A stretch of DNA of 64,000 nt from Mesorhizobium sp. C432A (GTDB taxonomy: Bacteria > Pseudomonadota > Alphaproteobacteria > Rhizobiales > Rhizobiaceae), in assembly GCF_030323145.1 (NCBI RefSeq), contig NZ_CP100470.1, forward strand, positions 2,583,001 to 2,647,000, written 5' to 3'. Below are positions 1 to 64,000 of the stretch, piece by piece. The number at the start of each line of letters is the position of its first letter. Position 1 is the first letter of the stretch. A program made the translations under genes and the position numbers. The notes beneath the pieces were generated by a model. It was not told the DNA's origin. It did no database searches and saw only the letters and a list, made by a program, of their open reading frames with translations.

Positions 1-2
1 GA

Positions 3-1274
3 GAAAAAGTCGGTGAAATACTGGCGGCAAGCGCCTATTGGCTGCCGCGGTTTCCCTCCCGTTTTTCGTCCGCCAACAACCATCTCGTCGCGGAACTGGC
101 TGGCGAATATCTGATCGGTCTGGCTTTCGGGGCCGAGGTGGCTCGCGAGTCGCTCCTGGCTGAGGTGCTCAAACAGATCCTGGCCGATGGCGCCGGGGCC
201 GAGCAGACCCCGACCTACGCCGCCTTCAGTGCCGAGCTTTTCCTGCTGTGCGCTGCGGCGGCGCGCCAGGCCGGACTGCCTTTTCCCCAGCCCGTCGAAG
301 CGCGTTTGGCCGCTTTCGCCAATTTCGCAGGCTGGCTCCCGCCGAAAGCCAGCGGCTTCGGCGACAATGATGAAGGCCGCGTGATCACGCTGGGGGGCGA
401 AACCGATTATGTCGGATCGGTCGCGGCCGCCATCCATGGTTTTCTACGGATGCCGGGCAGGGCACCGGAGCCCGGCGATTTTCGCGCGCTTTTCTTCGGC
501 GCGCCACCGCGGCCGGCGCCGGTGCCGGATGGATTGCATACGTTCACGCAAGGCGGGCTCTCCGTCTGGCGCGGCGAGATGAATGGTCGCAACGTCCATC
601 TGACATACGACCACGGCCCGCTGGGCTACCTTTCGATAGCGGCGCACGGTCATGCCGACGCGCTGTCGCTCACCCTGTGCATTGACGGCGATCCGGTGCT
701 GGTCGACCCCGGCACATGGCTCTATGGTTCGGGGGGAGGCTGGCGCGACTGGTTCCGCTCGACGCCGGCGCACAACACGCTGAACCTAGAGGGTAAAAGC
801 CAAAGCATCATCTCCGGGGCGTTCAACTGGTCGCACAAGGCGGTTGCGACATTGGTGGAGAGCGAGCCGGGGCCGCACTGGAGGCTGTGTGCCCGACATG
901 ACGGGTACAAAGGCCGCTTCGGCGTTGTGCATCAACGCGCCGTGACACGCGATGGCGACGGCATCCTCGTGACCGACCAACTGCTCGGCGGCAGCCGCGT
1001 CGCTGAGATCGTCTTCCAACTCGCCGCCGACCTCCACGCCAACAGGGATGGAAACATTGTCACGATATTGCGCGGCGCTGAACCTTTGATGACTATCCAC
1101 TTTCCAGACGCAGCGATCCACATCCGTTCCGGCGGCGACACACCGGGCCAGGGCGGCTGGGTTTCGCCGCGTTTTGGTGCAAGGCAGCCAGCCGAACGCC
1201 TCGCATGGCGTGGCCAAGTAGGCGAAAAGGGAGTAGTCATCCGGCTCGCGCCAAGTCCGCCGCAGACCCGATAA
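3..1274 (+). CDS. Heparinase II/III family protein, 5' truncated by window edge
   Basis: The reading frame is open from base 3, so the gene begins upstream of the window; the GTG at 138 is internal. The visible 423 residues contain the family motif GHADALS...IDGDPVLVDPGTWLYG around bases 640-730, which marks the start of the C-terminal beta-sandwich domain of heparinase II/III-like polysaccharide lyases. The N-terminal part (SANNHLVAELAGEYLIG) fits the alpha/alpha-toroid domain. Such proteins degrade or edit uronic-acid polysaccharides in the periplasm or at the cell surface, and in rhizobia they often lie in exopolysaccharide clusters. The two genes downstream on the same strand (hydroxylase, CelD-like acetyltransferase) support that setting. 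The substrate cannot be told from the sequence. Confidence 0.85.
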   Translation, partial: EKVGEILAASAYWLPRFPSRFSSANNHLVAELAGEYLIGLAFGAEVARESLLAEVLKQILADGAGAEQTPTYAAFSAELFLLCAAAARQAGLPFPQPVEARLAAFANFAGWLPPKASGFGDNDEGRVITLGGETDYVGSVAAAIHGFLRMPGRAPEPGDFRALFFGAPPRPAPVPDGLHTFTQGGLSVWRGEMNGRNVHLTYDHGPLGYLSIAAHGHADALSLTLCIDGDPVLVDPGTWLYGSGGGWRDWFRSTPAHNTLNLEGKSQSIISGAFNWSHKAVATLVESEPGPHWRLCARHDGYKGRFGVVHQRAVTRDGDGILVTDQLLGGSRVAEIVFQLAADLHANRDGNIVTILRGAEPLMTIHFPDAAIHIRSGGDTPGQGGWVSPRFGARQPAERLAWRGQVGEKGVVIRLAPSPPQTR

Positions 1275-1477
1275 CGGGCAGGTTGCAGGCGCAGCGTTCG
1301 ACATTAATTACGTTCAGATATTTAGCGGTTTTGACACCGTTGATCTGCTAATTTGGCCATGATTGTTCTGCCAGTCGCATCCCGATACACAGTTGCGGGC
1401 AGCATATGATGGGCCTGGCAATATGTGCTTCGCGACGAGCCGGATCGCCATTTCACCACCTAGGAGCCACTGCATCG

Positions 1478-2470
1478 ATGTTTTCGGAATTCGCCAGAGT
1501 GATCGTGGAAAAACTCTCACACATCAATCTGCTGACACTCGGTCTCCTGTTGCTCACGGCGCTGGGGAGCGCTGTGGTCGCCTACTGGCGAACGGTCGAA
1601 CAGAAATCCTTCCGGGACTTTTTCGACTTCGCCTTTCCCGCGGAAGTCATCATGCACCCATCGGCGCGAGCGGACGCATTGTTCTGGATCACGAAAAGGC
1701 TGGTGATGCCCTTCCTGCTCATTCCCGCCGGTGTCACCTTCGTTGCCGCCACGGGATATGCAACAAACCAGGCAGTCGGCTGGCTCTTCAGCATCTCGCA
1801 ACCGCTGATACCCGGCCCCGCCGGCCCAGTGACGATCATCCTCTTCACCGCAACCATGCTCGTTGCTTACGATATCTCCTACTACCTATATCACGTTGCC
1901 CAGCACCGTTTTCCGTTCCTGTGGGAATTGCACAAGGTGCATCATTCGGCCGAAGTGATGGTTGGGATCACCAAGGACCGGGTTCACCCCCTGGACGATC
2001 TGATGAACCGGATCTGGGACGGCGTCATACCGGGGATCAGTTTCGGCTTGTGGAGCCTGATTGCGCTTGATCCGGTCGAGATCGCCATATTTGGCATCAA
2101 CGTCTATGTCATTCGCAACATTCTCATGATGGACTTTGTTCGCCACACGCATCTGAAGATTTCCTTCGGCCGGTTGAACGGCGTCATCTTGTGTCCGCAC
2201 TGGCACCAGGTGCATCACAGTGTCGACCCTCGCCACTACGACAAGAATTTCGGGCTGCTTTTTTCATTCTGGGATCGCATATTCGGAACGCAGTTCATCC
2301 CGGATCCGGACGAAGACCTCAAGTTTGGACTGATAGATCGCGACGTACGCGACTATCAGTCACTTTTCGGACTTTACGTGCTGCCGCTCAAGAAAATGGC
2401 AAACCATATCATGCGACTTTTTCAAAAGCGCATCGATGTCGCGCAGCCGCAGGACCGTCTCCAACCATGA
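1478..2470 (+). CDS. Sterol desaturase / fatty acid hydroxylase superfamily protein
   Basis: A 330-residue membrane protein. After several hydrophobic segments in the first half come the histidine clusters of the di-iron hydroxylase superfamily: HVAQH, HKVHH, a downstream RHTH and HWHQVHH. These clusters bind two iron ions at the cytoplasmic membrane face and hydroxylate or desaturate lipid chains. The ATG at 1478 was chosen because AGGAG lies at 1462-1466; the frame remains open upstream to 1406 without a better start. The stop overlaps the next gene's ATG (ATGA), so the two are translationally coupled. The substrate is unknown; a lipid or polysaccharide-linked acyl chain is an inference from context. 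Confidence 0.85.
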   Translation: MFSEFARVIVEKLSHINLLTLGLLLLTALGSAVVAYWRTVEQKSFRDFFDFAFPAEVIMHPSARADALFWITKRLVMPFLLIPAGVTFVAATGYATNQAVGWLFSISQPLIPGPAGPVTIILFTATMLVAYDISYYLYHVAQHRFPFLWELHKVHHSAEVMVGITKDRVHPLDDLMNRIWDGVIPGISFGLWSLIALDPVEIAIFGINVYVIRNILMMDFVRHTHLKISFGRLNGVILCPHWHQVHHSVDPRHYDKNFGLLFSFWDRIFGTQFIPDPDEDLKFGLIDRDVRDYQSLFGLYVLPLKKMANHIMRLFQKRIDVAQPQDRLQP

Positions 2471-3621
2471 ACAAAATGGCTTCAATTGACGCTGTTGGTG
2501 CGGAGCGACTGGAAATCGTCAGTTCGACGGATCGCCTGGCCGCCATCGAAGCCGAATGGGTAGACCTATGGCATCGTACCCATGCACTGATCTTTCAGAG
2601 CCATGCCTGGGTTTCGGCATGGTGGAGCACCGTGCGTGACCGCGACCGGCGCTCGCTGCGGATCGGCCTGGTATGGAGCGATGACAGGCTGGTCGCTGTC
2701 ATTCCCCTGGCGATCGGCAGACGAAAAGGACTTCGGCTCCTCGAATGGGCCGCCAATAGCTATACGGACTATGGTGATATTCTTGTCGCGCCGGAATGCT
2801 CCCTATCGGCCCTCCAGAACCTCTGGAACCGGATCTGTTCGGCGGGTGGCTTCGATCTTGCTTTTATCAATCGTCTGTCGCCGGATGCGGCAGCCCGCAG
2901 GATTTTTACACCGGGCTCTTCCAGCGGCGTCAAGCTTCGCGCCAATCACCGGGAGGAAGTCAGTTATCGCGTCGCTGGACAGTGGGCCAGCGGAGCAGCA
3001 TGGCTGGCGGACCAGCCGAAAAAGATGCGCCAGAACTATCGGCGCGGCATCAAGATACTGGAAGAAACAGGCGAAGTGAAATTCCGCCTCCTGTCGGCCG
3101 ACGAGCCGCTGCAGCCATTGCTGGAGCGACTGTCGGCGCTGAAGCGCAGATGGCTGGAAAAGCACACGCGTGAATCCGACCTTTTCGAAGAGGGCGAGCC
3201 GGTTCTTGCCGCCCTGGTGGACGCGCTGTCACGCGCCGGTGTGCTGCGCATTTTCGTACTTGAATGCAATGGTGCGATGGTCGCGGTTTCCATCAACATC
3301 GTCCAGCACAACGTCATGATGGCATTCGTTACCACCTACGACCCTGACTTTAGCCGAGCGTCGCCGGGTGCGGTCCTGATTACGGAGTATATACAGTGGT
3401 CGTTTGATCACGGCTTGGGATTGGTCGATTTCCTCTGTGGCGGAGAGGCCTTCAAACATAGGTTTGCAACACAGGCCGTTACCCTCCAATCCGTTCTTGG
3501 GGCACGCACTGTGCAGGGCGCGCTCGCTTCTCTCGCTGATCGTATCTGTCAGACGATCCGCGTACGCTCACGCGGATTGGCGTCGGCGAATCCAGAGCGC
3601 CCGCCCGATGAGACTGCTTAA
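2467..3621 (+). CDS. CelD/BcsL-type GNAT acetyltransferase
   Basis: A 384-residue cytoplasmic protein whose ATG overlaps the stop of the hydroxylase gene. It has the layout of the CelD/BcsL family: an N-terminal region (LIFQSHAWVSAWWSTV) followed by a C-terminal GNAT-like half with the conserved core KKMRQNYRRGIK and the motif SPGAVLITEYIQWSFDHGLGLVDFLCGGEAFKHR split over residues about 300-345. Family members are linked with extracellular polysaccharide or cellulose synthesis and are thought to transfer acyl groups. Together with the upstream lyase and hydroxylase it closes a surface-polymer group. The acceptor is not predictable. Confidence 0.8.
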   Translation: MNKMASIDAVGAERLEIVSSTDRLAAIEAEWVDLWHRTHALIFQSHAWVSAWWSTVRDRDRRSLRIGLVWSDDRLVAVIPLAIGRRKGLRLLEWAANSYTDYGDILVAPECSLSALQNLWNRICSAGGFDLAFINRLSPDAAARRIFTPGSSSGVKLRANHREEVSYRVAGQWASGAAWLADQPKKMRQNYRRGIKILEETGEVKFRLLSADEPLQPLLERLSALKRRWLEKHTRESDLFEEGEPVLAALVDALSRAGVLRIFVLECNGAMVAVSINIVQHNVMMAFVTTYDPDFSRASPGAVLITEYIQWSFDHGLGLVDFLCGGEAFKHRFATQAVTLQSVLGARTVQGALASLADRICQTIRVRSRGLASANPERPPDETA

Positions 3622-3926
3622 TTTAGCTGGATAACTTGGGCATAAGCCGCCGAGCGTTGAGGGCTGGCGTGCGACATGGGCGCGCCATTCGAAAATCCGC
3701 GTCGATTGCGCCTCGGAATTGGGACCGAATGGGTCCGCAGGTGCAGACTTCAATTCCCGCAAATCACGTCTCTCGAGGCGCAGTTTGTCGTCTGCGAAGC
3801 GTTGCAACACGTTCGTTGGCGTCACAACGGTAGCAGGCTAGGTCCTGAGAATCATTGAAGATTTTTTCGGACAGGGCGCTACCATAGGTCGGCGTTTTTA
3901 CTATGATTTCAGTAGCTTAGGTAGGC
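3622..3926. other. Intergenic stretch, no gene seen
   Basis: About 305 bases lie between the CelD-like gene and the tRNA. Both strands carry only short overlapping open frames without family motifs or ribosome binding sites. I see no convincing terminator, repeat or RNA structure apart from the 3' flank of tRNA-Met. Confidence 0.5.
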
Positions 3927-4003
3927 TGGTAGCGGGAGAGGGACTTGAACCCCCGACCCCAGGATTATGATTCCCGTGCTCTAACCAACTGAGCTACCCC
4001 GCC
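3927..4003 (-). tRNA. tRNA-Met (anticodon CAT)
   Basis: The minus strand reads as a complete 77-nt cloverleaf. The acceptor arm is GGCGGGG paired with TCCCGCT, followed by discriminator A and an encoded CCA. The D arm contains AGCTCAGTTGGTTAGAGC. The anticodon stem CGGGA/TCCTG closes the loop ATCATAA with anticodon CAT, and the T loop is GGTTCAAGTCC. Position 1 can pair as G-T with position 72. This resembles elongator tRNA-Met more than the initiator, which has an unpaired 1-72; a tRNA-Ile2 with a lysidine-modified CAT cannot be fully excluded by eye. A strong promoter lies upstream at 4074-4102. Confidence 0.9.
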
Positions 4004-4073
4004 AGGGCGGCGAAAGGCCCGAAATCCGCCTTAAATCGAAAGGCATTTCGAGGCGTTCGCCAAGGTCGCGCGG

Positions 4074-4102
4074 ATATAAGGTTGGGAGGGCGAGCCTGTC
4101 AA
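4074..4102 (-). promoter_or_regulatory. sigma-70-type promoter of tRNA-Met
   Basis: On the minus strand TTGACA (4097-4102) is followed after 17 bases by TTATAT (4074-4079). This is a near-consensus housekeeping promoter. It points at the tRNA, whose 5' end is at 4003, leaving a leader of roughly 60 nt. Confidence 0.7.
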
Positions 4103-4239
4103 GCATCGATGCGCGAGGGGCGCCGGCATATTGTCGCCGGTAAAAGCTTTGCCGGGCTGGCATCTCCGGTAAGCCACCGGGGTTGAGTTCGACGGGGCAC
4201 GCCGCTATGTCTCGGCCAAGAAATTAGAGTTTGAAGCTG

Positions 4240-5199
4240 ATGAAGCCGCGCATTGCAGTCCTCGGTTGCGGATACTGGGGCAGCAACCACATCCGCACCC
4301 TCAAGGCGCTCGGCGCGCTGCATGCGGTTTCCGATGCCAATCGGGCGCGGGCCGAAGGCTTTGCCAGCGAGCAGGACTGCCTGGCGATCGAGCCCGACCA
4401 GCTGTTCGTGCGTGATGATATCGACGCCATCGTCATGGCGCTGCCGCCGCAGTTCCATGCCGATCTTGCCGTGCGCGCCGCTGAGGCCGGCAAGGACGTG
4501 CTGGTGGAAAAGCCGATTGCGTTGACCGTGCCCGACGCCGAGCGCGCCGTGCAGGCGGCCAGGGACAATGGCCGCGTGTTCATGGTCGGCCATGTCTTGC
4601 GCTTCCATCCCGCCTTCGAGACGCTGAAGGCGCTGATCGACAATGGCGAGCTCGGCGAGGTCCGCTACATCCACTCGCACCGGCTCGGCCTCGGCAAATT
4701 CCACACCGAGAACGACGCACTGTGGGATCTGGCGCCGCACGATCTGTCGATGATCCTGGCCATCACCGGCACCGAGCCGATCGAGGTCAGGGGCGAGGGG
4801 GCGGCACTCCTCGACAATCTCAGCGATTTCGCGCATCTGCACATGCGTTTTCCCAACGGGCTGCGCAGCCATCTCTTCACCTCGCGGCTCAACCCTTATC
4901 GCGAGCGGCGGCTGACCGTGGTTGGCACCAAGGCAATGGCGGTGTTCGACGATGTCGAGCCATGGGAGCGCAAGCTGGCCGTCTACCGCCACGCGGTGTG
5001 GCAGGACAGCGGCCAGTGGGCCTTCACCACCAACGAGCCGTCCTATGTCGCGGTCGGCCAGGGGATGCCGCTGACGCGCGAGCTCGAGCACTTCATCCAG
5101 TGTATCGAGACCCGGGCCGAGCCGCGCACCAGCGGCGAGGAAGCCATCAGGGTGCTGCGCATCCTGACGGCGGGTACAGTCACGCACACAAAGTCCTGA
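4240..5199 (+). CDS. Gfo/Idh/MocA family NAD(P)-dependent oxidoreductase
   Basis: A 319-residue enzyme with an N-terminal Rossmann fold (AVLGCGYWGSNH, glycine-rich loop at residues about 6-13). The family's EKPIALT motif carries the catalytic lysine, and the C-terminal alpha/beta domain contains WDLAPHDLSM with the catalytic Asp/His pair. The HDLSM signature is common in members that oxidise nucleotide-sugars or inositol-like sugars (WlbA-like), but the substrate is not determined. The ATG at 4240 gives the standard N-terminus; a TTG at 4231 would add three residues. It converges with mnmA, and a hairpin separates their ends. Confidence 0.85.
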   Translation: MKPRIAVLGCGYWGSNHIRTLKALGALHAVSDANRARAEGFASEQDCLAIEPDQLFVRDDIDAIVMALPPQFHADLAVRAAEAGKDVLVEKPIALTVPDAERAVQAARDNGRVFMVGHVLRFHPAFETLKALIDNGELGEVRYIHSHRLGLGKFHTENDALWDLAPHDLSMILAITGTEPIEVRGEGAALLDNLSDFAHLHMRFPNGLRSHLFTSRLNPYRERRLTVVGTKAMAVFDDVEPWERKLAVYRHAVWQDSGQWAFTTNEPSYVAVGQGMPLTRELEHFIQCIETRAEPRTSGEEAIRVLRILTAGTVTHTKS

Positions 5200-5203
5200 G
5201 ACC

Positions 5204-5237
5204 GTTTCGAAACTCTGCTTTTAAGGCAGATCGAAAC
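5204..5237. terminator. Hairpin between convergent genes
   Basis: GTTTCGA (5204-5210) and TCTGC pair with GCAGA and TCGAAAC (ending 5237) around a TTTTAAG loop, with a small AAC bulge on one side. It lies between the stops of the oxidoreductase and mnmA and could end both transcripts. There is no long T tract, so this is a modest call. Confidence 0.4.
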
Positions 5238-5263
5238 TAAAACTGTCTCCGAGAGGGTAGTGT

Positions 5264-6454
5264 TTACTCTGCGGGAATCTGCGCCGGCCTGGCTGCGAGC
5301 CGGCTGAGCATGGCTTCGGCCTCGGCGCCGCGCTCGGAGCGCTCGATGAAGCCGCCGCCGAAGACGCGGGCTTCGTTGCCGTCGTCGGAATAGAGCACGC
5401 AGGCCTGTCCGGGCGCGATGCCGGACTCGCCGTCGACCAGTTCGACAAAGGTGCTGCCGGCGCGGTGATGCAGCACGGCCGGGCGCGGCGGCCGCGTCGA
5501 GCGGACCTTGGCGAACAGCTCCATGCCGGCGGCCGGAATGTCGGACAGCGCGCGATCGCCCAGCCAGTTCATGTTGCGCAGATAGATCTTGTGGGTCTCC
5601 AGCGCCTCGCGCGGGCCGACGATGACACGGGCCCGGTCGGCGTCGAGATGGACGACGTAAAGCGGCTCGCCCGAGGCGATGCCGATGCCGCGGCGCTGGC
5701 CGATCGTATAGCGCAGGATGCCGTCATGGCGACCGAGCACGCGGCCGTCGATATGGACGATGTCGCCTGGGTTGGCGGCAGCTGGCTTCAGCTTGGCGAT
5801 GATGTCGGAATATTTGCCCTGGGGCACGAAGCAGATGTCCTGACTGTCCTGCTTGGCGGCAACGGTCAGCCGCATTTCTTCGGCGATGGCCCGCACCGCA
5901 GGCTTGGACAGCCCACCCAGCGGAAAGCGCAGATAGTCGATCTGCGCCTGCGTGGTGGCAAACAGGAAATAGCTCTGGTCGCGGTCGGCATCGACGGGCC
6001 GGAATAGCGCGCGGTGGGCGCCATTGGCCCCGGAGCGGATATAGTGGCCGGTGGCGAGCGCATCGGCGCCAAGGTCCTTGGCGGTGGCCAAAAGGTCGGC
6101 GAACTTCACCGTCTGATTGCAAGAGACGCACGGAATGGGCGTTTCGCCGGCGACGTAGCTTTCGGCAAACGGGTCGATGACCGCCTTGCGGAAGCGCTCC
6201 TCATAGTCGAGCACGTAATGCGGAATGCCCAGTGTCTCGGAAACGCGGCGGGCATCGTCAATGTCCTGGCCGGCGCAGCACGACCCGGCCCGGTGCGTTG
6301 CGGCGCCATGGTCGTAGAGCTGCAGCGTGACGCCGACGACATCATAGCCTTCGCGCTTCAAAAGGCCGGCAACGACAGACGAATCCACACCGCCCGACAT
6401 GGCGACGACGATGCGGGTGTTTTGCGGGCTGGCGGGAAGGTCGAGGCTGTTCAT
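5264..6454 (-). CDS. mnmA: tRNA-specific 2-thiouridylase MnmA
   Basis: A 396-residue protein that installs the 2-thio group of uridine 34 in tRNAs for Lys, Glu and Gln, using ATP and sulfur relayed from a desulfurase. The N-terminal PP-loop is [11 protein letters not shown] (residues about 17-27). The first catalytic cysteine lies in [11 protein letters not shown] and the second in [12 protein letters not shown]. The central motif GTGHYIR-like ALATGHYIR and the C-terminal beta-barrel ([17 protein letters not shown]) are in order. The length is normal for alphaproteobacteria. It is monocistronic and diverges from the sciP promoter region. Confidence 0.97.
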
Positions 6455-6629
6455 GGTTCTTTCGTTCTGCGCGGCGCTTCAATGGCAGTGGCGCGAATAT
6501 AGGTCAACCACACCAGCGGCGCTAGCTTTGCGGCGGTGCCGATTTTGCGGGAAAATTGCGCGCCTGCCCGCCGTTGCCTCAAATGCCGATAAAAAGACTA
6601 ACGCGGCGTTCATGATCCTTACCTACTCA

Positions 6630-6644
6630 TTAGGGTTCGCTTAG
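6630..6644 (+). promoter_or_regulatory. Candidate CtrA box upstream of sciP
   Basis: TTAG at 6630-6633 and TTAG at 6641-6644 are separated by 7 bases. The classical CtrA site is TTAA-N7-TTAA, so each half differs by one base. It lies 68 bp before the sciP ATG. In Caulobacter sciP is activated by CtrA, which makes the site plausible but unproven. Confidence 0.45.
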
Positions 6645-6711
6645 GCAATTTTTAAAGCTGTGGCGGTAATGTGGTGGGGATTGGGTCTTTGAGTTTTTAG
6701 TAGAGAGTACG

Positions 6712-6987
6712 ATGACCGATCTTGTTAGACCGCGAGTCAAATATGTTATTGGGCCTGACGGCAGCCCTCTTACGATTGCCGATCTTCCGCCGACGAATAC
6801 ACGTCGCTGGGTTATCCGGCGCAAGGCGGAAGTGGTTGCTGCGGTGCGCGGCGGGCTTTTGAGCCTCGACGAGGCATGCCAGCGCTACAAGCTGACCACC
6901 GAGGAATTCCTGTCCTGGCAAGCGTCGATCGACGAATACGGCCTTGCCGGGCTGCGCACGACGCGCATCCAGCAATACCGGCACTAG
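6712..6987 (+). CDS. sciP: SciP, small CtrA inhibitory protein (DUF1153)
   Basis: A 91-residue protein matching the DUF1153/SciP family over its whole length. It contains the conserved start VKYVIGPDGSPLTIADLPP, the RRWVIRRKAEVVAAVRGG segment and a helix-turn-helix with SLDEACQRYKLTTEEF. In Caulobacter SciP binds CtrA or CtrA-regulated promoters and prevents CtrA-dependent transcription in G1. It sits 2.4 kb from ctrA here, separated by an oxidoreductase and its probable regulator. A bidirectional terminator follows at 7005-7031. An AGAGAG sequence before the ATG serves as a ribosome binding site. Confidence 0.93.
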   Translation: MTDLVRPRVKYVIGPDGSPLTIADLPPTNTRRWVIRRKAEVVAAVRGGLLSLDEACQRYKLTTEEFLSWQASIDEYGLAGLRTTRIQQYRH

Positions 6988-7004
6988 AGCCAGGACCACA
7001 ACAG

Positions 7005-7031
7005 AAAAGGGCGCGGTAACCGCGCCCTTTT
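7005..7031. terminator. Bidirectional rho-independent terminator
   Basis: AAAAGGGCGCGGT and ACCGCGCCCTTTT form a 13-bp perfect stem with A and T runs at its ends. It sits between the converging ends of sciP and the oxidoreductase gene and can serve both strands. Confidence 0.85.
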
Positions 7032-7051
7032 GCCTGTCGGTAATGCCTGCT

Positions 7052-7981
7052 TCAGACCGTCAGCACCACCTTGCCGATCGGCCTAGTGGCGAGAAAAGCG
7101 TGCGCGGCGCCCGCCTGTTCGAGCGGAAACGCCTTTGCCACATGGACCGCAAGCTTTCCCGCATCGACCAGTTTGCCAAGTTCGACGAGGCCTTCACGGT
7201 CGGGCACGACGGACATGCGCTCGACGCGGATCCCACGCGCAGCAGCCTTGGCTCGGGTGGTGTCGTGGACATTGAGCAGCGACACCAGGGCGCCACCGTC
7301 CTTCAGGACTGTCAGCGATTGGTCGGCATGGTCGCCGCCCATCGGCTCCAGCACCAGGTCGACGTCGCTGACCTCGGCGGTGAAATCTCGCTTGGTGTAG
7401 TCGACCACTTCATCGGCGCCGAGCGAGCGGACGAAATCGAGTTTCTTCGGGCTGGCGGTGGCGATGACATAAGCGCCGTGCGCCTTGGCGATCTGCACCG
7501 CCAGATGCCCGACGCCGCCGGCCGCGGCATGGATCAGCACGCGCTGGCCGCGCTTCAGGCCGCCATGGCGGACAAGGCCTTGCCAGGCGGTCAGGCCGGC
7601 CAGCGGCAGCGCGCTGGCATGATTGTGGTCGATGCCTTGGGGCTTCGGTGCGATTTCATCGGCCGGCGCCACAGCGAGTTCCGCATAGGCCGCGGCCTGC
7701 TTGGGAAAATGCGGCATGCCGAACACGGCGTCACCGACCTTGAGGCCGCCACCGACGCCTGGGCCCACCGCCTCGACCGTGCCTGAAATATCCCAGCCCA
7801 AACTGAAGGGCGGTTCGCCCAGCAAAGGATAGTAACCGGCGCGCACCGAGCCATCGACCGGATTGATGCCGGCGGCATGCACGCGCACGAGCACTTCGCC
7901 TGACTTGGGCGAGGGCGCGGGGCGATCGGCGATGACGAGGACGTCGGGCCCGCCGACGGAATTCTGGATAACGGCACGCAT
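7052..7981 (-). CDS. NADP-dependent quinone oxidoreductase-like enzyme (zinc-free MDR family)
   Basis: A 309-residue medium-chain dehydrogenase/reductase. The N-terminal GroES-like domain contains HAAGINPVDGSVRAGYY. The cofactor loop AAAGGVGHLAVQIAKAHG (residues about 145-162) indicates NADPH. The catalytic zinc cysteine/histidine set of alcohol dehydrogenases is missing, as in quinone oxidoreductases (QOR). It probably reduces quinones or activated alkenes in the cytosol. It diverges from an HxlR regulator, a common pairing in which the regulator senses electrophiles or quinones and controls the reductase. An inverted repeat lies between them at 8011-8027. Confidence 0.88.
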   Translation of the reverse strand: MRAVIQNSVGGPDVLVIADRPAPSPKSGEVLVRVHAAGINPVDGSVRAGYYPLLGEPPFSLGWDISGTVEAVGPGVGGGLKVGDAVFGMPHFPKQAAAYAELAVAPADEIAPKPQGIDHNHASALPLAGLTAWQGLVRHGGLKRGQRVLIHAAAGGVGHLAVQIAKAHGAYVIATASPKKLDFVRSLGADEVVDYTKRDFTAEVSDVDLVLEPMGGDHADQSLTVLKDGGALVSLLNVHDTTRAKAAARGIRVERMSVVPDREGLVELGKLVDAGKLAVHVAKAFPLEQAGAAHAFLATRPIGKVVLTV

Positions 7982-8010
7982 GGGAGGCTCCTGCTGGGGT
8001 TTTCTGAGCC

Positions 8011-8027
8011 ACTATCATTTCGATAGT
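8011..8027. promoter_or_regulatory. Inverted repeat, likely HxlR operator
   Basis: ACTATC-ATTTC-GATAGT is a perfect 6-bp inverted repeat with a 5-base spacer. It lies in the 92-bp divergent region between the oxidoreductase and the HxlR gene. HxlR-type regulators bind such dyads, so this is the best operator candidate. Confidence 0.6.
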
Positions 8028-8073
8028 AACATTCCCTTGTCCAGTATGTACCTTTTCCATATATAGGCACCTC

Positions 8074-8475
8074 ATGGATAGTGATAATGATTGCGGCTCC
8101 GGCTATGACGCCTTCCAGCGGACGTGTCCTTCGCACGCCGTGCTCGAGATGCTGGCCAGCAAATGGATCTATCTGACGGTTTGTGCGCTGCGCCGTGGCC
8201 GGATGCGCAATGGGGAACTGGCGCGCAAGCTCGAAGGCATCACGCCCAAAATGCTGACGCAGACGCTGCGCGTCCTCGAGCGCGACGGTCTGGTGCGGCG
8301 CGAAATCTTTCCGGTGATCCCGCCGCGGGTCGAATATGAATTGACCGAACTTGGCCAGAACCTGGCGGGGCTGCTCACCCAGATACGCTCCTGGTCGGAA
8401 GAGCATGTGCCTGACATCAAGCAAGCGCGGGCGAGGGCGGCGGCGAACCAGGACGGGGATTTGACACGGGCCTGA
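8074..8475 (+). CDS. HxlR family transcriptional regulator
   Basis: A 133-residue winged-helix protein. The N-terminal cysteine-containing segment CPSHAVLEMLASKWIY is followed by the family signature LRRGRMRNGELARKLEGITPKMLTQTLRVLERDGLV and by the wing PRVEYELTELG. Such factors respond to quinones, aldehydes or other reactive small molecules, often through a conserved cysteine. It is divergent from the quinone oxidoreductase gene and probably represses it. The pair separates sciP from fliJ/ctrA and may be an insertion into an older cell-cycle block (inference). Confidence 0.93.
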   Translation: MDSDNDCGSGYDAFQRTCPSHAVLEMLASKWIYLTVCALRRGRMRNGELARKLEGITPKMLTQTLRVLERDGLVRREIFPVIPPRVEYELTELGQNLAGLLTQIRSWSEEHVPDIKQARARAAANQDGDLTRA

Positions 8476-8575
8476 AGCTGCGGCCGCCTTGCGGCCAAGT
8501 CAGCAGCGCTGGAGCCTTTTGGTCCGGAGCAAGAAGATCGGCGTCAGGCGGCGCCGGTCGGCTCAAACTCTGCCG

Positions 8576-8953
8576 TCAGCCGATCATGGCGCTGCGACCG
8601 CCGAGTTCCGCGTCGCGGATCTTGGTGTCGCGCGATTCCAGCATCTCGGCCTTGGAAAGCTCCGCTTCAGCTTCGCCGAGTAATGATTCGGCAGCGCTTC
8701 GCTGCTGGGCGAGGTCGCTTTGAGAGTTTCTGAGGTTATCACGGCGCAGACGCGCCGCCTTGGCGAAGGTCGGATAGGCAAAATGATTGATGTCCGTGAT
8801 GCCGGCCTTCTTCTCCTCGGCGGTGATCTGAAGCTCCAGTTCAACGGCCATGCGCTCGAACTCGGCGATCATCATGTCGAGCTGCAGCAGCTGCCGCCGC
8901 TTCTCATTCACCTGAAATTGCTTCAGCCGAACGAGGTTTTCACGTGACTTCAT
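8576..8953 (-). CDS. fliJ: FliJ-like flagellar export chaperone
   Basis: A 125-residue, highly charged, almost entirely alpha-helical coiled-coil protein beginning MKSRENLVRLKQFQVNEKRRQ. Size, start and helical content match alphaproteobacterial FliJ, which stimulates the export ATPase FliI and escorts late flagellar substrates. The ATG at 8953 was chosen over the open upstream extension because FliJ proteins begin at this point. The gene is divergent from ctrA, as in other Rhizobiales, but fliI is not present in the window. FliJ is poorly conserved in sequence, so part of the call rests on context. Confidence 0.72.
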   Translation of the reverse strand: MKSRENLVRLKQFQVNEKRRQLLQLDMMIAEFERMAVELELQITAEEKKAGITDINHFAYPTFAKAARLRRDNLRNSQSDLAQQRSAAESLLGEAEAELSKAEMLESRDTKIRDAELGGRSAMIG

Positions 8954-9402
8954 GATTCGGTACTCCCGGAAACGCACACCTGCACATATCGTCCAATCCG
9001 CCCGCCAGGGCCTGGCGCCGCCCGTATCCACCGGCATTCCCCGAACTATGGGAAACAAATCCCTAAAGTTTTTTGCCGGCGGTAACCATTCGTTTACGCG
9101 CATTGTTAATCATAAGGGCGAGGACTTAAGGCCGGGTAAAAATTCCGGCTCCCGATACGGAAGCCGGCCAGCGAGTCCCTTGAGTCACTTAGTCCGACTT
9201 ATTAATGTGTTGCATTAGCGATTTGGTTCTGTGATTCATCATTAGATTCAAGAGGGTGTAGAAAGGGGTTAAAAAATCTGGTACCGTCCTTGGTGCGGAA
9301 TTAGGTTTTGTTAACCATTCGATGGCAGCCTCTGTTCAGGCAATCACTGCTCCGGTCCCGGATGGGTCGTGACATGGTCCGGCGGCAGAAAAGGGGAATG
9401 AA
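8954..9402. promoter_or_regulatory. ctrA/fliJ divergent control region with GANTC cluster and CtrA half-sites
   Basis: This 449-bp gap contains five GANTC sites, the target of the CcrM methyltransferase: 8954-8958, 9173-9177, 9182-9186, 9233-9237 and 9245-9249. The last four fall within 77 bp. It also contains TTAACCAT (9311-9318), which is the CtrA half-site described in rhizobia. Single-mismatch versions occur at 9082-9089 (GTAACCAT) and 9106-9113 (TTAATCAT). Together these suggest methylation-dependent and autoregulated transcription of ctrA, with shared control of fliJ. No coding sequence is seen in it. Confidence 0.65.
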
Positions 9403-10098
9403 ATGCGCGTTCTGCTGATAGAAGACGACAGTGCAACCGCTCAGAGCATCGAGCTGATGCTCAAATCTGAAAGTTTTAATGTTTACACGACCGACCTCGG
9501 CGAAGAAGGTGTCGATCTCGGTAAACTTTATGATTACGATATCATTCTTCTCGACCTCAACCTTCCCGATATGTCCGGCTACGAAGTCTTGCGGACACTT
9601 CGCCTGTCCAAGGTGAAGACGCCGATCCTGATCCTGTCCGGCATGGCCGGTATAGAGGACAAGGTGCGCGGCCTGGGCTTCGGCGCCGACGACTATATGA
9701 CCAAGCCGTTCCACAAGGACGAACTGGTCGCCCGCATTCATGCCATCGTGCGCCGTTCCAAGGGCCATGCCCAGTCGGTCATCACCACCGGCGACCTGGT
9801 GGTCAATCTCGACGCCAAGACCGTCGAAGTCGGCGGCCAGCGCGTGCATCTGACCGGCAAGGAATACCAGATGCTGGAGTTGCTCTCGCTGCGCAAGGGC
9901 ACCACGCTGACCAAGGAAATGTTCCTCAACCACCTTTATGGCGGCATGGACGAACCGGAACTGAAGATCATCGACGTTTTCATTTGCAAGCTGCGCAAGA
10001 AGCTCGACGCAGCATCCGGTGGCCAGAACTACATCGAGACGGTCTGGGGTCGCGGCTATGTGCTGCGCGAGCCGGAAGACATCCGCGTCAGCGCCTGA
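9403..10098 (+). CDS. ctrA: Cell cycle response regulator CtrA
   Basis: A 231-residue OmpR-type regulator. The receiver domain has the acidic pocket IEDD, phosphoacceptor Asp51 in LLDLNLPD, and the conserved Lys in MTKPF. The C-terminal winged helix begins with [16 protein letters not shown] and ends with [15 protein letters not shown]. CtrA, phosphorylated through CckA and ChpT, activates division, motility and methylation genes and blocks replication initiation in alphaproteobacteria. Neighbouring sciP and chpT encode its inhibitor and its phosphodonor. A strong terminator follows at 10126-10153. The long upstream region carries GANTC and CtrA-like sites. Confidence 0.98.
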
Positions 10099-10125
10099 GC
10101 GAACATCATCCAATTGAATCAATGC

Positions 10126-10153
10126 AAAAAACCCGGCTCAGGCCGGGTTTTTT
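10126..10153. terminator. Rho-independent terminator after ctrA
   Basis: AAAAAACCCGGC and GCCGGGTTTTTT form a 12-bp perfect stem around a TCAG tetraloop. The six T bases follow the GC stem on either strand, so it can terminate both ctrA and the convergent receiver gene. Confidence 0.9.
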
Positions 10154-10184
10154 GCTGTCCTTTTGTGGCCGAAAACGAGCCGAA

Positions 10185-10553
10185 TCAGGCGGCAACCTTC
10201 AAGGTACGAAAACGTTCGAGCAGTTGCGGCCGGTTGAACGGCTTCAACAGATAACCCTGGGCGCCGGCGCGCTTTGCCTTCATGATCGAGGCAACATCGA
10301 CCTCGACCAGCGAGATCAGAATCTGCGGTTTGATCGTGCTCTCCATGGCGCGAACCTGGCGAATGACGTCGACCGCTTGCATGTCCGGCAGGGCGCCGTC
10401 GACGACAATCACATCAGGCATCTCGGCAGCGCACATCTCAACAGCATCAAGTCCAGTTGCCGCTTCGATCACCACCATGTCGGAGCCGCCAAGAATCCGT
10501 TTTGCAACCTTTCTGATGACGCTCGAATCGTCGACAAACATGCAGCGCTTCAT
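10185..10553 (-). CDS. Single-domain CheY-like response regulator
   Basis: A 122-residue stand-alone receiver with no output domain. The acidic pair is VDDSS, the phosphoacceptor is Asp52 in VIVVDGALPD, and the conserved Lys lies in YLLKPF. It is neither DivK nor CpdR by its N-terminal sequence. It lies between ctrA and chpT, and is transcribed in the same direction as chpT after a 244-bp gap. Because ChpT hands phosphate to receiver domains (CtrA, CpdR), this protein is a candidate additional ChpT client or phosphate sink; that role is inferred only from position. It could equally serve another pathway. Confidence 0.85.
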   Translation of the reverse strand: MKRCMFVDDSSVIRKVAKRILGGSDMVVIEAATGLDAVEMCAAEMPDVIVVDGALPDMQAVDVIRQVRAMESTIKPQILISLVEVDVASIMKAKRAGAQGYLLKPFNRPQLLERFRTLKVAA

Positions 10554-10797
10554 TTCCGGGTCCTCTTTGCCATGGGGCGAACCGGCGGCATCCGGGTATC
10601 GGGATGCACACTAGGCCGATCTGGTAAAGAAGCAGAAAAGCCGTTAGGTAAAGTTTTTACAAACATGTCGTCTGCAGCCCCATTCGGCAGGGGCATTGCC
10701 GGCAATGAAACTTTCCTGTTCTGAATTGCCGCAAATATCAGCGGGAAAAGATACTTGATTGTTCTTGATGCTCGGACGTCCTGCCGAACGGCTTCGC

Positions 10798-11427
10798 TCA
10801 AGCCGCGGACAGCACGATCTCTTCGGCGGTCGCATGAATCGAGATCGTCATGTTGGCCTCACGCGCCAGCAGCAGCGTGTAGTAGGGCTGGACGGTATGG
10901 GCGTCGATAGGCTCCTCGGGCTTGTTGCCGGAATGGAGCTCGAGGAATTTCGGCGGCACGCGCAGCATCGGGCCGCTTGCGGCAAGCGCAAAGCGCGGCT
11001 CGGTGTCGAGGTTTTCCAGCGTGACCACCAATCTGCCACCGCGCGGGATGGCAGCATTGGCGACGAGCAGCAAATTGAGCAGCAGCTTGACCTTGTTCTT
11101 GGGCAGCAGGGCGCGAACCCCGTTCCAGATCAATTCCGGCTTCTCGTTCTTCAGGAAGGCGATGGCGACGGACTCGGCATCGCCGGTGTCGATCATCATG
11201 CCGGCCGAACCGGCGGCGCCGAAGGCGATGCGGGCGAATTGCAGGCGGGCCGAAGCGTTTCTGGCGCTCTGCCGGATCAGTTTCATGGCGTCTTCGTCGG
11301 CGCCGCCCTCGTCCAGGAGTTCAAGGCCGTTGTTGATGGCGCCGACCGGCGAAATGATGTCGTGGCAGACTCGGCTGCACAACAAGGCTGCGAGATCGGG
11401 TGCGGAGAGAGAGAAAAGCTCAGCCAT
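10798..11427 (-). CDS. chpT: Histidine phosphotransferase ChpT
   Basis: A 209-residue protein. The dimerisation and phosphotransfer helix carries SRVCHDIISPVGAINNGLE, with phospho-accepting His22, followed by a degenerate Bergerat-type domain that does not bind ATP in characterised ChpT. It relays phosphate from CckA to CtrA and CpdR. The ATG at 11427 was chosen because it places the histidine where ChpT proteins have it; the frame is open upstream to 11643 without family similarity. Adjacent ctrA and eipA reproduce the gene order known from Brucella. Confidence 0.93.
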   Translation of the reverse strand: MAELFSLSAPDLAALLCSRVCHDIISPVGAINNGLELLDEGGADEDAMKLIRQSARNASARLQFARIAFGAAGSAGMMIDTGDAESVAIAFLKNEKPELIWNGVRALLPKNKVKLLLNLLLVANAAIPRGGRLVVTLENLDTEPRFALAASGPMLRVPPKFLELHSGNKPEEPIDAHTVQPYYTLLLAREANMTISIHATAEEIVLSAA

Positions 11428-11772
11428 CGGCGAAAAATCCCTGCTAAAATTCACATCCTGGTGGCCGCGCGGCCGACAGCCACGCTCACCACCCGAATCA
11501 CGCTCTCTCCCCCAGGCATACTGAATACACAGCGCCCGAGCGTGCAGCAACAATCCACAATTCTTGTGAGAAAAACGGCATCTTTGCACAGGGTGGGAGC
11601 CCGTGCAGACAGTCAGAAACAGCCTTCGAACCGCCATGTTCATGTGGGAGGTTAATGGTTGAAAAAGGATTACGGCATAGTTTGCCCGTAACAGTCATCC
11701 TTAACGGTCGCCTAAAGAGCCGGACGGGGTGCGAGGCGTCGGCGAAAGTGCTCCCTGACGGAGATTGGAAGC
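11428..11772. promoter_or_regulatory. chpT/eipA divergent region with candidate CtrA box
   Basis: This is a 345-bp non-coding gap between the divergent chpT and eipA genes. TTAA (11701-11704) and CTAA (11712-11715) are separated by 7 bases, one mismatch from TTAA-N7-TTAA, 57 bp before the eipA ATG. A further GTTAATGGTT at 11651-11660 reads as AACCATTAAC on the other strand and resembles a CtrA half-site. No other gene is seen. Confidence 0.45.
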
Positions 11773-12354
11773 ATGGTTTCCCGATTCTACGACCGGACGT
11801 TTGTCCGCGTCTTCTTCATGGCGATTGCCCTGATGGGCGCTCTCGCATTCTCAACCTCTGCGTCGCGGGCACAGGAATACACCGCTCAGGAGATCGTCGA
11901 TTCCGGTCACAAGTTCTTCGGCGCGACGTCGGGCGGTCTCGCAACCGTCGTCGAGAAGATTTTTGCCTCCTACGGCCTGCCCAATGGCTATCTGCTCGGC
12001 GAAGAGGGATCCGGCGCGCTGATCGGGGGCCTGACCTATGGCGAAGGTACGCTCTACACCAAGAATGCCGGCGACCATAAGGTGTTCTGGCAAGGGCCTT
12101 CGCTCGGTTGGGATTTCGGCGGCGAGGGATCGCGGGTGATGATGCTCGTCTATAACCTCGACGACGTCAGCAATCTCTACAATCGGTTCGGCGGCGTTGC
12201 CGGTTCGGCCTATGTCGTGGCCGGCGTCGGCTTCAACGTGCTGCAGAACAACAGGGTGCTGCTGGTGCCGATCCGCACCGGCGTCGGCGCGCGGCTTGGC
12301 GTCAATCTCGGCTATCTGAAGCTGACGCAGAGGCCGACCTGGAATCCCTTCTGA
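11773..12354 (+). CDS. eipA: EipA-like envelope protein (DUF1134)
   Basis: A 193-residue exported protein. The N-terminal signal peptide runs from a basic start through FFMAIALMGALAF to a likely cleavage after SRA-Q. The DUF1134 core begins YTAQEIVDSGHKFFG and contains the glycine-rich EEGSGALIGGLTYGEGTLY and GWDFGGEGSRVMMLVY segments. The Brucella homologue EipA is a small periplasmic beta-barrel protein needed for envelope integrity and virulence; it lies beside chpT and ctrA and has been reported to be under CtrA control. The candidate CtrA box at 11701-11715 fits that. Confidence 0.9.
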   Translation: MVSRFYDRTFVRVFFMAIALMGALAFSTSASRAQEYTAQEIVDSGHKFFGATSGGLATVVEKIFASYGLPNGYLLGEEGSGALIGGLTYGEGTLYTKNAGDHKVFWQGPSLGWDFGGEGSRVMMLVYNLDDVSNLYNRFGGVAGSAYVVAGVGFNVLQNNRVLLVPIRTGVGARLGVNLGYLKLTQRPTWNPF

Positions 12355-12509
12355 GCGATTCCGACCACACTTCGACCCGATCAACAGATTCTGACCCGGT
12401 GCAGCTGCGGCAAACCCTTGCCGCAGCGCTGGATTTGCGTCATGCGAACATGGCAAAGTCCAGACTTGGCGGTTGCCGGATAGCGGCCCGCCCGTAACGG
12501 GTAGTCACC

Positions 12510-13670
12510 TTGGTTCAGTCGATCCTGTTCTTCGCCCTCGGCTTTCTGTGCGCAGGCTTTCTGGCGCTGCTGGTCGCGCCGGCCATCTGGCGGCGGGCGG
12601 TTGTGCTGACACGCAAGCGTGTCGAGGCGTCGGTGCCGCGAACGCTGGCCGAGATCCAGGCCGACAAGGACAGCTTGCGGGCCGAGTTCGCCATGACGAC
12701 GCGCCGGCTCGAAATCAGCATCAAGACGCTGCGTGAGCAGGCGAATGAGCAACTCGTCGAAATCAATCGCGGCCGCGAGGCGCTGAAGGGCCTGGCGGTC
12801 GAGCGCAAGGACAAGAAGCAGGCGCTTTCGGAGCTCGGGGAAAAAAACGAATTGCTGCTGCATCGCGAGCAGCAGATACAACAGCTGTCTGACAGGCTTG
12901 CACAAACAGAGCGCATGATGGAAAAGCGCGCGCTCGAGCTGGAAAAGCTCGAACATATGTACGACGACGCGTCCTTCTCCTCCAGCAATCGTCAGATCGA
13001 ACTGGTGGCGCGCGAATCCGAGCTGGAAAAACTTGCCAACGACATTTCAGTGCTGCGCGGCCAGCGCAAGGAGGCCGACAGGCGCCATCAGGAAGTCGTC
13101 GCCGAGGCCAAGGCCACGCGCGATGCCTTGAAGGCCGAAAAGAAAAGAACCGCCGACCTCGACAGAAAGCTCGAGCGTCTGCTCGCCACGCTTGCCGATC
13201 GCGAGGACAAGCTCGATCGCCGCGAAAAGGAACTGGCCCGGCTTCGCGAACGGGTGAAGGGCGAGGCTGCGGGAGCCGCCGCGGCTGCTGGCCTGGTTGG
13301 TGCGCAAGACAGTGCCCGCGCCAGGAACGAGGACATCGACAAGACGCTCGCCAAGCTCGAAGGCGACCGAGAGCGGCTCGAAGCCAGGCTGACGACGCTG
13401 GCCCGCGAAAACAAGCGGATGAAGGCGGAGCTTGGCGGTTCTGGATCCGCGAAGCCCGGGAATGGCCCCGGCAATGGCAATGATACCGGTTCTGCCTTGC
13501 GCGAACAGATGAACAATCTGGCGGCTGAGGTCGTCCATTTGACGGCCAAGCTCGAAGGACCGGATTCACCGATCGCCAAGGCGCTGGCGGCGCCGCAGGA
13601 AACGCGGTCAGGAACCACCAGCCTCGCCGATCGCGTCCGGGCGTTGCAGAAGGCAGATTTGCCGAGCTGA
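12510..13670 (+). CDS. Membrane-anchored coiled-coil protein, unknown function
   Basis: A 386-residue protein starting at a TTG (VQSILFFALGFLCAGFLALLVAP). One transmembrane segment occupies residues about 4-26. A basic turn (RRAVVLTRKR) follows, and then a long coiled coil runs to about residue 310, rich in Glu, Lys, Arg and Leu with heptad-like spacing. A short Gly/Ser/Asn-rich linker precedes the C-terminal ADRVRALQKADLPS. The basic residues after the membrane segment put the coiled coil in the cytoplasm. I recognise it as a conserved Rhizobiales hypothetical but know no function. Its position after eipA hints at an envelope or division role (inference). Confidence 0.82.
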   Translation: MVQSILFFALGFLCAGFLALLVAPAIWRRAVVLTRKRVEASVPRTLAEIQADKDSLRAEFAMTTRRLEISIKTLREQANEQLVEINRGREALKGLAVERKDKKQALSELGEKNELLLHREQQIQQLSDRLAQTERMMEKRALELEKLEHMYDDASFSSSNRQIELVARESELEKLANDISVLRGQRKEADRRHQEVVAEAKATRDALKAEKKRTADLDRKLERLLATLADREDKLDRREKELARLRERVKGEAAGAAAAAGLVGAQDSARARNEDIDKTLAKLEGDRERLEARLTTLARENKRMKAELGGSGSAKPGNGPGNGNDTGSALREQMNNLAAEVVHLTAKLEGPDSPIAKALAAPQETRSGTTSLADRVRALQKADLPS

Positions 13671-13671
13671 G

Positions 13672-13691
13672 TTTCAAGCCCCGGCTTGAAA
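13672..13691. terminator. Hairpin between convergent genes
   Basis: TTTCAAGCC and GGCTTGAAA form 9-bp perfect arms around CC, located between the end of the coiled-coil gene and the end of the methyltransferase gene on the opposite strand. The stem ends in A/T runs but lacks an extended T tail. Confidence 0.55.
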
Positions 13692-13708
13692 TTGCCTGAC
13701 TACGCCTA

Positions 13709-14503
13709 TCAGGGCGAAAAATGGTGCAGCGCAATGGCTGACGCGGCAGCAACATTCAGGCTGTCGAACCCTTCCGACATCGCGATCCGCACCGTCCGCA
13801 GGCGGGCAAGCAGGCTCTCCGGGAGGCCCTCGCCTTCGGTGCCGAGATAGAGCGCCAGTCGTTTCGGTCGCGCGGCATCGCGAATGTCAGCCTCACCACG
13901 CGGCGACAAAGCGACCTGGCCGAAGCCCAACTCGCCGAGCTTCGCGATGAAAGCTTCAGTGTCGCCGAAGGACGCAAAGGGCACCTTCAACGCGGCGCCG
14001 ACGGAGACGCGGATCGCCTTGCGATACAGTGGGTCGCAACAGGTGGCGTCGACGAAGACGGCATCGGCGCCGAAGGCGGCGGCATTGCGGAAGATCGATC
14101 CGATATTGTCATGGTTGGCGATGCCGATGAGAACGACGATCAACGCTTCGGCAGGCAAGGTGTCGAGCAAGGCCTCGGCGGGCTGTGGCGTGCCCTTGCT
14201 GCAGATCGCCATTATACCGCGATGCATGTGGAAGCCGGCGATCCTGTCCATGACGGCGCTTGCCGCAACGTAGACCGGCAGGTCGGCAGGGGCCTTGCGC
14301 AGTATGTCGTGGAGCCCGGCCAGGCGGTTTTCGAGAACCAGGACCGACTCCGCAGCAAAGCGTCCGGCTGACAGCAGGACGTCCAGCACCACCTTGCCTT
14401 CGGCAACGAACCGGCCATGGCGGCCGGTGAGATCGCGCTCGCGGATGTCGAGATAGGCGGCGACCCGCGGATCGCGCGCGTCGTCGATCTGGATCGGATC
14501 CAT
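13709..14503 (-). CDS. TrmH/SpoU family RNA 2'-O-methyltransferase
   Basis: A 264-residue SPOUT methyltransferase. An N-terminal RNA-binding segment contains GRFVAEGKVVLDVLL. The three SPOUT motifs are NHDNIGSIFRNAAAFG (motif 1, with catalytic Asn and Arg), LYLGTEGEGLP (motif 2) and FDSLNVAAASAIALH (motif 3), forming the knotted SAM site. It probably methylates a ribose in rRNA or tRNA; which nucleotide is not evident. The ATG at 14503 is preferred to a TTG one codon upstream. Confidence 0.92.
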   Translation of the reverse strand: MDPIQIDDARDPRVAAYLDIRERDLTGRHGRFVAEGKVVLDVLLSAGRFAAESVLVLENRLAGLHDILRKAPADLPVYVAASAVMDRIAGFHMHRGIMAICSKGTPQPAEALLDTLPAEALIVVLIGIANHDNIGSIFRNAAAFGADAVFVDATCCDPLYRKAIRVSVGAALKVPFASFGDTEAFIAKLGELGFGQVALSPRGEADIRDAARPKRLALYLGTEGEGLPESLLARLRTVRIAMSEGFDSLNVAAASAIALHHFSP

Positions 14504-14574
14504 CAATACCTCGGCCGGCGAAAAATCGTCAGCGAGGTAAGGAGCGATCGGAGCCGCCAGTCAAGCCCTGCAGG

Positions 14575-14913
14575 TCAAGTCCCGGCGCGGCGCAGACGCG
14601 TTGCCATTTGGGACAAGTCGCCTATCCCGAAAATGCCGTCCAGCATGCGCAACAGTTCGCGCACGGCTTCGGACTTGCAGGAATAGTAGATCATCTGCCG
14701 GTCGCGGCGGGTCTCGACAAGATCGAGCGCCCTGAGCTTGGCCAGATGTTGCGACAAAGCGGACTGGCTGAGCATCACCTTTTCGGCGATGGCGCCGACC
14801 GACATTTCACCGTCGGCCAGATAGCTCATGATCAAGAGCCGCTTTTCGTTGCCCATAAGGGTCAGAAATGTCGCCGCCGATTCGGCATTGGCGATTAGTT
14901 TGGTCGAGACCAT
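14575..14913 (-). CDS. ArsR family transcriptional regulator, NolR-like
   Basis: A 112-residue winged-helix repressor. The core reads GNEKRLLIMSYLADGEMSVGAI followed by the recognition helix SQSALSQHLAKLRALDLVETRRD and the wing QMIYYSC. The recognition helix is very close to NolR/HlyU-type ArsR proteins that lack metal ligands; I see no CxC metal site. NolR in Sinorhizobium represses nodulation and core genes, but orthology cannot be claimed from this sequence alone. Two palindromes directly upstream (14942-14965 and 14999-15018) are likely operators and suggest autoregulation. Confidence 0.9.
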   Translation of the reverse strand: MVSTKLIANAESAATFLTLMGNEKRLLIMSYLADGEMSVGAIAEKVMLSQSALSQHLAKLRALDLVETRRDRQMIYYSCKSEAVRELLRMLDGIFGIGDLSQMATRLRRAGT

Positions 14914-14941
14914 CGATGCCCCATGTTTTCCTGCTCATCCA

Positions 14942-14965
14942 AACGCTATGGGGGCAAATAGCGTT
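14942..14965. promoter_or_regulatory. Inverted repeat upstream of ArsR regulator
   Basis: AACGCTAT and ATAGCGTT are perfect 8-bp arms with an 8-base spacer, starting 28 bp upstream of the ArsR start codon. The geometry suits a dimeric winged-helix repressor covering its own promoter. Confidence 0.6.
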
Positions 14966-14998
14966 GGCTGCTATAATTCAGCTATGGATCACGCTGCT

Positions 14999-15018
14999 GA
15001 TTCAGCGTCGCCTGAATC
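14999..15018. promoter_or_regulatory. Second inverted repeat upstream of ArsR regulator
   Basis: GATTCAG-CGTCGC-CTGAATC is a perfect 7-bp inverted repeat with a 6-base spacer, between the ArsR gene and the end of the hugZ-like gene. It may be a second operator or part of a terminator for the upstream gene; it lacks a T tract, so an operator seems likelier. Confidence 0.5.
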
Positions 15019-15066
15019 GTAGATCATTTCGCCCAAATCTCAAGACGTGCTTTTGATTCATGACGA

Positions 15067-15846
15067 TTATCCTTGCGTAGCTGGCGCACGACCGGCTTTG
15101 GCCATGTCGACCAGAACCGGCCGCAGGTCGCGCGCGGTCTTCAATGGCTGCGGAAAATAGACCCTGCAAACGGTGTCGCCCGATGCCAGGTCCATGCCAT
15201 CGGCATCGAAGCCGGTCATGGTCCAACCATCACCTTCAACCCTGGCGAAATGATGGGCATAGACGGCGATGGCGTCGAGATGGTCGGCATTCATGTGGTC
15301 GAGAGCGGATTGTTCGCTGGCGGCCAGCTCGTCGACGATCAACCCCTCGGTGATGAGATCGGCACGGTCGAGCAGGTAGGCCTTGCCGAAGCCGCCATTC
15401 AGCCTGGCGCGCTCCGGCTCGAGGCGAAAGATCGAGAAATCGCCGAGCCCGGCATAGAGCTTTGCCTTGGGATTGCGGTTGAGATAGCGCCGCTCGGCGC
15501 GGGCATGCGCGCTCGACCCGCGTTCCAGCGGCTGCGCCCGGCAGACCAGCGTTATCCTGGGATGCGCCAGCGGATCGCCCTTGCCGGGTTCGCCGACAAG
15601 CAGCGAGCAGCGCGGCTCGGCAAGGATGGCGCCGGTATGGGCTGACAGCGCCGAGACAAGGATCAGAGGCGTGCCATCGATGTCGGTGGCGACGCCGACC
15701 CTGGAGGCCAGCGGTGCGCCGGTCGACGGCTCGATCACCGCGAAGGCGCCGAACCGGGCGCTGCGGATCAGCGTTGCGGCCAGCCTGATCGCCTCGGCGT
15801 CCGTCGCGCGTATGACGTCCTTCTTCGGCTGGTCCAAAATGCTCAC
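15067..15846 (-). CDS. HugZ-like pyridoxamine 5'-phosphate oxidase-fold protein (heme utilisation)
   Basis: A 259-residue protein with two parts. The N-terminal split-barrel FMN-binding fold contains RFGAFAVIEPSTGAPLASRVGVATDIDG and the C-terminal DUF2470-like domain contains SALDHMNADHLDAIAVYAHHF. This order is that of HugZ/HutZ proteins, which bind or break down heme and support iron acquisition. No heme transporter lies nearby. It is the last of three closely spaced minus-strand genes (SDR, CoA-transferase, this), with a 26-bp gap, so co-transcription is likely although the functions differ. Related family members are general flavin reductases. Confidence 0.8.
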   Translation of the reverse strand: MSILDQPKKDVIRATDAEAIRLAATLIRSARFGAFAVIEPSTGAPLASRVGVATDIDGTPLILVSALSAHTGAILAEPRCSLLVGEPGKGDPLAHPRITLVCRAQPLERGSSAHARAERRYLNRNPKAKLYAGLGDFSIFRLEPERARLNGGFGKAYLLDRADLITEGLIVDELAASEQSALDHMNADHLDAIAVYAHHFARVEGDGWTMTGFDADGMDLASGDTVCRVYFPQPLKTARDLRPVLVDMAKAGRAPATQG

Positions 15847-15872
15847 CAGGTAAGTTGATTTTCTAAATCCAG

Positions 15873-17039
15873 TTATTGGCCAATCATGCCGGCTTTGACA
15901 AGCGCTTTGATCTCGGCTGTCGAAAAGCCGAAGCGCGCCAGCACAGTCTGGGGCAGCTGATCGTCATCTTCAGGCATGCCGGCAAGCGCCGGCTGCGAGG
16001 CCGAGAAGCGTGGCGCGGGCGCGGGGCGCTCGAGCGCACCGGCTTTCACAAATGCGTGACGCGCCCGGTTGTGCGGATGATCCCTGGCTTCGGCCAGCGA
16101 CAGAACCGGCGCCACGCAGGCGTCGCTTGCGGCAAACAGCGCGTCCCAGTCGTCGCGTGTCTTCTGCCGGAACCTGTCGGCAATGGCCGCGCGCATGTCC
16201 GGCCACAACGCCTTGTCGTATTGGCCGCGGACAAAATCCTCGCCGAGCGGCAGCAGCCTTGCGAAGGCGGCGAAGAAGCGCGGCTCAAGGCAACCGACCG
16301 CAACGTGGCGTGCATCCGCCGTCTCATAGCTATCGTAGAAGGGCGCACCGGAATCGAGCAGGTTGGCGCCGCGCCGGTCACTCCACAGACCTGCCGACAT
16401 GAAGGCGTGTATGGGAGCCGCCAGCATCGAAGCGCCCTCGACCATCGCCGCGTCGATCACCTGGCCTTTGCCGGAGCGCGAGCGCTCGAACAGCGCTGCA
16501 AGCACCCCGGCGATCAGCATCATGGCGCCGCCGCCATTGTCGGCGATCAGATTCAGCGGCGGCACCGGCCGGCCTTCCTCCCGGCCGATGGCATGCAACA
16601 CACCGGAATAGGCGAGGTAGGTGATGTCGTGGCCGGCGCGACCTGCGAGCGGCCCGTCCTGGCCGAAGCCGGTCATGCGGCCGTAAATCAGCGCCGGATT
16701 GCGCGCCAATGCAGCATCCGGGCCGAGACCGAGCCGCTCCATCACACCGGGGCGAAAGCCTTCGACAAACAGATCGGCCTTTTCGACAAGGTGCAGCAGC
16801 AGTTCCGTGCCTTTTGCCTGCTTGAGGTCGACGCGCAGGATGGAGCGGCCGTGACGGTCGAGATTGTACGCATCGGAGAGCGGCAGCAGGGGTTGGTCCG
16901 AACCGGTGCGCTCGATGCGCAGCACCTCGGCGCCCATGTCCGACAGCATCAGCCCCGCCAGCGGCACCGGGCCAAGCCCAGCCATCTCGATGACTTTCAG
17001 GCCGGCCAGCGGACCGGTCTTCACTGCGCCGGCCGCCAT
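15873..17039 (-). CDS. CaiB/BaiF family CoA transferase, alpha-methylacyl-CoA racemase-like
   Basis: A 388-residue family III CoA-transferase/racemase. The N-terminal segment GPLAGLKVIEMAGLGPVPLAGLMLSDMGAEVLRIER is the family start. The motif GHDITYLAYSGVLHAIG holds the His/Asp dyad typical of alpha-methylacyl-CoA racemase, which epimerises 2-methyl-branched acyl-CoA for beta-oxidation. The RxDLKQAKG segment binds CoA. Six bases separate it from the upstream SDR gene, which resembles a 3-hydroxyacyl-CoA dehydrogenase, so both may act in branched-chain acyl-CoA breakdown. A pure CoA-transferase activity is the alternative. Confidence 0.88.
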   Translation of the reverse strand: MAAGAVKTGPLAGLKVIEMAGLGPVPLAGLMLSDMGAEVLRIERTGSDQPLLPLSDAYNLDRHGRSILRVDLKQAKGTELLLHLVEKADLFVEGFRPGVMERLGLGPDAALARNPALIYGRMTGFGQDGPLAGRAGHDITYLAYSGVLHAIGREEGRPVPPLNLIADNGGGAMMLIAGVLAALFERSRSGKGQVIDAAMVEGASMLAAPIHAFMSAGLWSDRRGANLLDSGAPFYDSYETADARHVAVGCLEPRFFAAFARLLPLGEDFVRGQYDKALWPDMRAAIADRFRQKTRDDWDALFAASDACVAPVLSLAEARDHPHNRARHAFVKAGALERPAPAPRFSASQPALAGMPEDDDQLPQTVLARFGFSTAEIKALVKAGMIGQ

Positions 17040-17045
17040 GGCCGT

Positions 17046-17807
17046 CTATTTCGGCGCCATGCGGATTGCCCCATCGAGGCGGATGGTTTCGCCGTTCAGC
17101 ATCTGGTTTTCGACGATATGCAGGGCGAGCGCGGCATATTCGGACGGCTCGCCGAGGCGGGACGGGAAGGGCACGGCCGCGCCGAGCGAATCCTGCACCT
17201 CCTGCGGCATGCCGGCCATCATTGGCGTCTTGAAGATGCCGGGCGCGATGGTGCAGACGCGAATGCCGGAGCGCGCCAGGTCGCGGGCAACCGGCAGCGT
17301 CATGCCGACGACGCCGCCCTTGGATGCGGCATAGGCGGCCTGGCCGATCTGGCCATCATAAGCGGCCACCGACGCGGTGTTGACGATGACGCCGCGCTCG
17401 CCGCCCTGCAGCGGTTCGAGTTTGGCGGCACGGTCGGCGACGAGGCGGATCATGTTGAAGGTGCCGATCAAATTGATCTCGATCACCTTGCGGTACTGGT
17501 CGAGCGGATGTGGACCATCCTTGCCGATCGTCTTCACGCCGATGGCAATGCCCGCGCAATTGACCAGGATGCGCGCTGGCCCAAGTCTCTTTTCCACCTC
17601 GGTGACCGCGGCCGCACCGCTGTCGGCGCTGCTCACATCGCACTGGATGGCGGCGCCGCCAATGTCGCCCGCCACCTTCGATGCCCGGTCGATGCCGATA
17701 TCGAAAATGGCGACGCGCGCGCCCTTGTCGGCCAGCGCGCGGGCGGTTGCCTCGCCGAGGCCGGAGCCGCCGCCGGTTACGATCGCAATCTGGCCGTTCG
17801 GGTTCAT
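17046..17807 (-). CDS. SDR family dehydrogenase, 3-hydroxyacyl-CoA dehydrogenase type II-like
   Basis: A 253-residue classical short-chain dehydrogenase. It has the NAD(P) loop [10 protein letters not shown] at residues about 11-20, NCAG (about 87-90), catalytic Ser in [11 protein letters not shown], and the YAASK catalytic Tyr/Lys pair. The insertion [18 protein letters not shown] and the C-terminus [18 protein letters not shown] resemble HSD17B10-type 3-hydroxyacyl-CoA dehydrogenases. The acidic residue after the second strand (IFDIG) favours NAD. It is first in a probable operon with the racemase-like gene, which supports fatty acyl-CoA oxidation. Confidence 0.87.
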
Positions 17808-17913
17808 GCTGCATGCTCCGTGCTGTTCCGGGTCATGCTACGGAGGTCGCCGCCATGGTGCAACCTGACCAATGGGGATCCATCGCGACCGGTGCCGTGA
17901 CCGATCCTGGAGC

Positions 17914-18450
17914 TCAGGCCATCACTGGTGCCTGCTCCGCGATCCTGGCAAGGCTGGCATGGCCGACCTCGCCGGAGAGCCGCGCCACGGCACCGGGCAC
18001 GATCTCGTGCGACAGCAGCCGGTCGAGGTCGACCGGGCGCGGCATGGAGATCTGGCCGCGGGGGATCTTTCTGAAGCCGAGCGGGCCGTAATAAGGCTCG
18101 TCGCCGACAAGGATCACCGCCGGCGCGCCGGCCTTGGCGGCCGCCTCCAGCGCGATCGCCACGAGCCGGCGGCCGATGCCGAGATTTTTGAAGGCGGGCC
18201 GCACGGCAAGCGGCCCGAGCATCAGCGCGCGGCCGGCGCCGGCGGCGATGCGGGTCATGCGCACCGAAGCAATGACGATGTCGCCATCCATGGCGACAAA
18301 GGACAGCGAGCGCTCGTGGCCGCCGGTCTCGCGGATCTTGTAGGCGGCCAGCACGAAACGGCCGGGGCCAAAGGCTTCGTCGTTGATGGCTTCGATTTCG
18401 GGATCATGCGCCGGAGTTTCCGGCAGGTATTTCACGTCGGCAAGGCTCAT
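17914..18450 (-). CDS. GNAT family N-acetyltransferase (YhbS-like)
   Basis: A 178-residue single-domain acetyltransferase. The acetyl-CoA pyrophosphate loop lies in the segment PAFKNLGIGRRLV (R/Q-x-x-G-x-G/A type), preceded by the strand ALMLGPLAVRP. The late motif EPYYGPLGFRKIPRG matches the YhbS group (COG3153). The acceptor may be an amine on a small molecule or protein; the sequence does not say. It is separated by about 106 bp from the SDR gene downstream. Confidence 0.88.
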   Translation of the reverse strand: MSLADVKYLPETPAHDPEIEAINDEAFGPGRFVLAAYKIRETGGHERSLSFVAMDGDIVIASVRMTRIAAGAGRALMLGPLAVRPAFKNLGIGRRLVAIALEAAAKAGAPAVILVGDEPYYGPLGFRKIPRGQISMPRPVDLDRLLSHEIVPGAVARLSGEVGHASLARIAEQAPVMA

Positions 18451-18721
18451 GGTCTTCGCGGTCCGATAAAGAGGAAAGGTTGCTGCAAGCGGCAGCGTTC
18501 GCCAGTCAGCGCTTTCTAAGCGCGGGCGCCCTTTCGTCGTCGGTCAAACCGGATCAAGCCAAGATCGAACATGCGGAGTGTCCGCTAGCATCAATTTCCG
18601 GCGGCTGCAATCGGCTGTTTTCATCCGGCGTTTCATACGAGTGACGCTCTGTTCAGCAGATGACGGCTTCGGCATTGCCGCCTTGCGACTACATTGGCCA
18701 AGGCACGCAAGGAGATTTCGT

Positions 18722-19708
18722 ATGGGATTGCTGGTCGAAGGCAAATGGCAGGGCCGTCCGGCCAATGTCGATAGCAGCGGCAGGTTCATCCGCGCCGAGA
18801 CGCAGTGGCGTGACTGGATCACGCGCGACGGCGCGCCGGCGCAAGGTCGTACGCGCGGCTTCAAGGCCGAGCCCGGACGCTACCATCTTTATGTCTCGCT
18901 CGCCTGTCCGTGGGCGCACCGCACGCTGATCTTTCGCGCGCTGAAGAAGCTAGAAGACATCATCCCGGTTTCAGTCGTGCATCATTTCCTCGGTGCTGAG
19001 GGCTGGACGTTTTTGGCCGAGGATGGCGCCACCGGCGACACGCTCTACGGCCTCGACTTCCTGCACCAAATCTACACCAAGGCCGATCCAGCCTATTCGG
19101 GCCGGGTTTCGGTGCCGGTGCTGTGGGACAAGAAGGAAGAGACCATCGTCTCCAATGAATCCGCCGAAATCATCCGCATGCTCAATTCGGCCTTCGACGA
19201 GTGGGGCGATGCCGCTCTCGATTCCTATCCGCCAGGCCTGCGCGGCGAGATCGACAAGGTCAATGCGCTGGTCTTTCCAGCCGTCAACAACGGCGTCTAC
19301 CGTGCCGGCTTTGCCACCACGCAAGCGGCCTATGAAGAGGCGTTCGGCGAGCTGTTCGCGGCGCTCGACACGCTGGAGGGCCGACTGTCAAAACAGCGCT
19401 ATCTCACTGGCGAGCGTGTCACCGAGGCCGATTGGCGGCTGTTCACCACGCTGGTGCGTTTCGACCCGGTCTATTTCGGCCATTTCAAATGCAATCTGCG
19501 CCGTATAGCCGACTATCCGAACCTTTCGAACTATCTGCGTGACCTCTACCAGGTGCCTGGTATCGCCGGCACGGTGAACCTGCACCACATCAAAATGCAC
19601 TATTACGGCAGCCACGAGAGCATCAACCCGACGCGCATCGTGCCGGTCGGGCCTGGGCTCGACTATGGCGCGCCGCACGACCGGGCGCGGTTCAGGCAGG
19701 CGGCGTGA
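18722..19708 (+). CDS. Glutathionyl-hydroquinone reductase (xi-class GST)
   Basis: A 328-residue enzyme of the YqjG/PcpF-like family. The thioredoxin-fold half contains the catalytic Cys in SLACPWAHRTLIFRALK, and the C-terminal helical half contains YLTGERVTEADWRLFTTLVRFDPVYFGHFKCN, both hallmarks of xi-class glutathione transferases. These enzymes reduce glutathionyl-hydroquinones to hydroquinones and glutathione, recycling quinone adducts in the cytosol. The ATG at 18722 follows AAGGAG and gives the standard N-terminus; the open frame upstream to 18578 is not supported. The gene converges with the Nudix gene. Confidence 0.95.
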   Translation: MGLLVEGKWQGRPANVDSSGRFIRAETQWRDWITRDGAPAQGRTRGFKAEPGRYHLYVSLACPWAHRTLIFRALKKLEDIIPVSVVHHFLGAEGWTFLAEDGATGDTLYGLDFLHQIYTKADPAYSGRVSVPVLWDKKEETIVSNESAEIIRMLNSAFDEWGDAALDSYPPGLRGEIDKVNALVFPAVNNGVYRAGFATTQAAYEEAFGELFAALDTLEGRLSKQRYLTGERVTEADWRLFTTLVRFDPVYFGHFKCNLRRIADYPNLSNYLRDLYQVPGIAGTVNLHHIKMHYYGSHESINPTRIVPVGPGLDYGAPHDRARFRQAA

Positions 19709-19724
19709 GCATCGGATTGACAGC

Positions 19725-20225
19725 CTACCAGTACGGCGATACCGGCTGGCCTTCAAAAACCTCGGCAAGCCGCCGCAGCGTCGCCGGCGTCGTGCCATGC
19801 GGCAAGCGGTCGAGCGGAAAGAAGCCTGCTTCGGCGATCTCGTGGTCCGGCAGTTTCGGCGCGGTCTGGTTGAAGGTTTCGATGAGATAGAGGCCGACAT
19901 GGTCGCGGCGGCTGGAGCGGCGGTTGAAATGCATCGATTTCAGCACCGGCTGGGCTGTCAGCGCGATGTTGCCTTCCTCGGCCAGTTCGCGCACCAGCGC
20001 CTCACCGAGCGTCTCGCCGACTTCGACGCCCCCGCCCGGCAATTGCCAGCCGGGAACGTAGGTGTGGCGGATGAGGAAGACAGTGTTCGAGGCGCGATCG
20101 TGGATCAGGCCGCGCACGCCCAGCGTCATCGGCCGCCGCAGCAGGAAATAGAGATGGAACAGCCTTGCCCTGAGGCCTGCCCAACCGGTCTGGCGAAACG
20201 CCTGCTCCGGGTCCGATATAGCCAT
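19725..20225 (-). CDS. Nudix hydrolase
   Basis: A 166-residue protein with a complete Nudix box, GGGVEVGETLGEALVRELAEEGNI split across residues about 63-86 (Gx5Ex7REUxEExGU). The metal-binding REVxEE-type glutamates are present. It should hydrolyse a nucleoside diphosphate linked to another group. The N-terminal RARLFHLYFLLRRPMTLGVRGLI is typical of a rhizobial subgroup of unknown substrate. It is transcribed divergently from the phosphoesterase gene. Confidence 0.9.
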   Translation of the reverse strand: MAISDPEQAFRQTGWAGLRARLFHLYFLLRRPMTLGVRGLIHDRASNTVFLIRHTYVPGWQLPGGGVEVGETLGEALVRELAEEGNIALTAQPVLKSMHFNRRSSRRDHVGLYLIETFNQTAPKLPDHEIAEAGFFPLDRLPHGTTPATLRRLAEVFEGQPVSPYW

Positions 20226-20296
20226 GACTAGCGAAACCGTGGATGGGCAGGAAACAGTGAGTGGAAAGCGGGGAACGCGTCGCCTATGAAGGAAGG

Positions 20297-21223
20297 ATGT
20301 TCAGGCTCGCGCATATTTCCGATGTCCATCTGGGGCCGCTTCCCGGTGTAACCTATCGCGAACTCGCGTCCAAGCGCGTCGTCGGCTACGTCAACTGGCA
20401 GCGCAACCGCCGCCGCCATATGCACGATGCCGTCATCGACACCATCGTCGCCGACATGAAGGCGAGCACACCCGACCACCTCACCGTTACCGGCGATCTG
20501 GTCAATCTGGCGCTCGACGGCGAGATCGAGATGGCCAAGCACTGGCTTGAGACGCTGGGTTCGCCGGAGGATGTCTCGGTGGTGCCGGGCAACCACGACG
20601 CCTATGTGCCGGGCGCCTTCGACAAGGTCTGCCGCTCCTGGGCGGCGTGGATGAGCGGCGACGGCGTGACTGCGCCGATCGACCGCAACGCTTTTCCCTA
20701 TCTGCGCGTACGCGGCAATGTCGCGCTGATCGGCGTTTCGACGGCGCGCGCCACGGCGCCGTTCATGGCCAACGGCTTCTTCCTCGAAGGTCAGGCGCAA
20801 AGGCTGGCGACAGTGCTCGACGCAACGAACAAACGCGGCCTGTTGCGGGTGATCATGATCCATCATCCGCCGGTGCGCGGCGCCGTCGCCCAGCAAAAGC
20901 GCCTGTTCGGCATCTCCCGCTTCCACAAGACCGTTCATAGGCATGGCGCCGAACTTGTGCTGCACGGCCATTCGCATCTGCCGTCGCTGTTCTTCATCGG
21001 CGGGCGCGGCGCCAGGATTCCGGTCGTCGGCGTCGCCGCCGCCGGGCAGTCGCCAGGCAGCAAGAACCCGGCGGCACAGTACAATCTGCTCGATATTGAC
21101 GGGGAGAAGGGCAATTGGCTGATTCGCCTGACGCGGCGCGGCCTGACCGGGCCGGCCTTGCCGCCATCGGACCTGCAGGTCATTGAACTCGGCGCGCAGA
21201 CACCGAGGCCTTCAGATCGTTGA
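20297..21223 (+). CDS. Metallophosphoesterase
   Basis: A 308-residue calcineurin-like phosphoesterase with all motifs in order: DVHLGP, GDLVN, GNHD, HHPP and HGHSHLP. These bind two metal ions and hydrolyse phosphomonoesters or diesters, as in CpdA-like cyclic-nucleotide phosphodiesterases and UDP-diacylglucosamine hydrolases. The ATG at 20297 has AAGGAAGG upstream and starts directly with the first strand (FRLAHISDVH). A GTG at 20261 would add twelve residues. Substrate unknown. Confidence 0.88.
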   Translation: MFRLAHISDVHLGPLPGVTYRELASKRVVGYVNWQRNRRRHMHDAVIDTIVADMKASTPDHLTVTGDLVNLALDGEIEMAKHWLETLGSPEDVSVVPGNHDAYVPGAFDKVCRSWAAWMSGDGVTAPIDRNAFPYLRVRGNVALIGVSTARATAPFMANGFFLEGQAQRLATVLDATNKRGLLRVIMIHHPPVRGAVAQQKRLFGISRFHKTVHRHGAELVLHGHSHLPSLFFIGGRGARIPVVGVAAAGQSPGSKNPAAQYNLLDIDGEKGNWLIRLTRRGLTGPALPPSDLQVIELGAQTPRPSDR

Positions 21224-21841
21224 TCAGAAGCTGATCTTCATCGCCATCAGGCGATCCCAAAACAGCGCGGCCGCCACCGCCAGGCCAACAAGCGCGCCGG
21301 CGGCGACGAAGCCCAGGCCTGCAAAGAAGGTTGACCAGCTCTTGCCTGGCGCGGCTGCTTGCAAGGGCGGCTCCGCTTCGACCACCGCAGGGCGTTTCAG
21401 GTCGGCGACGGCCGGCTCGACACCGCCCTCCATCATGCGCTGGCGCTCGACGATACGCTCCGCCACATAGCGCGTGACCTGATCGGCGACCGGTTTCATA
21501 TCGGTCGATTCGGCGAGCACGACGCGGCCGATGCGGGTATCCCTGAGAAAGCGGTAGGTGCGGCGGTCGCGCCCCATGGCGACATGGCTGACGGCGTCGA
21601 TCCACAGGCGGGGCTGCAGGCCGGAGGAGACGACGAAGTCGAAATTGTCCATGTCAGCGGGCACGTCGGCAAAGACCGGGGCGAGCTCGGCCGCGAGCAG
21701 ATCAAGCCGCATCCGGTGCGCCTCGCGCATGTCGACCACGACATCGTCGCGATCGGCGAAGGCATTTTTCACATCGCGAACGGCGTCGGACAGTTTGCGG
21801 GAGGTGTCGATGGGGGTGATGTTTTCGCCAGTGTCCTTCAT
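21224..21841 (-). CDS. Hypothetical protein with C-terminal membrane anchor
   Basis: A 205-residue protein that I do not recognise by function. The N-terminal 130 residues are soluble and charged (KLSDAVRDVKNAFADRDDVVVDMREAHRMRLDLLA). A Pro/Ala-rich linker follows, and then a single hydrophobic segment STFFAGLGFVAAGALVGLAVAAALF near residues 170-195, leaving a very short basic tail. This topology suggests a tail-anchored protein facing the cytoplasm. Its stop codon abuts the end of the convergent phosphoesterase gene. Translation is supported by codon bias and by the coherent topology. Confidence 0.7.
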   Translation of the reverse strand: MKDTGENITPIDTSRKLSDAVRDVKNAFADRDDVVVDMREAHRMRLDLLAAELAPVFADVPADMDNFDFVVSSGLQPRLWIDAVSHVAMGRDRRTYRFLRDTRIGRVVLAESTDMKPVADQVTRYVAERIVERQRMMEGGVEPAVADLKRPAVVEAEPPLQAAAPGKSWSTFFAGLGFVAAGALVGLAVAAALFWDRLMAMKISF

Positions 21842-21925
21842 CGGCGTCGCCTCGCTGATATGGTTAATTGCGAGTTAACACAGGCGGCGGCAAAATGCAC
21901 TGGCGAGATGCGGGGCGCAAGTAAG

Positions 21926-22728
21926 TTAGCTCGCCGCGGCCTCGAATGTCGGACGCAGGCGCCTGCCGCGGCGTGCCATGTTTCGGCGCACGGCCTGGGC
22001 GACCACATCAGGCACTTCCTCGACCAGCATATGGCCGGCATCGAGCACGTGATGAATATGAAAATGCGCCGGCAGACAATCAGCCTGGGTAAAGGGCAGC
22101 ACCGGATCGTCCGTTCCCCAAACCACCATCACCGGCATGTCGAGGGTGTCCAGCTGTTCGCGGGGTATGACCCCCTGCCGCTCGTTCCTGGTCATGACGG
22201 CCGATATCTCAATCAGCTTGCGCAACTGGCCGGGCGACGGCGTAGGTCCGCCAGGACGCCAACGATGCGTTCGGGCGGCGGGCTTCGCGGTCCCGACATG
22301 GCGGCAAGGCAGGCGCGGATTTCCCGTCTGTCGGCGGCCGCGGCGTAGCGGCGCAACAGCGGTCCGTTGATCTCGGGGCCAACACCGCCCGGCGCCAGAA
22401 GCGTCAGCGAGCCTATCCTTTCAGGCTCGGCAAGCGCCATCAGGGAGGCGACCGCGCCGCCCATCGAATGACCGGCGACATGCACCCTTGCTATCCCGCG
22501 TGCGGCGATATCGGCGAGAACCGCTCGCGCCGCTGTTTTGGCCGGGCCGCTGCCAGGAAATTCGAGAGACAGTCCGTGTCCCGGAAGATCGTAGGCCAAG
22601 GTCCTGACATCGGGCCCTAGCGACGCGGTCACCTCGCGCCAGATATCATGGCAACCACCGAAGCCATGCAGCAGGACGACCGTCTTCGGCCCGGCGCCCC
22701 GCTCGGCAACATAGAGGGATGAGACCAT
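21926..22728 (-). pseudogene. Alpha/beta fold hydrolase, disrupted by a frameshift
   Basis: Two adjacent minus-strand frames together make one alpha/beta hydrolase. The first (22728 to 22213) carries the oxyanion region LLHGFGG and the nucleophile elbow GHSMGG. The second (22225 to 21926) carries the acid in VWGTDDPVLPF and the histidine in DAGHMLVEE. The switch occurs near 22228-22245, where restoring one C in a CCC run on the coding strand joins LADLRRR to PGQLRKL in frame. All three catalytic residues exist, but no single frame holds them. This may be a real inactivating mutation or a one-base sequence error. The combined length, about 267 residues, is normal. Confidence 0.8.
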
Positions 22729-22831
22729 GAAAATGTGCGATTATTGCAAGACTGGAGAGGAAATTCCAATCGAGGCTGGATTGCTCCCAGTCCAGACCGA
22801 TGGCCAGTAAAGTTTTCGCGATCCGGAAAGA

Positions 22832-24640
22832 CTAGCTGGCGTTGCCGAGGCCCGCGGCGCGCAGCGCCTCAACCAGCCGGTCGGTCAGATCGGCGGGATA
22901 TTTGCGCTCGGCGAAGGCCGCGCGCGGATCGGCGGCGAATTTCGGGAATTTGGTGGTCAGCTCATCCAGAAGCTTGGCTGCCAGCTGTTCGCGGCCGGCA
23001 GCCTTGGCGCCGATCAGCCGCGCCGCCAGATAATGCGATTTCATCGCCGTCGTGCGCAGCGACTCGCTGGCTATCGCGGCCTTGTTCATCTCGCCCAGCA
23101 TGAATTGCCCGGCGAAAAGCCCAAAATCCCACCATGTCGGATGGCCGCTGAACGTCTCGACGGCATGGGTCAGGATGGGTGTTCCCTCGGCATATTTGCC
23201 GGCAAAGATCAGGCCATAGCCGTAAGCGGCAGCCATGCCGAGGTCGTAGGGGTTGAGCTCATAGGCCTTGCGCATCCAGCGGATCGATTCCTCGGTGTTG
23301 CCGAGGCGCGAATTGAGGTAGCCATAGGCGCGGTGCGCATAGGGGCTGGTCGGTCCCATCTGGATGGCGCGATGGGCGAAAGACATTGCCTGTTCGACCG
23401 TCGCGCCAGGCGGATAGGCGTAATGATCGGTTGCGGCCTCAAGGGTCAGGGAGGCCAGTTCCGAATAGACCAACGACGATTTCGCACCCTGGCCGGCGAG
23501 GTTGTCCAGGCAGCGATAGGCGGCCTCGTGCGTCCTGGTGCTCTGGTCGAGATAGTATCTGTCGTTGAGGATCAGGCAGCTCGTCAGCCCGGTCTGAATG
23601 CCGTTCTGTTCGATGTAGCTGTAGAGCGGGCCGGAGGCGGGAACGGTCGAGCTGAGGATGGCGGCGATACGATCCTCGACGGTGCCAGGTGCGCTGTCGG
23701 CGGCCGGCAGACTGCGGGACAAAAGCACGCGGCCGGTCGCCACGCTCTGCAGTTCGAGCGTCACGTCACCTGCCATTGGTCCCGGCAGGACATCGAAAAC
23801 GAAGCTGGTCGGGTCGGTGCTCGGATCGCGCTTGCTGTCGGCGTCGCGGCCGATGAAGTCGATCGTGTCGAAACCGGCAAGGCCGGCGCGCAGCGAAGCG
23901 GCGACGCGGCCGGCCTCGGGGCCGGTGGCCTTCACGGCGATATAGACGAGGGGCAGGGCCTCCATCGACGGCGATGCGATGCTGCTCGTTACGCCCGCGG
24001 TCTCGACCGCCGCGGTCGGATCGCTGCTGGCAAGCAATGCGCCGCTGCCCTGGCGCAGGATGAGCACGCCCAGCATGAGGATGACCAGCGTCATGGCGAC
24101 CCAGAAGAACTGGAGATGGCGCGCCAGCGAAGGCCCAGGTTCTGTAACCCCCAAGGCCGTCGCGGCAGCGGGAACGGCGTCAAGAGCCGTCTGGTCGGGC
24201 GATCCGGGCAAGGCGGCTACCGCCGCCGCAAGCGGCTCCTGCCCAACCGGCAGGCGTATGGCGTTGAGCTCATAGGACGGCACGTAGCCGCCGCGCGGAA
24301 TGGCAATGCGAACCGGTTCGGCGATGCCTTCATTGGCGAAATAATGCTGGAGAAGTTCGCGCAGCCGGCCTGCCTGCACCCGGACAACGGCGTCGGTCGA
24401 TGAATCGAAATCGCCGTCCTTGCCGAAGACGTCCATGGCGATGGAGAAACCCTTGAGCCTGTCGGCTTCGCCGGCCTGCTCGCGCTCAACAAGATAACGC
24501 AGCAACTTGCGCGCGCGCTCGGAACGGCCGAACGTTTCGCTGGCGAGCAGTCGCTCCAGTGTCTCGCGCACTGCGGGGGCGGCAGGCGTGGCATGCTGCA
24601 AGTGTCGATCCTCTCGAAGTCGGCACAGGTTGAGGCGCAA
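22832..24640 (-). CDS. Membrane-spanning TPR protein with N-terminal winged-helix-like domain
   Basis: A protein of about 600 residues. The N-terminal 100 residues (FGRSERARKLLRYLVE ... STDAVVRVQAGRLRELLQHYF ... IAIPRGGYVPSYE) match a domain found at the start of rhizobial TPR and adenylate-cyclase-like proteins and resemble the winged-helix part of ToxR/CadC-type regulators. A transmembrane segment (FFWVAMTLVILMLGVLIL) lies near residues 178-196. The C-terminal half contains TPR-like helical pairs (SPYAHRAYGYLNSRLGNTEESIRWMRKAYELNPYD). The start is uncertain: non-ATG codons only, the likely TTG lying about 10 codons downstream of the listed end. It could be a membrane-bound one-component regulator (inference). 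Confidence 0.72.
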   Translation of the reverse strand: MRLNLCRLREDRHLQHATPAAPAVRETLERLLASETFGRSERARKLLRYLVEREQAGEADRLKGFSIAMDVFGKDGDFDSSTDAVVRVQAGRLRELLQHYFANEGIAEPVRIAIPRGGYVPSYELNAIRLPVGQEPLAAAVAALPGSPDQTALDAVPAAATALGVTEPGPSLARHLQFFWVAMTLVILMLGVLILRQGSGALLASSDPTAAVETAGVTSSIASPSMEALPLVYIAVKATGPEAGRVAASLRAGLAGFDTIDFIGRDADSKRDPSTDPTSFVFDVLPGPMAGDVTLELQSVATGRVLLSRSLPAADSAPGTVEDRIAAILSSTVPASGPLYSYIEQNGIQTGLTSCLILNDRYYLDQSTRTHEAAYRCLDNLAGQGAKSSLVYSELASLTLEAATDHYAYPPGATVEQAMSFAHRAIQMGPTSPYAHRAYGYLNSRLGNTEESIRWMRKAYELNPYDLGMAAAYGYGLIFAGKYAEGTPILTHAVETFSGHPTWWDFGLFAGQFMLGEMNKAAIASESLRTTAMKSHYLAARLIGAKAAGREQLAAKLLDELTTKFPKFAADPRAAFAERKYPADLTDRLVEALRAAGLGNAS

Positions 24641-24759
24641 TCATATAGAGCCTGCACTTCCATACAAGCATGCTTATGTTATGCGATCGCGTAACACACC
24701 GGATAGTTGCCGGTGGTTGACACAAAAAACCGGAATTTCCCTCGGCAAATGGCGGATTT

Positions 24760-24787
24760 CCGGGCGCCGCGGACATTCGGCGCCCGG
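24760..24787. terminator. Hairpin downstream of leuA
   Basis: CCGGGCGCCG and CGGCGCCCGG are perfect 10-bp arms around an 8-base loop, starting 8 bp after the leuA stop on the minus strand. A T-rich stretch appears only about 25 bases further, so intrinsic termination may be partial. Confidence 0.5.
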
Positions 24788-24794
24788 GAAAATA

Positions 24795-26534
24795 TCAGCC
24801 GGCCTTGCGGCCGATTATCCGGTTGGCGGCCGAAACAACGGCTTCCAGCGAGGCGGCGACGATGTTGGTGTTGATGCCGGCGCCGAACAGCTTGCCGCCG
24901 GGATATTCCATCTCGACATAGGAAATCGCCGAGGCGTTCGAGCCGCGCTGGAGCGAATGTTCGGAATAATCAAGCACCGACATGTCGACGCCAACATGAC
25001 GCGACAGCGCATCGACGAAGCCGTCGATCGGGCCGGTGCCGGAGCCGGCGATGGTCGTCTCCTTGCCGTTGTCGAGGATCACCGCCTCGACCACGCGCCG
25101 GCCCTTTTTCTCGGTGTCGGGATAGGTGTGATGGTCGAGGAACTTCAGTCGTGCGCCGGGCTGGTCGACATAGGTTTCGATAAAGCGGTCATGGATGCGT
25201 TTTGCCGGCACTTCCTTGCCTTCGGCGTCGGTGATCGCCTGGATCTCCTGGCTGAACTCGATCTGCAGGTTGCGCGGCAGATTGAGGCCGTAGTCGGCCT
25301 GCAGCACATAGGCGATGCCGCCTTTGCCTGACTGCGAGTTGATGCGGATGATCGCCTCGTAGCTGCGCCCGACATCGGCCGGATCGATCGGCAGATAGGG
25401 CACTTCCCAGACCGGCGTGTTGGCCTTCTTCAAGGCCTTCATGCCCTTGTTGATGGCGTCCTGGTGCGAGCCGGAAAAGGCGGTGTAGACGAGTTCGCCG
25501 ACATAGGGATGGCGCTCGGAGATCTTCAGCTGGTTGGAATATTCGTAGACGTCCTTCATCCGGTTGATGTCGGAGCAATCCAGATGGGGATCGACCCCTT
25601 GCGTGTACATGTTGAGCGCCAGCGTCACGATGTCGACATTGCCGGTGCGCTCGCCATTGCCGAACAGCGTGCCTTCGACGCGGTCCGCACCCGCCATCAG
25701 GCCGAGCTCGGTGGTGGCGATGCCGGTGCCGCGATCGTTGTGGGGGTGCAGCGAGATCAGCAGGTTCTCGCGGTCGTCCAGGTTGCGGCACATCCATTCG
25801 ATCCGGTCGGCATAGATGTTGGGCGTCGACATCTCGACCGTCGACGGCAGGTTGATGATCAGCCTGTTGTCGGCTGTCGGCTTCACGATCTCGGTGACGG
25901 CGTTGCATATCTCCAGCGCGACTTCGAGCTCGGTGCCGGTAAAGCTTTCGGGCGAATATTCGAAGCGATAACCGCCGCCGGCTTTGGCCGCCATGTCGGT
26001 GATCATCTTGGCCGCGTCGGTGGCGATGCGCTTGATACCGCCGACATCCTTCTCGAAGACGACGCGACGCTGCAACTCGCTGGTCGAATTGTAGAAATGC
26101 ACGATCGGGTTGGTGGCGCCCTTCAGAGATTCGAAGGTGCGGGTGATGAGTTCGGGACGGCACTGCACCAGCACCTGTAGCGAAACATCGGCCGGCACAT
26201 TGCCTTCCTCGATGCACCAGCGGGCGAAATCGAAATCGGTCTGCGAGGCCGAGGGGAAACCGATCTCGATCTCCTTGAAACCCATGTCGAGCAGCAGGGC
26301 GAACATGCGCGCCTTGCGCTCATGACCCATTGGATCGATCAGCGCCTGGTTGCCGTCGCGCAAATCGACCGAGCACCAGACCGGTGCCTTGTCGATGACC
26401 TTGTTGGGCCAGGTGCGGTCGGTGAGACCGACCGTCGGATACGGCTGGTATTTTCGGGCCGCGCCCGGCATGTGGCCGGCCGCGCCTTTTACGCTTTCGG
26501 CTTCGCCGGCGCGGATGTCTTCTCGTGCGTTCAT
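24795..26534 (-). CDS. leuA: 2-isopropylmalate synthase
   Basis: A 579-residue LeuA of the long type, catalysing acetyl-CoA plus 2-oxoisovalerate to 2-isopropylmalate, the first committed step of leucine synthesis. The TIM barrel contains SVDLRDGNQAL, the metal site in ISLHPHNDRGTG and GNGERTGNVD. The C-terminal LeuA dimer domain (GRRVVEAVILDNGKE ... SGTGPIDGFVDALS) is the leucine feedback module. The ATG at 26534 was chosen; the upstream frame is open but belongs to the leader region. A leucine-rich leader peptide (26691-26810) with a downstream hairpin indicates attenuation control. Confidence 0.97.
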   Translation of the reverse strand: MNAREDIRAGEAESVKGAAGHMPGAARKYQPYPTVGLTDRTWPNKVIDKAPVWCSVDLRDGNQALIDPMGHERKARMFALLLDMGFKEIEIGFPSASQTDFDFARWCIEEGNVPADVSLQVLVQCRPELITRTFESLKGATNPIVHFYNSTSELQRRVVFEKDVGGIKRIATDAAKMITDMAAKAGGGYRFEYSPESFTGTELEVALEICNAVTEIVKPTADNRLIINLPSTVEMSTPNIYADRIEWMCRNLDDRENLLISLHPHNDRGTGIATTELGLMAGADRVEGTLFGNGERTGNVDIVTLALNMYTQGVDPHLDCSDINRMKDVYEYSNQLKISERHPYVGELVYTAFSGSHQDAINKGMKALKKANTPVWEVPYLPIDPADVGRSYEAIIRINSQSGKGGIAYVLQADYGLNLPRNLQIEFSQEIQAITDAEGKEVPAKRIHDRFIETYVDQPGARLKFLDHHTYPDTEKKGRRVVEAVILDNGKETTIAGSGTGPIDGFVDALSRHVGVDMSVLDYSEHSLQRGSNASAISYVEMEYPGGKLFGAGINTNIVAASLEAVVSAANRIIGRKAG

Positions 26535-26648
26535 CGTCTTGTTCTCCCGGCGGCTCCCGGATCGGTCTTCGGACGGATTCCAGGGCGAGCAGCGCCTTAT
26601 CAGATTTTCGTTCGCTTGATGTGAATTGCCAATTTCTGAACTGGCCAA

Positions 26649-26689
26649 GGAGCGTGCGCGTAAGCGGCGGTTCGACCGCCGGGCGCTCC
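26649..26689 (-). promoter_or_regulatory. Candidate leuA attenuator hairpin
   Basis: Immediately after the leader stop codon, GGAGCG and CGCTCC (outer stem) enclose an inner GGCGGT-TCG-ACCGCC stem. It is positioned as the downstream hairpin of a leader-peptide attenuator. No long U tract follows, so control may be by alternative pairing or Rho rather than a classical terminator. Confidence 0.45.
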
Positions 26690-26690
26690 T

Positions 26691-26810
26691 TCAGCGAACC
26701 CGGCGATCGCCGATAAGGCCGAGAAGAAGCAGGGTCGATGCCAGCGCGCGCACGGTCTCGCCGGCAAAGCCGGTCGGACGGGAAGCGACGGAGGAGACGC
26801 GCGTGTTCAT
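26691..26810 (-). CDS. leuL: Leucine-rich leader peptide of leuA
   Basis: A 39-codon open frame starting ATGAACACGCGC and ending with the run TLLLLGLIGDRRVR before TGA. It holds four consecutive Leu codons plus another Leu shortly after, placed 11 codons before the stop. Such runs mark leader peptides whose ribosome stalls when charged tRNA-Leu is scarce. It lies 157 bp upstream of leuA on the same strand. A predicted promoter (26818-26846) has its -10 box ending 7 bases before the ATG, so the mRNA may be leaderless. No Shine-Dalgarno is visible, in agreement with that. Confidence 0.75.
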   Translation of the reverse strand: MNTRVSSVASRPTGFAGETVRALASTLLLLGLIGDRRVR

Positions 26811-26817
26811 GGCGGGG

Positions 26818-26846
26818 TTCATACAGGAGCCGCCATGGACAGGCAA
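26818..26846 (-). promoter_or_regulatory. Predicted promoter of leuL-leuA
   Basis: On the minus strand TTGCCT (26841-26846) and TATGAA (26818-26823) are separated by 17 bases. The leader ATG begins 8 bases after the -10 box, where transcription would be expected to start. The layout is almost the same as that before trpL. Confidence 0.55.
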
Positions 26847-26953
26847 GTGGGCTGCCATTCCACCACTCGCGAGCACTCTTCCCCATGCGCGGCAAATGCG
26901 CCAGACTTGCGTGTAGCCGAGCCCGCAATGCTTCGCCGTCGGAGGGGTCATCC

Positions 26954-28120
26954 GTGAATTTCGTTTTCTTCTCGCCGCATTTTCCCGCCAACGGCGCCGA
27001 TTTCTGCGACCGGCTGAAGAAGGCCGGCGCCACGGTGCTGGGCATTGGCGATGCGCCTTATGAGGCGCTGGACGGCAAGCTGAAGGTGGCCCTGTCGGAA
27101 TATTACCGCATCGCCGACATGGAGGACTACGATCCGGTGTTCCGGGCGATGGGTCATTTCATCCACAAATGGGGCCGCATCGAGCGCTTCGAGTCCCTCA
27201 ACGAGCATTGGCTGGAGCTGGAAGCCAACATCCGCACCGACTTCAACATCTACGGAACCAAGCTCGATTTCGTGAAGAATTTGAAGCGCAAGAGCCGCAT
27301 GCGTGCATTCTTTCGCAAGAGCGGCGTCGACACCATCGCCCAGCGCAAATGCTCCGACCGGGCCGGTGCCATGACCTTCATCCGCCGCGTCGGCTATCCC
27401 GTGGTGGTGAAGCCCGATTCCGGTTCCGGCGCCTCGAACACCTTCAAGATTTCCAACGCCAGGGAACTTGACCAGTTCTTCAGAGACAAGCCCGAGGACG
27501 TGACCTTCGTCATGGAGCAGTTCATCGAGGGGCTGGTGGTGACCTTCGATGGGCTGGTCAACCGTGACGGCGAGGTGGTGCTGGCGGCCAGCCACCGCTA
27601 CGACCAGAGCATCATGGAAGTGGTCAACAAGGATCGCCACATGAGCTACACCTGCTTTCCCAAGGTCCGACCGGCGATCGAAGAGGCCGGCCGCAAAATC
27701 CTCAAGGCGTTCGACGTGCGCGAGCGCTTCTTCCACATCGAGCTGTTCGAAACCAAGGACGACCGCGTCATCGCGCTTGAGGTCAACATGCGGCCGCCCG
27801 GCGCCTGGATGACCGATGCGATCAACTACACGTTCGACATCGACGTCTACGCGGCCTGGGCGGACATGGTGGTGAAGGATGCCGCCGGCGGTCCTTATGA
27901 GGGCAAGTATTTCACCGCTTATGCCAGCCGCAAGCAGCACCTCCACTATTTGCACAGCCATGAGGACGTGCTAGCCGCGCATCGCGACAAGATCGTCCAT
28001 CATCAGCCGATAGAAAATGTTTTCAGCCGCGCCATGGGAAATTACGCCTACCAGATGCGCTCGAAAGACGAAGCAGCACTGCGCGCGGCCGTCGCCTACA
28101 TCCACGCGGAAAAGGCTTGA
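26954..28120 (+). CDS. ATP-grasp domain carboxylate-amine/thiol ligase-like protein
   Basis: A 388-residue protein starting at a GTG that follows GGAGG (26941-26945). The ATP-grasp fold is visible from about residue 110: the Lys of VVVKPDSGSGASNTFKI, MEQFIEGLVVTFDGLVN for adenine contact, and the metal-binding FFHIELFET and ALEVNMRPPGAWMTDAINY (E...N-R) near residues 255-295. Such enzymes activate a carboxylate as acyl-phosphate and join it to an amine or thiol. The N-terminal part resembles a pre-ATP-grasp fold. The next gene encodes an esterase-fold protein after 5 bases, so they form an operon. Substrates are unknown. Confidence 0.87.
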   Translation: MNFVFFSPHFPANGADFCDRLKKAGATVLGIGDAPYEALDGKLKVALSEYYRIADMEDYDPVFRAMGHFIHKWGRIERFESLNEHWLELEANIRTDFNIYGTKLDFVKNLKRKSRMRAFFRKSGVDTIAQRKCSDRAGAMTFIRRVGYPVVVKPDSGSGASNTFKISNARELDQFFRDKPEDVTFVMEQFIEGLVVTFDGLVNRDGEVVLAASHRYDQSIMEVVNKDRHMSYTCFPKVRPAIEEAGRKILKAFDVRERFFHIELFETKDDRVIALEVNMRPPGAWMTDAINYTFDIDVYAAWADMVVKDAAGGPYEGKYFTAYASRKQHLHYLHSHEDVLAAHRDKIVHHQPIENVFSRAMGNYAYQMRSKDEAALRAAVAYIHAEKA

Positions 28121-28125
28121 ACGCG

Positions 28126-28902
28126 ATGGACATCTCCTATCACAAGCATTTCTCCGGCAATCTCGGCCGCGACATGGAATACAAGCGCTACGGCCATGCC
28201 GGCCGGCCGGTGGTGGTGTTCCCGACGTCGCAGGGGCGGTTCTACCAATTCGAGGATTCCGGAGGGGTTGGAGCGCTGGCCGAATTCATCGATACCGGCC
28301 GCATCCAGCTGTTCGCGGTCGACGGCGTCGATTCGGAATCGTTCTTCAACAAGCATGCCGGCGCCGCCCACCGTATCGGTCGCCACGAGGCTTATTTCCG
28401 ATATGTGCGCGAGGAGGCGCTGCCGGAGTTTCTGGCGACCGCCGAGCAAGCCAATGGCGGGCGCAAATTAAAGCCGCTGTTCACCGGCTGTTCGATGGGC
28501 GGTTATCATTCCTCGAACTTCGTCTTTCGCTTTCCCGAACTCGCCAGCGGCGTCATCGCGCTGTCGGGCGTCTATTCGGCGGGCGACTTCTTCGGCAAGG
28601 TGCTGGAAGGCGACATTTTCTACAATTCGCCGCTCGACTATCTGCCCGGCATCGTAGACCCAAAACTGCTTGCCCGGCTGAAGTCGCTGAGGATGATCTT
28701 CTGCTGCGGGCAGGGCGCCTGGGAAGAGCGGATGCTGGTCGAGACCCGCAGGCTGGAACAGATCCTGCGCGACAAATCCATTCCCGCCTGGGTCGACTAT
28801 TGGGGCGGCGATGTCAGTCATGACTGGCCATGGTGGCACAAGCAGCTGGTCTATTTCTTCGGCCGCTGGCTGGATGATGATCTGATGCACCGGCTCGATT
28901 GA
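28126..28902 (+). CDS. Esterase family alpha/beta hydrolase
   Basis: A 258-residue protein of the putative esterase (EstD/FrmB-like) superfamily. The nucleophile elbow is GCSMGGYHS near residues 123-131. The acid is probably in WVDYWGGD and the histidine in SHDWPWWHKQL near the end, typical of this group, where a His-Asp-Trp sequence closes the active site. It starts 5 bases after the ATP-grasp stop (a TTG at 28117 would overlap it) and its own stop overlaps the ATG of the next gene. It may hydrolyse an ester, thioester or amide formed by or supplied to the ligase (inference). Confidence 0.87.
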   Translation: MDISYHKHFSGNLGRDMEYKRYGHAGRPVVVFPTSQGRFYQFEDSGGVGALAEFIDTGRIQLFAVDGVDSESFFNKHAGAAHRIGRHEAYFRYVREEALPEFLATAEQANGGRKLKPLFTGCSMGGYHSSNFVFRFPELASGVIALSGVYSAGDFFGKVLEGDIFYNSPLDYLPGIVDPKLLARLKSLRMIFCCGQGAWEERMLVETRRLEQILRDKSIPAWVDYWGGDVSHDWPWWHKQLVYFFGRWLDDDLMHRLD

Positions 28903-29216
28903 TGACCACACCCGAACCTATCCGCCGCTTTATCGAGGCCACCAATGCGGGTGATAGCGAAGCCGTTCTCCACACGTTCACAGCCGACGCGTCCCTGACC
29001 GACTGGGGGCGGTCCTTCCAAGGCCGCCAGCAGATCGCGCGCTGGAACCAGTCGGACAATATCGGCGTGAAGTCCAATCTTCGCATTGTCCGCATCGCCG
29101 AGGTCGAGGGCAGCTACCGCGTCCGCATTGCCGTGAAAGGCAATGGCTTCAACGGCGAGGGTGACATGACCTTCGTGCTGGACGGCCACCGCATAGCGAG
29201 CCTCGTCATCTCCTGA
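28902..29216 (+). CDS. SnoaL-like / NTF2-fold protein
   Basis: A 104-residue single-domain protein. The start PEPIRRFIEATNAGDSEAVLHTFTADASLTDWGRSFQGRQQIARW follows the SnoaL/ketosteroid-isomerase-like layout with a curved sheet and hydrophobic cavity. Its ATG overlaps the esterase stop (TGATG), so it is translated with that gene. Family members are small isomerases, cyclases or binding proteins. It may be a small third component of the ATP-grasp/esterase unit, or an independent protein carried along. Confidence 0.83.
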   Translation: MTTPEPIRRFIEATNAGDSEAVLHTFTADASLTDWGRSFQGRQQIARWNQSDNIGVKSNLRIVRIAEVEGSYRVRIAVKGNGFNGEGDMTFVLDGHRIASLVIS

Positions 29217-29226
29217 CGCGGCTCAG

Positions 29227-30762
29227 CTACCCTTCCTGGCAAACCGGCAGAGCAATGGTCTCGTGTTCCACCGCCCATCCACGGCGCAAGCCGAGAAAGA
29301 CGACAAGGGCGGTGACGATGGTGATTGCCGCCAGCACGATCAGCAGCCTGTCGAACGCGATCTCATAGGCCTGGACCAGGACCGTGGCTCCGGCACCCGG
29401 CAAGCGGGCTGCCGCTTCGCCGATGTTGCCGGTCACCAGCAGCTGCGCGGCGGCGGTTGCATCCTGGGAAGATGCCGTTCCCTGAGCCGCCAGTTGGGCT
29501 GCCGTGAAACCCGACAGGACTGCCATGACGATCGCCAGCGCCACGCCTTCGCAAGCGACGCGGGTGGTGTTGAAGATGCCGACCGCCATGCCGGCACGCT
29601 CTTTCGGCACGACGCCGACGGCAAGTCCGTCCATCAGCCCCCAGGGCAAGGCGATGCCGACGCCGATGAGGATCAGCGGCGCCACCAGCGCTGCGACGAC
29701 AGGCGGTATCAGGCTCAGCCAGACAAGGCCGCCGGCGGCCACAAGCAGGCCGACACCGCAGATCGTTGCCGGAGCGATCCAGCGCGCTACCTGGCCGGCG
29801 AGCAGTGGCAGGATCAACAGCGGTCCCGACAGGCAGATCATCAACTGCCCCGCCTTGATCTCGCTCATCCCCTCGATGCCGATGAAGCGGATCGGCAACA
29901 GCACCAGCAGGACGACGAAGCCATAGGCGGGAGCGGCCGCCAGGAACTGGACGCCGACGAAGCGGGGAAAGCGGAACAGCGAGAGATCGAGCATGGGCCG
30001 GCGCACGCGCCGCTCGACGACGACGAAAGCGGCAAAGCAAAGGGCGGCCGCCACGAGAAGCCCGATCACCAGGGGATCGGTCCAGCCGCTCTGCGGCGCT
30101 TGCAGCACGCCGTAGGTCAGCCATGCCAGCGCGATCGTAAAGGTGCCGGCTCCCGCCCAGTCGAGGCCGGTCGCATCCGGATCGCGCGATTCCCTGATGG
30201 TGCGCAGGCCGAGCAAAGCGGCTGCAATCGCGAGCACTGCCACCAAGACGAAGATCGATCGCCAGCCGAAAGCATCTATGAGCAGACCCGACGCGATCGG
30301 CCCAAAAGCGAGGCCGATGCCGAAACTGGTGCCGAGGAAGGAGAAGGCGCGCAGCCGCAATGGCCCATCGAATTCCTGGGCAAGAGCGGAGGCGCCGCCG
30401 GCAAAGGCGGCGGCACTGCCGAGCCCTTGCGCAGCCCTGAGCACATCGAACCAGACGATATCAGGGGCAAACATCGATCCCAGCGATGCCAGCACATAGG
30501 TTGCGAGGCCGACAAGGAAGAGCCGCTTGCGGCCATGATTGTCGGCCAGCGCGCCTGATGCCATCAAGGTGGCGGCGAAGGTCAGCATGAAGGCGTTGGT
30601 CACCCAGTTGAGCGCGATCGGGCTGCCGCCGAGGTCGGCCGCAATGCGGGAAAGCGCGACGGCCGGGCCGGTGAAGGTCAAGGGCATTGTCATGGCGGCA
30701 AGGCATACCGACAACAGGACAAGCCGTGGCGCGACCGCGCCGTTTGTGGTCTTCGAGGTCAT
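29227..30762 (-). CDS. MFS transporter, DHA2 (14-TM) drug efflux family
   Basis: A 511-residue membrane protein with about 14 hydrophobic segments. The MFS motif A lies in GALADNHGRKRLFLVG, and motif C-like glycine-rich stretches (GTSFGIGLAFGPIASGLLID) mark it as a drug:H+ antiporter. The length and segment number place it in the DHA2/EmrB-QacA group. It is transcribed divergently from a LysR regulator, which probably controls it. The substrate is unknown. Confidence 0.92.
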   Translation of the reverse strand: MTSKTTNGAVAPRLVLLSVCLAAMTMPLTFTGPAVALSRIAADLGGSPIALNWVTNAFMLTFAATLMASGALADNHGRKRLFLVGLATYVLASLGSMFAPDIVWFDVLRAAQGLGSAAAFAGGASALAQEFDGPLRLRAFSFLGTSFGIGLAFGPIASGLLIDAFGWRSIFVLVAVLAIAAALLGLRTIRESRDPDATGLDWAGAGTFTIALAWLTYGVLQAPQSGWTDPLVIGLLVAAALCFAAFVVVERRVRRPMLDLSLFRFPRFVGVQFLAAAPAYGFVVLLVLLPIRFIGIEGMSEIKAGQLMICLSGPLLILPLLAGQVARWIAPATICGVGLLVAAGGLVWLSLIPPVVAALVAPLILIGVGIALPWGLMDGLAVGVVPKERAGMAVGIFNTTRVACEGVALAIVMAVLSGFTAAQLAAQGTASSQDATAAAQLLVTGNIGEAAARLPGAGATVLVQAYEIAFDRLLIVLAAITIVTALVVFLGLRRGWAVEHETIALPVCQEG

Positions 30763-30908
30763 GGATTTCCTATCTGAACCAGGATCCGCCGGCCTGCCGC
30801 AAGCTTGCTGCGCCGGTCGTAACGGGAAGATAGGCCCGCGACAGTTCGAGAAAAATGGTGTTAAATCTCCAGATATATCGGACTGAAACGCTCGAATGGA
30901 GAGATGCG

Positions 30909-31805
30909 ATGGAACGCCTCAATGGGCTCCTGGCCTTTGCCCGCACGGCTGAGTTCGGCAGCTTCATCGCTGCGGGCCGCACGCTCGGCATCTCGGCATC
31001 GGCCGTCGGCAAGAGCGTCGCCAGGCTCGAGCAGGATCTCGGCGTAAGGTTGCTTCAGCGCAGCACGCGCCGCATCGGCCTGACCGAAGAGGGCAAGCTG
31101 TTCAACGAGCGGGTGCGGCGCATCCTCGACGACATCGACGATGCCGAGGCGATGCTGTCGCGCAGCCGCGAAACACCGCATGGGCGGCTGCGCGTTTCGA
31201 CGCCGATCGTGACCTATCATTTGCTGTTCCCGGTGCTGTCCGAGTTCATGGCGCGCTATCCCGAAATCGAACTCGACATCGACTTTAACGACCGCATCGT
31301 CGACCTCATCGACGAAGGCGTCGACATCGCGATCCGCAGCGGCGACCTGCCGGATTCGCGCCTGGTGGCGCGGCCGCTTGCACCCTTCCGGCTGCTGTTG
31401 TGTGCGGCACCCTCCTATATCGAGCAGCACGGCAACCCGAGCCGCCCGGACGATCTCGTGAACCATTACGGCATACGCTTCCGCTTTCCCAACAGCGGCA
31501 AGCTGCAAGGCTGGCCGTTCATCGGCGGCAGCGCCGAGCCGCAGGTCCGCTCGATGCTGACCTGCAACAACACGGAGGCGCTGAAGGGCGCCACGATGGC
31601 CGGGCTCGGCATCAGCTCGATGCCCGATTTCCTGGTCCGCGAGGCGCTGCGTGACGGCCTGCTGCGCACGGTGCTGGACGACCATGTCGACGGCCGCGGC
31701 CAGTTCCGGTTGTTGTGGCCGTCCAATCGTCATTTGTCGCCGAAGGTTCGCGCCTTCGTCGATTTCCTTCCCGACCGGCTTGCCGCGACGCTGAGCGGCT
31801 CTTGA
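30909..31805 (+). CDS. LysR family transcriptional regulator
   Basis: A 298-residue LysR-type protein. The N-terminal winged helix is LLAFARTAEFGSFIAAGRTLGISASAVGKSVARLEQDLGVRLLQRSTRRIGLTEEG (split residues 6-62). The C-terminal type 2 periplasmic-binding-like domain begins GRLRVSTPIVTYHLLFPVL. It belongs to the large AaeR/CrgA-like subgroup. The ATG at 30909 follows GGAGA with 6-base spacing. It is divergent from the MFS exporter gene, 146 bp away, and is the likely regulator of it in response to the exported compound. Confidence 0.93.
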   Translation: MERLNGLLAFARTAEFGSFIAAGRTLGISASAVGKSVARLEQDLGVRLLQRSTRRIGLTEEGKLFNERVRRILDDIDDAEAMLSRSRETPHGRLRVSTPIVTYHLLFPVLSEFMARYPEIELDIDFNDRIVDLIDEGVDIAIRSGDLPDSRLVARPLAPFRLLLCAAPSYIEQHGNPSRPDDLVNHYGIRFRFPNSGKLQGWPFIGGSAEPQVRSMLTCNNTEALKGATMAGLGISSMPDFLVREALRDGLLRTVLDDHVDGRGQFRLLWPSNRHLSPKVRAFVDFLPDRLAATLSGS

Positions 31806-31861
31806 ATTGGTCCTTCGCGGCCGACAGCGATAACGGAGACAGCGAGGAATAGCTCTGCTTC

Positions 31862-32626
31862 TCAGTAGGTGGCGCGGCCGCCGGAGAGGTCGAAGGTCGC
31901 GCCGGTGGTGAAGGAATTTTCGTCCGACAGCATGAAGGCGATCATCGCGGCCGCCTCTTCGACTTCGACGAACCGGCCTCGCGGCACCTTGCCCAGCATG
32001 TAGGCGACCTGGGCCTCAGTGAGCTGTTCGAGGATGCGGGTGCGGGCGGGCGATGGGGTCAGCGCGTTGACGGCGATGTCGTGGCCGGCCAACTCCTTAC
32101 CGAGCGATTTTGTCAGCGCGAGCACGCCGGCCTTGGCGGCGGAATAGGCGGCGGCATTCGGATTGCCTTCCTTGCCTGCGACCGAGGCGATGTTGACGAT
32201 GCGGCCGTAGCTGCGCGCGATCATGCCGGGCACCAGGCGCTTGCAGCAGTAGAAGACGCCGTTGAGGTCGATGTCGATTATCTGGCGCCAGGCGGCAGGA
32301 TCATAATCCGCCACCGTCGCTGCCGGTCCGGCGATGCCGGCATTGTTTACCAGCAGATCGACCGGACCAAGCGAGCGCTCGGTTTCGGTCGCGGCGCTGT
32401 CGACGGCCTCCATCAGCGATTGATCGCACAGCAAACCCTCGACCCGGCCGAGCGGGGCGAGTTCGGAAACGGCCTTCGCCATGGCGGTCTCGTCCACATC
32501 CCAGATGGCGACGCTGGCGCCCGATGACAGCAGTCGCCGGGCGACGGCAAGGCCGATGCCTTGCGCGCCGCCGGTCACCACGGCGACCCGGCCTGAGAGA
32601 TCGACGGCATTCACACGACGTTTCAT
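31862..32626 (-). CDS. SDR family oxidoreductase
   Basis: A 254-residue classical SDR. It has TGGAQGIGLAVA (cofactor loop), NNAGIAG, the catalytic Ser in NIASVAGKEG and YSAAKAG with Tyr/Lys. The acidic IWDVDE after strand two favours NAD. The sequence is similar to sugar or 3-oxoacyl reductases, and the substrate is open. It is the last gene of a four-gene minus-strand set (34996 to 31862). The bases before its ATG, GGAAAAGTGCCC, are identical to those before the first SDR of the set. Confidence 0.87.
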   Translation of the reverse strand: MKRRVNAVDLSGRVAVVTGGAQGIGLAVARRLLSSGASVAIWDVDETAMAKAVSELAPLGRVEGLLCDQSLMEAVDSAATETERSLGPVDLLVNNAGIAGPAATVADYDPAAWRQIIDIDLNGVFYCCKRLVPGMIARSYGRIVNIASVAGKEGNPNAAAYSAAKAGVLALTKSLGKELAGHDIAVNALTPSPARTRILEQLTEAQVAYMLGKVPRGRFVEVEEAAAMIAFMLSDENSFTTGATFDLSGGRATY

Positions 32627-32659
32627 GGGCACTTTTCCTCTTCCCTGGATATTTGAATC

Positions 32660-33748
32660 TCAGTCCCTGACGGCTCTCGCCATCAGCCGCGCTATGCTCG
32701 GCCCGGCGATGAGCACGACCAGGAAGCGGGCCGACTGCAAGCCCATGACGAAGGATATGTCGACGTTCTGGGCGGCGGCGGCAATGATGGCGACGCTGTC
32801 CATGCCGCCGGGGCTGGTCGCGAGATAGGCGGTCAGCGGATCGATACCAAGGACGTGGCTGATCAGCCAGGCTAGCCCGCCGCAAAAGGCGATCAGCACG
32901 ACGATAGAGCCGACGATCTGCGGCAGCGCCCGTGTCGCATGACGCAGGATCGCTCGGGTAAAATTCAGCCCTATCGACCAGCCGACCATCGCATAGGAGA
33001 GCGCCAGCAGCCATGGCGGCAATTGCATCGCCACGCCGAAGCCGAGATGGACGATGGTGCCGATGATGAAGGTGCCGAGGAAGAAGGGTGACGGCAGCCG
33101 GCACAACCGGCCGAGCAGGCCGCCGACCAGCGCCACGCCGAGCGTGGCGGCAAAGGCTGCCGGTTCGATCGGCGGGAACCAGACGATGGCTGGTACCTCG
33201 ATGCCCGAAGTGTCGACCCACATCTTGGCGACGAGTGCTGCCGTCATCGAGACGAAGATGACGCGCAGATACTGCATGAAGGCGACGAGGCGCTGATCGG
33301 CGCCGAAGGCACCGGCCATCAGCACCATGGCAGTGGCAGCACCCGGCGACGAGCCCCAGACCGCGGTGGTGCCGGGCAGGATGCGCCAGCGGCTGATCAA
33401 CCAGCCAAGCAGGCTGGACGCCGCAAGGGTCGCCAGCACCACGACAAGGACCAGCGGCCATTCCTTGTAGAACACCGAAAAAATGTCGGTGGAGATCGAC
33501 GCCGCGACCAGACAGCCGACCAAGGCCTGGGCGGCGGCGAACAGCGGCCGCGGCACGCGCACCGTGGCGCCATTGGTGCCGGCAAGGATCGCCGCCAGCA
33601 TCGGGCCGATCAGCAGCGCCGCCGGCAGTGCGGCGTATTCCAGCGCGCCGGCGAACAGCAGCGAGACGATCAGCAGCACCAGCCACTGCCGAACCGGACG
33701 CATGCGCGCCATGCGTTCGACGGCCGGTTGGTCTGGCGAAGAGTCCAT
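32660..33748 (-). CDS. AbrB family membrane protein
   Basis: A 362-residue protein with about ten hydrophobic segments arranged as two similar halves (LPAALLIGPMLAAI in the first, PSPFFLGTFIIGTI in the second), the pattern of AbrB-duplication membrane proteins. The conserved SPGAATAMVLMAGAFGADQRLVAFMQYLRV and TSPGGMDSVAIIAAAA segments, each containing the SPGG/SPGA loop, support it. Such proteins are thought to be transporters or regulators of small-molecule flux, but their substrate is unproven. It is located between a monooxygenase-like gene and an SDR, suggesting uptake of the compound they convert. Confidence 0.88.
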   Translation of the reverse strand: MDSSPDQPAVERMARMRPVRQWLVLLIVSLLFAGALEYAALPAALLIGPMLAAILAGTNGATVRVPRPLFAAAQALVGCLVAASISTDIFSVFYKEWPLVLVVVLATLAASSLLGWLISRWRILPGTTAVWGSSPGAATAMVLMAGAFGADQRLVAFMQYLRVIFVSMTAALVAKMWVDTSGIEVPAIVWFPPIEPAAFAATLGVALVGGLLGRLCRLPSPFFLGTFIIGTIVHLGFGVAMQLPPWLLALSYAMVGWSIGLNFTRAILRHATRALPQIVGSIVVLIAFCGGLAWLISHVLGIDPLTAYLATSPGGMDSVAIIAAAAQNVDISFVMGLQSARFLVVLIAGPSIARLMARAVRD

Positions 33749-33828
33749 GTTTGGGTCTTAGACCTGGAAGAGAAAAATGCGAACGCTGTCTCGGACGAAA
33801 TTCACGACCCCGACCCCGCGTTGGGATG

Positions 33829-34137
33829 TCACTCGTTCTTGATGGCGGGCAGGCCGAAACCGCCGGCCGGATGGGTCTCGACCTGGAATTCGAAGCCGGC
33901 GATGATCGGCCGGGCCTTGGCGATCGCTGCCTGGACCTCCGGCAGCTGCAGCGAAGCCTTGTGGCTTGCGGCGTCGGTCCACACTTCGGTCACCCAGATC
34001 GCGTCGGCATCGGCCGGGTCGCGGGCGATGACATAACTCAGGCAACCCGGCATGGCGCCGGTCGAGGCGAGCAGCACATCCATGATCGCGTCGCGCTGGC
34101 CGCGCGCCGCCCGCATCTTTCCGATCAATCCGTACAT
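33829..34137 (-). CDS. Antibiotic biosynthesis monooxygenase (ABM) domain protein
   Basis: A 102-residue dimeric ferredoxin-like-fold protein. The start MYGLIGKMRAARGQRDAIMDVL, the central MPGCLSYVIARDPADADAIWVTEVW and HKASLQLPEVQAAIAKARPII match the ABM/YgiN quinol monooxygenase family. Members oxidise small aromatic rings without cofactors or modulate quinones. It lies in the operon of two SDRs and an AbrB protein. The ATG at 34137 gives the standard start. Confidence 0.87.
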   Translation of the reverse strand: MYGLIGKMRAARGQRDAIMDVLLASTGAMPGCLSYVIARDPADADAIWVTEVWTDAASHKASLQLPEVQAAIAKARPIIAGFEFQVETHPAGGFGLPAIKNE

Positions 34138-34216
34138 TGCCTCTCCCCTTTCTTCCAACCTCAGCAAACGTGCGCACGACATGCATGGTTGCGAGACGCA
34201 GTATGCAATTGCCGGC

Positions 34217-34996
34217 TCACGGCATCAACTGGCCACCGTTCACCTCGATCACCTGGCCGGTGATGTAACCACTCAGGAGATCGGAGGACAGGAAGAGATA
34301 GGCGCCGACGCAGTCTTCGGCCGTGCCGGCACGCCCTTGAGGAATGGTGGTGACCATGCCCTTCATCTGCTCGTCGGTGGAATAGCGCTCATGGAAGGGT
34401 GTCGCGATGGTGCCCGGCGCCACCGCGTTGACGCGGATGCCGAAGCCGATCAGTTCCTTGGCCATGCCGCGCGTCACATTGGAGACAAAGGCCTTGGCCG
34501 AGCCGAAGAGCCCGGCGCCGCCGCCGGCGCCATTGCGCGCGGCGATCGACGAGGTGTTGACGATGAAGCCGCCCTGCTTCTTCAGCCATGGCATCGCCTT
34601 GCGTGACGCCGTCAGCACCGAGCGGGCGTTGAGGTCCATCACCGCGTCGTAATGCGCCTCGGTTTGCTCGGCATAAGGTACGCGGCCAAGCATGCCGCCG
34701 GCATTGTTGACCAGCCCGTCGAGCCGGCCGAAATGCTCTGCGCTCTCCTCGACGACACGCTCGACATCCGCGGCCTGCGAGAAGTCGCCCTGGGTTAGAA
34801 ACACCTCGCCGCCGTCATCGCAGATGGTCTTGGCCAGCGTCTCGGCCGCCTCGCGGCTCGAATTGTAATGCAGCGCGACACGGCATTTCTGCGCGGCATA
34901 GGCGAGCGCGAGGGCCGCACCTATGCCGGTCGAGGCGCCGGTGACCAGCACCGCCTTGCCGGCAAGATCTGGGATGACAAGAGCGGTCGCGGTCAT
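34217..34996 (-). CDS. SDR family oxidoreductase
   Basis: A 259-residue classical SDR and first gene of the four-gene set. It has TGASTGIGAALA, NNAGGMLG, catalytic Ser in NTSSIAARNGAGG and an atypical active-site segment LFGSAKAF in which Phe occupies the place of the usual Tyr of YxxxK. The alignment around GAGLFGSAKA therefore needs checking, because loss of the catalytic Tyr would alter or abolish dehydrogenase chemistry. The C-terminus YITGQVIEVNGGQLMP is standard. Its translation signal GGAAAAGTGCCC is shared with the last gene of the operon. Confidence 0.85.
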   Translation of the reverse strand: MTATALVIPDLAGKAVLVTGASTGIGAALALAYAAQKCRVALHYNSSREAAETLAKTICDDGGEVFLTQGDFSQAADVERVVEESAEHFGRLDGLVNNAGGMLGRVPYAEQTEAHYDAVMDLNARSVLTASRKAMPWLKKQGGFIVNTSSIAARNGAGGGAGLFGSAKAFVSNVTRGMAKELIGFGIRVNAVAPGTIATPFHERYSTDEQMKGMVTTIPQGRAGTAEDCVGAYLFLSSDLLSGYITGQVIEVNGGQLMP

Positions 34997-35070
34997 GGGC
35001 ACTTTTCCTTCGGGATGTCTGCTCTCCCTTCGTAAGCTTACACCGCCTTCACGTTCAAGTCCGTGGCGGC

Positions 35071-35499
35071 TTATGGCCTGAGATAAGCGTAGCCCTGGCG
35101 CTGCAACTCGGCGAGTTTGACGACGCCGCCCTTGTCGGCGGCGTGAAAACCATCGAGCAGGTCGGCAAGGGTGATCTCCATGCTTTGCATTGTGTTGCCG
35201 CAAGCATGCGGCTCAAGACCCTGCTGGACGAGGCCGGCAAAGCGTCCCGAAATCGCCGCCGATATGCCTTTCGACTTGAAACCGGCAAGGGCGGGACCAT
35301 GCACGACCAGCACGATGTCGAAATTGCCGCCGGTGCCTTCATAGTGGTTCTTGATGTTGCCGAGCACAAAATTGACCTTGTCGAGGTCGCTGAGATGATA
35401 GGCGACCTTCGGTCTCTCTTCAGCGGCGGCCGCCCGGCTCAGCCCGAACAGGCCGGCGGCGCCGGCAAGGCTGGCCCGGAACATGTCGCGTCGACGCAT
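35071..35499 (-). CDS. Exported DsrE-like protein with Tat-type signal
   Basis: A 142-residue protein starting MRRRDMFRASLAGAAGLFG, with a twin-arginine motif and a hydrophobic stretch ending AAAA, so it is probably exported folded by the Tat system. The mature part (KVAYHLSDLDKVNFVLGNIKNHYEG ... DIVLVVHGPALAGF ... EPHACGNTM) has the DsrE/YchN fold, and its single Cys in HACGNTM sits where sulfur-carrier DsrE-like proteins place theirs. It may handle sulfur or bind a small ligand in the periplasm. The ATG at 35499 is preferred because the Tat motif follows directly. Confidence 0.82.
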   Translation of the reverse strand: MRRRDMFRASLAGAAGLFGLSRAAAAEERPKVAYHLSDLDKVNFVLGNIKNHYEGTGGNFDIVLVVHGPALAGFKSKGISAAISGRFAGLVQQGLEPHACGNTMQSMEITLADLLDGFHAADKGGVVKLAELQRQGYAYLRP

Positions 35500-35597
35500 G
35501 GCATCCTCTCGGCTTGCGCTCACCGCAAATTGCATGGCTGCGGCCATGATACTAGCATAAATTGACGTTACGTCCTGTCGATGCGAGGAGGGGTCAC

Positions 35598-36692
35598 ATG
35601 GCGTTCAGGAAGTGGAAGGTTGTTGCCAGCGCTGGATTTGGCTGCGTGCTGCTCGGCGCGCTTGCAAGTTCGGCCCTTGCCGGCGATGCGCTTAAATTAC
35701 CCGAACTCAGCCCGAATGGCGCCGATGCGTGTTTCGGCCGCGTCTATGATGCGGCGCACCTCAAGGCGCATCCAAAGCAGAAGGTGGCGCGGATCTTCTT
35801 CCTCTATGGCCATGATCCGGTGAGCCATCCGAACGAAGAGCCGATGGCAAACGCCGACACCTCCTACAACGGTTTTCTCACCACCACGGTGCGCGGCGCC
35901 AAGGCGCCGCAATGGGCCGGCGGCTGGTGCAATCACGAGTCCGAGGACGGCAAGTCAGGTCCGGTCCGCTGCGGCATGGACTGCGACCGCACCATGGCGT
36001 CGCTGAAGCTCGATGACAAAGGCCGCCTGATCCTTACCGATGTCTCGTCCGATCTCTATCTCGACGCCGGATCGGAAGACGAACTGGGCGAAGCCGAATA
36101 TGACCGGCAGGCTCTGGGCTCGGAGGACAACAATTTCCGCCTCGACCCGATGCCGGCCGCAACCTGCCAGGCTGAATTCGCCAAGATCGACCCGATCGAT
36201 CCGGCGCTTGGGGCTCCCTTGCGCGAGCGACTGAAGCCGGACCAGCCTTTCTGTTTCGGGCGAGACTACGATGCCGCGCATCTCTCCTCGCATCCCGACC
36301 AGGTGACGCAATCGATCCGGGTCTTCCGCGGGCCGGTCGAACTCGCCTCCTTTGCCTCAGGCGATGTCGCCAACTGGCCCGACGGCTCCGATGTCGCCGT
36401 TTCGGTGACCACCAGGAAGAACGGGACGAAGGTCACGCAGACCTATTCCTGCCAGGGTGAAGCGGATCAATGGCGCTGCGCGGCCAGTTCGAAGATGAGC
36501 AATTTTTCCTGCGATATCGCGCAAAAGGAAATCTTCCTCAAGCGCGGCGCCAACGGCACCATGATGCTCGCCAATCCCAACAGCAGCCTGGCGATCGTCG
36601 ATATGTGCTCGAAGACGGCGGATGGCAAGACGAAGTCGGACGACAAGGTTTACCGGTTGGAGGCCATGCCGCAGTCGGCGTGTGCGCCTTAG
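35598..36692 (+). CDS. Exported protein with internal duplication, unknown function
   Basis: A 364-residue protein with a signal peptide (FRKWKVVASAGFGCVLLGALASSALAG, residues 2-28) that I do not recognise by family. The mature part contains two similar halves. The first begins CFGRVYDAAHLKAHPKQKVARI near residue 45 and the second CFGRDYDAAHLSSHPDQVTQSI near residue 225, each followed by a cysteine-bearing segment. Several cysteines (WCNHESE, RCGMDCDRT, TYSCQGE, WRCAASS, MCSKTAD) suggest disulfides in the periplasm. GAGGAGGGG precedes the ATG at 35598. The neighbouring genes also encode exported proteins. Confidence 0.75.
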   Translation: MAFRKWKVVASAGFGCVLLGALASSALAGDALKLPELSPNGADACFGRVYDAAHLKAHPKQKVARIFFLYGHDPVSHPNEEPMANADTSYNGFLTTTVRGAKAPQWAGGWCNHESEDGKSGPVRCGMDCDRTMASLKLDDKGRLILTDVSSDLYLDAGSEDELGEAEYDRQALGSEDNNFRLDPMPAATCQAEFAKIDPIDPALGAPLRERLKPDQPFCFGRDYDAAHLSSHPDQVTQSIRVFRGPVELASFASGDVANWPDGSDVAVSVTTRKNGTKVTQTYSCQGEADQWRCAASSKMSNFSCDIAQKEIFLKRGANGTMMLANPNSSLAIVDMCSKTADGKTKSDDKVYRLEAMPQSACAP

Positions 36693-36714
36693 TCACTTTA
36701 GCAGCCATTTGGAA

Positions 36715-37425
36715 ATGAATATGATGCGTCGCAGCTTTCTTGGTTTTCTGACTTCCTTGGCTTTCATCGGTTCCGCCAACGCTGAAGGCGAGGCTGAGGC
36801 TCGCAAGGCGGCCTCAACAGCACAGTTGAAGAAGGAGGGCGTGCCGTTCATCGACCATTTGCCGACGATCGAAACCGAAGCCGAAAGTCGGCGACGAACG
36901 AAGGACGAGGTGGTTAAACGCGCCATCGCACTGGTGATCGTGGCCGTCACAGCGGAGACCAATGATCGAAATCTTTTAAGCAACTTGATCAGCCAGTTTG
37001 GAGCCGAAGGGTTTTTTACGCCCAAAGAGCAGGCGTTTGTCGGTAACCCCGTTGCAACCGAGCAAGATCGCGCAAATTTTAGCTGGCGCTATGAAGGGGC
37101 TTTCGTGATGTTGTGGGCGTTGCAAGTCTTCAAAAACCTTGGGCGTCCAGACAAGCCTTGCGATGTGTCGCGTATGGTTTCGGTGTTGCGTGACCTCGAC
37201 ACGGAAGGGCTGCTCAAGCGGGCCAATTTGCGCCCGCAAAGCGAGCTTCTCGATGCTGCCGATCTGATCTATCGGTACAATTGGGCTGTGATGGATGCGC
37301 GGGTGAATGGGAAAGCCGCGCCGGCAGGATTGGAACGAGACGTGGTTGTCGAACGTCATTACGTGCTCAATTGGCTGATTGGGTATATGGGGCAGGAATG
37401 GGATGACATCTCGACCGACACATGA
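36715..37425 (+). CDS. Exported DUF4272-like protein
   Basis: A 236-residue protein starting MNMMRRSFLGFLTSLAFIGSANA, a signal peptide with twin Arg and cleavage after ANA. The body contains RRTKDEVVKRAIALVIVAVTAE and FSWRYEGAFVMLWALQVFKNLGRPDKPCDV, which fit the DUF4272 family as I remember it (WRYE and LLWALG-like motifs). Its codons are less G+C-rich than its neighbours (many TTT, TTG, AAA, GAA), which suggests a separate origin. It starts 22 bp after the preceding exported protein gene. Function unknown. Confidence 0.7.
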   Translation: MNMMRRSFLGFLTSLAFIGSANAEGEAEARKAASTAQLKKEGVPFIDHLPTIETEAESRRRTKDEVVKRAIALVIVAVTAETNDRNLLSNLISQFGAEGFFTPKEQAFVGNPVATEQDRANFSWRYEGAFVMLWALQVFKNLGRPDKPCDVSRMVSVLRDLDTEGLLKRANLRPQSELLDAADLIYRYNWAVMDARVNGKAAPAGLERDVVVERHYVLNWLIGYMGQEWDDISTDT

Positions 37426-37683
37426 TGAGCCGATCGCAAGCGGGTGCTACCTTGGATCGGACTTCGCTTGCCGAGTTTGGATTTGACGAACTTAGACGGT
37501 TCGCCTGACTACGCTTTTGCCGAGGCCGAGCTGGCGCGCGCTTGAGCAGCAGGCGCTGCCCGATTTGGATGCAATCAACGCCTGGATGTAGCCATTGGCG
37601 AGCTACCCACATGGCGGTAATGGCGCAATCGATCCGGCGAGGTCGGCAGATCCTCGCCCGAGGATGATGCCCTGAGTTTTTCC

Positions 37684-38631
37684 TCAAGCAAACGGCACAG
37701 CAGTGGTGCCTTTCGGCAGCTTCGCCTCGTCGTCGGGCTCGACATGGATGGTGACGCGCACCGAGGGGATTTCGGCCTTCAGCGCGTCCTCGATGCGGTC
37801 GCAAATGACGTGGCTGGCGCCGACCGTCATGTCGGCGTCGACGACCAGGTGGAACTCGATGAAGGTGGCGCGGCCGGCGATGCGGGTCTTGAGGTCATGA
37901 ACCTCCAGCGCGCCCTTGCAATTGGCCGAGATGATGTCGCGAATGTGCATGTGTTCGGTCGTGTCCACTGCGCGGTCCATCAGCCCGTTCATCGACGAGC
38001 CGATGACGTGCCAGCCCTGCCACAGGATGTTGAGCGCGACGATGACGGCAAGCGCCGGATCAAGGATCTGCCAACCGGTCAGGATAGCGCCGGCGAGGCC
38101 GCCGAAGACGCCGACCGAGGTCACGACGTCGGTCATGATGTGCCGGCCGTCGGCGACCAGCGCCGGTGATTTTGCGCTGCGCCCGGCGCGGATCAGCGTC
38201 CAGGCCCAGAAGGCGTTGATGACGGTGGCGACACCGTTGATCGCCAGGCCCTCCCAAGGTTGTTCGAGCGGGGTCGGCGTCTGCCAGGAGCGCCAGACCT
38301 CGTTGAGGATCAAAAGCGCGGCGAGCACGATCAGCACGCCTTCCAGCACCGCCGAAAAATACTCGGCCTTGTGGTGGCCGAACGGATGGTCCTGGTCGGC
38401 CGGCTTGTAGCTGACCAGGACCGCCCAATAGGCGGCGGCCGAGGCTATGACGTTGACGATCGACTCCAGCGCATCCGAATAGAGCGCAACGGAGCCGGTG
38501 ACGTACCATGCGGCAAGCTTGAGCGCGAGCACCACGCAGGCGATGACAATCGACCAGAAGGCAAGGCTGGCGACCCTCTGCCTGGCCGCTGCCTTCGCTG
38601 CTATCGCCGCCATGTTGTCGGTTGCCGCCAT
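37684..38631 (-). CDS. Cation diffusion facilitator (CDF) family metal transporter
   Basis: A 315-residue protein with six membrane segments. The metal-site motifs are YSDALES in segment 2 (D in place of HxxxD start) and HIMTDVVTS in segment 5, and the conserved DQDHPFGHHKAEYFSA loop follows segment 3. The C-terminal cytoplasmic ferredoxin-like domain (FIEFHLVVDADMTVGASHVICDRIEDAL) is complete. CDF proteins exchange Zn2+, Fe2+, Mn2+ or similar ions for protons out of the cytosol. The ion cannot be assigned by eye. It starts 6 bp after the trpE(G) stop on the same strand and could be partly co-transcribed. Confidence 0.93.
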   Translation of the reverse strand: MAATDNMAAIAAKAAARQRVASLAFWSIVIACVVLALKLAAWYVTGSVALYSDALESIVNVIASAAAYWAVLVSYKPADQDHPFGHHKAEYFSAVLEGVLIVLAALLILNEVWRSWQTPTPLEQPWEGLAINGVATVINAFWAWTLIRAGRSAKSPALVADGRHIMTDVVTSVGVFGGLAGAILTGWQILDPALAVIVALNILWQGWHVIGSSMNGLMDRAVDTTEHMHIRDIISANCKGALEVHDLKTRIAGRATFIEFHLVVDADMTVGASHVICDRIEDALKAEIPSVRVTIHVEPDDEAKLPKGTTAVPFA

Positions 38632-38637
38632 CGTTTT

Positions 38638-40827
38638 CTAAGCGGCCTTTTCCTTGGCCTTGCGCGGCAAATGCGCAACGATGTTCTCGATGATGCGCAT
38701 GCCGGCATTGTGGCCGAGCGTCATGATCGATTCCGGATGAAACTGCACCGCGGCGATGGGCTCCTTGCGGTGCTCGAAGGCCATGATGACGCCGTCCTCG
38801 GTCTCGGCGGTGACGATGAAATCGTCGGGCAGCCGCACCGGATCGGCAAAGATCGAGTGGTAGCGGCCGACGGTCACTTCCTTGGGAAGGCCGGAGAAGA
38901 TGATTCCGGGTTTGGAGACGCGGATCCGCGACGGCTTGCCGTGCATCGGCACGTGCAACTGCCTGAGTTCGCCGCCATAGGCCTCGGCCAGCGCCTGCAG
39001 GCCAAGGCAGACGCCGAAGATCGGCAGGTCGCGGGCGCGGGCGTTCTTGATGGTCGCGGCGCAGTCGAAATCCTTCGGCGTGCCCGGTCCGGGCGACAGC
39101 ACGACGAGATCGGGCTTCAGCCGTTCGAAGACTTCTTCCGGCACCGGCGAACGCACGGTCGAGACATTGGCACCGGTCTGGCGGAAATAGTTGGCCAGTG
39201 TGTGGACAAAGGAGTCTTCGTGGTCGACGAGCAGGATGTTGACGCCGTCGCCGACGCGCGCGGTGGTGCGTTCGGCGCCTGCGGCATTGCCCAATTTGGC
39301 GTCGCGAATGGCGGAGAGCATGGCGGATGCCTTCAGTTCGGTTTCGGCTTCTTCTTCCTCGGGGATGCTGTCGAAGAGCAATGTGGCGCCGGCTCGCACC
39401 TCGGCAATGCCGTCCTTGATGCGGATGGTGCGGAGCGTCAGGCCGGTGTTCATGTCGCCGTTGAAATTGACCATGCCGATGGCGCCGCCATACCAGGCAC
39501 GCGGGCTCTTTTCGTTCTGCTCGATGAAGCGCATCGCCCACAGTTTCGGCGCACCGGTGACGGTGACCGCCCAGGCATGCGACAGGAAGGCGTCGAAGGC
39601 ATCCATGCCTTCGCGCAGGCGCCCTTCGATGTGATCGACGGTGTGGATCAGGCGTGAATACATTTCGATCTGGCGGCGGCCGATGACGCGCACCGAGCCC
39701 GGATCGCAGACCCTGGACTTGTCGTTGCGGTCGACGTCCGAGCACATTGTCAGCTCGGATTCATCCTTCTTGGAGTTGAGCAGCTTCAGGATCTGCTCGC
39801 TATCGGAAATGGCGTCGTCGCCGCGCTTGATGGTGCCGGATATCGGGCAGGTCTCGACGCGGCGGCCATTGACGCGCACGAACATTTCGGGCGAGGCGCC
39901 GATCAGATACTCGTTTTCGCCGAGATTGATGAAGAAGGAATAGGGCGACGGGTTGATCGACTTCAGCTTGCGCGAGATTTCGGAAGGCTGCGTCTCGCAG
40001 CGTTCGTAGAACATCTGCCCGGGCACGACCTCGAACAGGTCGCCGCGCTTGAAACTGTCCATCGCCTTGCGCACCAGATTGGCGTATTCGCCCGGCTCAT
40101 GGTCGCCGCGCGGCGGGATGCGGTCGGCGGTCTTGAACGGTTCGGCGATTTCGTCCCGCGGCAGCCCCTCGGTTGAAAAACCGTCGCCGGAATAGTCGTA
40201 GCGGTCGGTCCAGGCCTTGGTCGAATAATGGTCGACGACCAGGATCTCGTCAGGCAGGAACAGCACGAGATCGCGCTGGCTCTGTTTGCGCTCGAGCTTG
40301 TAGTCGACTGGATCGAACTGGAAGGCGAGGTCGTAACCGAAGGCGCCGTAAAGGCCGAGATTGGCGTCTTCATCGGTCTTGAACAAAGCGGTGATGGCGC
40401 GCAGCACAGTAAACACAGAGGGGACGCGGCTGCGCTCTTCCTCGGTGAAGACGCGGCCGGGCTTGGCGACATCGAGGCGGATCAGCTTTTTCGAGGTTTC
40501 AGCAATCGTCACCTCGGCAATGCCGGCCAGCGTCTTGCCGATCACCGGCAGCAGCACTTCGCCACGGCCGTTCAGCGCCTCGATGCGCATGGCGCGGCCA
40601 CGCGCGGAAATCACCAGCGGCGGATCGATGATGGCCGTATCCCAGCGTGTGTAGCGGCCCGGATATTCGTAATTCGAGGAAAACACCGCACCACGGCGCG
40701 AGTTCAAGCCGTCGACATAAGCATCGATCGCACCGGCGTAAGGCTTGTCGTGGCGTTCGCGGGTGATGGTGACACCACCTGCGGTCACGAAGCTTTCCGC
40801 GCCGTTTTCCAGAGCCTTCATCGTCAT
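38638..40827 (-). CDS. trpE(G): Fused anthranilate synthase TrpE(G)
   Basis: A 729-residue fusion of the chorismate-binding TrpE part ([37 protein letters not shown] near residues 330-450) and the glutamine amidotransferase TrpG part ([25 protein letters not shown], catalytic Cys in [13 protein letters not shown]), making anthranilate from chorismate. The fusion is characteristic of rhizobia; the length equals that of the Sinorhizobium enzyme as I know it. The ATG at 40827 was chosen because GGAG lies 6 bases upstream, although an ATG at 40839 is in frame. trpL and an attenuator lie upstream. Confidence 0.97.
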
Positions 40828-40886
40828 TGCCGTCTCCATATGGCTTGTTGGGGCAACGGACCCGGGAATGGCTTTGAAAAAACAAA

Positions 40887-40914
40887 TGGCCGCCCGGACA
40901 TTCCGTTGCGGCCA
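40887..40914 (-). terminator. trp attenuator terminator
   Basis: On the minus strand TGGCCGC and GCGGCCA form a perfect 7-bp stem around a 14-base loop, directly followed by a T tract (TTTGTTTTTT). It lies between trpL and trpE(G) and is the expected rho-independent terminator of the leader RNA. The free leader transcript, about 110 nt, corresponds to the rnTrpL small RNA described in Sinorhizobium. Confidence 0.85.
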
Positions 40915-40953
40915 CCCTCTATTTTCACGCGCACGCGTTCGAACAGGCCGCTG

Positions 40954-40998
40954 TCAGCGAGCCCACCACCAAATGGTCTTGATCGAGCGCATGTTCAT
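40954..40998 (-). CDS. trpL: trp leader peptide
   Basis: A 14-codon frame translating as MNMRSIKTIWWWAR, with three consecutive Trp codons. It is the counterpart of the Sinorhizobium meliloti leader [14 protein letters not shown], with the same length and the same IWWWAR end. Ribosome stalling at the Trp codons under tryptophan shortage would favour the antiterminator and allow trpE(G) transcription. In Sinorhizobium the peptide and the terminated leader RNA also act in trans on other mRNAs. It lies 126 bp upstream of trpE(G). Confidence 0.93.
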   Translation of the reverse strand: MNMRSIKTIWWWAR

Positions 40999-41006
40999 GG
41001 GCGAAA

Positions 41007-41035
41007 TCCATAGCGGCGAAAAGCCGGATGCGCAA
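41007..41035 (-). promoter_or_regulatory. Predicted promoter of trpL-trpE(G)
   Basis: TTGCGC (41030-41035) and TATGGA (41007-41012) are separated by 17 bases on the minus strand. The -10 box ends 8 bases before the trpL ATG, so transcription would begin at or next to the start codon, giving a leaderless mRNA. Confidence 0.6.
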
Positions 41036-41148
41036 CAGGTTTGAAAGGCCTGTTTGTGGCCGCCGCTTCTGCAGCCCATGGCACATCGCCAAGGCTTGGG
41101 GTCCTGCCTAGACTGTTCGTCCAACATCGGAAAGACGGGAAGACAGCA

Positions 41149-41919
41149 ATGACCGAGCAGATCGAGCGCGCACGCACGTTCCATGCCCTTCATGTCAAGG
41201 GCAACCCGATCGTTCTCTACAATGCCTGGGATCCGGGCTCGGCCAAGATCGTCGAGAGGGCGGGCGCCAAGGCGATCGCCACCGGAAGCTGGCCGGTGGC
41301 AGCCGCCTTCGGCTATGCCGATGGCGAGAAAATCCCGCTGGAGCTAGCGCTGGACAACATCAAGCGCATCGTGGCGGCAGTCGACCTGCCCGTGACCATG
41401 GACCTCGAAGGCGGCTACGGCGTCGAGCCGGAGACTGTCGCCCAGACGGTGACACGTGCCCTGCAGGCCGGCGCCATCGGTTTCAATTTCGAGGACCAGA
41501 TCTTCGGCGGCGCCGGTCTGCACGACATCGCGGTACAGGTGAAGCGGATCGAGGCGGCAGCGGCGGCGGTGAAGGCTTCCGGCATTCCCGCCTACATCAA
41601 CGCCCGTACCGACATTTTCCTCAAGGCCAAGACGGATGCGCATGACAGCGTGCTGCTCGACCAGGCCATCGAGCGGGCGCACGCTTATGAAAAGGCAGGA
41701 GCGAGCGGCTTCTTTGCGCCGGGACTCGGCGACGAGGGTCTGATCGAGGCGCTGTGCAAGGCGACGGCATTGCCGGTCAACATCATCGCGCTGGCGCATG
41801 TGCCGCCGCGCCAGCGCCTGGCCGAGCTTGGTGTTGCCCGTGTCAGCCACGGCCCGGTGCCGTACCGGCAAATGGCCGAATGGCTGGAGGCCAAGGCGCG
41901 GCTGGCGATTTCGGGTTAG
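41149..41919 (+). CDS. Isocitrate lyase / PEP phosphonomutase family protein
   Basis: A 256-residue TIM-barrel enzyme. Features are VLYNAWDPGSAKIVERAGAKAIATGSW near the start, the metal-binding acidic stretch MDLEGGYG, and the loop GFNFEDQIF, followed by YINARTDIF. The catalytic CGH-type loop of isocitrate lyase is absent, so a carbon-carbon lyase such as oxaloacetate decarboxylase or methylisocitrate lyase-like activity, or a phosphonate-related one, is likelier. No phosphonate genes are nearby. It is alone on its strand, with the convergent deacylase ending 2 bases after its stop. Confidence 0.88.
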   Translation: MTEQIERARTFHALHVKGNPIVLYNAWDPGSAKIVERAGAKAIATGSWPVAAAFGYADGEKIPLELALDNIKRIVAAVDLPVTMDLEGGYGVEPETVAQTVTRALQAGAIGFNFEDQIFGGAGLHDIAVQVKRIEAAAAAVKASGIPAYINARTDIFLKAKTDAHDSVLLDQAIERAHAYEKAGASGFFAPGLGDEGLIEALCKATALPVNIIALAHVPPRQRLAELGVARVSHGPVPYRQMAEWLEAKARLAISG

Positions 41920-41920
41920 C

Positions 41921-42976
41921 TCAGTCCTCCAGCGTGCCTGACCTCGCGTCGGCGCTCTTCTTGTCGCCGACCAGCTTCAAGAGATCCTCGCCGGCGCGGA
42001 TGATGCGGCGCGAGCGGCGGGTCAGGATGACGCCGTCCTGCGGCGCCAGCACTTCGGTGCGGCCGCCGGCCTCGCCCGGTGTGTGGACGATGGTGGCGAG
42101 GCGCGCGCCCTTGGCGACGCGGTCGCCGGGCTTGACGTCGTAGAGGATGGCGCCGGCCCGGGGCGCCGGCATCATGTCGATGTTTTCGAGCGGCGCGACG
42201 AGGCCCTTGAACGGGCCGGGTTCGGGAAGGGCGGCGTCGGCGATCACGCCGCGCGCCGCCAGCAGCCGGTAGAGGCCTTCGGCATCGGAATTTGCCAGCG
42301 CGCCGTCGACATCCAGCATGCCACGGTATTCTACCGTAGTGGCAACGCGGCGGTCGAGCTTCGCCACGTTGGCGGGGACGTTCTGGTAGGGCATGATCGT
42401 GGCGCCCTCGAAGGTGCCGTCGGCGTCCTCGCTCCACAACACCACGGCGTCGATACCCATGGCGGCGGCGCAATCGGCCATCGCCGGCCACAGGCTGGCG
42501 TGGACGTAGAGATAGGCAAGGCCCTCGTCGTCGCAATGCAGGTCGAGCACGATGTCGTGGCCGAGCGACAGCTGCACCAGACGGGTCTTCAATCGCTGGT
42601 CGGGGGTGCCAAGCGTGGTGTCGGGCAAAAGCTTGGCGTCCGGTGCTGCGAGCAACGGAAAGCCGCGGTTGAAATTGTTGCGGGTGCCGAGATGAAAGCG
42701 GCCCTGGTGCTCGCCGAAATGATATTGCGCGCGGCCGATCGGATTGGCCCAGGGCACGACCGTGATGCTGCCCTTGATGCGGCCTTCCGCTTCGGCCTTG
42801 TTCAGCGCCGGCATCAGCGCGTCGATGGCGACGACACCAGGCAATTCACCGGCGTGGAGCGCTGCCTGCAGGTAGGCCGAAGGTGCTGCCTTGTCGGCGC
42901 CGGCGAAGCGGAACACCGGGAATTCGTAGGAAACGCCTTCGGTATCGCCGGCGATGCGTTCGATCGATTTCTGCAT
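41921..42976 (-). CDS. Succinylglutamate desuccinylase/aspartoacylase family protein
   Basis: A 351-residue zinc carboxypeptidase-like deacylase. The first zinc pair is in LHAGELPG (HxxE), and the second zinc histidine in DIVLDLHCDDEG. A substrate-binding NPIGRAQYHFGEHQGRFHLGTRNNFNRGFP segment follows the first pair. The C-terminal domain (GAILYDVKPGDRVAKGARLATIVHTPGE) is a biotinyl-lipoyl-like barrel typical of this family. It removes an acyl group from an N-acylated amino acid, as in ectoine-related or aspartate derivatives. The MFS gene upstream on the same strand may import or export the product. Confidence 0.88.
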   Translation of the reverse strand: MQKSIERIAGDTEGVSYEFPVFRFAGADKAAPSAYLQAALHAGELPGVVAIDALMPALNKAEAEGRIKGSITVVPWANPIGRAQYHFGEHQGRFHLGTRNNFNRGFPLLAAPDAKLLPDTTLGTPDQRLKTRLVQLSLGHDIVLDLHCDDEGLAYLYVHASLWPAMADCAAAMGIDAVVLWSEDADGTFEGATIMPYQNVPANVAKLDRRVATTVEYRGMLDVDGALANSDAEGLYRLLAARGVIADAALPEPGPFKGLVAPLENIDMMPAPRAGAILYDVKPGDRVAKGARLATIVHTPGEAGGRTEVLAPQDGVILTRRSRRIIRAGEDLLKLVGDKKSADARSGTLED

Positions 42977-43067
42977 GGGATGCCTCCAGGATAAGAGGCA
43001 GAACACATGCACTTTTGCCGAAGGGCTGTCGATTGGTCCAGTTCGCGCCGCCATGGGCGCAATGGAA

Positions 43068-44246
43068 TTATTCGGCGGCGGCCGGAACCGTCGTTATCGG
43101 CGCCGATCCTTCGAGCGCCTGCGAGACAACGGCTACGCTGACCGCCAGCAGGGCCAGCACCGCGCCGACCAGCGGCAAATGAGCATAGGAAACGCCGGCC
43201 GACAGAGCCACGCCGCCGATCCAGGCGCCGCTGGCATTGCCGATATTGAATGCGCCGTGGTTGAGCGTGGCGGCAAGGTTCGGCCCTTCCGAAGCCGCTT
43301 CGACGACGCGGATCTGCAGCGGCGGCACGACGACGAAGATCAGCAGTCCCCACAAGAAGACGACGCCGATGGCGACGCTGGCGATAGCGCCGAACTGCAT
43401 GAAGCCGACAAACAGAACTGCCATCAAAAGCAGCGTGCCGATGACCGTCGGCATCAATTTCCAGTCGGCCAGCCGGCCGCCGATGATGTTGCCTATGGTC
43501 ATGCCGGCGCCGAACAGCAGCAGAACCCAGGTGACCGCGGAGGTCGACAGGCCGGAGACATCGGTAAGGTAGGGCTTGATGTAGGTGAAGACGGCAAACA
43601 GGCTGGCCGAGGCCAGCGAGGCGATCAGCATGGCGAGCCAGACCTGCAGCTTGCCCAGCACGCGCAGTTCGCTGCGCAGGCCGCCGCCGCTCGGTTCGAC
43701 GACATTGGATGGCACCAGCCAGGCGATGGCGGCAACAGAGATCAGGCCGATGCCGACGACGGCGAAGAAGGTGGAGCGCCAGCCGAAGGCTTCGCCAAGC
43801 GCGGTGCCGGCAGGAACGCCGAGAATGTTGGAGAGCGTCAATCCCGCGAACATCATCGCCATGGCGCTGGCGCGCTTGTTGCGCGGCACCAGGCTGGCGG
43901 CAACGACGGAACCAATGCCGAAAAAGGCGCCATGACCGAACGCGGTGAAGACGCGCGCGGCCATCAGAAGCCAGTAATTGGGCGCAATGGCGCAGAGCAG
44001 ATTGCCGACGACGAACATCGCCGTCAGCGCGACCAGCACCGGCTTGCGCGGCAGATGCGCGGTGGCCATGGCGACGATGGGTGCGCCGAAGACGACGCCC
44101 AGCGCATAGCCGGTGACCAGCAGGCCGGCCGAGGGGATCGACACGCCGAGATCGGCCGCAACCTCCGGCAACAGGCCCATGATGACGAATTCGGTGGTGC
44201 CGATGCAAAAGGACGCAATGGCAAGCGCAAGGATCGGCAAAGGCAT
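43068..44246 (-). CDS. MFS transporter, AraJ/DHA1-like
   Basis: A 392-residue protein with 12 hydrophobic segments. The start MPLPILALAIASFCIGTTEFVIMGLLPEVAADLGVSIPSAGLLVTGYALGVVFGAP (split) is highly typical of the AraJ/YdhP/NepI group of arabinose- or nucleoside-like efflux proteins, and motif A reads MATAHLPRKPVLVALTAMF. A pair of 20-bp-spaced direct repeats lies just upstream (44255-44283). The deacylase gene follows 91 bp downstream on the same strand. The substrate is not known. Confidence 0.92.
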   Translation of the reverse strand: MPLPILALAIASFCIGTTEFVIMGLLPEVAADLGVSIPSAGLLVTGYALGVVFGAPIVAMATAHLPRKPVLVALTAMFVVGNLLCAIAPNYWLLMAARVFTAFGHGAFFGIGSVVAASLVPRNKRASAMAMMFAGLTLSNILGVPAGTALGEAFGWRSTFFAVVGIGLISVAAIAWLVPSNVVEPSGGGLRSELRVLGKLQVWLAMLIASLASASLFAVFTYIKPYLTDVSGLSTSAVTWVLLLFGAGMTIGNIIGGRLADWKLMPTVIGTLLLMAVLFVGFMQFGAIASVAIGVVFLWGLLIFVVVPPLQIRVVEAASEGPNLAATLNHGAFNIGNASGAWIGGVALSAGVSYAHLPLVGAVLALLAVSVAVVSQALEGSAPITTVPAAAE

Positions 44247-44254
44247 GGAAAATC

Positions 44255-44283
44255 CAGACTGAATCGGTTCAATTCAGACTGAA
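44255..44283. promoter_or_regulatory. Direct repeats upstream of MFS gene
   Basis: CAGACTGAA occurs at 44255-44263 and 44275-44283, a spacing of exactly 20 bp or about two helical turns, starting 8 bp before the MFS start codon. Such phasing is typical for a regulator binding one DNA face. No local regulator gene is obvious. Confidence 0.5.
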
Positions 44284-44361
44284 CGAGAAGCCTTGCCGCG
44301 CGCAATGCACATTGCTGCAACGCACCAATGCAGAAAGCGCTGAGCTTGACGCGGAGCTATG

Positions 44362-45753
44362 TCAGGCGAGCGGCTTCAGCTCCTGGGCGATGGTTGGCAA
44401 CAGCTCCGAGACGTTGGGGTGGATATGCACGGCGCGCGCCAGCGTATCGACCGGCGCCTTGGCGTACATCAGGTCGAGCACGCAGTGCACCGCCTCGTCG
44501 CCGCCGGGGCCGAGCACGGAGCAGCCGAGGATTTGCCTGGTGTCGGCATCGACCAGGATCTTCATGAAACCTTGCGTCTCGCCCTTTTCGATGGCGCGGC
44601 CGACGCGGGTCATTGGCCGCTGGCCGACCAGCGCCTTGCGCCCGGATTTCTTCACCGCCGCCTCGGTCATGCCGCAGCGGCCGAGCGGCGGATCGATGTA
44701 GAGCGCATAGGCCTCGATGCGGTCGCTGACCTTGCGCGGATCGTCGTCGAGCAGATTGGCGGCAACGATCTCATAATCGTTGTAGGAGGTGTGGGTGAAG
44801 GCGCCCTTGCCGTTGCAGTCGCCCATTGCCCAAATGCCGGGCACGCTGGTGCGCAGCTGGTCGTCGACGGTGACGAAGCCGCGCAGATCGACCGCGACGC
44901 CGGCCTTATCGAGGCCGAGATCGTCGGTGTTGGGGGTGCGGCCGAGTGCCAGAAGCACATGCGAGCCGACCGCCGGCGGCTTGCCGGATGAGAAGGTCAC
45001 GGCGATCTCCTTGCCCTGTCTGGCAAAGCGGATGTCGTCGGCGCCGACATGGACTTCTATGGCTTCGTTTTCGAGGATCGACAGGATGGCCGCCGACACG
45101 TCCTCGTCCTCGCGGCCGGTCAGGCGCGAACTCTTCTCGATGACGGTGATTTCAGAGCCGAAGCGGCGAAACATCTGCGCGAATTCAAGAGAGATGTAGC
45201 TGCCGCCGACGACGATAAGATGGCGCGGCAAAACATCGAGATCCATCATCGAGGAGTTGGTGAGGTAGTCGACGTCGTTGACGCCCGGCAGGTCGGGCAC
45301 CGAGGCGCGGCCGCCGGTGTTGAGGAAGATCTTTTCGGCGGTCAGAAGGTCGCCGCCGACACGCACGGTGTTGGCGGATTCGAAGCGGGCGTGGCCGCGA
45401 TAAAGCGTGCAGCCCTTCATGCCGGCGATCCACGTCTCCAGATTGCTGCGGGAGTCGTTTGTGACCTTGTCCTTGCGCGCCTTGATCCTCTTGTAGTCCA
45501 CGCCGACAGGGCCTGAGAACGTCACGCCGTAGTCCGCGGCACGCCGCGCCAGATGCGCGGCATAGGCGCTGGCGACCATGGTCTTGGTCGGCATGCAGCC
45601 GGTGTTGACGCAGGTGCCGCCGACCAGCTTGCGCTCGATCAGCGCCACGCTCATGCCGGCTGACGTCAGCCGGCCGGCGAGAGGAGGGCCGGCCTGTCCG
45701 GCGCCGATGATGATGGCGTCGTATGTCTTGGCGTCTGAGGCTTGGGCAGTCAT
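44362..45753 (-). CDS. FAD-dependent pyridine nucleotide-disulfide oxidoreductase (mercuric reductase-like)
   Basis: A 463-residue flavoprotein of the lipoamide dehydrogenase/mercuric reductase superfamily. It has the FAD loop IIIGAGQAGPPLAGRL, redox-active disulfide GGTCVNTGCMPTKT (CxxxxC), the NAD(P) loop IVVGGSYISLEFAQMF, the second FAD motif IWAMGDCNGKGAFTHTSYNDY and the C-terminal active-site HIHPNVSELLPT with the catalytic His. It lacks the N-terminal HMA domain and C-terminal Cys pair of true MerA, and no mer genes are near, so the substrate is another disulfide or electron acceptor. The start codon overlaps the preceding membrane protein's stop by 4 bases. Confidence 0.9.
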   Translation of the reverse strand: MTAQASDAKTYDAIIIGAGQAGPPLAGRLTSAGMSVALIERKLVGGTCVNTGCMPTKTMVASAYAAHLARRAADYGVTFSGPVGVDYKRIKARKDKVTNDSRSNLETWIAGMKGCTLYRGHARFESANTVRVGGDLLTAEKIFLNTGGRASVPDLPGVNDVDYLTNSSMMDLDVLPRHLIVVGGSYISLEFAQMFRRFGSEITVIEKSSRLTGREDEDVSAAILSILENEAIEVHVGADDIRFARQGKEIAVTFSSGKPPAVGSHVLLALGRTPNTDDLGLDKAGVAVDLRGFVTVDDQLRTSVPGIWAMGDCNGKGAFTHTSYNDYEIVAANLLDDDPRKVSDRIEAYALYIDPPLGRCGMTEAAVKKSGRKALVGQRPMTRVGRAIEKGETQGFMKILVDADTRQILGCSVLGPGGDEAVHCVLDLMYAKAPVDTLARAVHIHPNVSELLPTIAQELKPLA

Positions 45754-46211
45754 ACCACCGCCGCCACGATCAGCAGGCCGCCGATGATCGCCACCGCGTC
45801 CTCGATGAGGGCGGCAGGCAAATCCTTGCCGAAGGCGGCGGCCAACCGGCCGCGCGCTTCGCCGCCGCCATAGGTGCCGATGACAGCACCGATGGCGCCG
45901 GCAATCAGGCCGCCAATGGTGGAACCGGCAGTGGCACCGATCACCGCGCCGCTGAAGGCGCCAAGCAGGATGCGGGCGCCGAATTGCTGCGGAACCTTGC
46001 GGCTCGGCGTCGAGGGCAGCTGGTCGGTGACCAGTTCGACGATGGCGAGGACGGTGAAGATACCGACGGCGGCCCAATGGCCCATGAAACTTGCCCAGGT
46101 GCCGGCCACCGGCAGCCAGCCGAGATAGGCGCCCCAGGCGATCGCGCCCGGCGCGGTCATGGCGCGAAGACCGGCAATGACGCCGATCAGAAGTGCAAGC
46201 AAATAGAGCAT
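45750..46211 (-). CDS. DUF4126-like membrane protein
   Basis: A 153-residue hydrophobic protein. It starts MLYLLALLIGVIAGLRAMTAPGAIAWGAYLG and contains the glycine-rich helices GAFSGAVIGATAGSTIGGLIAGAIGAVIGTYGG, a pattern of DUF4126 proteins. There are four or five membrane segments. It lies upstream of and overlaps the flavoprotein gene (ATGA), so the two are coupled; the membrane protein may localise or feed the oxidoreductase, but this is only inferred from the overlap. Confidence 0.82.
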   Translation of the reverse strand: MLYLLALLIGVIAGLRAMTAPGAIAWGAYLGWLPVAGTWASFMGHWAAVGIFTVLAIVELVTDQLPSTPSRKVPQQFGARILLGAFSGAVIGATAGSTIGGLIAGAIGAVIGTYGGGEARGRLAAAFGKDLPAALIEDAVAIIGGLLIVAAVV

Positions 46212-46365
46212 GTCGATCCCCTCGAAAGCAGGCCCGGGACTGGCCCACGAGGGCAAGCTAGCATAGGTCCTACGTTTGACGAGAGTAGGCGATGGTGCTT
46301 CTTCCATCAGCGAGCATTGTACTTTGGTAACCAGTCGAACATGACGAAGGGACGGAGTCGCTGTG

Positions 46366-46923
46366 ATGGCCGGAAGCGAACGCACAAGGATGATTGCAGG
46401 CGAATGGTACACCTGCATCGACGACGAACTGGAGGCGCTGCGGGCGATCGCGCGCGATGCGGTGTTCGAGCATAATACGCTACGGCCCCAGCAACGCGGC
46501 AATATCGGCCCGGCGCTATTGGCGCTGCTCGGCAGCGCGGGCGCAGGCTCCCGCATCGAGGCGCCGTTCCACTGCGCCTACGGTTTCAACATCCATCTCG
46601 GCGACGGCGCCTTCCTCAATGCCGGCTGCACCATCCTCGATACCGCGCCGGTGCGTATCGGCAGGCGGACGCTTCTCGGCCCCAATGTGCAGATCTACTG
46701 CGCCGAGCACCACAAGGAGGCCGCTGGCCGTCAGTCGGGACTGGAGATTGCCAGGCCGGTCACCATCGGCGATGACGCCTGGATCGGCGGCAGCGCCATC
46801 ATCCTCGGCGGCATCAGCATCGGCGATGGCGCCATAGTCGGCGCCGGCGCGGTGGTGACGCGCGACGTCCCTGACAACACCACGGTGGTCGGCAATCCGG
46901 CGCGGGCGGTCAAGCGGGGCTGA
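46366..46923 (+). CDS. Maltose O-acetyltransferase/NodL-like acetyltransferase
   Basis: A 185-residue left-handed beta-helix acetyltransferase. The N-terminal Maa-type segment ERTRMIAGEWYTCIDDELEALRAIARD is followed by hexapeptide repeats, the active-site His in AEHHKEAAGRQSG, and the coil IGDDAWIGGSAIILGGISIGDGAIVGAGAVVTRDVPDNTTVVGNPARAVK (split). It transfers acetyl from acetyl-CoA to a sugar hydroxyl. NodL, which O-acetylates Nod factor, belongs here, but no nod genes are present, so a general sugar acetyltransferase is likelier. The ATG at 46366 is used; a GTG is one codon upstream. Confidence 0.92.
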   Translation: MAGSERTRMIAGEWYTCIDDELEALRAIARDAVFEHNTLRPQQRGNIGPALLALLGSAGAGSRIEAPFHCAYGFNIHLGDGAFLNAGCTILDTAPVRIGRRTLLGPNVQIYCAEHHKEAAGRQSGLEIARPVTIGDDAWIGGSAIILGGISIGDGAIVGAGAVVTRDVPDNTTVVGNPARAVKRG

Positions 46924-46938
46924 ACTCGTCGTGGGCGG

Positions 46939-47934
46939 TCAGTATGAAGCCGTGCGTGCCATGCGCTCGTCCGGACCGGCTCGTCGCGAGAATTCACGCC
47001 GGTATTGGGCCGGTGACGTCTTGAGCCGTGCGGCGAAATGCTGGCGCAGCGAGGTGGCGCTGCCGAAGCCGGCTTCGAAGGCCACCATGTCCATCGATTT
47101 TTCCGTCGCCTCCAGCAGCCGTTGCGCCAGTTCGATGCGTTGGCCGGCCAACCATTCGCCAAAGCTGGTGCCGATCGATTTCTGGAAACGGCGGGTGAAA
47201 GTGCGCCGGGTCAGGCCCGCGGCCTCCGCGACGCGGTCGAGGTTGTGCGTTTGTCCGAGCGTTGCCCGCACCGTGTCGAGCGCCAGGGTGAAGCGGTCGG
47301 TGGCCGGGGTTTTCGCCAGCGGGCGCTCGATGAACTGCGCTTGCCCACCCTGCCGGTGCGGCGACAGCACGATGTGCCTGGCCAGCCGCAGCGCTACCTC
47401 TGCGCCATAGCGGGCGCGCACAATGTGCAGGCAGCAATCGAGCCCGGCGGCGACGCCGGCCGAGGTGACGATGTCACCGTCGTCGACATAGAGCACGTCG
47501 GCGTCGACTTCGATGTCCGGGTATAATGTTTGCAGCCGGTCGGTGGAGGCCCAATGTGTCGTCGCACGCCGGCCCGCAAGCAGCCCGGCGGCGGCAATGG
47601 CGAAGGTGCCGAGACAGAGGCCGACGATCACCGCACCGCGCCGGTGCGCGTGGGTGAGCGCTGCCAGGAGCGGCGGCGGAATTGGGGCCTCGAGATCCTT
47701 CCAGCTCGGAATGATGACGATGTCGGCATCGTCGAATGCGGAAAGGCCATACGGCACCGCGATGGTCAGCCCGGCATCGGTGTGGATCGCTCCATCGTCG
47801 AGTGCGCAGACGCGAAAGTCGAAACGCGGCAGGCCAAGCTTGGTGCGGTCGGTGCCGAACACCACGCACGGCACGGAGAGGTGGAACGGGCTGATGCCGT
47901 CAAAGGCGAGAACGGCAATGATCGGATCGGTCAT
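46939..47934 (-). CDS. GlxA-type AraC family transcriptional regulator
   Basis: A 331-residue regulator with an N-terminal DJ-1/PfpI-like domain (VGLCLGTFAIAAAGLLAGRRATTHW, with Cys at the nucleophile elbow) and a C-terminal AraC pair of helix-turn-helix motifs (NLDRVAEAAGLTRRTFTRRFQKSIG and KSMDMVAFEAGFGSATSLRQHFAARLKTSPAQYRREF, split). Such regulators sense small nitrogenous molecules, for example GbdR/ArgR/CdhR types. It is divergent from an isochorismatase-like hydrolase, the probable target. The CDS ends 15 bp from the end of the convergent acetyltransferase gene. Confidence 0.92.
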   Translation of the reverse strand: MTDPIIAVLAFDGISPFHLSVPCVVFGTDRTKLGLPRFDFRVCALDDGAIHTDAGLTIAVPYGLSAFDDADIVIIPSWKDLEAPIPPPLLAALTHAHRRGAVIVGLCLGTFAIAAAGLLAGRRATTHWASTDRLQTLYPDIEVDADVLYVDDGDIVTSAGVAAGLDCCLHIVRARYGAEVALRLARHIVLSPHRQGGQAQFIERPLAKTPATDRFTLALDTVRATLGQTHNLDRVAEAAGLTRRTFTRRFQKSIGTSFGEWLAGQRIELAQRLLEATEKSMDMVAFEAGFGSATSLRQHFAARLKTSPAQYRREFSRRAGPDERMARTASY

Positions 47935-48061
47935 GCGTGTTTCCAGCAAGCGAAAAGCGAATTGTCCTAATTCTTTCGAATGATGTCAATCGGGCCACTT
48001 TTGGCAGTCGGGCGATCCGCCTATTTTCGACCTATCCCATTCAAGCCCGAAGGAGAACACC

Positions 48062-48700
48062 ATGTCCGCCAATATCACGCCGCGCCGCGCGCTCATCGTC
48101 ATCGATGTCCAGAACGATTATGATGGCGGCAACCTCGCCATCCAGTATCCGCCGTTCCGCGACAGCGTCGTCAATGTCGCGCGCGCCATGGATGCCGCCG
48201 CTGCAGCCGGCGTGAAGGTGGTGGTCGTCAAGCAGATGGCGCCCGAGACCTCGCCAGTCTTCGCCAAGGGCAGCCATGGCGGCGAACTGCATCCCGAGAT
48301 CGCCCGGCGAAGCCGCGACCACTATGTCGAGAAGTCACTGCCTAGCGCCTTTGCCGGCACCGACCTCGAGGCGTGGCTGCGCGCCAATACCATCGATACG
48401 ATAACGGTGATCGGCTACATGACGCATAATTGCGACCTGTCGACCATCATCCACGCTGCGCATGTCGGCTTTGCGGTCGAGTTCCTGTCCGACGCCACCG
48501 GTTCGCTGCCTTACGCCAACAGCGCCGGCTACGCCTCGGCCGAGGAGATCCACCGCGTGGTGTCCATCATCCTGCAGTCGCGCTTTGCGGCCGTGCTCAA
48601 GACCGCCGAATGGATCGATTGCCTGAAGACCGGTGCTTTGCCCGAACGCGACACGCCTTATGCGTCCAACCAGCGCGCGCTGGCGCGCAACGCTGCATAG
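48062..48700 (+). CDS. Isochorismatase-like cysteine hydrolase
   Basis: A 212-residue protein of the isochorismatase superfamily. The catalytic triad is visible: Asp in VIDVQNDY, Lys in SLPSAFAGTDLEAWL region preceded by VEKS, and Cys in VIGYMTHNCDLSTIIHA, where the cis-peptide precedes the Thr. It is likely an amidase or nicotinamidase-like hydrolase rather than a true isochorismatase because no siderophore genes are near. The divergent GlxA-type regulator probably controls it. A strong terminator follows. Confidence 0.9.
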   Translation: MSANITPRRALIVIDVQNDYDGGNLAIQYPPFRDSVVNVARAMDAAAAAGVKVVVVKQMAPETSPVFAKGSHGGELHPEIARRSRDHYVEKSLPSAFAGTDLEAWLRANTIDTITVIGYMTHNCDLSTIIHAAHVGFAVEFLSDATGSLPYANSAGYASAEEIHRVVSIILQSRFAAVLKTAEWIDCLKTGALPERDTPYASNQRALARNAA

Positions 48701-48722
48701 GCAATCTGCGCCCGAAAAGCAA

Positions 48723-48745
48723 AAGGGCGGCCAGTGGCCGCCCTT
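48723..48745. terminator. Bidirectional terminator
   Basis: AAGGGCGGCCA and TGGCCGCCCTT form an 11-bp perfect stem with a one-base centre (in practice a small loop), between the end of the isochorismatase-like gene and the end of fhs on the other strand. A/T-rich flanks are present on the left. Confidence 0.8.
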
Positions 48746-48773
48746 CTTGGATCTCGCAACGATCTCGAAATTT

Positions 48774-50453
48774 TCAGAACAGGCCTTCGATCTGGCCGGC
48801 CTCGTTGAGGAAGATCTTTTCCGAGGACGGCGCCTTGGGCAGGCCGGGCATGGTCATGACCTCACCGCAGATGACGACGACGAAGCCGGCGCCCGCCGAA
48901 AGCCTGACCTCGCGTACCGGCACGGTGTGCCCGGTCGGCGCGCCGCGCAGGTTCGGGTCGGTCGAGAAGGAATATTGGGTCTTGGCCATGCAGACCGGCA
49001 GGTGCCCGTAGCCGGCCTGCTCCCAGGCATGCAGCTGGTCGCGCACCGACTTGTCGGCGATCGCCTCGTCGCCGCGATAGATGCGCTGGACGATGGTGTT
49101 GATCTTCTCGAACAGCGGCATTGCGTCGGGATAGAGCGGCGCGAACTGCGAGGCGCCGGATTCGGCGATCTCGACGACCTTGCGCGCCAACTCCTCAATG
49201 CCGGCAGAGCCATTGGCCCAATGCTTGCACAGGATCGCCTCGGCGCCGAGCGAGGCGACGAAATCCTTCATCGCCTGGATTTCCACCTCGGTATCGGTGG
49301 TGAAATGATTGATCGCCACGATCGCAGGCACGCCGAACTGTTTCACATTCTCGATGTGGCGGCCCAGATTGAGGCAGCCCTTCTTGACTGCCTCGATGTT
49401 TTCCTTGCCGAGGTCTTCCTTCTTGACGCCGCCATTCATCTTCATGGCGCGCACGGTGGCGACGATGACGGCAGCCGCCGGCTTCAAACCCGCCTTGCGG
49501 CACTTGATGTCGAAGAATTTTTCGGCTCCGAGGTCGGCGCCGAAGCCGGCTTCGGTGACGACGTAGTCGGCGAGCTTCAGCGCCGTGGTGGTGGCGACCA
49601 CCGAGTTGCAGCCATGGGCGATGTTGGCGAACGGACCGCCATGGACGAAGGCAGGGTTGTTTTCCAGCGTCTGCACCAGGTTTGGCTGCATGGCGTCCTT
49701 CAGCAGCACCGCCATGGCGCCGTCGGCCTTGAGGTCGCGGGCATAGACCGGCGTCTTGTCGCGGCGGTAGGCGACGATGATGTCGCCAAGGCGCTTTTCC
49801 AGATCCTTGAGGTCGGTGGAAAGGCACAGGATAGCCATGACTTCCGAGGCGACGGTGATGTCGAAGCCGGCCTCGCGCGGATAACCGTTGGCGACGCCGC
49901 CGAGCGAGCAGATGATTTCGCGCAGCGCCCGGTCGTTCATGTCCATGACGCGGCGCCAGGCGACGCGGCGGGTGTCGATGCCGAGCTCATTGCCCCAGTA
50001 GATGTGGTTGTCGATCAGCGCTGACAGAAGGTTGTGCGCCGTGGTGATGGCGTGGAAGTCGCCGGTGAAGTGGAGGTTCATGTCCTCCATCGGCACGACC
50101 TGCGCGTAGCCGCCGCCGGCAGCACCGCCCTTGACGCCGAAATTCGGGCCGAGCGAAGCCTCGCGGATGCAGACGATCGCCTTCTTGCCGATGCGGTTCA
50201 GACCGTCACCAAGGCCGACGGTGGTGGTCGTCTTGCCTTCGCCGGCCGGCGTCGGGTTGATGGCGGTGACGAGGATCAGCTTGCCGTCCTTGTTGCCCTT
50301 CACCGATTTGATGAATTCGGCCGAAATCTTCGCCTTGTCGTGGCCGTAGGGCAAAAGGTGCTCGGTCGGGATGCCGATCTTGGCGCCGATCTCCTGGATC
50401 TGCTTTTTCTTGGCGCCGCGCGCGATCTCGATGTCGGACTTCACTTCGGCCAT
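48774..50453 (-). CDS. fhs: Formate--tetrahydrofolate ligase
   Basis: A 559-residue enzyme that forms 10-formyl-tetrahydrofolate from formate, THF and ATP. Full-length hallmarks are the P-loop [19 protein letters not shown] (residues about 70-88), [40 protein letters not shown] (split), [15 protein letters not shown] and the C-terminal [21 protein letters not shown]. It supplies one-carbon units for purines and for formate assimilation; folD is not nearby. A promoter with -35 TTGACG and -10 TTAGAA lies 82 bp upstream. Confidence 0.98.
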
Positions 50454-50765
50454 GACGGCTTTCCTTCGGATTGGACGGTGGAGGGGACGGGTTTGATCTC
50501 ACTCGCAGGCATGTTGAACCCGGGCGCGGGCATGTTCTAACCCTGTCGCTCCCGCGGCGTCAACTTGCATGCAACTATGTTTCCTATGAAGAAAGTGTCT
50601 CCGCGGCCGGCCGACCTGTCGCCGGTTCTTCCTGGCTCCGTTGCCGCGCCGTATAGAAGCCAGAGGACGCGACGTTCCGCCGTCTCAAAACAGCCGCCCA
50701 ATGCACGGAATGCGACAGAGGCGACGGCGCAAATTCGCCATCGCTCGCCGGGAAAGCTGTAGACG
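50454..50765. other. Intergenic region between DUF2333 gene and fhs
   Basis: A 312-base gap that contains the fhs promoter (50535-50563). The remainder has no open frame with family similarity. It must also hold the end of the upstream five-gene transcript; I see no classical hairpin with a T tract, so the operon may end by Rho or run into fhs. Confidence 0.5.
50535..50563 (-). promoter_or_regulatory. Predicted fhs promoter
   Basis: TTGACG (50558-50563) and TTAGAA (50535-50540) with 17-base spacing on the minus strand, a good match to the housekeeping sigma consensus, 82 bp before the fhs ATG. Confidence 0.6.
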
Positions 50766-51890
50766 CTACTGAGTCAGGACGTTGCTGATCTCGACCATGT
50801 TGGAGCGCACGCGAAGCACGTAGAAACCCATCGTCGTCAGGTGCGTCGGCATGATCCAGCCATCCTCGCGGCCATTGGCGATGATGAAGGGCTGGATGCG
50901 CAGCGCCGAGACGAATTGCGCATCCATCGTGTCCCACAGATTGCCGAGATGCTTTTCCTTGATGACGTCCTCGAAGTCGGCCTGGGCGCCTTTCATCAGG
51001 CCGTAATAGGCATAGAGCTGGCCATAGGCGAACCAGAAGCGGTCATCGGCGCGGAAGTCGAACCAACCATTGTTGTGGTTTTCGGCGCGCTCCTTGAGGA
51101 TCGCGGAGGTGGAACCGATGTCGGAGGAGATGCGGTCGATATACTGCTTCAGATTGTCGGCGCGGGCATCGAACGTCGCCTGGCAGATGCCGAGGCGGGC
51201 GTTGAAGGAGCGCAGCTTGGTGACGGCATCGCGATAATAGCTCGGCGTCGGCGTCTTGGGGCCGAACGGGTTGATGCCGAAATACCAGGTCTCCTCGTCG
51301 AACTGCAGATTGCCGCGCGCATCCTGCAGATCGCCGTCGATCTGCGATGTGGTGCGAACACGGCCGAGATTGTCGGCAAGCTCGGTGGCGGTACGCCGCA
51401 CCGCCTGGTTGATGCCGCGCTGGAACGAGGCCTTGTTGTCCATGAACGGCGTGTTGTCCCAGTCGATGCCGAACAGGCCGAGTTTGTAGAGGATCATCGA
51501 CGAGATCCAGGCATTCTGGTTGACGTTGAAGTCCGTCAGGTCGGCCGCCACCTGGGCGATGCCCGAATTGCCGCAGGTCTTGGCGGTGTCGGTGCCGGCG
51601 CCGGCGGCGACCTGTTCGCCGGCGGAAATGTTGCGGTTCTCGAAGGTGTATTTGTCGACGTAGTTGGGATCGAACTTGTTCCACCACTGGGTGGCGTAGA
51701 AGAAATTGGCGTAGAGGCCGATCAATACCAGAAGCGCGAGGCCGACCACAGCCTTCAGGATCCAGCCGCGCTGCGTATACCAGCGCCCAGCCCAGAGGAA
51801 CGGCCACAGGATCGCGCCGATGACGAGGCCGATGCCGCGGCCGATCCATTGGAAGATGCGGGTGAAGAAATTCACGATCGGATCAAGCAT
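50766..51890 (-). CDS. DUF2333 family membrane-anchored protein (gene 5 of unknown operon)
   Basis: A 374-residue protein. The N-terminus has an amphipathic stretch and one transmembrane segment (WILKAVVGLALLVLIGLYANFFY, residues about 42-64). The remainder is a large domain with KFDPNYVDKYTFENRN, LTDFNVNQNAWISSMILYKLG, DNTPFMDNKASFQRGINQAVRR and FWFAYGQLYAYYGLMKGAQADFEDVI, matching DUF2333. The positive-inside pattern places that domain outside the membrane, in the periplasm. It is the last gene of the five-gene set, 16 bp after the DUF6638-like gene. No biochemical role is known to me. Confidence 0.8.
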   Translation of the reverse strand: MLDPIVNFFTRIFQWIGRGIGLVIGAILWPFLWAGRWYTQRGWILKAVVGLALLVLIGLYANFFYATQWWNKFDPNYVDKYTFENRNISAGEQVAAGAGTDTAKTCGNSGIAQVAADLTDFNVNQNAWISSMILYKLGLFGIDWDNTPFMDNKASFQRGINQAVRRTATELADNLGRVRTTSQIDGDLQDARGNLQFDEETWYFGINPFGPKTPTPSYYRDAVTKLRSFNARLGICQATFDARADNLKQYIDRISSDIGSTSAILKERAENHNNGWFDFRADDRFWFAYGQLYAYYGLMKGAQADFEDVIKEKHLGNLWDTMDAQFVSALRIQPFIIANGREDGWIMPTHLTTMGFYVLRVRSNMVEISNVLTQ

Positions 51891-51906
51891 GGCTCTCGTT
51901 CACCCC

Positions 51907-53211
51907 TCAGTCAGTCAGGCCGTAAAGGCGCGTGCGAAACGCCACTTTGTCTTTCAAATATGTGGTTTTCAGAACGTCCACAACATGCGACCGCCAGGCG
52001 TCGCTGTAGCCGTCATAGTCCTTGTAGAAGCCCGGCTTGTTGAAGACGTAACGCGAGACAAAGTCCTGCGGCACGAAATCCGAGATCAGCTGGTTGGTCA
52101 GCCAGGCGTCGGGATGGTCGGGCTTGCCACGCACGACCAGGAAGCGCTGTTGCGGAAACACATCCTCGATCTTGAGATGGCCGAGCTGGGCGATCTCACG
52201 CTTGGCGGCGTTGAGAAAGGGGAAATTGCCGTCCTTGGTGATCAGATCGGCATGGCCATGGATCCAGGTCTGCAGCCAGACCTTGTCGACCTCGGTCAAA
52301 TTGCGGTTCGGCTCTGTGTCGCGGATGAGAGAGCGCACCACCATCTCGGCGCGATGCTCGAGATAGCCCGAGCTTTCGACCCATGACGCGCGCGGCAATT
52401 CGATGCGGCCGGTGCTGGCCAGGAACTTGAACACCTTGTCGGCATCGTTGATCGAGAGATAGCTGACCTGCCAGGGCCGCGAACGGCGAAAGCCGGGGGC
52501 GGCCGGGTCGCCGATGACGGTGGTCATATCAGGATCGACGAAGACGTAGACGCCGCCGAAATGGCTGGTCCAGTAGGCGTTGTGGCGGAAGATCACCTGG
52601 TCGGGCACCAGCGCATTCTCACGGATATCGCCGCAGACCTTCGCCAGCTCCACCATACGGCTCAGCATGGTGTTGTCGCGCCAGGCATCGGGCTCCTGCT
52701 TCAGCCGGTCGACCAGCTTGCCGAGTTCGGCGGCCTTGCCCAGCACGTCCTCGGCCGAAAGCACCCGGAACTCGACCTGGCTGATCGACAGCAGATCCTC
52801 GATGTCGTTGACCAGGGGAACGGAATCCTCGATCTCGCCGTAGATGACATCCTTGATGGTCAGCGCATCGATGGCGCGCTGGTTCTTGGACATGAACTCG
52901 AACATCAGCTGCGAGGTGTTGGAAAAGGCGGTGTGCACCACCGGCAGATCGATCTGCGAAGGCGTCAGGATGATGAAGCGGCGGTTGACCTCATTGGGGT
53001 CGAGATAATCGTAATCGCCGCATTCCTCGGCCACTTCGGGCGAGAAGCCGGTGCGGTCGATCTGGAAGCTCTTCAGCTTGGTGGGCTTGAGGCCGAAGGC
53101 AACAAGCGCCTTGTTGTAGCGCTGGATGAGGTGCGACTCGTCGACGGTGAGCAAGCGGCCGTAGATCAGCTCATTGTCGCGGAGAAGGTCGGGTTTTTTG
53201 GCGTGGCTCAT
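51907..53211 (-). CDS. DUF6638-like soluble protein (gene 4 of unknown operon)
   Basis: A 434-residue soluble protein starting MSHAKKPDLLRDNELIYGRLLTVDESHLIQRYNKAL. It has no membrane segment or obvious catalytic motif. The segments IDRTGFSPEVAEECGDYDYLDPNEVNRRFIIL and YWTSHFGGVYVFVDPD fit what I remember of DUF6638, though this cannot be checked here. It is separated from the AAA+ gene by 333 bp carrying two inverted repeats, and from the DUF2333 gene by 16 bp. Function unknown; partnership with the ATPase is inferred from gene order. Confidence 0.7.
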   Translation of the reverse strand: MSHAKKPDLLRDNELIYGRLLTVDESHLIQRYNKALVAFGLKPTKLKSFQIDRTGFSPEVAEECGDYDYLDPNEVNRRFIILTPSQIDLPVVHTAFSNTSQLMFEFMSKNQRAIDALTIKDVIYGEIEDSVPLVNDIEDLLSISQVEFRVLSAEDVLGKAAELGKLVDRLKQEPDAWRDNTMLSRMVELAKVCGDIRENALVPDQVIFRHNAYWTSHFGGVYVFVDPDMTTVIGDPAAPGFRRSRPWQVSYLSINDADKVFKFLASTGRIELPRASWVESSGYLEHRAEMVVRSLIRDTEPNRNLTEVDKVWLQTWIHGHADLITKDGNFPFLNAAKREIAQLGHLKIEDVFPQQRFLVVRGKPDHPDAWLTNQLISDFVPQDFVSRYVFNKPGFYKDYDGYSDAWRSHVVDVLKTTYLKDKVAFRTRLYGLTD

Positions 53212-53544
53212 GCAGAACGTTCCGAGCGGCGTTGCCTGTTGTGGCGAAGCGCCAACGCTGACGCCTCCCTCTCCCCGTTCTTCACGGGGAGAGGGTAAGG
53301 GTGAGGGGCAGCGCTAGCATTCAAGGACATGTCTCCCCATGGCCTTTGGCGTCAATAAATCGAAGATCATTGGTCCGGATGTCCCGATCGAGGCGCTGTT
53401 CGATAGCTGCCAGTAGGGTCGGAGCGATCTCTGGTCCACGCATGCGCCGCCCCTCACCCTTGCCCTCGCCGCGTGAAGGACGGGGAGAGGGGGGCGTCAG
53501 CGTTAGCGCCAAGCCTTTCAGCACCCGCGGGCAGCGAAGGAAGT
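53212..53544. repeat. Pair of inverted REP-like repeats inside the operon
   Basis: A repeat of about 67 bp at 53250-53316 recurs in reverse complement at 53442-53509, with only a few mismatches. Each copy contains CTCTCCCCGT and ACGGGGAGAG arms that form their own hairpin and a GTGAGGGGC tail. The 125 bp between the copies show no gene that I trust, although the minus strand stays open from 53548 to 53321. Such elements are abundant between genes in Mesorhizobium and relatives. The large hairpin could stabilise or attenuate the operon mRNA. Confidence 0.75.
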
Positions 53545-55455
53545 TCACGCATTCCAGAGCCCCTTCTTCTTCATCTCCTCCATCTCGCGCCCCGCCCGTT
53601 CGCGCAGGCGTGCGTCGCGCAGCAGCTTCTCCACCGCGGCGTCGTCGGATTTGTCGGAATAGCGGAACTCCGAGTCGGCGTAGCGGTTGATCTCCTGCAT
53701 GACCATGTCCATCGAGAACGGCCCCCGCAGTTCCTCGATCATGGCCTTCTTTTCGTCGTAGCCCTTGTGCATGAAGACTTCCGGCTTCTCGAACCAGTCG
53801 TCGGGCAGCTCGATGTCCATGGCGCGCATCTTGATGGCGTCGGTGACGTTCTTGATGGCTCGGCCGGTGAAGCGCGGCTCGGCATCCTTGATCAGGTGCA
53901 GATAAGTGCCGATGTCGGCCATCGATTTCGGCGCGCCATTCTCCTTCATGTAGCGCTCATAGACCTTCATCAGCCCGTCTTCCTGAGGCTTCTCGTGCTC
54001 CTCATAGGCTTCGGTCACCGCGCGCTGGATCTCCTGCGCGGCGTAGAGCTTGTGGTCGCCGAGTGGGATCTTGTGGTTCTTGCCGGCAAGCAGGACGAAG
54101 ATGTCGATATAGTCGTCGCGGCTCTGTGGGCCGTCGACCAGCCAGCGGGCCCCGGCGCGCTGGCGCAGCGCATCGTCGACATTTTCGGGATAGTTGGAAA
54201 ACATGCCGAACGAGCAATTGCCGCGCACCACCGTGCCGGCGCCGGCAAAGGCGTCCATCAAGACGCCGGTGATTTCCTGTTGGCCGGCCGAGGCGCGGTC
54301 GTCGGAGCGGCGGGCCGCCACCTGGTCGATGTCGTCGACGGTGCCGAAACCGATGACGCGTGGGTTCAAGACATTGTTGATGAACTGGCGGCAATTCTGG
54401 CCAGATTTGCCCTGGTAGGACGAGATCTGGTCGACGCCGAAATTCTCATAGGCGAAGGGATAGCCGGCAACCTGACAATAATTGTTGACGAGGCCGGCGA
54501 TCATCTGGATCAGCGTCGTCTTGCCGGTGCCCGGCGCGCCGTCGCCGATGAAGGTGAAGAGGAAGCCCCCGAGTTCGACGAACGGGTTCAACTCGCGCTC
54601 GAAATCGTAGGCCATCAGCATCTTGGCGAGCTTGACCGACTGGTATTTGGCAATGTGGTTGCCGACGACCTCTTCCGGCTTCTTGAAGGTCATCACCAGC
54701 GGCTTGGAGCGCTTGCCGGGCGCGACGTCGAAGCCGTCGAGGGTGAAATCGTCGGCGTCGATGCGGATATGGGCGTTCTCGAACGGGCCGATGCCGTCGA
54801 AGCGGCCTTTACGGGCCAAGAGCCCGTCAATGGCAACACGGGCGAAAGCACGCGCCCGGGTCGTCAGGTCGCCATCGTCCTTCGACCCGGTGATCGCCTT
54901 GTCCAACCCAGCCACGATCGACTTCACCGCGTCCTGCGGCGTGTCGAACAGGAAGTCGGGTTCGGGGATATCGTTGGGCGCCTCGCCATCGCTGTCGATC
55001 AGCTGGAACAGATAGGAGGCAAGGCTGAAGGCCGAAACGTAAGCAGAGGCTGACAGAAGCTTCTTGAAGGTCGCGGCTTCATCGCCTTCGAGCGGTGCGC
55101 GGGTGTTCTTGGCCTGCAGGCTTTCAAGGTCGGAGCCTTCGGCGAAGACATCGGAAATGGCGAGCGCAATCGCCAGGCCGCGGCGGGCGCGAAACAAAAG
55201 CGTGTGCTGCGGGATGCTCATCAACTGGTCGTCGGGATGGATCGCGGCGACGGTCTTGGTAAGCTCGACCTCGCGGGTACGGCGCACCGAGCCGACCGAG
55301 ACTGTCGAGACAAAGCGGCGATTGGTGCCGGCAAGCGCGGTGCCGGATTCGCGTGAAGGATCCTCCAGCACGACGACGCGAGTGATGAAGCTTTGCGCGG
55401 TTGCGCGGTGCTTTTCGATAGCCGCTTCCGGAATGGTGGTCAGGCCGGTGTCCAT
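53545..55455 (-). CDS. AAA+ ATPase (gene 3 of unknown operon)
   Basis: A 636-residue protein. The N-terminal 290 residues have no recognised motif. The ATPase module has Walker A in GAPGTGKTTLI (residues about 303-313), Walker B in VIGFGTVDDIDQ (about 372-383), sensor-1-like FSNYPENVDD and arginine-finger-like DALRQRAGARW. The helical lid runs through EPRFTGRAIKNVTDAI. The Walker B reads VDD rather than DE, so the catalytic glutamate is replaced or shifted by one position. A charged, coiled tail (KLLRDARLRERAGREMEEMKKK) ends the protein. It is the only energy-coupling component of the operon and presumably remodels its partners. Confidence 0.85.
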   Translation of the reverse strand: MDTGLTTIPEAAIEKHRATAQSFITRVVVLEDPSRESGTALAGTNRRFVSTVSVGSVRRTREVELTKTVAAIHPDDQLMSIPQHTLLFRARRGLAIALAISDVFAEGSDLESLQAKNTRAPLEGDEAATFKKLLSASAYVSAFSLASYLFQLIDSDGEAPNDIPEPDFLFDTPQDAVKSIVAGLDKAITGSKDDGDLTTRARAFARVAIDGLLARKGRFDGIGPFENAHIRIDADDFTLDGFDVAPGKRSKPLVMTFKKPEEVVGNHIAKYQSVKLAKMLMAYDFERELNPFVELGGFLFTFIGDGAPGTGKTTLIQMIAGLVNNYCQVAGYPFAYENFGVDQISSYQGKSGQNCRQFINNVLNPRVIGFGTVDDIDQVAARRSDDRASAGQQEITGVLMDAFAGAGTVVRGNCSFGMFSNYPENVDDALRQRAGARWLVDGPQSRDDYIDIFVLLAGKNHKIPLGDHKLYAAQEIQRAVTEAYEEHEKPQEDGLMKVYERYMKENGAPKSMADIGTYLHLIKDAEPRFTGRAIKNVTDAIKMRAMDIELPDDWFEKPEVFMHKGYDEKKAMIEELRGPFSMDMVMQEINRYADSEFRYSDKSDDAAVEKLLRDARLRERAGREMEEMKKKGLWNA

Positions 55456-55479
55456 GAAGGATGCTCCGCGATGTGACGG

Positions 55480-56625
55480 TCAGACATCTGAAATCACCTG
55501 CCCATTTGACAGGATGTGAACCTTGTAGCCGGAAAAGATCTTTTGAGCTTCGCCGGCGGCGTAGAGTGCTTGATAGGCTTCGTGCGGGATCAGGGCGTGG
55601 TTCTCGTAGCTCGACACACCCTGGCGCGCGGCTTCGAGATCGTCGGTGTTGATAAAGAATTCCTGCGTCGTCTTCTCGCTCGAAAACAGCCCCTTGCGGC
55701 CGGGTTTCTCGCCCTTGGAGTAGACCTCCTGGATGGTCCAGGTGAGCAGCCAGGCATTTTCCGGTTTGCGCACCTTGGCCAGCACCTCGGTCACGGTCGA
55801 ATTGTTGTCCGTAATGCCTGCGGAATAAAAGGGGCCGAGCACGACGCGGCGCAGCTGCTTGGGGTGCAGCGGCTCGAAATCCTTGTCGAGATTGACCGCA
55901 ATCGTTGCGGGCGAAAGCGTGTAGGCGGAATTCTTCTCGGTGAAATCGTCGAAGCGATGGGCGAGTTCGGGGTTGAGCAGGCCGTCCACCGGCAGCGGGA
56001 TGTCGACCCGTTCATTGAGCTTGCCGCTGCTGTCAACGAGCTGCCGGATCATGCTTTCGGAGGAATCCTCCACCGTCACCATGTAGACCAGCGGCAGGTT
56101 GGCGCTGCCGTCGAAGCTCGCCCAGTGCACGAGGTAATAGGGACGCCCGGTCTTTGGATTGACCGAGACCTTGGCCGTCTGCGCCAGCGAGAACGGGCCA
56201 AAAGTCTGTTCGCTCTTGACGTCCTCGAGATAGAGCCGCTCGGCCATCGACTTCTGCAGCGCTTCGGGGAATTCCTTGTGGCGCAGGATGAAGTCGGCCA
56301 TTTCCTCGCGCAATTCGCCGGCCAGCGGAATGTTGGCCAGCCGCGCCTCGGCCTGGCGGCGGTCGTTTTCCAGTTCGAGCAGGTTCTGGAAGACGGGATA
56401 GCCGCTGTCGGCGCGCGAAATGCGGAACGTGTCCATGAAGCCGAGCCGGTTGCGCCAGCAGGAAAACGATTTGTCCAGCCGGGCAATGTATTCGGCGACA
56501 ATCTTGGCGACGATGCCGTGCCGGTAAAGCGGCGAGCGGTCGTCGCGCATGAACACTTCGAGGCCGCTGAGTGCCGCCGTGATGGCGGAAAAATAGCGCG
56601 CCGCCGCTTCGTTTTCGGGAGTCAT
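55480..56625 (-). CDS. Unknown conserved protein (gene 2 of unknown operon)
   Basis: A 381-residue protein without signal peptide or membrane segment. The first half is helical (ALSGLEVFMRDDRSPLYRHGIVAKIVAEYIARLDKSFSCWRNRL), the second half is mixed alpha/beta (NPKTGRPYYLVHWASFDGSANLPLVYMVTVEDSSESMI ... LLTWTIQEVYSKGEKPG). I do not recognise a family. It is 27 bp downstream of the coiled-coil gene and 24 bp upstream of the AAA+ gene, so all three are co-transcribed. It may be an adaptor between the coiled-coil protein and the ATPase (inference). Confidence 0.72.
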   Translation of the reverse strand: MTPENEAAARYFSAITAALSGLEVFMRDDRSPLYRHGIVAKIVAEYIARLDKSFSCWRNRLGFMDTFRISRADSGYPVFQNLLELENDRRQAEARLANIPLAGELREEMADFILRHKEFPEALQKSMAERLYLEDVKSEQTFGPFSLAQTAKVSVNPKTGRPYYLVHWASFDGSANLPLVYMVTVEDSSESMIRQLVDSSGKLNERVDIPLPVDGLLNPELAHRFDDFTEKNSAYTLSPATIAVNLDKDFEPLHPKQLRRVVLGPFYSAGITDNNSTVTEVLAKVRKPENAWLLTWTIQEVYSKGEKPGRKGLFSSEKTTQEFFINTDDLEAARQGVSSYENHALIPHEAYQALYAAGEAQKIFSGYKVHILSNGQVISDV

Positions 56626-56652
56626 GCCGGTGTGCCCGCGTGCAGCCGCTCC

Positions 56653-57741
56653 TTACGACTGCACGTAGTTGGCCGAATTGTGCTTCTTCATCACGTCGTC
56701 GAAACGGCGGGCGAAGGCGTCGTCGGCGAGCTTCTTGCGGCGCTGGATGTCGGAGCTGGCGACCATGTTCTTCTCGTGCATTTCGAGGAGATCGCCGATG
56801 TGCTTTTGCGAGGCGGCGCCAATGCCGGCCATGGTCTCTTCGGCGGTGTTGTCAACCTGGCTGCCCAGCGTGTTGATCTTGTGGGCGACATCCTGCTGGG
56901 CGGCGGTCTTCAAGGAATCTTCCAGTGCCTTGTAGAGCACGATGCGCTGCTCGGTATCGATGGTCAGCTTGTTGATCAGCGTCGACTGCGCTGCGATCTG
57001 ATTGTTGAGCGAATCGACGAAGGTCTGGAACATCGAGGTGTAGCGTTCCAGCGTCTGGCTTTCGGCCAGAAGCTCCTGCTCCTTGGCCTGCTTTTCATTG
57101 TATTCGGTCGCCAGTTTCGAGCGCTCGCCCTCAAGCTGCGTGCGCTCCTTCTGACTGGTAGAAGCGGCGATCTTGTTTTCGATGTCGAGCAGCAGCGGAT
57201 TGACCTCCTCGATGCGCTTCTGCACCGCCTCGAGGTTGGTCATGGTGACCTTGCGGCGCTCGATGACCTGCGACAGGCTGTTTTCCGAGGTCTTGTAGCG
57301 CTGGTCGAGGACCTCTTTCTGCGCTTTCAGGATGCCGACGATGGTGTCGGACTTGACCAGAAGCTCCTGCAGATTGCCGGCCAGCGACATGTTGCGGACG
57401 CGGTCGGTGCGCATGCGCTGCTTGCGTTGCGCCGAGAAGACACCGACGAAGCTTTCCCAGCCGGTGTAGTTCTTCATGCTCTCGAATTCAGTGCCGAAGA
57501 CGTTGGTGGCGTCTTCCAGCCCGATGATCAGGTCGGCGATGTTGCCTTCCATCACCTTCTGCTGCTTCAGCACGTCCTCGATGCGGGCATTCTCGATGTC
57601 GAAATTGGCGTCGCCGATCTTCTTGTCGGCGGTGGCCAGCGTATCAAGCACCGTGCCCGACTGCTCGATCTTGGAGCGCATGTCCTGCACGACCTGCCTG
57701 GTCTTGGCAATTTCGGCATCGAAATTCTGCAATGTCGCCAT
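56653..57741 (-). CDS. Cytoplasmic coiled-coil protein (gene 1 of unknown operon)
   Basis: A 362-residue almost purely helical protein. Heptad-rich segments run from residues about 5-60 and 140-260 (for example QKERTQLEGERSKLATEYNEKQAKEQELLAESQTLERY). A conserved-looking middle, ESMKNYTGWESFVGVFSAQRKQRMRTDRVRN, joins them. There is no membrane segment or signal peptide. The overall layout is reminiscent of TelA-type proteins of tellurite or toxic-anion resistance sets, but I cannot show homology. As first gene of the set it may be the scaffold on which the ATPase acts. Confidence 0.75.
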   Translation of the reverse strand: MATLQNFDAEIAKTRQVVQDMRSKIEQSGTVLDTLATADKKIGDANFDIENARIEDVLKQQKVMEGNIADLIIGLEDATNVFGTEFESMKNYTGWESFVGVFSAQRKQRMRTDRVRNMSLAGNLQELLVKSDTIVGILKAQKEVLDQRYKTSENSLSQVIERRKVTMTNLEAVQKRIEEVNPLLLDIENKIAASTSQKERTQLEGERSKLATEYNEKQAKEQELLAESQTLERYTSMFQTFVDSLNNQIAAQSTLINKLTIDTEQRIVLYKALEDSLKTAAQQDVAHKINTLGSQVDNTAEETMAGIGAASQKHIGDLLEMHEKNMVASSDIQRRKKLADDAFARRFDDVMKKHNSANYVQS

Positions 57742-58062
57742 AGGGGCCTCCCGCTTCGGCTTCCGGTCGCTGGCTGCGAACAGCGGCGAATATATGTGGG
57801 GTATCAGGGGATTGAAAGACGCAAGACAAGACCCGCCCCGAAAACAAAAAAATGCCTGGTCGTCTTGAAAGGCAATGAAGGCGGGGTCATGGCGTGATTA
57901 ACCAGCCGGCCAAGTATTGTTCAATTGTCATTGAACTTTGACGGCTGCGAAGAAGTCGATCTCGGACAGTGTGGGTGTGCTGAATTCGACAGAGGGCTCA
58001 ATGAGTTGCAAGCGCGAGACAGCTGGCGGAAGCCGTCGCCATCACGCTACGCATCGCGCCGT
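57742..58062. promoter_or_regulatory. Upstream region of the five-gene operon with an 18-bp palindrome
   Basis: This 321-base gap precedes the coiled-coil gene. GTTCAAT-TGTC-ATTGAAC at 57919-57936 is a perfect inverted repeat with 7-bp arms, about 180 bp before the start codon, and is a candidate operator. A possible weak -10 TATATT lies at 57789-57794 on the minus strand with only a poor -35 17 bp away. No gene is seen. Confidence 0.45.
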
Positions 58063-58449
58063 TCAAGGCTTCGGATCGGCGGCCTTCAGATAGGCGATGA
58101 CGTTGGCGATGTCCTCGTCGCTGCTCAGGCCGGAGAAGCCCATCCTGTTGCCGGGTACTTTCAGCTTGGGAGCGCCGAGATAGGCTTTGAGGTTGGCTTC
58201 GTCCCAAACGAGGCCGGCCGCGCCGGCGTCCTTCATGGCCTGCGAATAGTTGAAGTTCTGGGCGGTGCCGGCGGTGCGGCCGACGATACCGAGGAGATGC
58301 GGGCCGACCTTGTCGCGGTCGCTTGCCGCCTCGTGACAGGCCATGCAGCGGTAGAACACTTTCTTGCCAAGTGCTGCATCGCCGTCGGCCAGCGCGGCGA
58401 GGATACCGGCCAAGTAAATGACAAGGCCTGATGAAATGGCTCGAAGCAT
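58063..58449 (-). CDS. Small class I c-type cytochrome
   Basis: A 128-residue secreted cytochrome. After a short signal peptide (LRAISSGLVIYLAGILAALADG) comes the heme-binding CMACH with axial His, followed by KVGPHLLGIVGRTAGTAQNFNYS and the distal methionine in GNRMGFSGLSSDEDIANVIAYL. This is the layout of mitochondrial-like cytochrome c2 and carries electrons in the periplasm. The ATG at 58449 is chosen because it directly precedes the signal peptide. It stands alone between the five-gene operon and a glycosyltransferase gene. Confidence 0.93.
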   Translation of the reverse strand: MLRAISSGLVIYLAGILAALADGDAALGKKVFYRCMACHEAASDRDKVGPHLLGIVGRTAGTAQNFNYSQAMKDAGAAGLVWDEANLKAYLGAPKLKVPGNRMGFSGLSSDEDIANVIAYLKAADPKP

Positions 58450-58533
58450 GGCGGTTCCCGGCTGGCTCTGGCTGAGGACAAAATAGGCTGCAGGCCTTAA
58501 CAAACGCCGTATGCCGGTGGATAGCAGCCGGGC

Positions 58534-59712
58534 TCAATCCGTGCGCGGGATCGCCGCGACCGCCTGCTTGACCTGCTTTTCAATCGCCGCCGACGAATGA
58601 TTGTCGCGCACGAAAGCGCGGCCGATCTCCGCCATCTCGGCGGCCGCTTGCGGGCGTGTCGCGAGATCGATGATTTTCAATGCCAACTTGCCGGCATCGT
58701 CGCTGGACAGGAAATGCCTGCCCGCCTGCAGGCCAAGCCCTTCGACGGCCTTTTCGGTGGCGGCGACGACAAGGCCCGCCGCCATCGCCTCCAGCACCTT
58801 GATGCGGGTTCCGCCGCCGAAGCGCAGCGGGATCGGCGCATAGCCGGCACGCCCAAGCAATTCCGGCAGATGCGGTGGGTTCTCGATCAACCGCAGACCA
58901 TGCCTGGTGCATAGACCGCGCACGACATCGCGCGGGTTTCTGCCGGCGACGGTGATCGACCAGGGCCGGCCGGAGGCGGCGAGGCGCGGCGCCATCGCGC
59001 GGCCGATCTGCTTGACGGCGTCGATGTTTGGGAAGTAGCCGAGATGCCCGATGAAGCACAGGCTGAGCTCACTGAAGCGCTCGGCAGCAATCGGCAGGGA
59101 AAGCACGCTCTCGTCTGGAATGGGGTTGGCGACGAACCTGACGTCGTTGACGGGGCCGAGAGCGGACAGAAGCGCTTCGTCGGCCCGCGAACAAACCCAA
59201 ACCTGGTCGGCCAGGGCAGCCGCACACCTGTCGGCTTCGCGCGCCTCTGCCTTCCTTCGCCTGTTTTGGCGCCAGTCTCGAATTTGCTGCCACAGCGTCA
59301 GGCCGGCGATCCGGTCGGACACCGTCCGGGAATCAATGTTGTGCTGGTCAAGGACGGTGCGCGCGCGATGCTTCGGCGCCAGCGTCAGCAGCTGCGAAAG
59401 CACGATCTCCTCGATCACCACGAGATCGGGCGCGAATTCCCTCCAGATGGCGTCGGCTTCGGCCAGCTCGTCGTCCGGCATCATATGCACGGTCGGGTGC
59501 GGGCTGCGCCTGCCCCAAGGCGCCCTGCCGCGCGCTGCCTCGATGATCCGGTGACGGATGTTCGGCGGTGTGGAGGGTGCCGGGGCGCCAGTCAGGCTTA
59601 CCGTCAGGACCTCGCCCATCGATGCCAGGGCGCGTGCATTGGCGGCGTTCCGGATCTCTCCGCCGGAGACCGGCGGAAACGGGCAATCAACTGTGAACTG
59701 CAGAATTTTCAT
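58534..59712 (-). CDS. Group 1 (GT4-like) glycosyltransferase
   Basis: A 392-residue GT-B enzyme. The N-terminal domain starts MKILQFTVDCPFPPVSGGEIRN. The C-terminal nucleotide-sugar domain has VCSRADEAL, LCFIGHLGYFPNIDAVKQIG and the EX7E-like GGTRIKVLEAMAAGLVVAATEKAVEGL. It probably transfers a sugar to a surface polysaccharide or lipid. It is separated by 14 bp from the thymidine kinase gene upstream on the same strand; a functional link is unlikely. No other polysaccharide genes are next to it. Confidence 0.9.
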   Translation of the reverse strand: MKILQFTVDCPFPPVSGGEIRNAANARALASMGEVLTVSLTGAPAPSTPPNIRHRIIEAARGRAPWGRRSPHPTVHMMPDDELAEADAIWREFAPDLVVIEEIVLSQLLTLAPKHRARTVLDQHNIDSRTVSDRIAGLTLWQQIRDWRQNRRRKAEAREADRCAAALADQVWVCSRADEALLSALGPVNDVRFVANPIPDESVLSLPIAAERFSELSLCFIGHLGYFPNIDAVKQIGRAMAPRLAASGRPWSITVAGRNPRDVVRGLCTRHGLRLIENPPHLPELLGRAGYAPIPLRFGGGTRIKVLEAMAAGLVVAATEKAVEGLGLQAGRHFLSSDDAGKLALKIIDLATRPQAAAEMAEIGRAFVRDNHSSAAIEKQVKQAVAAIPRTD

Positions 59713-59726
59713 GTTGTCCCGGCCGT

Positions 59727-60338
59727 TCAGCCTCTGGTGAAGCCAATGAAATCGTCGGGCGCGGCGCGGCCCATTTCCTCTTCCCAGTGGCGGCGGCAGA
59801 GCGAGATATAGACGTCCTTGCCTATCGCCACCTGTTCGCCTTGTCTGGCCACCTTGCCGTCAGCGCCGAGACGCACGACCATCGTCGCCTTGCGGCCGCA
59901 GCGGCAGATGGTGCGCACTTCGCGCAGTTCGTCTGCGATGGCCAGAAGCGCTCGCGAACCGGAAAACAGATTGCCCTGGAAATCGGTGCGCAGGCCGTAG
60001 CACATCACCGGGATGTTCAGCCGGTCGGCGATACGGGCGAGCTGCCAGACCTGCTCTTCCTCGAGAAATTGCGCCTCGTCGACAAAGATGCAATGCACCG
60101 TCGTATGTTCGTGATGCTCGGCGACGCGAGCGTAGAGATCGTCGCCGTCGCGGAACATCTCGGCCTCCGTCTCCAGGCCGATGCGCGACGAGATCAGCCC
60201 GGTGTCGCCCTTTCTGTAGTGGCCGGCGACGAACAGCATCGTCGTCATACCGCGTTCGCGATAATTGTAGGACGCCTGCAGCAGCATTGTCGTTTTGCCG
60301 GCATTCATCGTCGCATAGTGGAAGTAGAGCTTGGCCAT
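59727..60338 (-). CDS. tdk: Thymidine kinase
   Basis: A 203-residue type II thymidine kinase. It has the P-loop MNAGKTTMLLQ (residues about 11-21), Asp/Glu in IFVDEAQFL (catalytic Glu), the lasso region and zinc ligands CRCG with a partner C in SLCRRHW. It phosphorylates thymidine to TMP for DNA precursor salvage. The length and start are normal. Confidence 0.96.
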   Translation of the reverse strand: MAKLYFHYATMNAGKTTMLLQASYNYRERGMTTMLFVAGHYRKGDTGLISSRIGLETEAEMFRDGDDLYARVAEHHEHTTVHCIFVDEAQFLEEEQVWQLARIADRLNIPVMCYGLRTDFQGNLFSGSRALLAIADELREVRTICRCGRKATMVVRLGADGKVARQGEQVAIGKDVYISLCRRHWEEEMGRAAPDDFIGFTRG

Positions 60339-60575
60339 GCCGTCCTTTTAAGCCGAGTTGGCGCGGCGCGGGGAGAGGGCACCGCTGCATTTCATGGGAA
60401 AAGCCGTCTGCCATCGAAAAAGCGGCAGGCGTGTCGCTGTTTGGCCAGTCCGCGCCGTTGATCGTGATTGTCTTAGCGCTTGAAACCACACCAGAATGGT
60501 GTTTGGCTGACGAAACAAGGCGGGCAGAGAAACCGTAACTACGCTTCGCCAAAGAATCACAATGGGAGACTGCCA

Positions 60576-61511
60576 ATGTCGCGTATGAACACCTTCGTCG
60601 CCGGCCTCGGCCTGGCGACTTTTCTGTCCACGAGCGCTGCACTTGCCGGCGATCCGGAGAGCTGCAAGGCGGTGCGCCTTTCCGATGTCGGCTGGACCGA
60701 CATCCAGGCAACCACCGGCGTCGCTTCGGTGCTGCTCACCGCGCTCGGCTACGAGCCGCAGACGATCCAGCTGTCGGTGCCGGTGACCATGGCGTCGCTG
60801 AAAAACAAGGATCTCGACGTCTTCCTCGGCAACTGGATGCCGTCGATGACCAACGACATCAAGGACTACACCGCCGATGGTTCGGTCGAGACGATCGGCA
60901 CCAACCTGACCGGCGCCGGCTACGGCATCGTCGTACCGACCTATGTCGCGGAGGCCGGCGTCAAGTCGCTGACCGACATCGGCAAGTTCAAGGACAAGTT
61001 CAACGGCAAGATCTATGGCATCGAGGCGGGCAATGACGGCAACCGCATCATCCTCGACATGATCAAGAATCCGAAGGACAATCTCGAAGGCTTCGAGCTG
61101 GTCGAGTCCTCGGAAGCCGGCATGCTGACGCAGGCCGAGCAGTCGATCAAGAACAATGAGTGGATCGCGTTCCTCGGCTGGACGCCGCATCCGGTGATGG
61201 GCGCCATGAAGCTCACCTATCTCGACGGCATGGGCGACAGCGGCTTCGGCGCCGCCACCGTCTACACCAATGTGCGCAAGGGCTACACCACCGAATGCCC
61301 GAATGCCGGCAAGTTCATCGCCAACCTGAAGTTCAACCTGGACATGGAAGGCGAGATGATGGACGCGATCCTGAAGGGCGGCGACGCCAACACGGTCGCA
61401 GCCGACTGGCTGAAGAAGCACCCTGACGCGGTTGCGCCGTGGATTGCCGGCGTCACCACCTTCGATGGCGGTGATGCGGCAGCGGCGGTCAAGACCGCGC
61501 TCGGAAGCTGA
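60576..61511 (+). CDS. choX: Choline ABC transporter, substrate-binding protein ChoX
   Basis: A 311-residue periplasmic binding protein. It has a signal peptide (NTFVAGLGLATFLSTSAALAG) and an OpuAC-type body: VRLSDVGWTDIQATTGVASVLLTALGY, VFLGNWMPSM, and aromatic-box residues in FLGWTPHPVMG. ChoX binds choline, and weakly acetylcholine, through the aromatic cage. It is first of choXWV, which import choline for conversion to glycine betaine. Transcript tailing off at the hairpin after this gene would give excess binding protein over permease. An inverted repeat ACACC-AGAAT-GGTGT lies about 75 bp upstream. Confidence 0.96.
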   Translation: MSRMNTFVAGLGLATFLSTSAALAGDPESCKAVRLSDVGWTDIQATTGVASVLLTALGYEPQTIQLSVPVTMASLKNKDLDVFLGNWMPSMTNDIKDYTADGSVETIGTNLTGAGYGIVVPTYVAEAGVKSLTDIGKFKDKFNGKIYGIEAGNDGNRIILDMIKNPKDNLEGFELVESSEAGMLTQAEQSIKNNEWIAFLGWTPHPVMGAMKLTYLDGMGDSGFGAATVYTNVRKGYTTECPNAGKFIANLKFNLDMEGEMMDAILKGGDANTVAADWLKKHPDAVAPWIAGVTTFDGGDAAAAVKTALGS

Positions 61512-61540
61512 GCCGACTAATTCGGCCAAGCCGAACCAGG

Positions 61541-61575
61541 AAGGGCAGCCAATCTAGAAAAGGCTGCCCTTTTTC
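61541..61575 (+). terminator. Hairpin between choX and choW (partial terminator)
   Basis: AAGGGCAGCC and GGCTGCCCTT form a 10-bp stem around an 11-base loop, followed by TTTTC. It sits between choX and the permease gene in the same operon. It may protect the choX mRNA end or terminate part of the transcripts so that binding protein exceeds permease. Confidence 0.75.
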
Positions 61576-61647
61576 ATATCCTGTGAGAAGATGACCTAAC
61601 GACAGCGGAGGCCGGAAGCAGGCGGTCTCTCGCATGAGAGGGGCGAT

Positions 61648-62502
61648 ATGGATCCGATTTCGAAATTCATGGTCGATCACAAGATACCGATCGGCGCCTG
61701 GGGAAAGGCGTTCTTCGGTTTCCTCACCGACAATTTCGACACCGTGTTCAGGGCCTTCTCGAATGGCCTCAATTTCTTGCTCGACGGGCTGGTTGGCATC
61801 CTTTTGATGGTGCCGCCGGTGCTGCTGGCGCTGATCATCGCCATCATCGCCTGGCTGCTGCAGCGCTCGCGCCCGCTGGCCATAGGCGTCTTTCTCGGCC
61901 TGATCTTCATCATCAACCAGAACCTCTGGAAGCAGACGGTGCAGACGCTGGTGCTGGTCGTGGCCGCCGCCGCCATGGCGATGGCCATCGGCGTGCCGCT
62001 CGGCATCTGGGCCGCGCACAAGCCGAAGGTCTACCGCATCATGCTGCCGGTGCTCGACCTGATGCAAACGCTGCCGACCTTCGTCTACCTGATCCCGGTT
62101 CTGACCCTGTTCGGTCTCGGCAACGCGCCCGGCCTCATCGTCACCATCATCTTTGTCATCCCGACCGCGGTCCGGCTCACCCATCTCGGCGTCGTCTCGG
62201 TGCCGAAGTCGATCATCGAGGCCGGCGAGGCGTTCGGCGCCACCAAGCAGCAGCTGCTGTGGAAGGTCGAGCTGCCCTCGGCCTTGCCGACCATCATGGC
62301 CGGGCTGACGCAATCGATCATGCTGTCGCTGTCGATGGTGGTGTTTGCAGCACTGATCGGCGCCGGCGGCCTCGGCACTGAAATCAACCGCGCGCTCGGC
62401 TCGCGCCGCATCGATCTCGGGCTCGAGGCGGGCCTGGCGATTGTCGTACTCGCCATCGTGCTCGACCGGATGACGCGTATCGGCGTTGGAGGCAAGAAAT
62501 GA
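61648..62502 (+). CDS. choW: Choline ABC transporter, permease ChoW
   Basis: A 284-residue inner-membrane permease of the ProW/OpuAB type. It has six or so hydrophobic segments and the EAA loop SIIEAGEAFGATKQQLLWKVELPSALPTIMAGLTQSIMLSLSM (split), which docks the ATPase. Its ATG follows a purine-rich GAGAGGGGC. The stop overlaps the choV ATG by 4 bases (ATGA), so translation is coupled. Confidence 0.95.
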   Translation: MDPISKFMVDHKIPIGAWGKAFFGFLTDNFDTVFRAFSNGLNFLLDGLVGILLMVPPVLLALIIAIIAWLLQRSRPLAIGVFLGLIFIINQNLWKQTVQTLVLVVAAAAMAMAIGVPLGIWAAHKPKVYRIMLPVLDLMQTLPTFVYLIPVLTLFGLGNAPGLIVTIIFVIPTAVRLTHLGVVSVPKSIIEAGEAFGATKQQLLWKVELPSALPTIMAGLTQSIMLSLSMVVFAALIGAGGLGTEINRALGSRRIDLGLEAGLAIVVLAIVLDRMTRIGVGGKK

Positions 62503-63680
62503 CCGTCGCCGTCGATTTCAAAAATGTCGATATCGTCTTCGGCTCCGACCAGGCCGGTTCGCTGGCTCTGATCGACGGCGGCGCCACGCGCGCCGAAATC
62601 CTTGAAAAGACCGGCAATGTGCTGGGTTGCGCCGGCGCCAGCCTGACCGTGCATGAGGGCGAAATCTCGGTGCTGATGGGCCTGTCCGGCTCCGGCAAGT
62701 CGACGCTGCTGCGGGCGGTCAACCGGCTCAACGTGGTGTCGCGCGGCCAGGTGCTGGTCAAGGACGGCGACAATATCGTCGATGTCGTGACCTGCGATCA
62801 GGCGACGCTGCGGCGGCTGCGGCAGAAGCAGGTGGCGATGGTGTTCCAGCAGTTCGGCCTGCTGCCTTGGCGTACGGTGGAGGAGAATGTCGGCCTCGGC
62901 CTCGAACTCGCCGGCGTGCCGGAGCAAGAGCGCAAGGAGCGCGTGCAACGCCAGCTGAAACTGGTCAATCTCGACCAGTGGTCGAAGAAATACGCGCATG
63001 AGCTGTCCGGCGGCATGCAGCAGCGCGTCGGCCTGGCCCGTGCCTTCGCCACCGAGGCGCCGATCCTGCTGATGGACGAGCCGTTCTCGGCGCTCGATCC
63101 GCTGATCCGCACCAAGCTGCAGGACGAATTGCTGCAGCTGCAGGCGGAGCTGAAGAAGACCATCATCTTCGTCAGCCATGATCTGGAAGAGGCGCTGAAG
63201 ATCGGCACCCACATCACCATCATGGAGGGCGGTCGCATCGTGCAGACCGGGGCGCCGGAAGACATCGTGCTCAAGCCCGCCAATGACTATGTCCGCGACT
63301 TCATCGCCAATGTGAATCCGTTGTCGGTGCTGACCGCCTGGAACGTCATGCGCGACAGCCGCGACCTCGAGCACGGCGATAATGGCTGGGTGTGGCTCGA
63401 CCGGCGCAAGACGACGCGTTTCAAGATCGACGAGCACGGGCTGGTGGCGGCGGCGGAACGCGACGGCAAACCGGCGGTATGGGTGTCGTGCGCCGATGTC
63501 GAGGCGCAGCCGGAGGAGACGGCGCAAGTGTTCTGGGCCAACCCCGGGACCTCGCTGAAGACGGTGATGCTGGCCATGCACCGCTCGCAGACGGCACCCG
63601 TGGCGCTGTTCGACGACCAGTCGCGCTTTGTCGGCGCGATCGGGATACGCGATGTGCTGAGCGCGGTGTTGCGGCGCTAG
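62499..63680 (+). CDS. choV: Choline ABC transporter, ATP-binding protein ChoV
   Basis: A 393-residue ATPase of the ProV/OpuAA group. Walker A is GLSGSGKSTLLRAV, the Q-loop is VFQQFGLLP, the signature LSGGMQQRVGLARAF, Walker B ILLMDEPFSALDPL and the switch VSHDLEEAL. The C-terminal 120 residues contain degenerate CBS-like sequence (CAVEDVE-like VSCADVEAQPEE ... FVGAIGIRDVLSAVLRR), which in relatives senses ionic strength. It powers choline import with ChoX and ChoW. Its stop codon lies inside the palindromic repeat at 63678-63718. Confidence 0.95.
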   Translation: MTVAVDFKNVDIVFGSDQAGSLALIDGGATRAEILEKTGNVLGCAGASLTVHEGEISVLMGLSGSGKSTLLRAVNRLNVVSRGQVLVKDGDNIVDVVTCDQATLRRLRQKQVAMVFQQFGLLPWRTVEENVGLGLELAGVPEQERKERVQRQLKLVNLDQWSKKYAHELSGGMQQRVGLARAFATEAPILLMDEPFSALDPLIRTKLQDELLQLQAELKKTIIFVSHDLEEALKIGTHITIMEGGRIVQTGAPEDIVLKPANDYVRDFIANVNPLSVLTAWNVMRDSRDLEHGDNGWVWLDRRKTTRFKIDEHGLVAAAERDGKPAVWVSCADVEAQPEETAQVFWANPGTSLKTVMLAMHRSQTAPVALFDDQSRFVGAIGIRDVLSAVLRR

Positions 63681-63718
63681 ACCATGATGAGATTTGGTTG
63701 AAATCTCATCATGATCTA
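63678..63718. repeat. Palindromic repeat overlapping the choV stop
   Basis: CATGATGAGATTT (63683-63695) and AAATCTCATCATG (63701-63713) form a perfect 13-bp stem with a GGTTG loop; with one mismatch the stem extends to 18 bp and includes the choV stop codon TAG. There is no T tract. It resembles rhizobial intergenic palindromes and may act as an mRNA 3'-end stabiliser or terminator. Confidence 0.75.
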
Positions 63719-63729
63719 ACCCTTTGTTG

Positions 63730-63778
63730 GAGCATGATCTTTTCCAAAAACCGGTACCCACTTTTTGGGATCATGCTC
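63730..63778. repeat. Rhizobiales abundant palindromic intergenic repeat
   Basis: GAGCATGATC (63730-63739) and GATCATGCTC (63769-63778) form the outer arms; inner CCAAAAA and TTTTTGG arms add a second stem around ACCGGTACCC. The GCATGATC...AAACCGG...GATCATGC arrangement is a very common intergenic repeat in Mesorhizobium, Rhizobium and relatives. The final bases are the stop codon of the partial gene on the minus strand. Confidence 0.85.
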
Positions 63779-64000
63779 TAAGCCAGCCCGATGCGCGTGG
63801 CGCCGAGCTTGAACAGGGCTGTGGCATCCCGGTCGAAGCGGAAGGTGTCGATGAAGTCGTCGGCTCGGTAATCCGGAAGCGTCTTGCGGATGGCGGCGGC
63901 GAAGTTTTCGCCTCGTCCAGCCGCCCAGCCAACGCCAGGCAGTGGGCGGCGATCGACAGGATGATGACATGGGCGTTGGGGCGGGCGGCCGCCTTCAGTG
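63778..64000 (-). pseudogene. C-terminal fragment of a TPR-type protein, frameshifted and cut by window edge
   Basis: The minus strand from 64000 reads LKAAARPNAHVIILSIAAHCLALAGRLDEA, and then only the next frame continues as ENFAAAIRKTLPDYRADDFIDTFRFDRDATALFKLGATRIGLA to a stop at 63778-63780. The join lies near 63909-63911, where adding one G (GCGGAAAAC instead of GCGAAAAC) would restore a single frame. The combined sequence looks like the last TPR-like repeat and tail of rhizobial adenylate-cyclase/TPR proteins. The rest lies outside the window, so it may be a pseudogene or a sequence error. Confidence 0.65.

Follow-up and report, generated by a model that had tools for sequence, protein, structure and literature searches.

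Organization of the locus

In the window (the whole stretch of DNA analysed, 64,000 nucleotides, from a 6.0-Mb, single-contig genome that named relatives place in a Mesorhizobium-like genus), five minus-strand open reading frames run from 57741 to 50766 with gaps of 27, 24, 333 and 16 bp. The ORF coordinates thus confirmed the layout given in a preliminary description of this DNA. The genes, here called A to E, and the features considered below are:

56653..57741, minus strand: gene A, ORF of 362 aa; coiled-coil protein; cytosolic, all-helical in a structure model; no Pfam family above cut-off
55480..56625, minus strand: gene B, ORF of 381 aa; soluble; no Pfam family above cut-off; candidate adaptor
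53545..55455, minus strand: gene C, ORF of 636 aa; AAA ATPase (PF00004)
51907..53211, minus strand: gene D, ORF of 434 aa; DUF6638 (PF20343); soluble
50766..51890, minus strand: gene E, ORF of 374 aa; DUF2333 (PF10095); inner-membrane protein with a probable periplasmic domain
56782..56925, minus strand: residues 273-320 of A, candidate motor-contact segment, from the contrast in conservation with and without B-C-D
54331..54336, minus strand: Walker B acidic pair D374-D375 of C, DD in 127/127 homologues
54415..54417, minus strand: Tyr347 of C, pore-loop-1 aromatic position (SYQGKS), by alignment to a VCP-like ATPase
51876..51887, minus strand: N-terminal LDPI motif of E, residues 2-5, cytosolic side, candidate docking motif from motif counts
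51708..51764, minus strand: transmembrane segment of E, residues 43-61, by hydropathy
53249..53509, no strand assigned: inverted-repeat element between C and D (arms 53249-53314 and 53444-53509), outside the system
48774..50453, minus strand: formate-tetrahydrofolate ligase (FTHFS), flanking synteny marker outside the system
59727..60338, minus strand: thymidine kinase (tdk), flanking synteny marker outside the system, by homology to annotated thymidine kinases of loci L179 and L181

Scored against curated cut-offs, C belongs to the AAA family (41.2 bits; cut-off 21.2), D to DUF6638 (230.1 bits; cut-off 27) and E to DUF2333 (78.3 bits; cut-off 22). The first 6-7 codons of D have no counterpart in most aligned relatives. 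Pairwise profile comparisons revealed no homology among A to E, sequence searches found no convincing relatives of solved structure for A, B, D or E, and promoter and terminator scans gave nothing exceeding shuffled sequences. Hydropathy analysis detected no hydrophobic window above 1.6 in A to D; the only strong stretch among the five proteins is in E (residues 43-61), which also has a borderline window at 16-34. With one strong segment, the earlier assignment of E as a single-pass protein is likely on hydropathy, rather than certain.

The 333-bp gap between C and D had been measured correctly but is not the original spacing, as it holds a 261-bp MITE-like insertion with 66-nt inverted arms that are 89% complementary. 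Elsewhere in the genome, fragments of it recur at seven sites, 40 of 46 candidates having been scored. Across 123 loci, C and D overlap in 34 and are more than 200 bp apart in 57, and the C-D junction is a recurrent insertion site.

Conservation and distribution of the unit

Using D as bait, we found matches in 98 of 150 genomes, comprising 88 of the 90 from the genus, the present one among them (all but G024 and G043), and 10 of 60 others. In 20 larger stretches, taken from all ten D-positive genomes outside the genus and from ten within it, A-B-C-D occurred in order in 20/20 and E was present too in 18/20. Rarity of co-occurrence of the families had been named beforehand as the result that would speak against a common system; this objection fails, as A-B-C-D adjoin in 10/10 D-positive genomes outside the genus. 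With C as bait, all five genes were found in 76 of the best 80 of 567 confirmed loci, mostly close kin; the remaining 4 are incomplete, each cut off by a contig end. Among these 80 named loci, the flanks retrieved contained both tdk and FTHFS in 61 cases, a single one of the two in 17 and neither in 2.

Altogether, the 153 loci selected through C, D or E comprised 100 with A-B-C-D-E, 23 with A-B-C-D, 5 with A and E, 21 with E lacking A-D and 4 partial loci. A to D are colinear on one strand in 123/123 loci, whose C proteins are all distinct, many being close kin. Chance does not account for the arrangement, which persists, at 20-50% identity, between families and into a second class; the A-B-C-D sets on Vibrio replicons are 25-40% identical to that of the window. 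Counting the own genome, C was present in 5 of 289 genomes of the class, 31 of 249 of the order and 21 of 249 of the phylum; at most 4 or 5 candidates were scored per genome in these searches, so that absence of C is likely rather than certain. A genome of another class (G659, locus L202) carries A-B-C-D followed by a DUF1523 gene, F, and adjoins, inside the F lineage and with an SH-aLRT of 99, a genome of family f74, which names suggest is Rhodobacteraceae. This position in the ATPase tree suggests transfer of the whole unit between classes. The preliminary view of a five-gene operon therefore holds as a conserved multi-gene unit, the core of which is A-B-C-D, with E exchanged for DUF1523 in part of the range.

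The AAA+ ATPase

Gene C encodes one classic-type AAA domain behind its own N-terminal region of ~250 residues. It shares with the classic AAA ATPases (FtsH, p97/Cdc48, proteasomal Rpt, Drg1/Rix7) the AAA fold, Walker A, the pore-loop aromatic, the sensor-1 Asn and the Arg-finger region; it differs from them in the N-terminal region, in the Arg of a [FY][ST]GR motif, in having A, B and D as putative partners and in its Walker B. The unusual Walker B noted earlier, VDD instead of DE, was borne out: the window reads VDD, and the Asp-Glu of classic AAA proteins is Asp-Asp in 127/127 homologues. This substitution could mean slow or absent ATP hydrolysis, judging from sequence. The homologues retain Walker A and the pore-loop-1 Tyr in 127/127 and, in 126/127, the region that we take, from the p97 pattern, to be the Arg finger. 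SYQGKS of C aligns with SKYYGQS of a VCP-like ATPase, which places Tyr347 at the pore-loop-1 aromatic. The [FY][ST]GR arginine is presumably sensor 2, and this motif too is kept among the homologues. Pfam revealed no protease domain in C and hydropathy no transmembrane segment. The predicted structure of C is weak (pTM 0.46); FtsH and the i-AAA ATPase domain are among the closest matches of C in fold and sequence. In genome G533 the ATPase (L142 7558-9475) is split into two overlapping frames by a frameshift or an assembly error. Judging by its numbering, SMc02733 could be gene C of this locus in S. meliloti. A published table gives a 166-bp fragment bound by ChvI as intragenic to SMc02733 of S. 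meliloti 1021 (PMC3687685).

Alternative membrane subunits E and F

Where E is missing from an A-D locus (23 cases), F lies next downstream on the same strand in 19, and 5/5 of these that were tested are members of DUF1523 (PF07509; 151.5-228 bits, cut-off 23). F has an N-terminal hydrophobic segment and a cytosolic tail, and most copies have a second hydrophobic segment near residues 150-170. Four loci have neither gene: L014, whose contig ends at D, L177 and L178 from Vibrio, and L180, a plasmid copy from Rhizobium leguminosarum; an F profile search of their fetched stretches found nothing. To compare distributions we used a phylum sample of 249 genomes per draw, searched with identical settings and matching genome handles, the lists being compared by hand. 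E occurred in 64 genomes, F in 22 and C in 21, and E and F occurred together in none. The 21 genomes with C had E in 9, F in 12 and both in 0. Either subunit was present in 21/21 genomes with C versus 65 of 228 lacking it (Fisher p 3e-11, related genomes not being independent). A quickly built tree of 44 C proteins calls for a single change between E and F when three rows with neither are left out; with those rows counted, the three groups (E, F, neither) require four.

The motif [LIV]DP[IVLMT] follows the second hydrophobic segment in 16/19 operon-linked F proteins versus 4/11 F proteins without A-D (p 0.015), or 5/11 when IEPF is also counted (p 0.042), with copies that are not independent. 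None of A, B, C or D lay beside F in those 11 loci, which come from C-less genomes or are second copies; DUF1523 proteins at large, to which F belongs by score, thus occur without A-D too. Four loci (L223, L224, L227, L220) hold DUF1523 genes with an [LI]DP tail motif and had no A-D beside them; these are possible recent losses of the core. That E and F are unrelated alternative membrane subunits for A-D, filling a modular slot that appears new here, is well supported by these comparisons of sequence. The F lineage is probably Rhodobacteraceae and kin.

E likewise occurs without A-D in many genomes, and operon-linked E proteins differ from DUF2333 proteins at large by an N-terminal motif and a Cys pair. 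[LF][DE]P[ILV] stands at the N-terminus of E in 99/100 full operons, the exception (L081) having an overlong frame, and is absent from 21/21 E proteins without A-D. Cys106 and Cys236, invariant in 12 aligned sequences, are present in 103/105 A-linked E proteins versus 2/22 others, one of which (L080) is a contig-cut operon. A greedy ORF listing gave no conserved neighbour of E without A-D; this result is weak because such a listing picks wrong frames in high-GC DNA.

Loci with A and E alone

Five loci, one of them from R. leguminosarum, carry A and E alone (L145, L146, L148, L150, L181). Thymidine kinase and formate-tetrahydrofolate ligase lie on either side of each pair, as they do of the complete operon in S. 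meliloti (L179). Searches of the four genomes other than R. leguminosarum found no C elsewhere. B-C-D were apparently lost in place, not gained. The L179 record, from S. meliloti Ak57, has an endonuclease-domain gene and an ISRm16 transposase at its C-D junction (11100-12845); it is labelled pSymB and, at 3.7 Mb, may be the chromosome.

The E motif reads MLDRI in 5/5 A-E pairs, and residues 273-320 of A are deleted or diverged in 5/5. Conservation of A was calculated from 89 A proteins with C, 36 near-identical loci being left out. Columns 261-280, 281-300 and 301-320 had mean conservation of 0.90, 0.80 and 0.77, and the five A proteins without C matched this consensus at 0.30, 0.12 and 0.12, versus 0.50 for columns 241-260. 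The segment is not unique in this, because columns 61-80 give a like contrast (conservation 0.81 with C, match 0.20 without), and A has diverged along its whole length in the A-E loci. Because B-C-D, A 273-320 and the E proline are absent jointly, the A segment and the E LDP motif are candidate sites at which the B-C-D part could dock. These joint losses may amount to a single event, as the A-E pairs seem to belong to one lineage. Since A and E persist without C, A is not only a client of C.

The model of A (m467c7c01a011; pLDDT 76.8, pTM 0.66) consists of long helices, and in a homologue search the best 120 of 2055 listed sequences were close kin only. A resembles TelA/KlaA (PF05816) in size, by length, and in being helical and cytosolic. 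Homology to TelA, suggested by eye, was rejected: A has no Pfam match to the family, none was found in the own genome, and the hhalign score of 30.7 lies within the range of 30 shuffles (two highest 30.1 and 31.4). Foldseek matches of A to helical pore-forming toxins reached at best E 2.2e-3, with TM of at most 0.40 and rmsd of ~9 or more among the matches listed, and were taken as generic helix packing.

A proposed membrane-tethered remodeller and its alternatives

The sequences show the order of the genes, their motifs, the replacement of E by F and the fact that B-C-D, A 273-320 and the E proline are missing together. The unit is well supported; the mechanism that follows is a reasoned guess. 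We propose, at somewhat less than an even chance, that A-B-C-D form a cytosolic, ATP-driven protein-remodelling complex that acts on A, and that a single subunit facing the periplasm, E here and F in another lineage, tethers this complex to the inner membrane. C would be a single-ring classic AAA protein, probably hexameric, whose pore-loop tyrosine would grip polypeptide, and B and D may adapt or regulate its ring. The long helical A would be the most likely client, engaged through residues 273-320. E may dock the B-C-D part to the membrane through its short cytosolic peptide, which begins with (M)LDPI, and the similar [LIV]DP motif in the cytosolic tail of most operon-linked F proteins could do likewise. 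Through its ATPase cycle, C would load A at the membrane, rearrange it or take it apart, and E or F would pass the change in A to the periplasm or sense the periplasm. The envelope-associated machine of the preliminary description is thus retained in part: the unit is conserved, is built around an AAA+ ATPase of motor type and includes a membrane subunit that faces the periplasm. It is revised in that the core is A-B-C-D and E is exchangeable.

Alternatively, C docked by E or F might serve membrane-protein quality control, extracting or solubilising inner-membrane or periplasm-facing clients in the manner of FtsH, Msp1 or Bcs1, with A as a chaperone or clamp. The similarity of C to FtsH and the i-AAA ATPase domain, the membrane subunit in each of the 21 C-positive sample genomes and the persistence of A and E without C are in line with this reading; however, no protease domain or transmembrane segment was found in C, and quality control gives no reason for A to lose a conserved segment together with C; we consider it unlikely. 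The invariant Walker B DD would fit another role for C, as a slow ATPase that, stably bound to ATP, would keep A, B, D and E together for sensing or as a structure, without threading. Asp also occupies the Walker B place in the D2 ring of NSF, which does not hydrolyse ATP, and E and F, which probably face the periplasm, would be apt for sensing. Yet a pure scaffold would not need the pore-loop Tyr, the Arg-finger region and the sensor-2 motif, all of which are kept, and such a switch seems to us about as improbable as quality control.

An anti-phage defence or other conflict system would account for the patchy occurrence outside the genus (5/289 class genomes), for one apparent transfer to another class (L202) and for weak matches of C to PADLOC (TRIP13, E 2.8e-4; IetA, E 5.2e-4) and PHROG (phrog_3757, E 6.2e-7) profiles, all over the ATPase region only. 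By contrast, the unit is near-universal in the genus (D in 88/90) and keeps a single syntenic position among the named relatives (tdk with FTHFS in 61/80); PADLOC gave no match at E <0.1 for A, B, D or E, and C has no match in 50,697 phage records. A role in defence is very improbable. The specific assignment of C as an IetA/TRIP13 defence ATPase was rejected, as PADLOC matches of partner genes were wanting.

Returning to the tethered remodeller, the unit might be a counterpart of NSF/SNARE or Vps4/ESCRT-III in logic, not by ancestry: a tethered AAA ring with two adaptors would take apart or reload A, and DUF2333 or DUF1523 would be a plug-in anchor acting through the shared LDP motif. We hold this extension to be quite doubtful. 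A has no sequence link to those systems, its fold comparisons give Z scores of a kind that helical bundles can reach by chance, and no membership is claimed.

Significance

We found no description of the unit in the open-access library searched, which misses most subscription journals, and to that extent its earlier nomination as an undescribed system stands. Searches of this library for DUF6638, or for combined family terms, returned nothing, and the passages on DUF1523 do not bear on a function here. The locus brings three DUF families (6638, 2333 and 1523) into one shared context and singles out specific residues, namely A 273-320, the LDP of E, and Tyr347 and Asp375 of C. If the unit is a membrane-tethered remodeller of a coiled-coil protein, it would be a machine with its own partner set for the envelope biology of rhizobia, probably of roseobacters, judging from names, and of some Vibrio.
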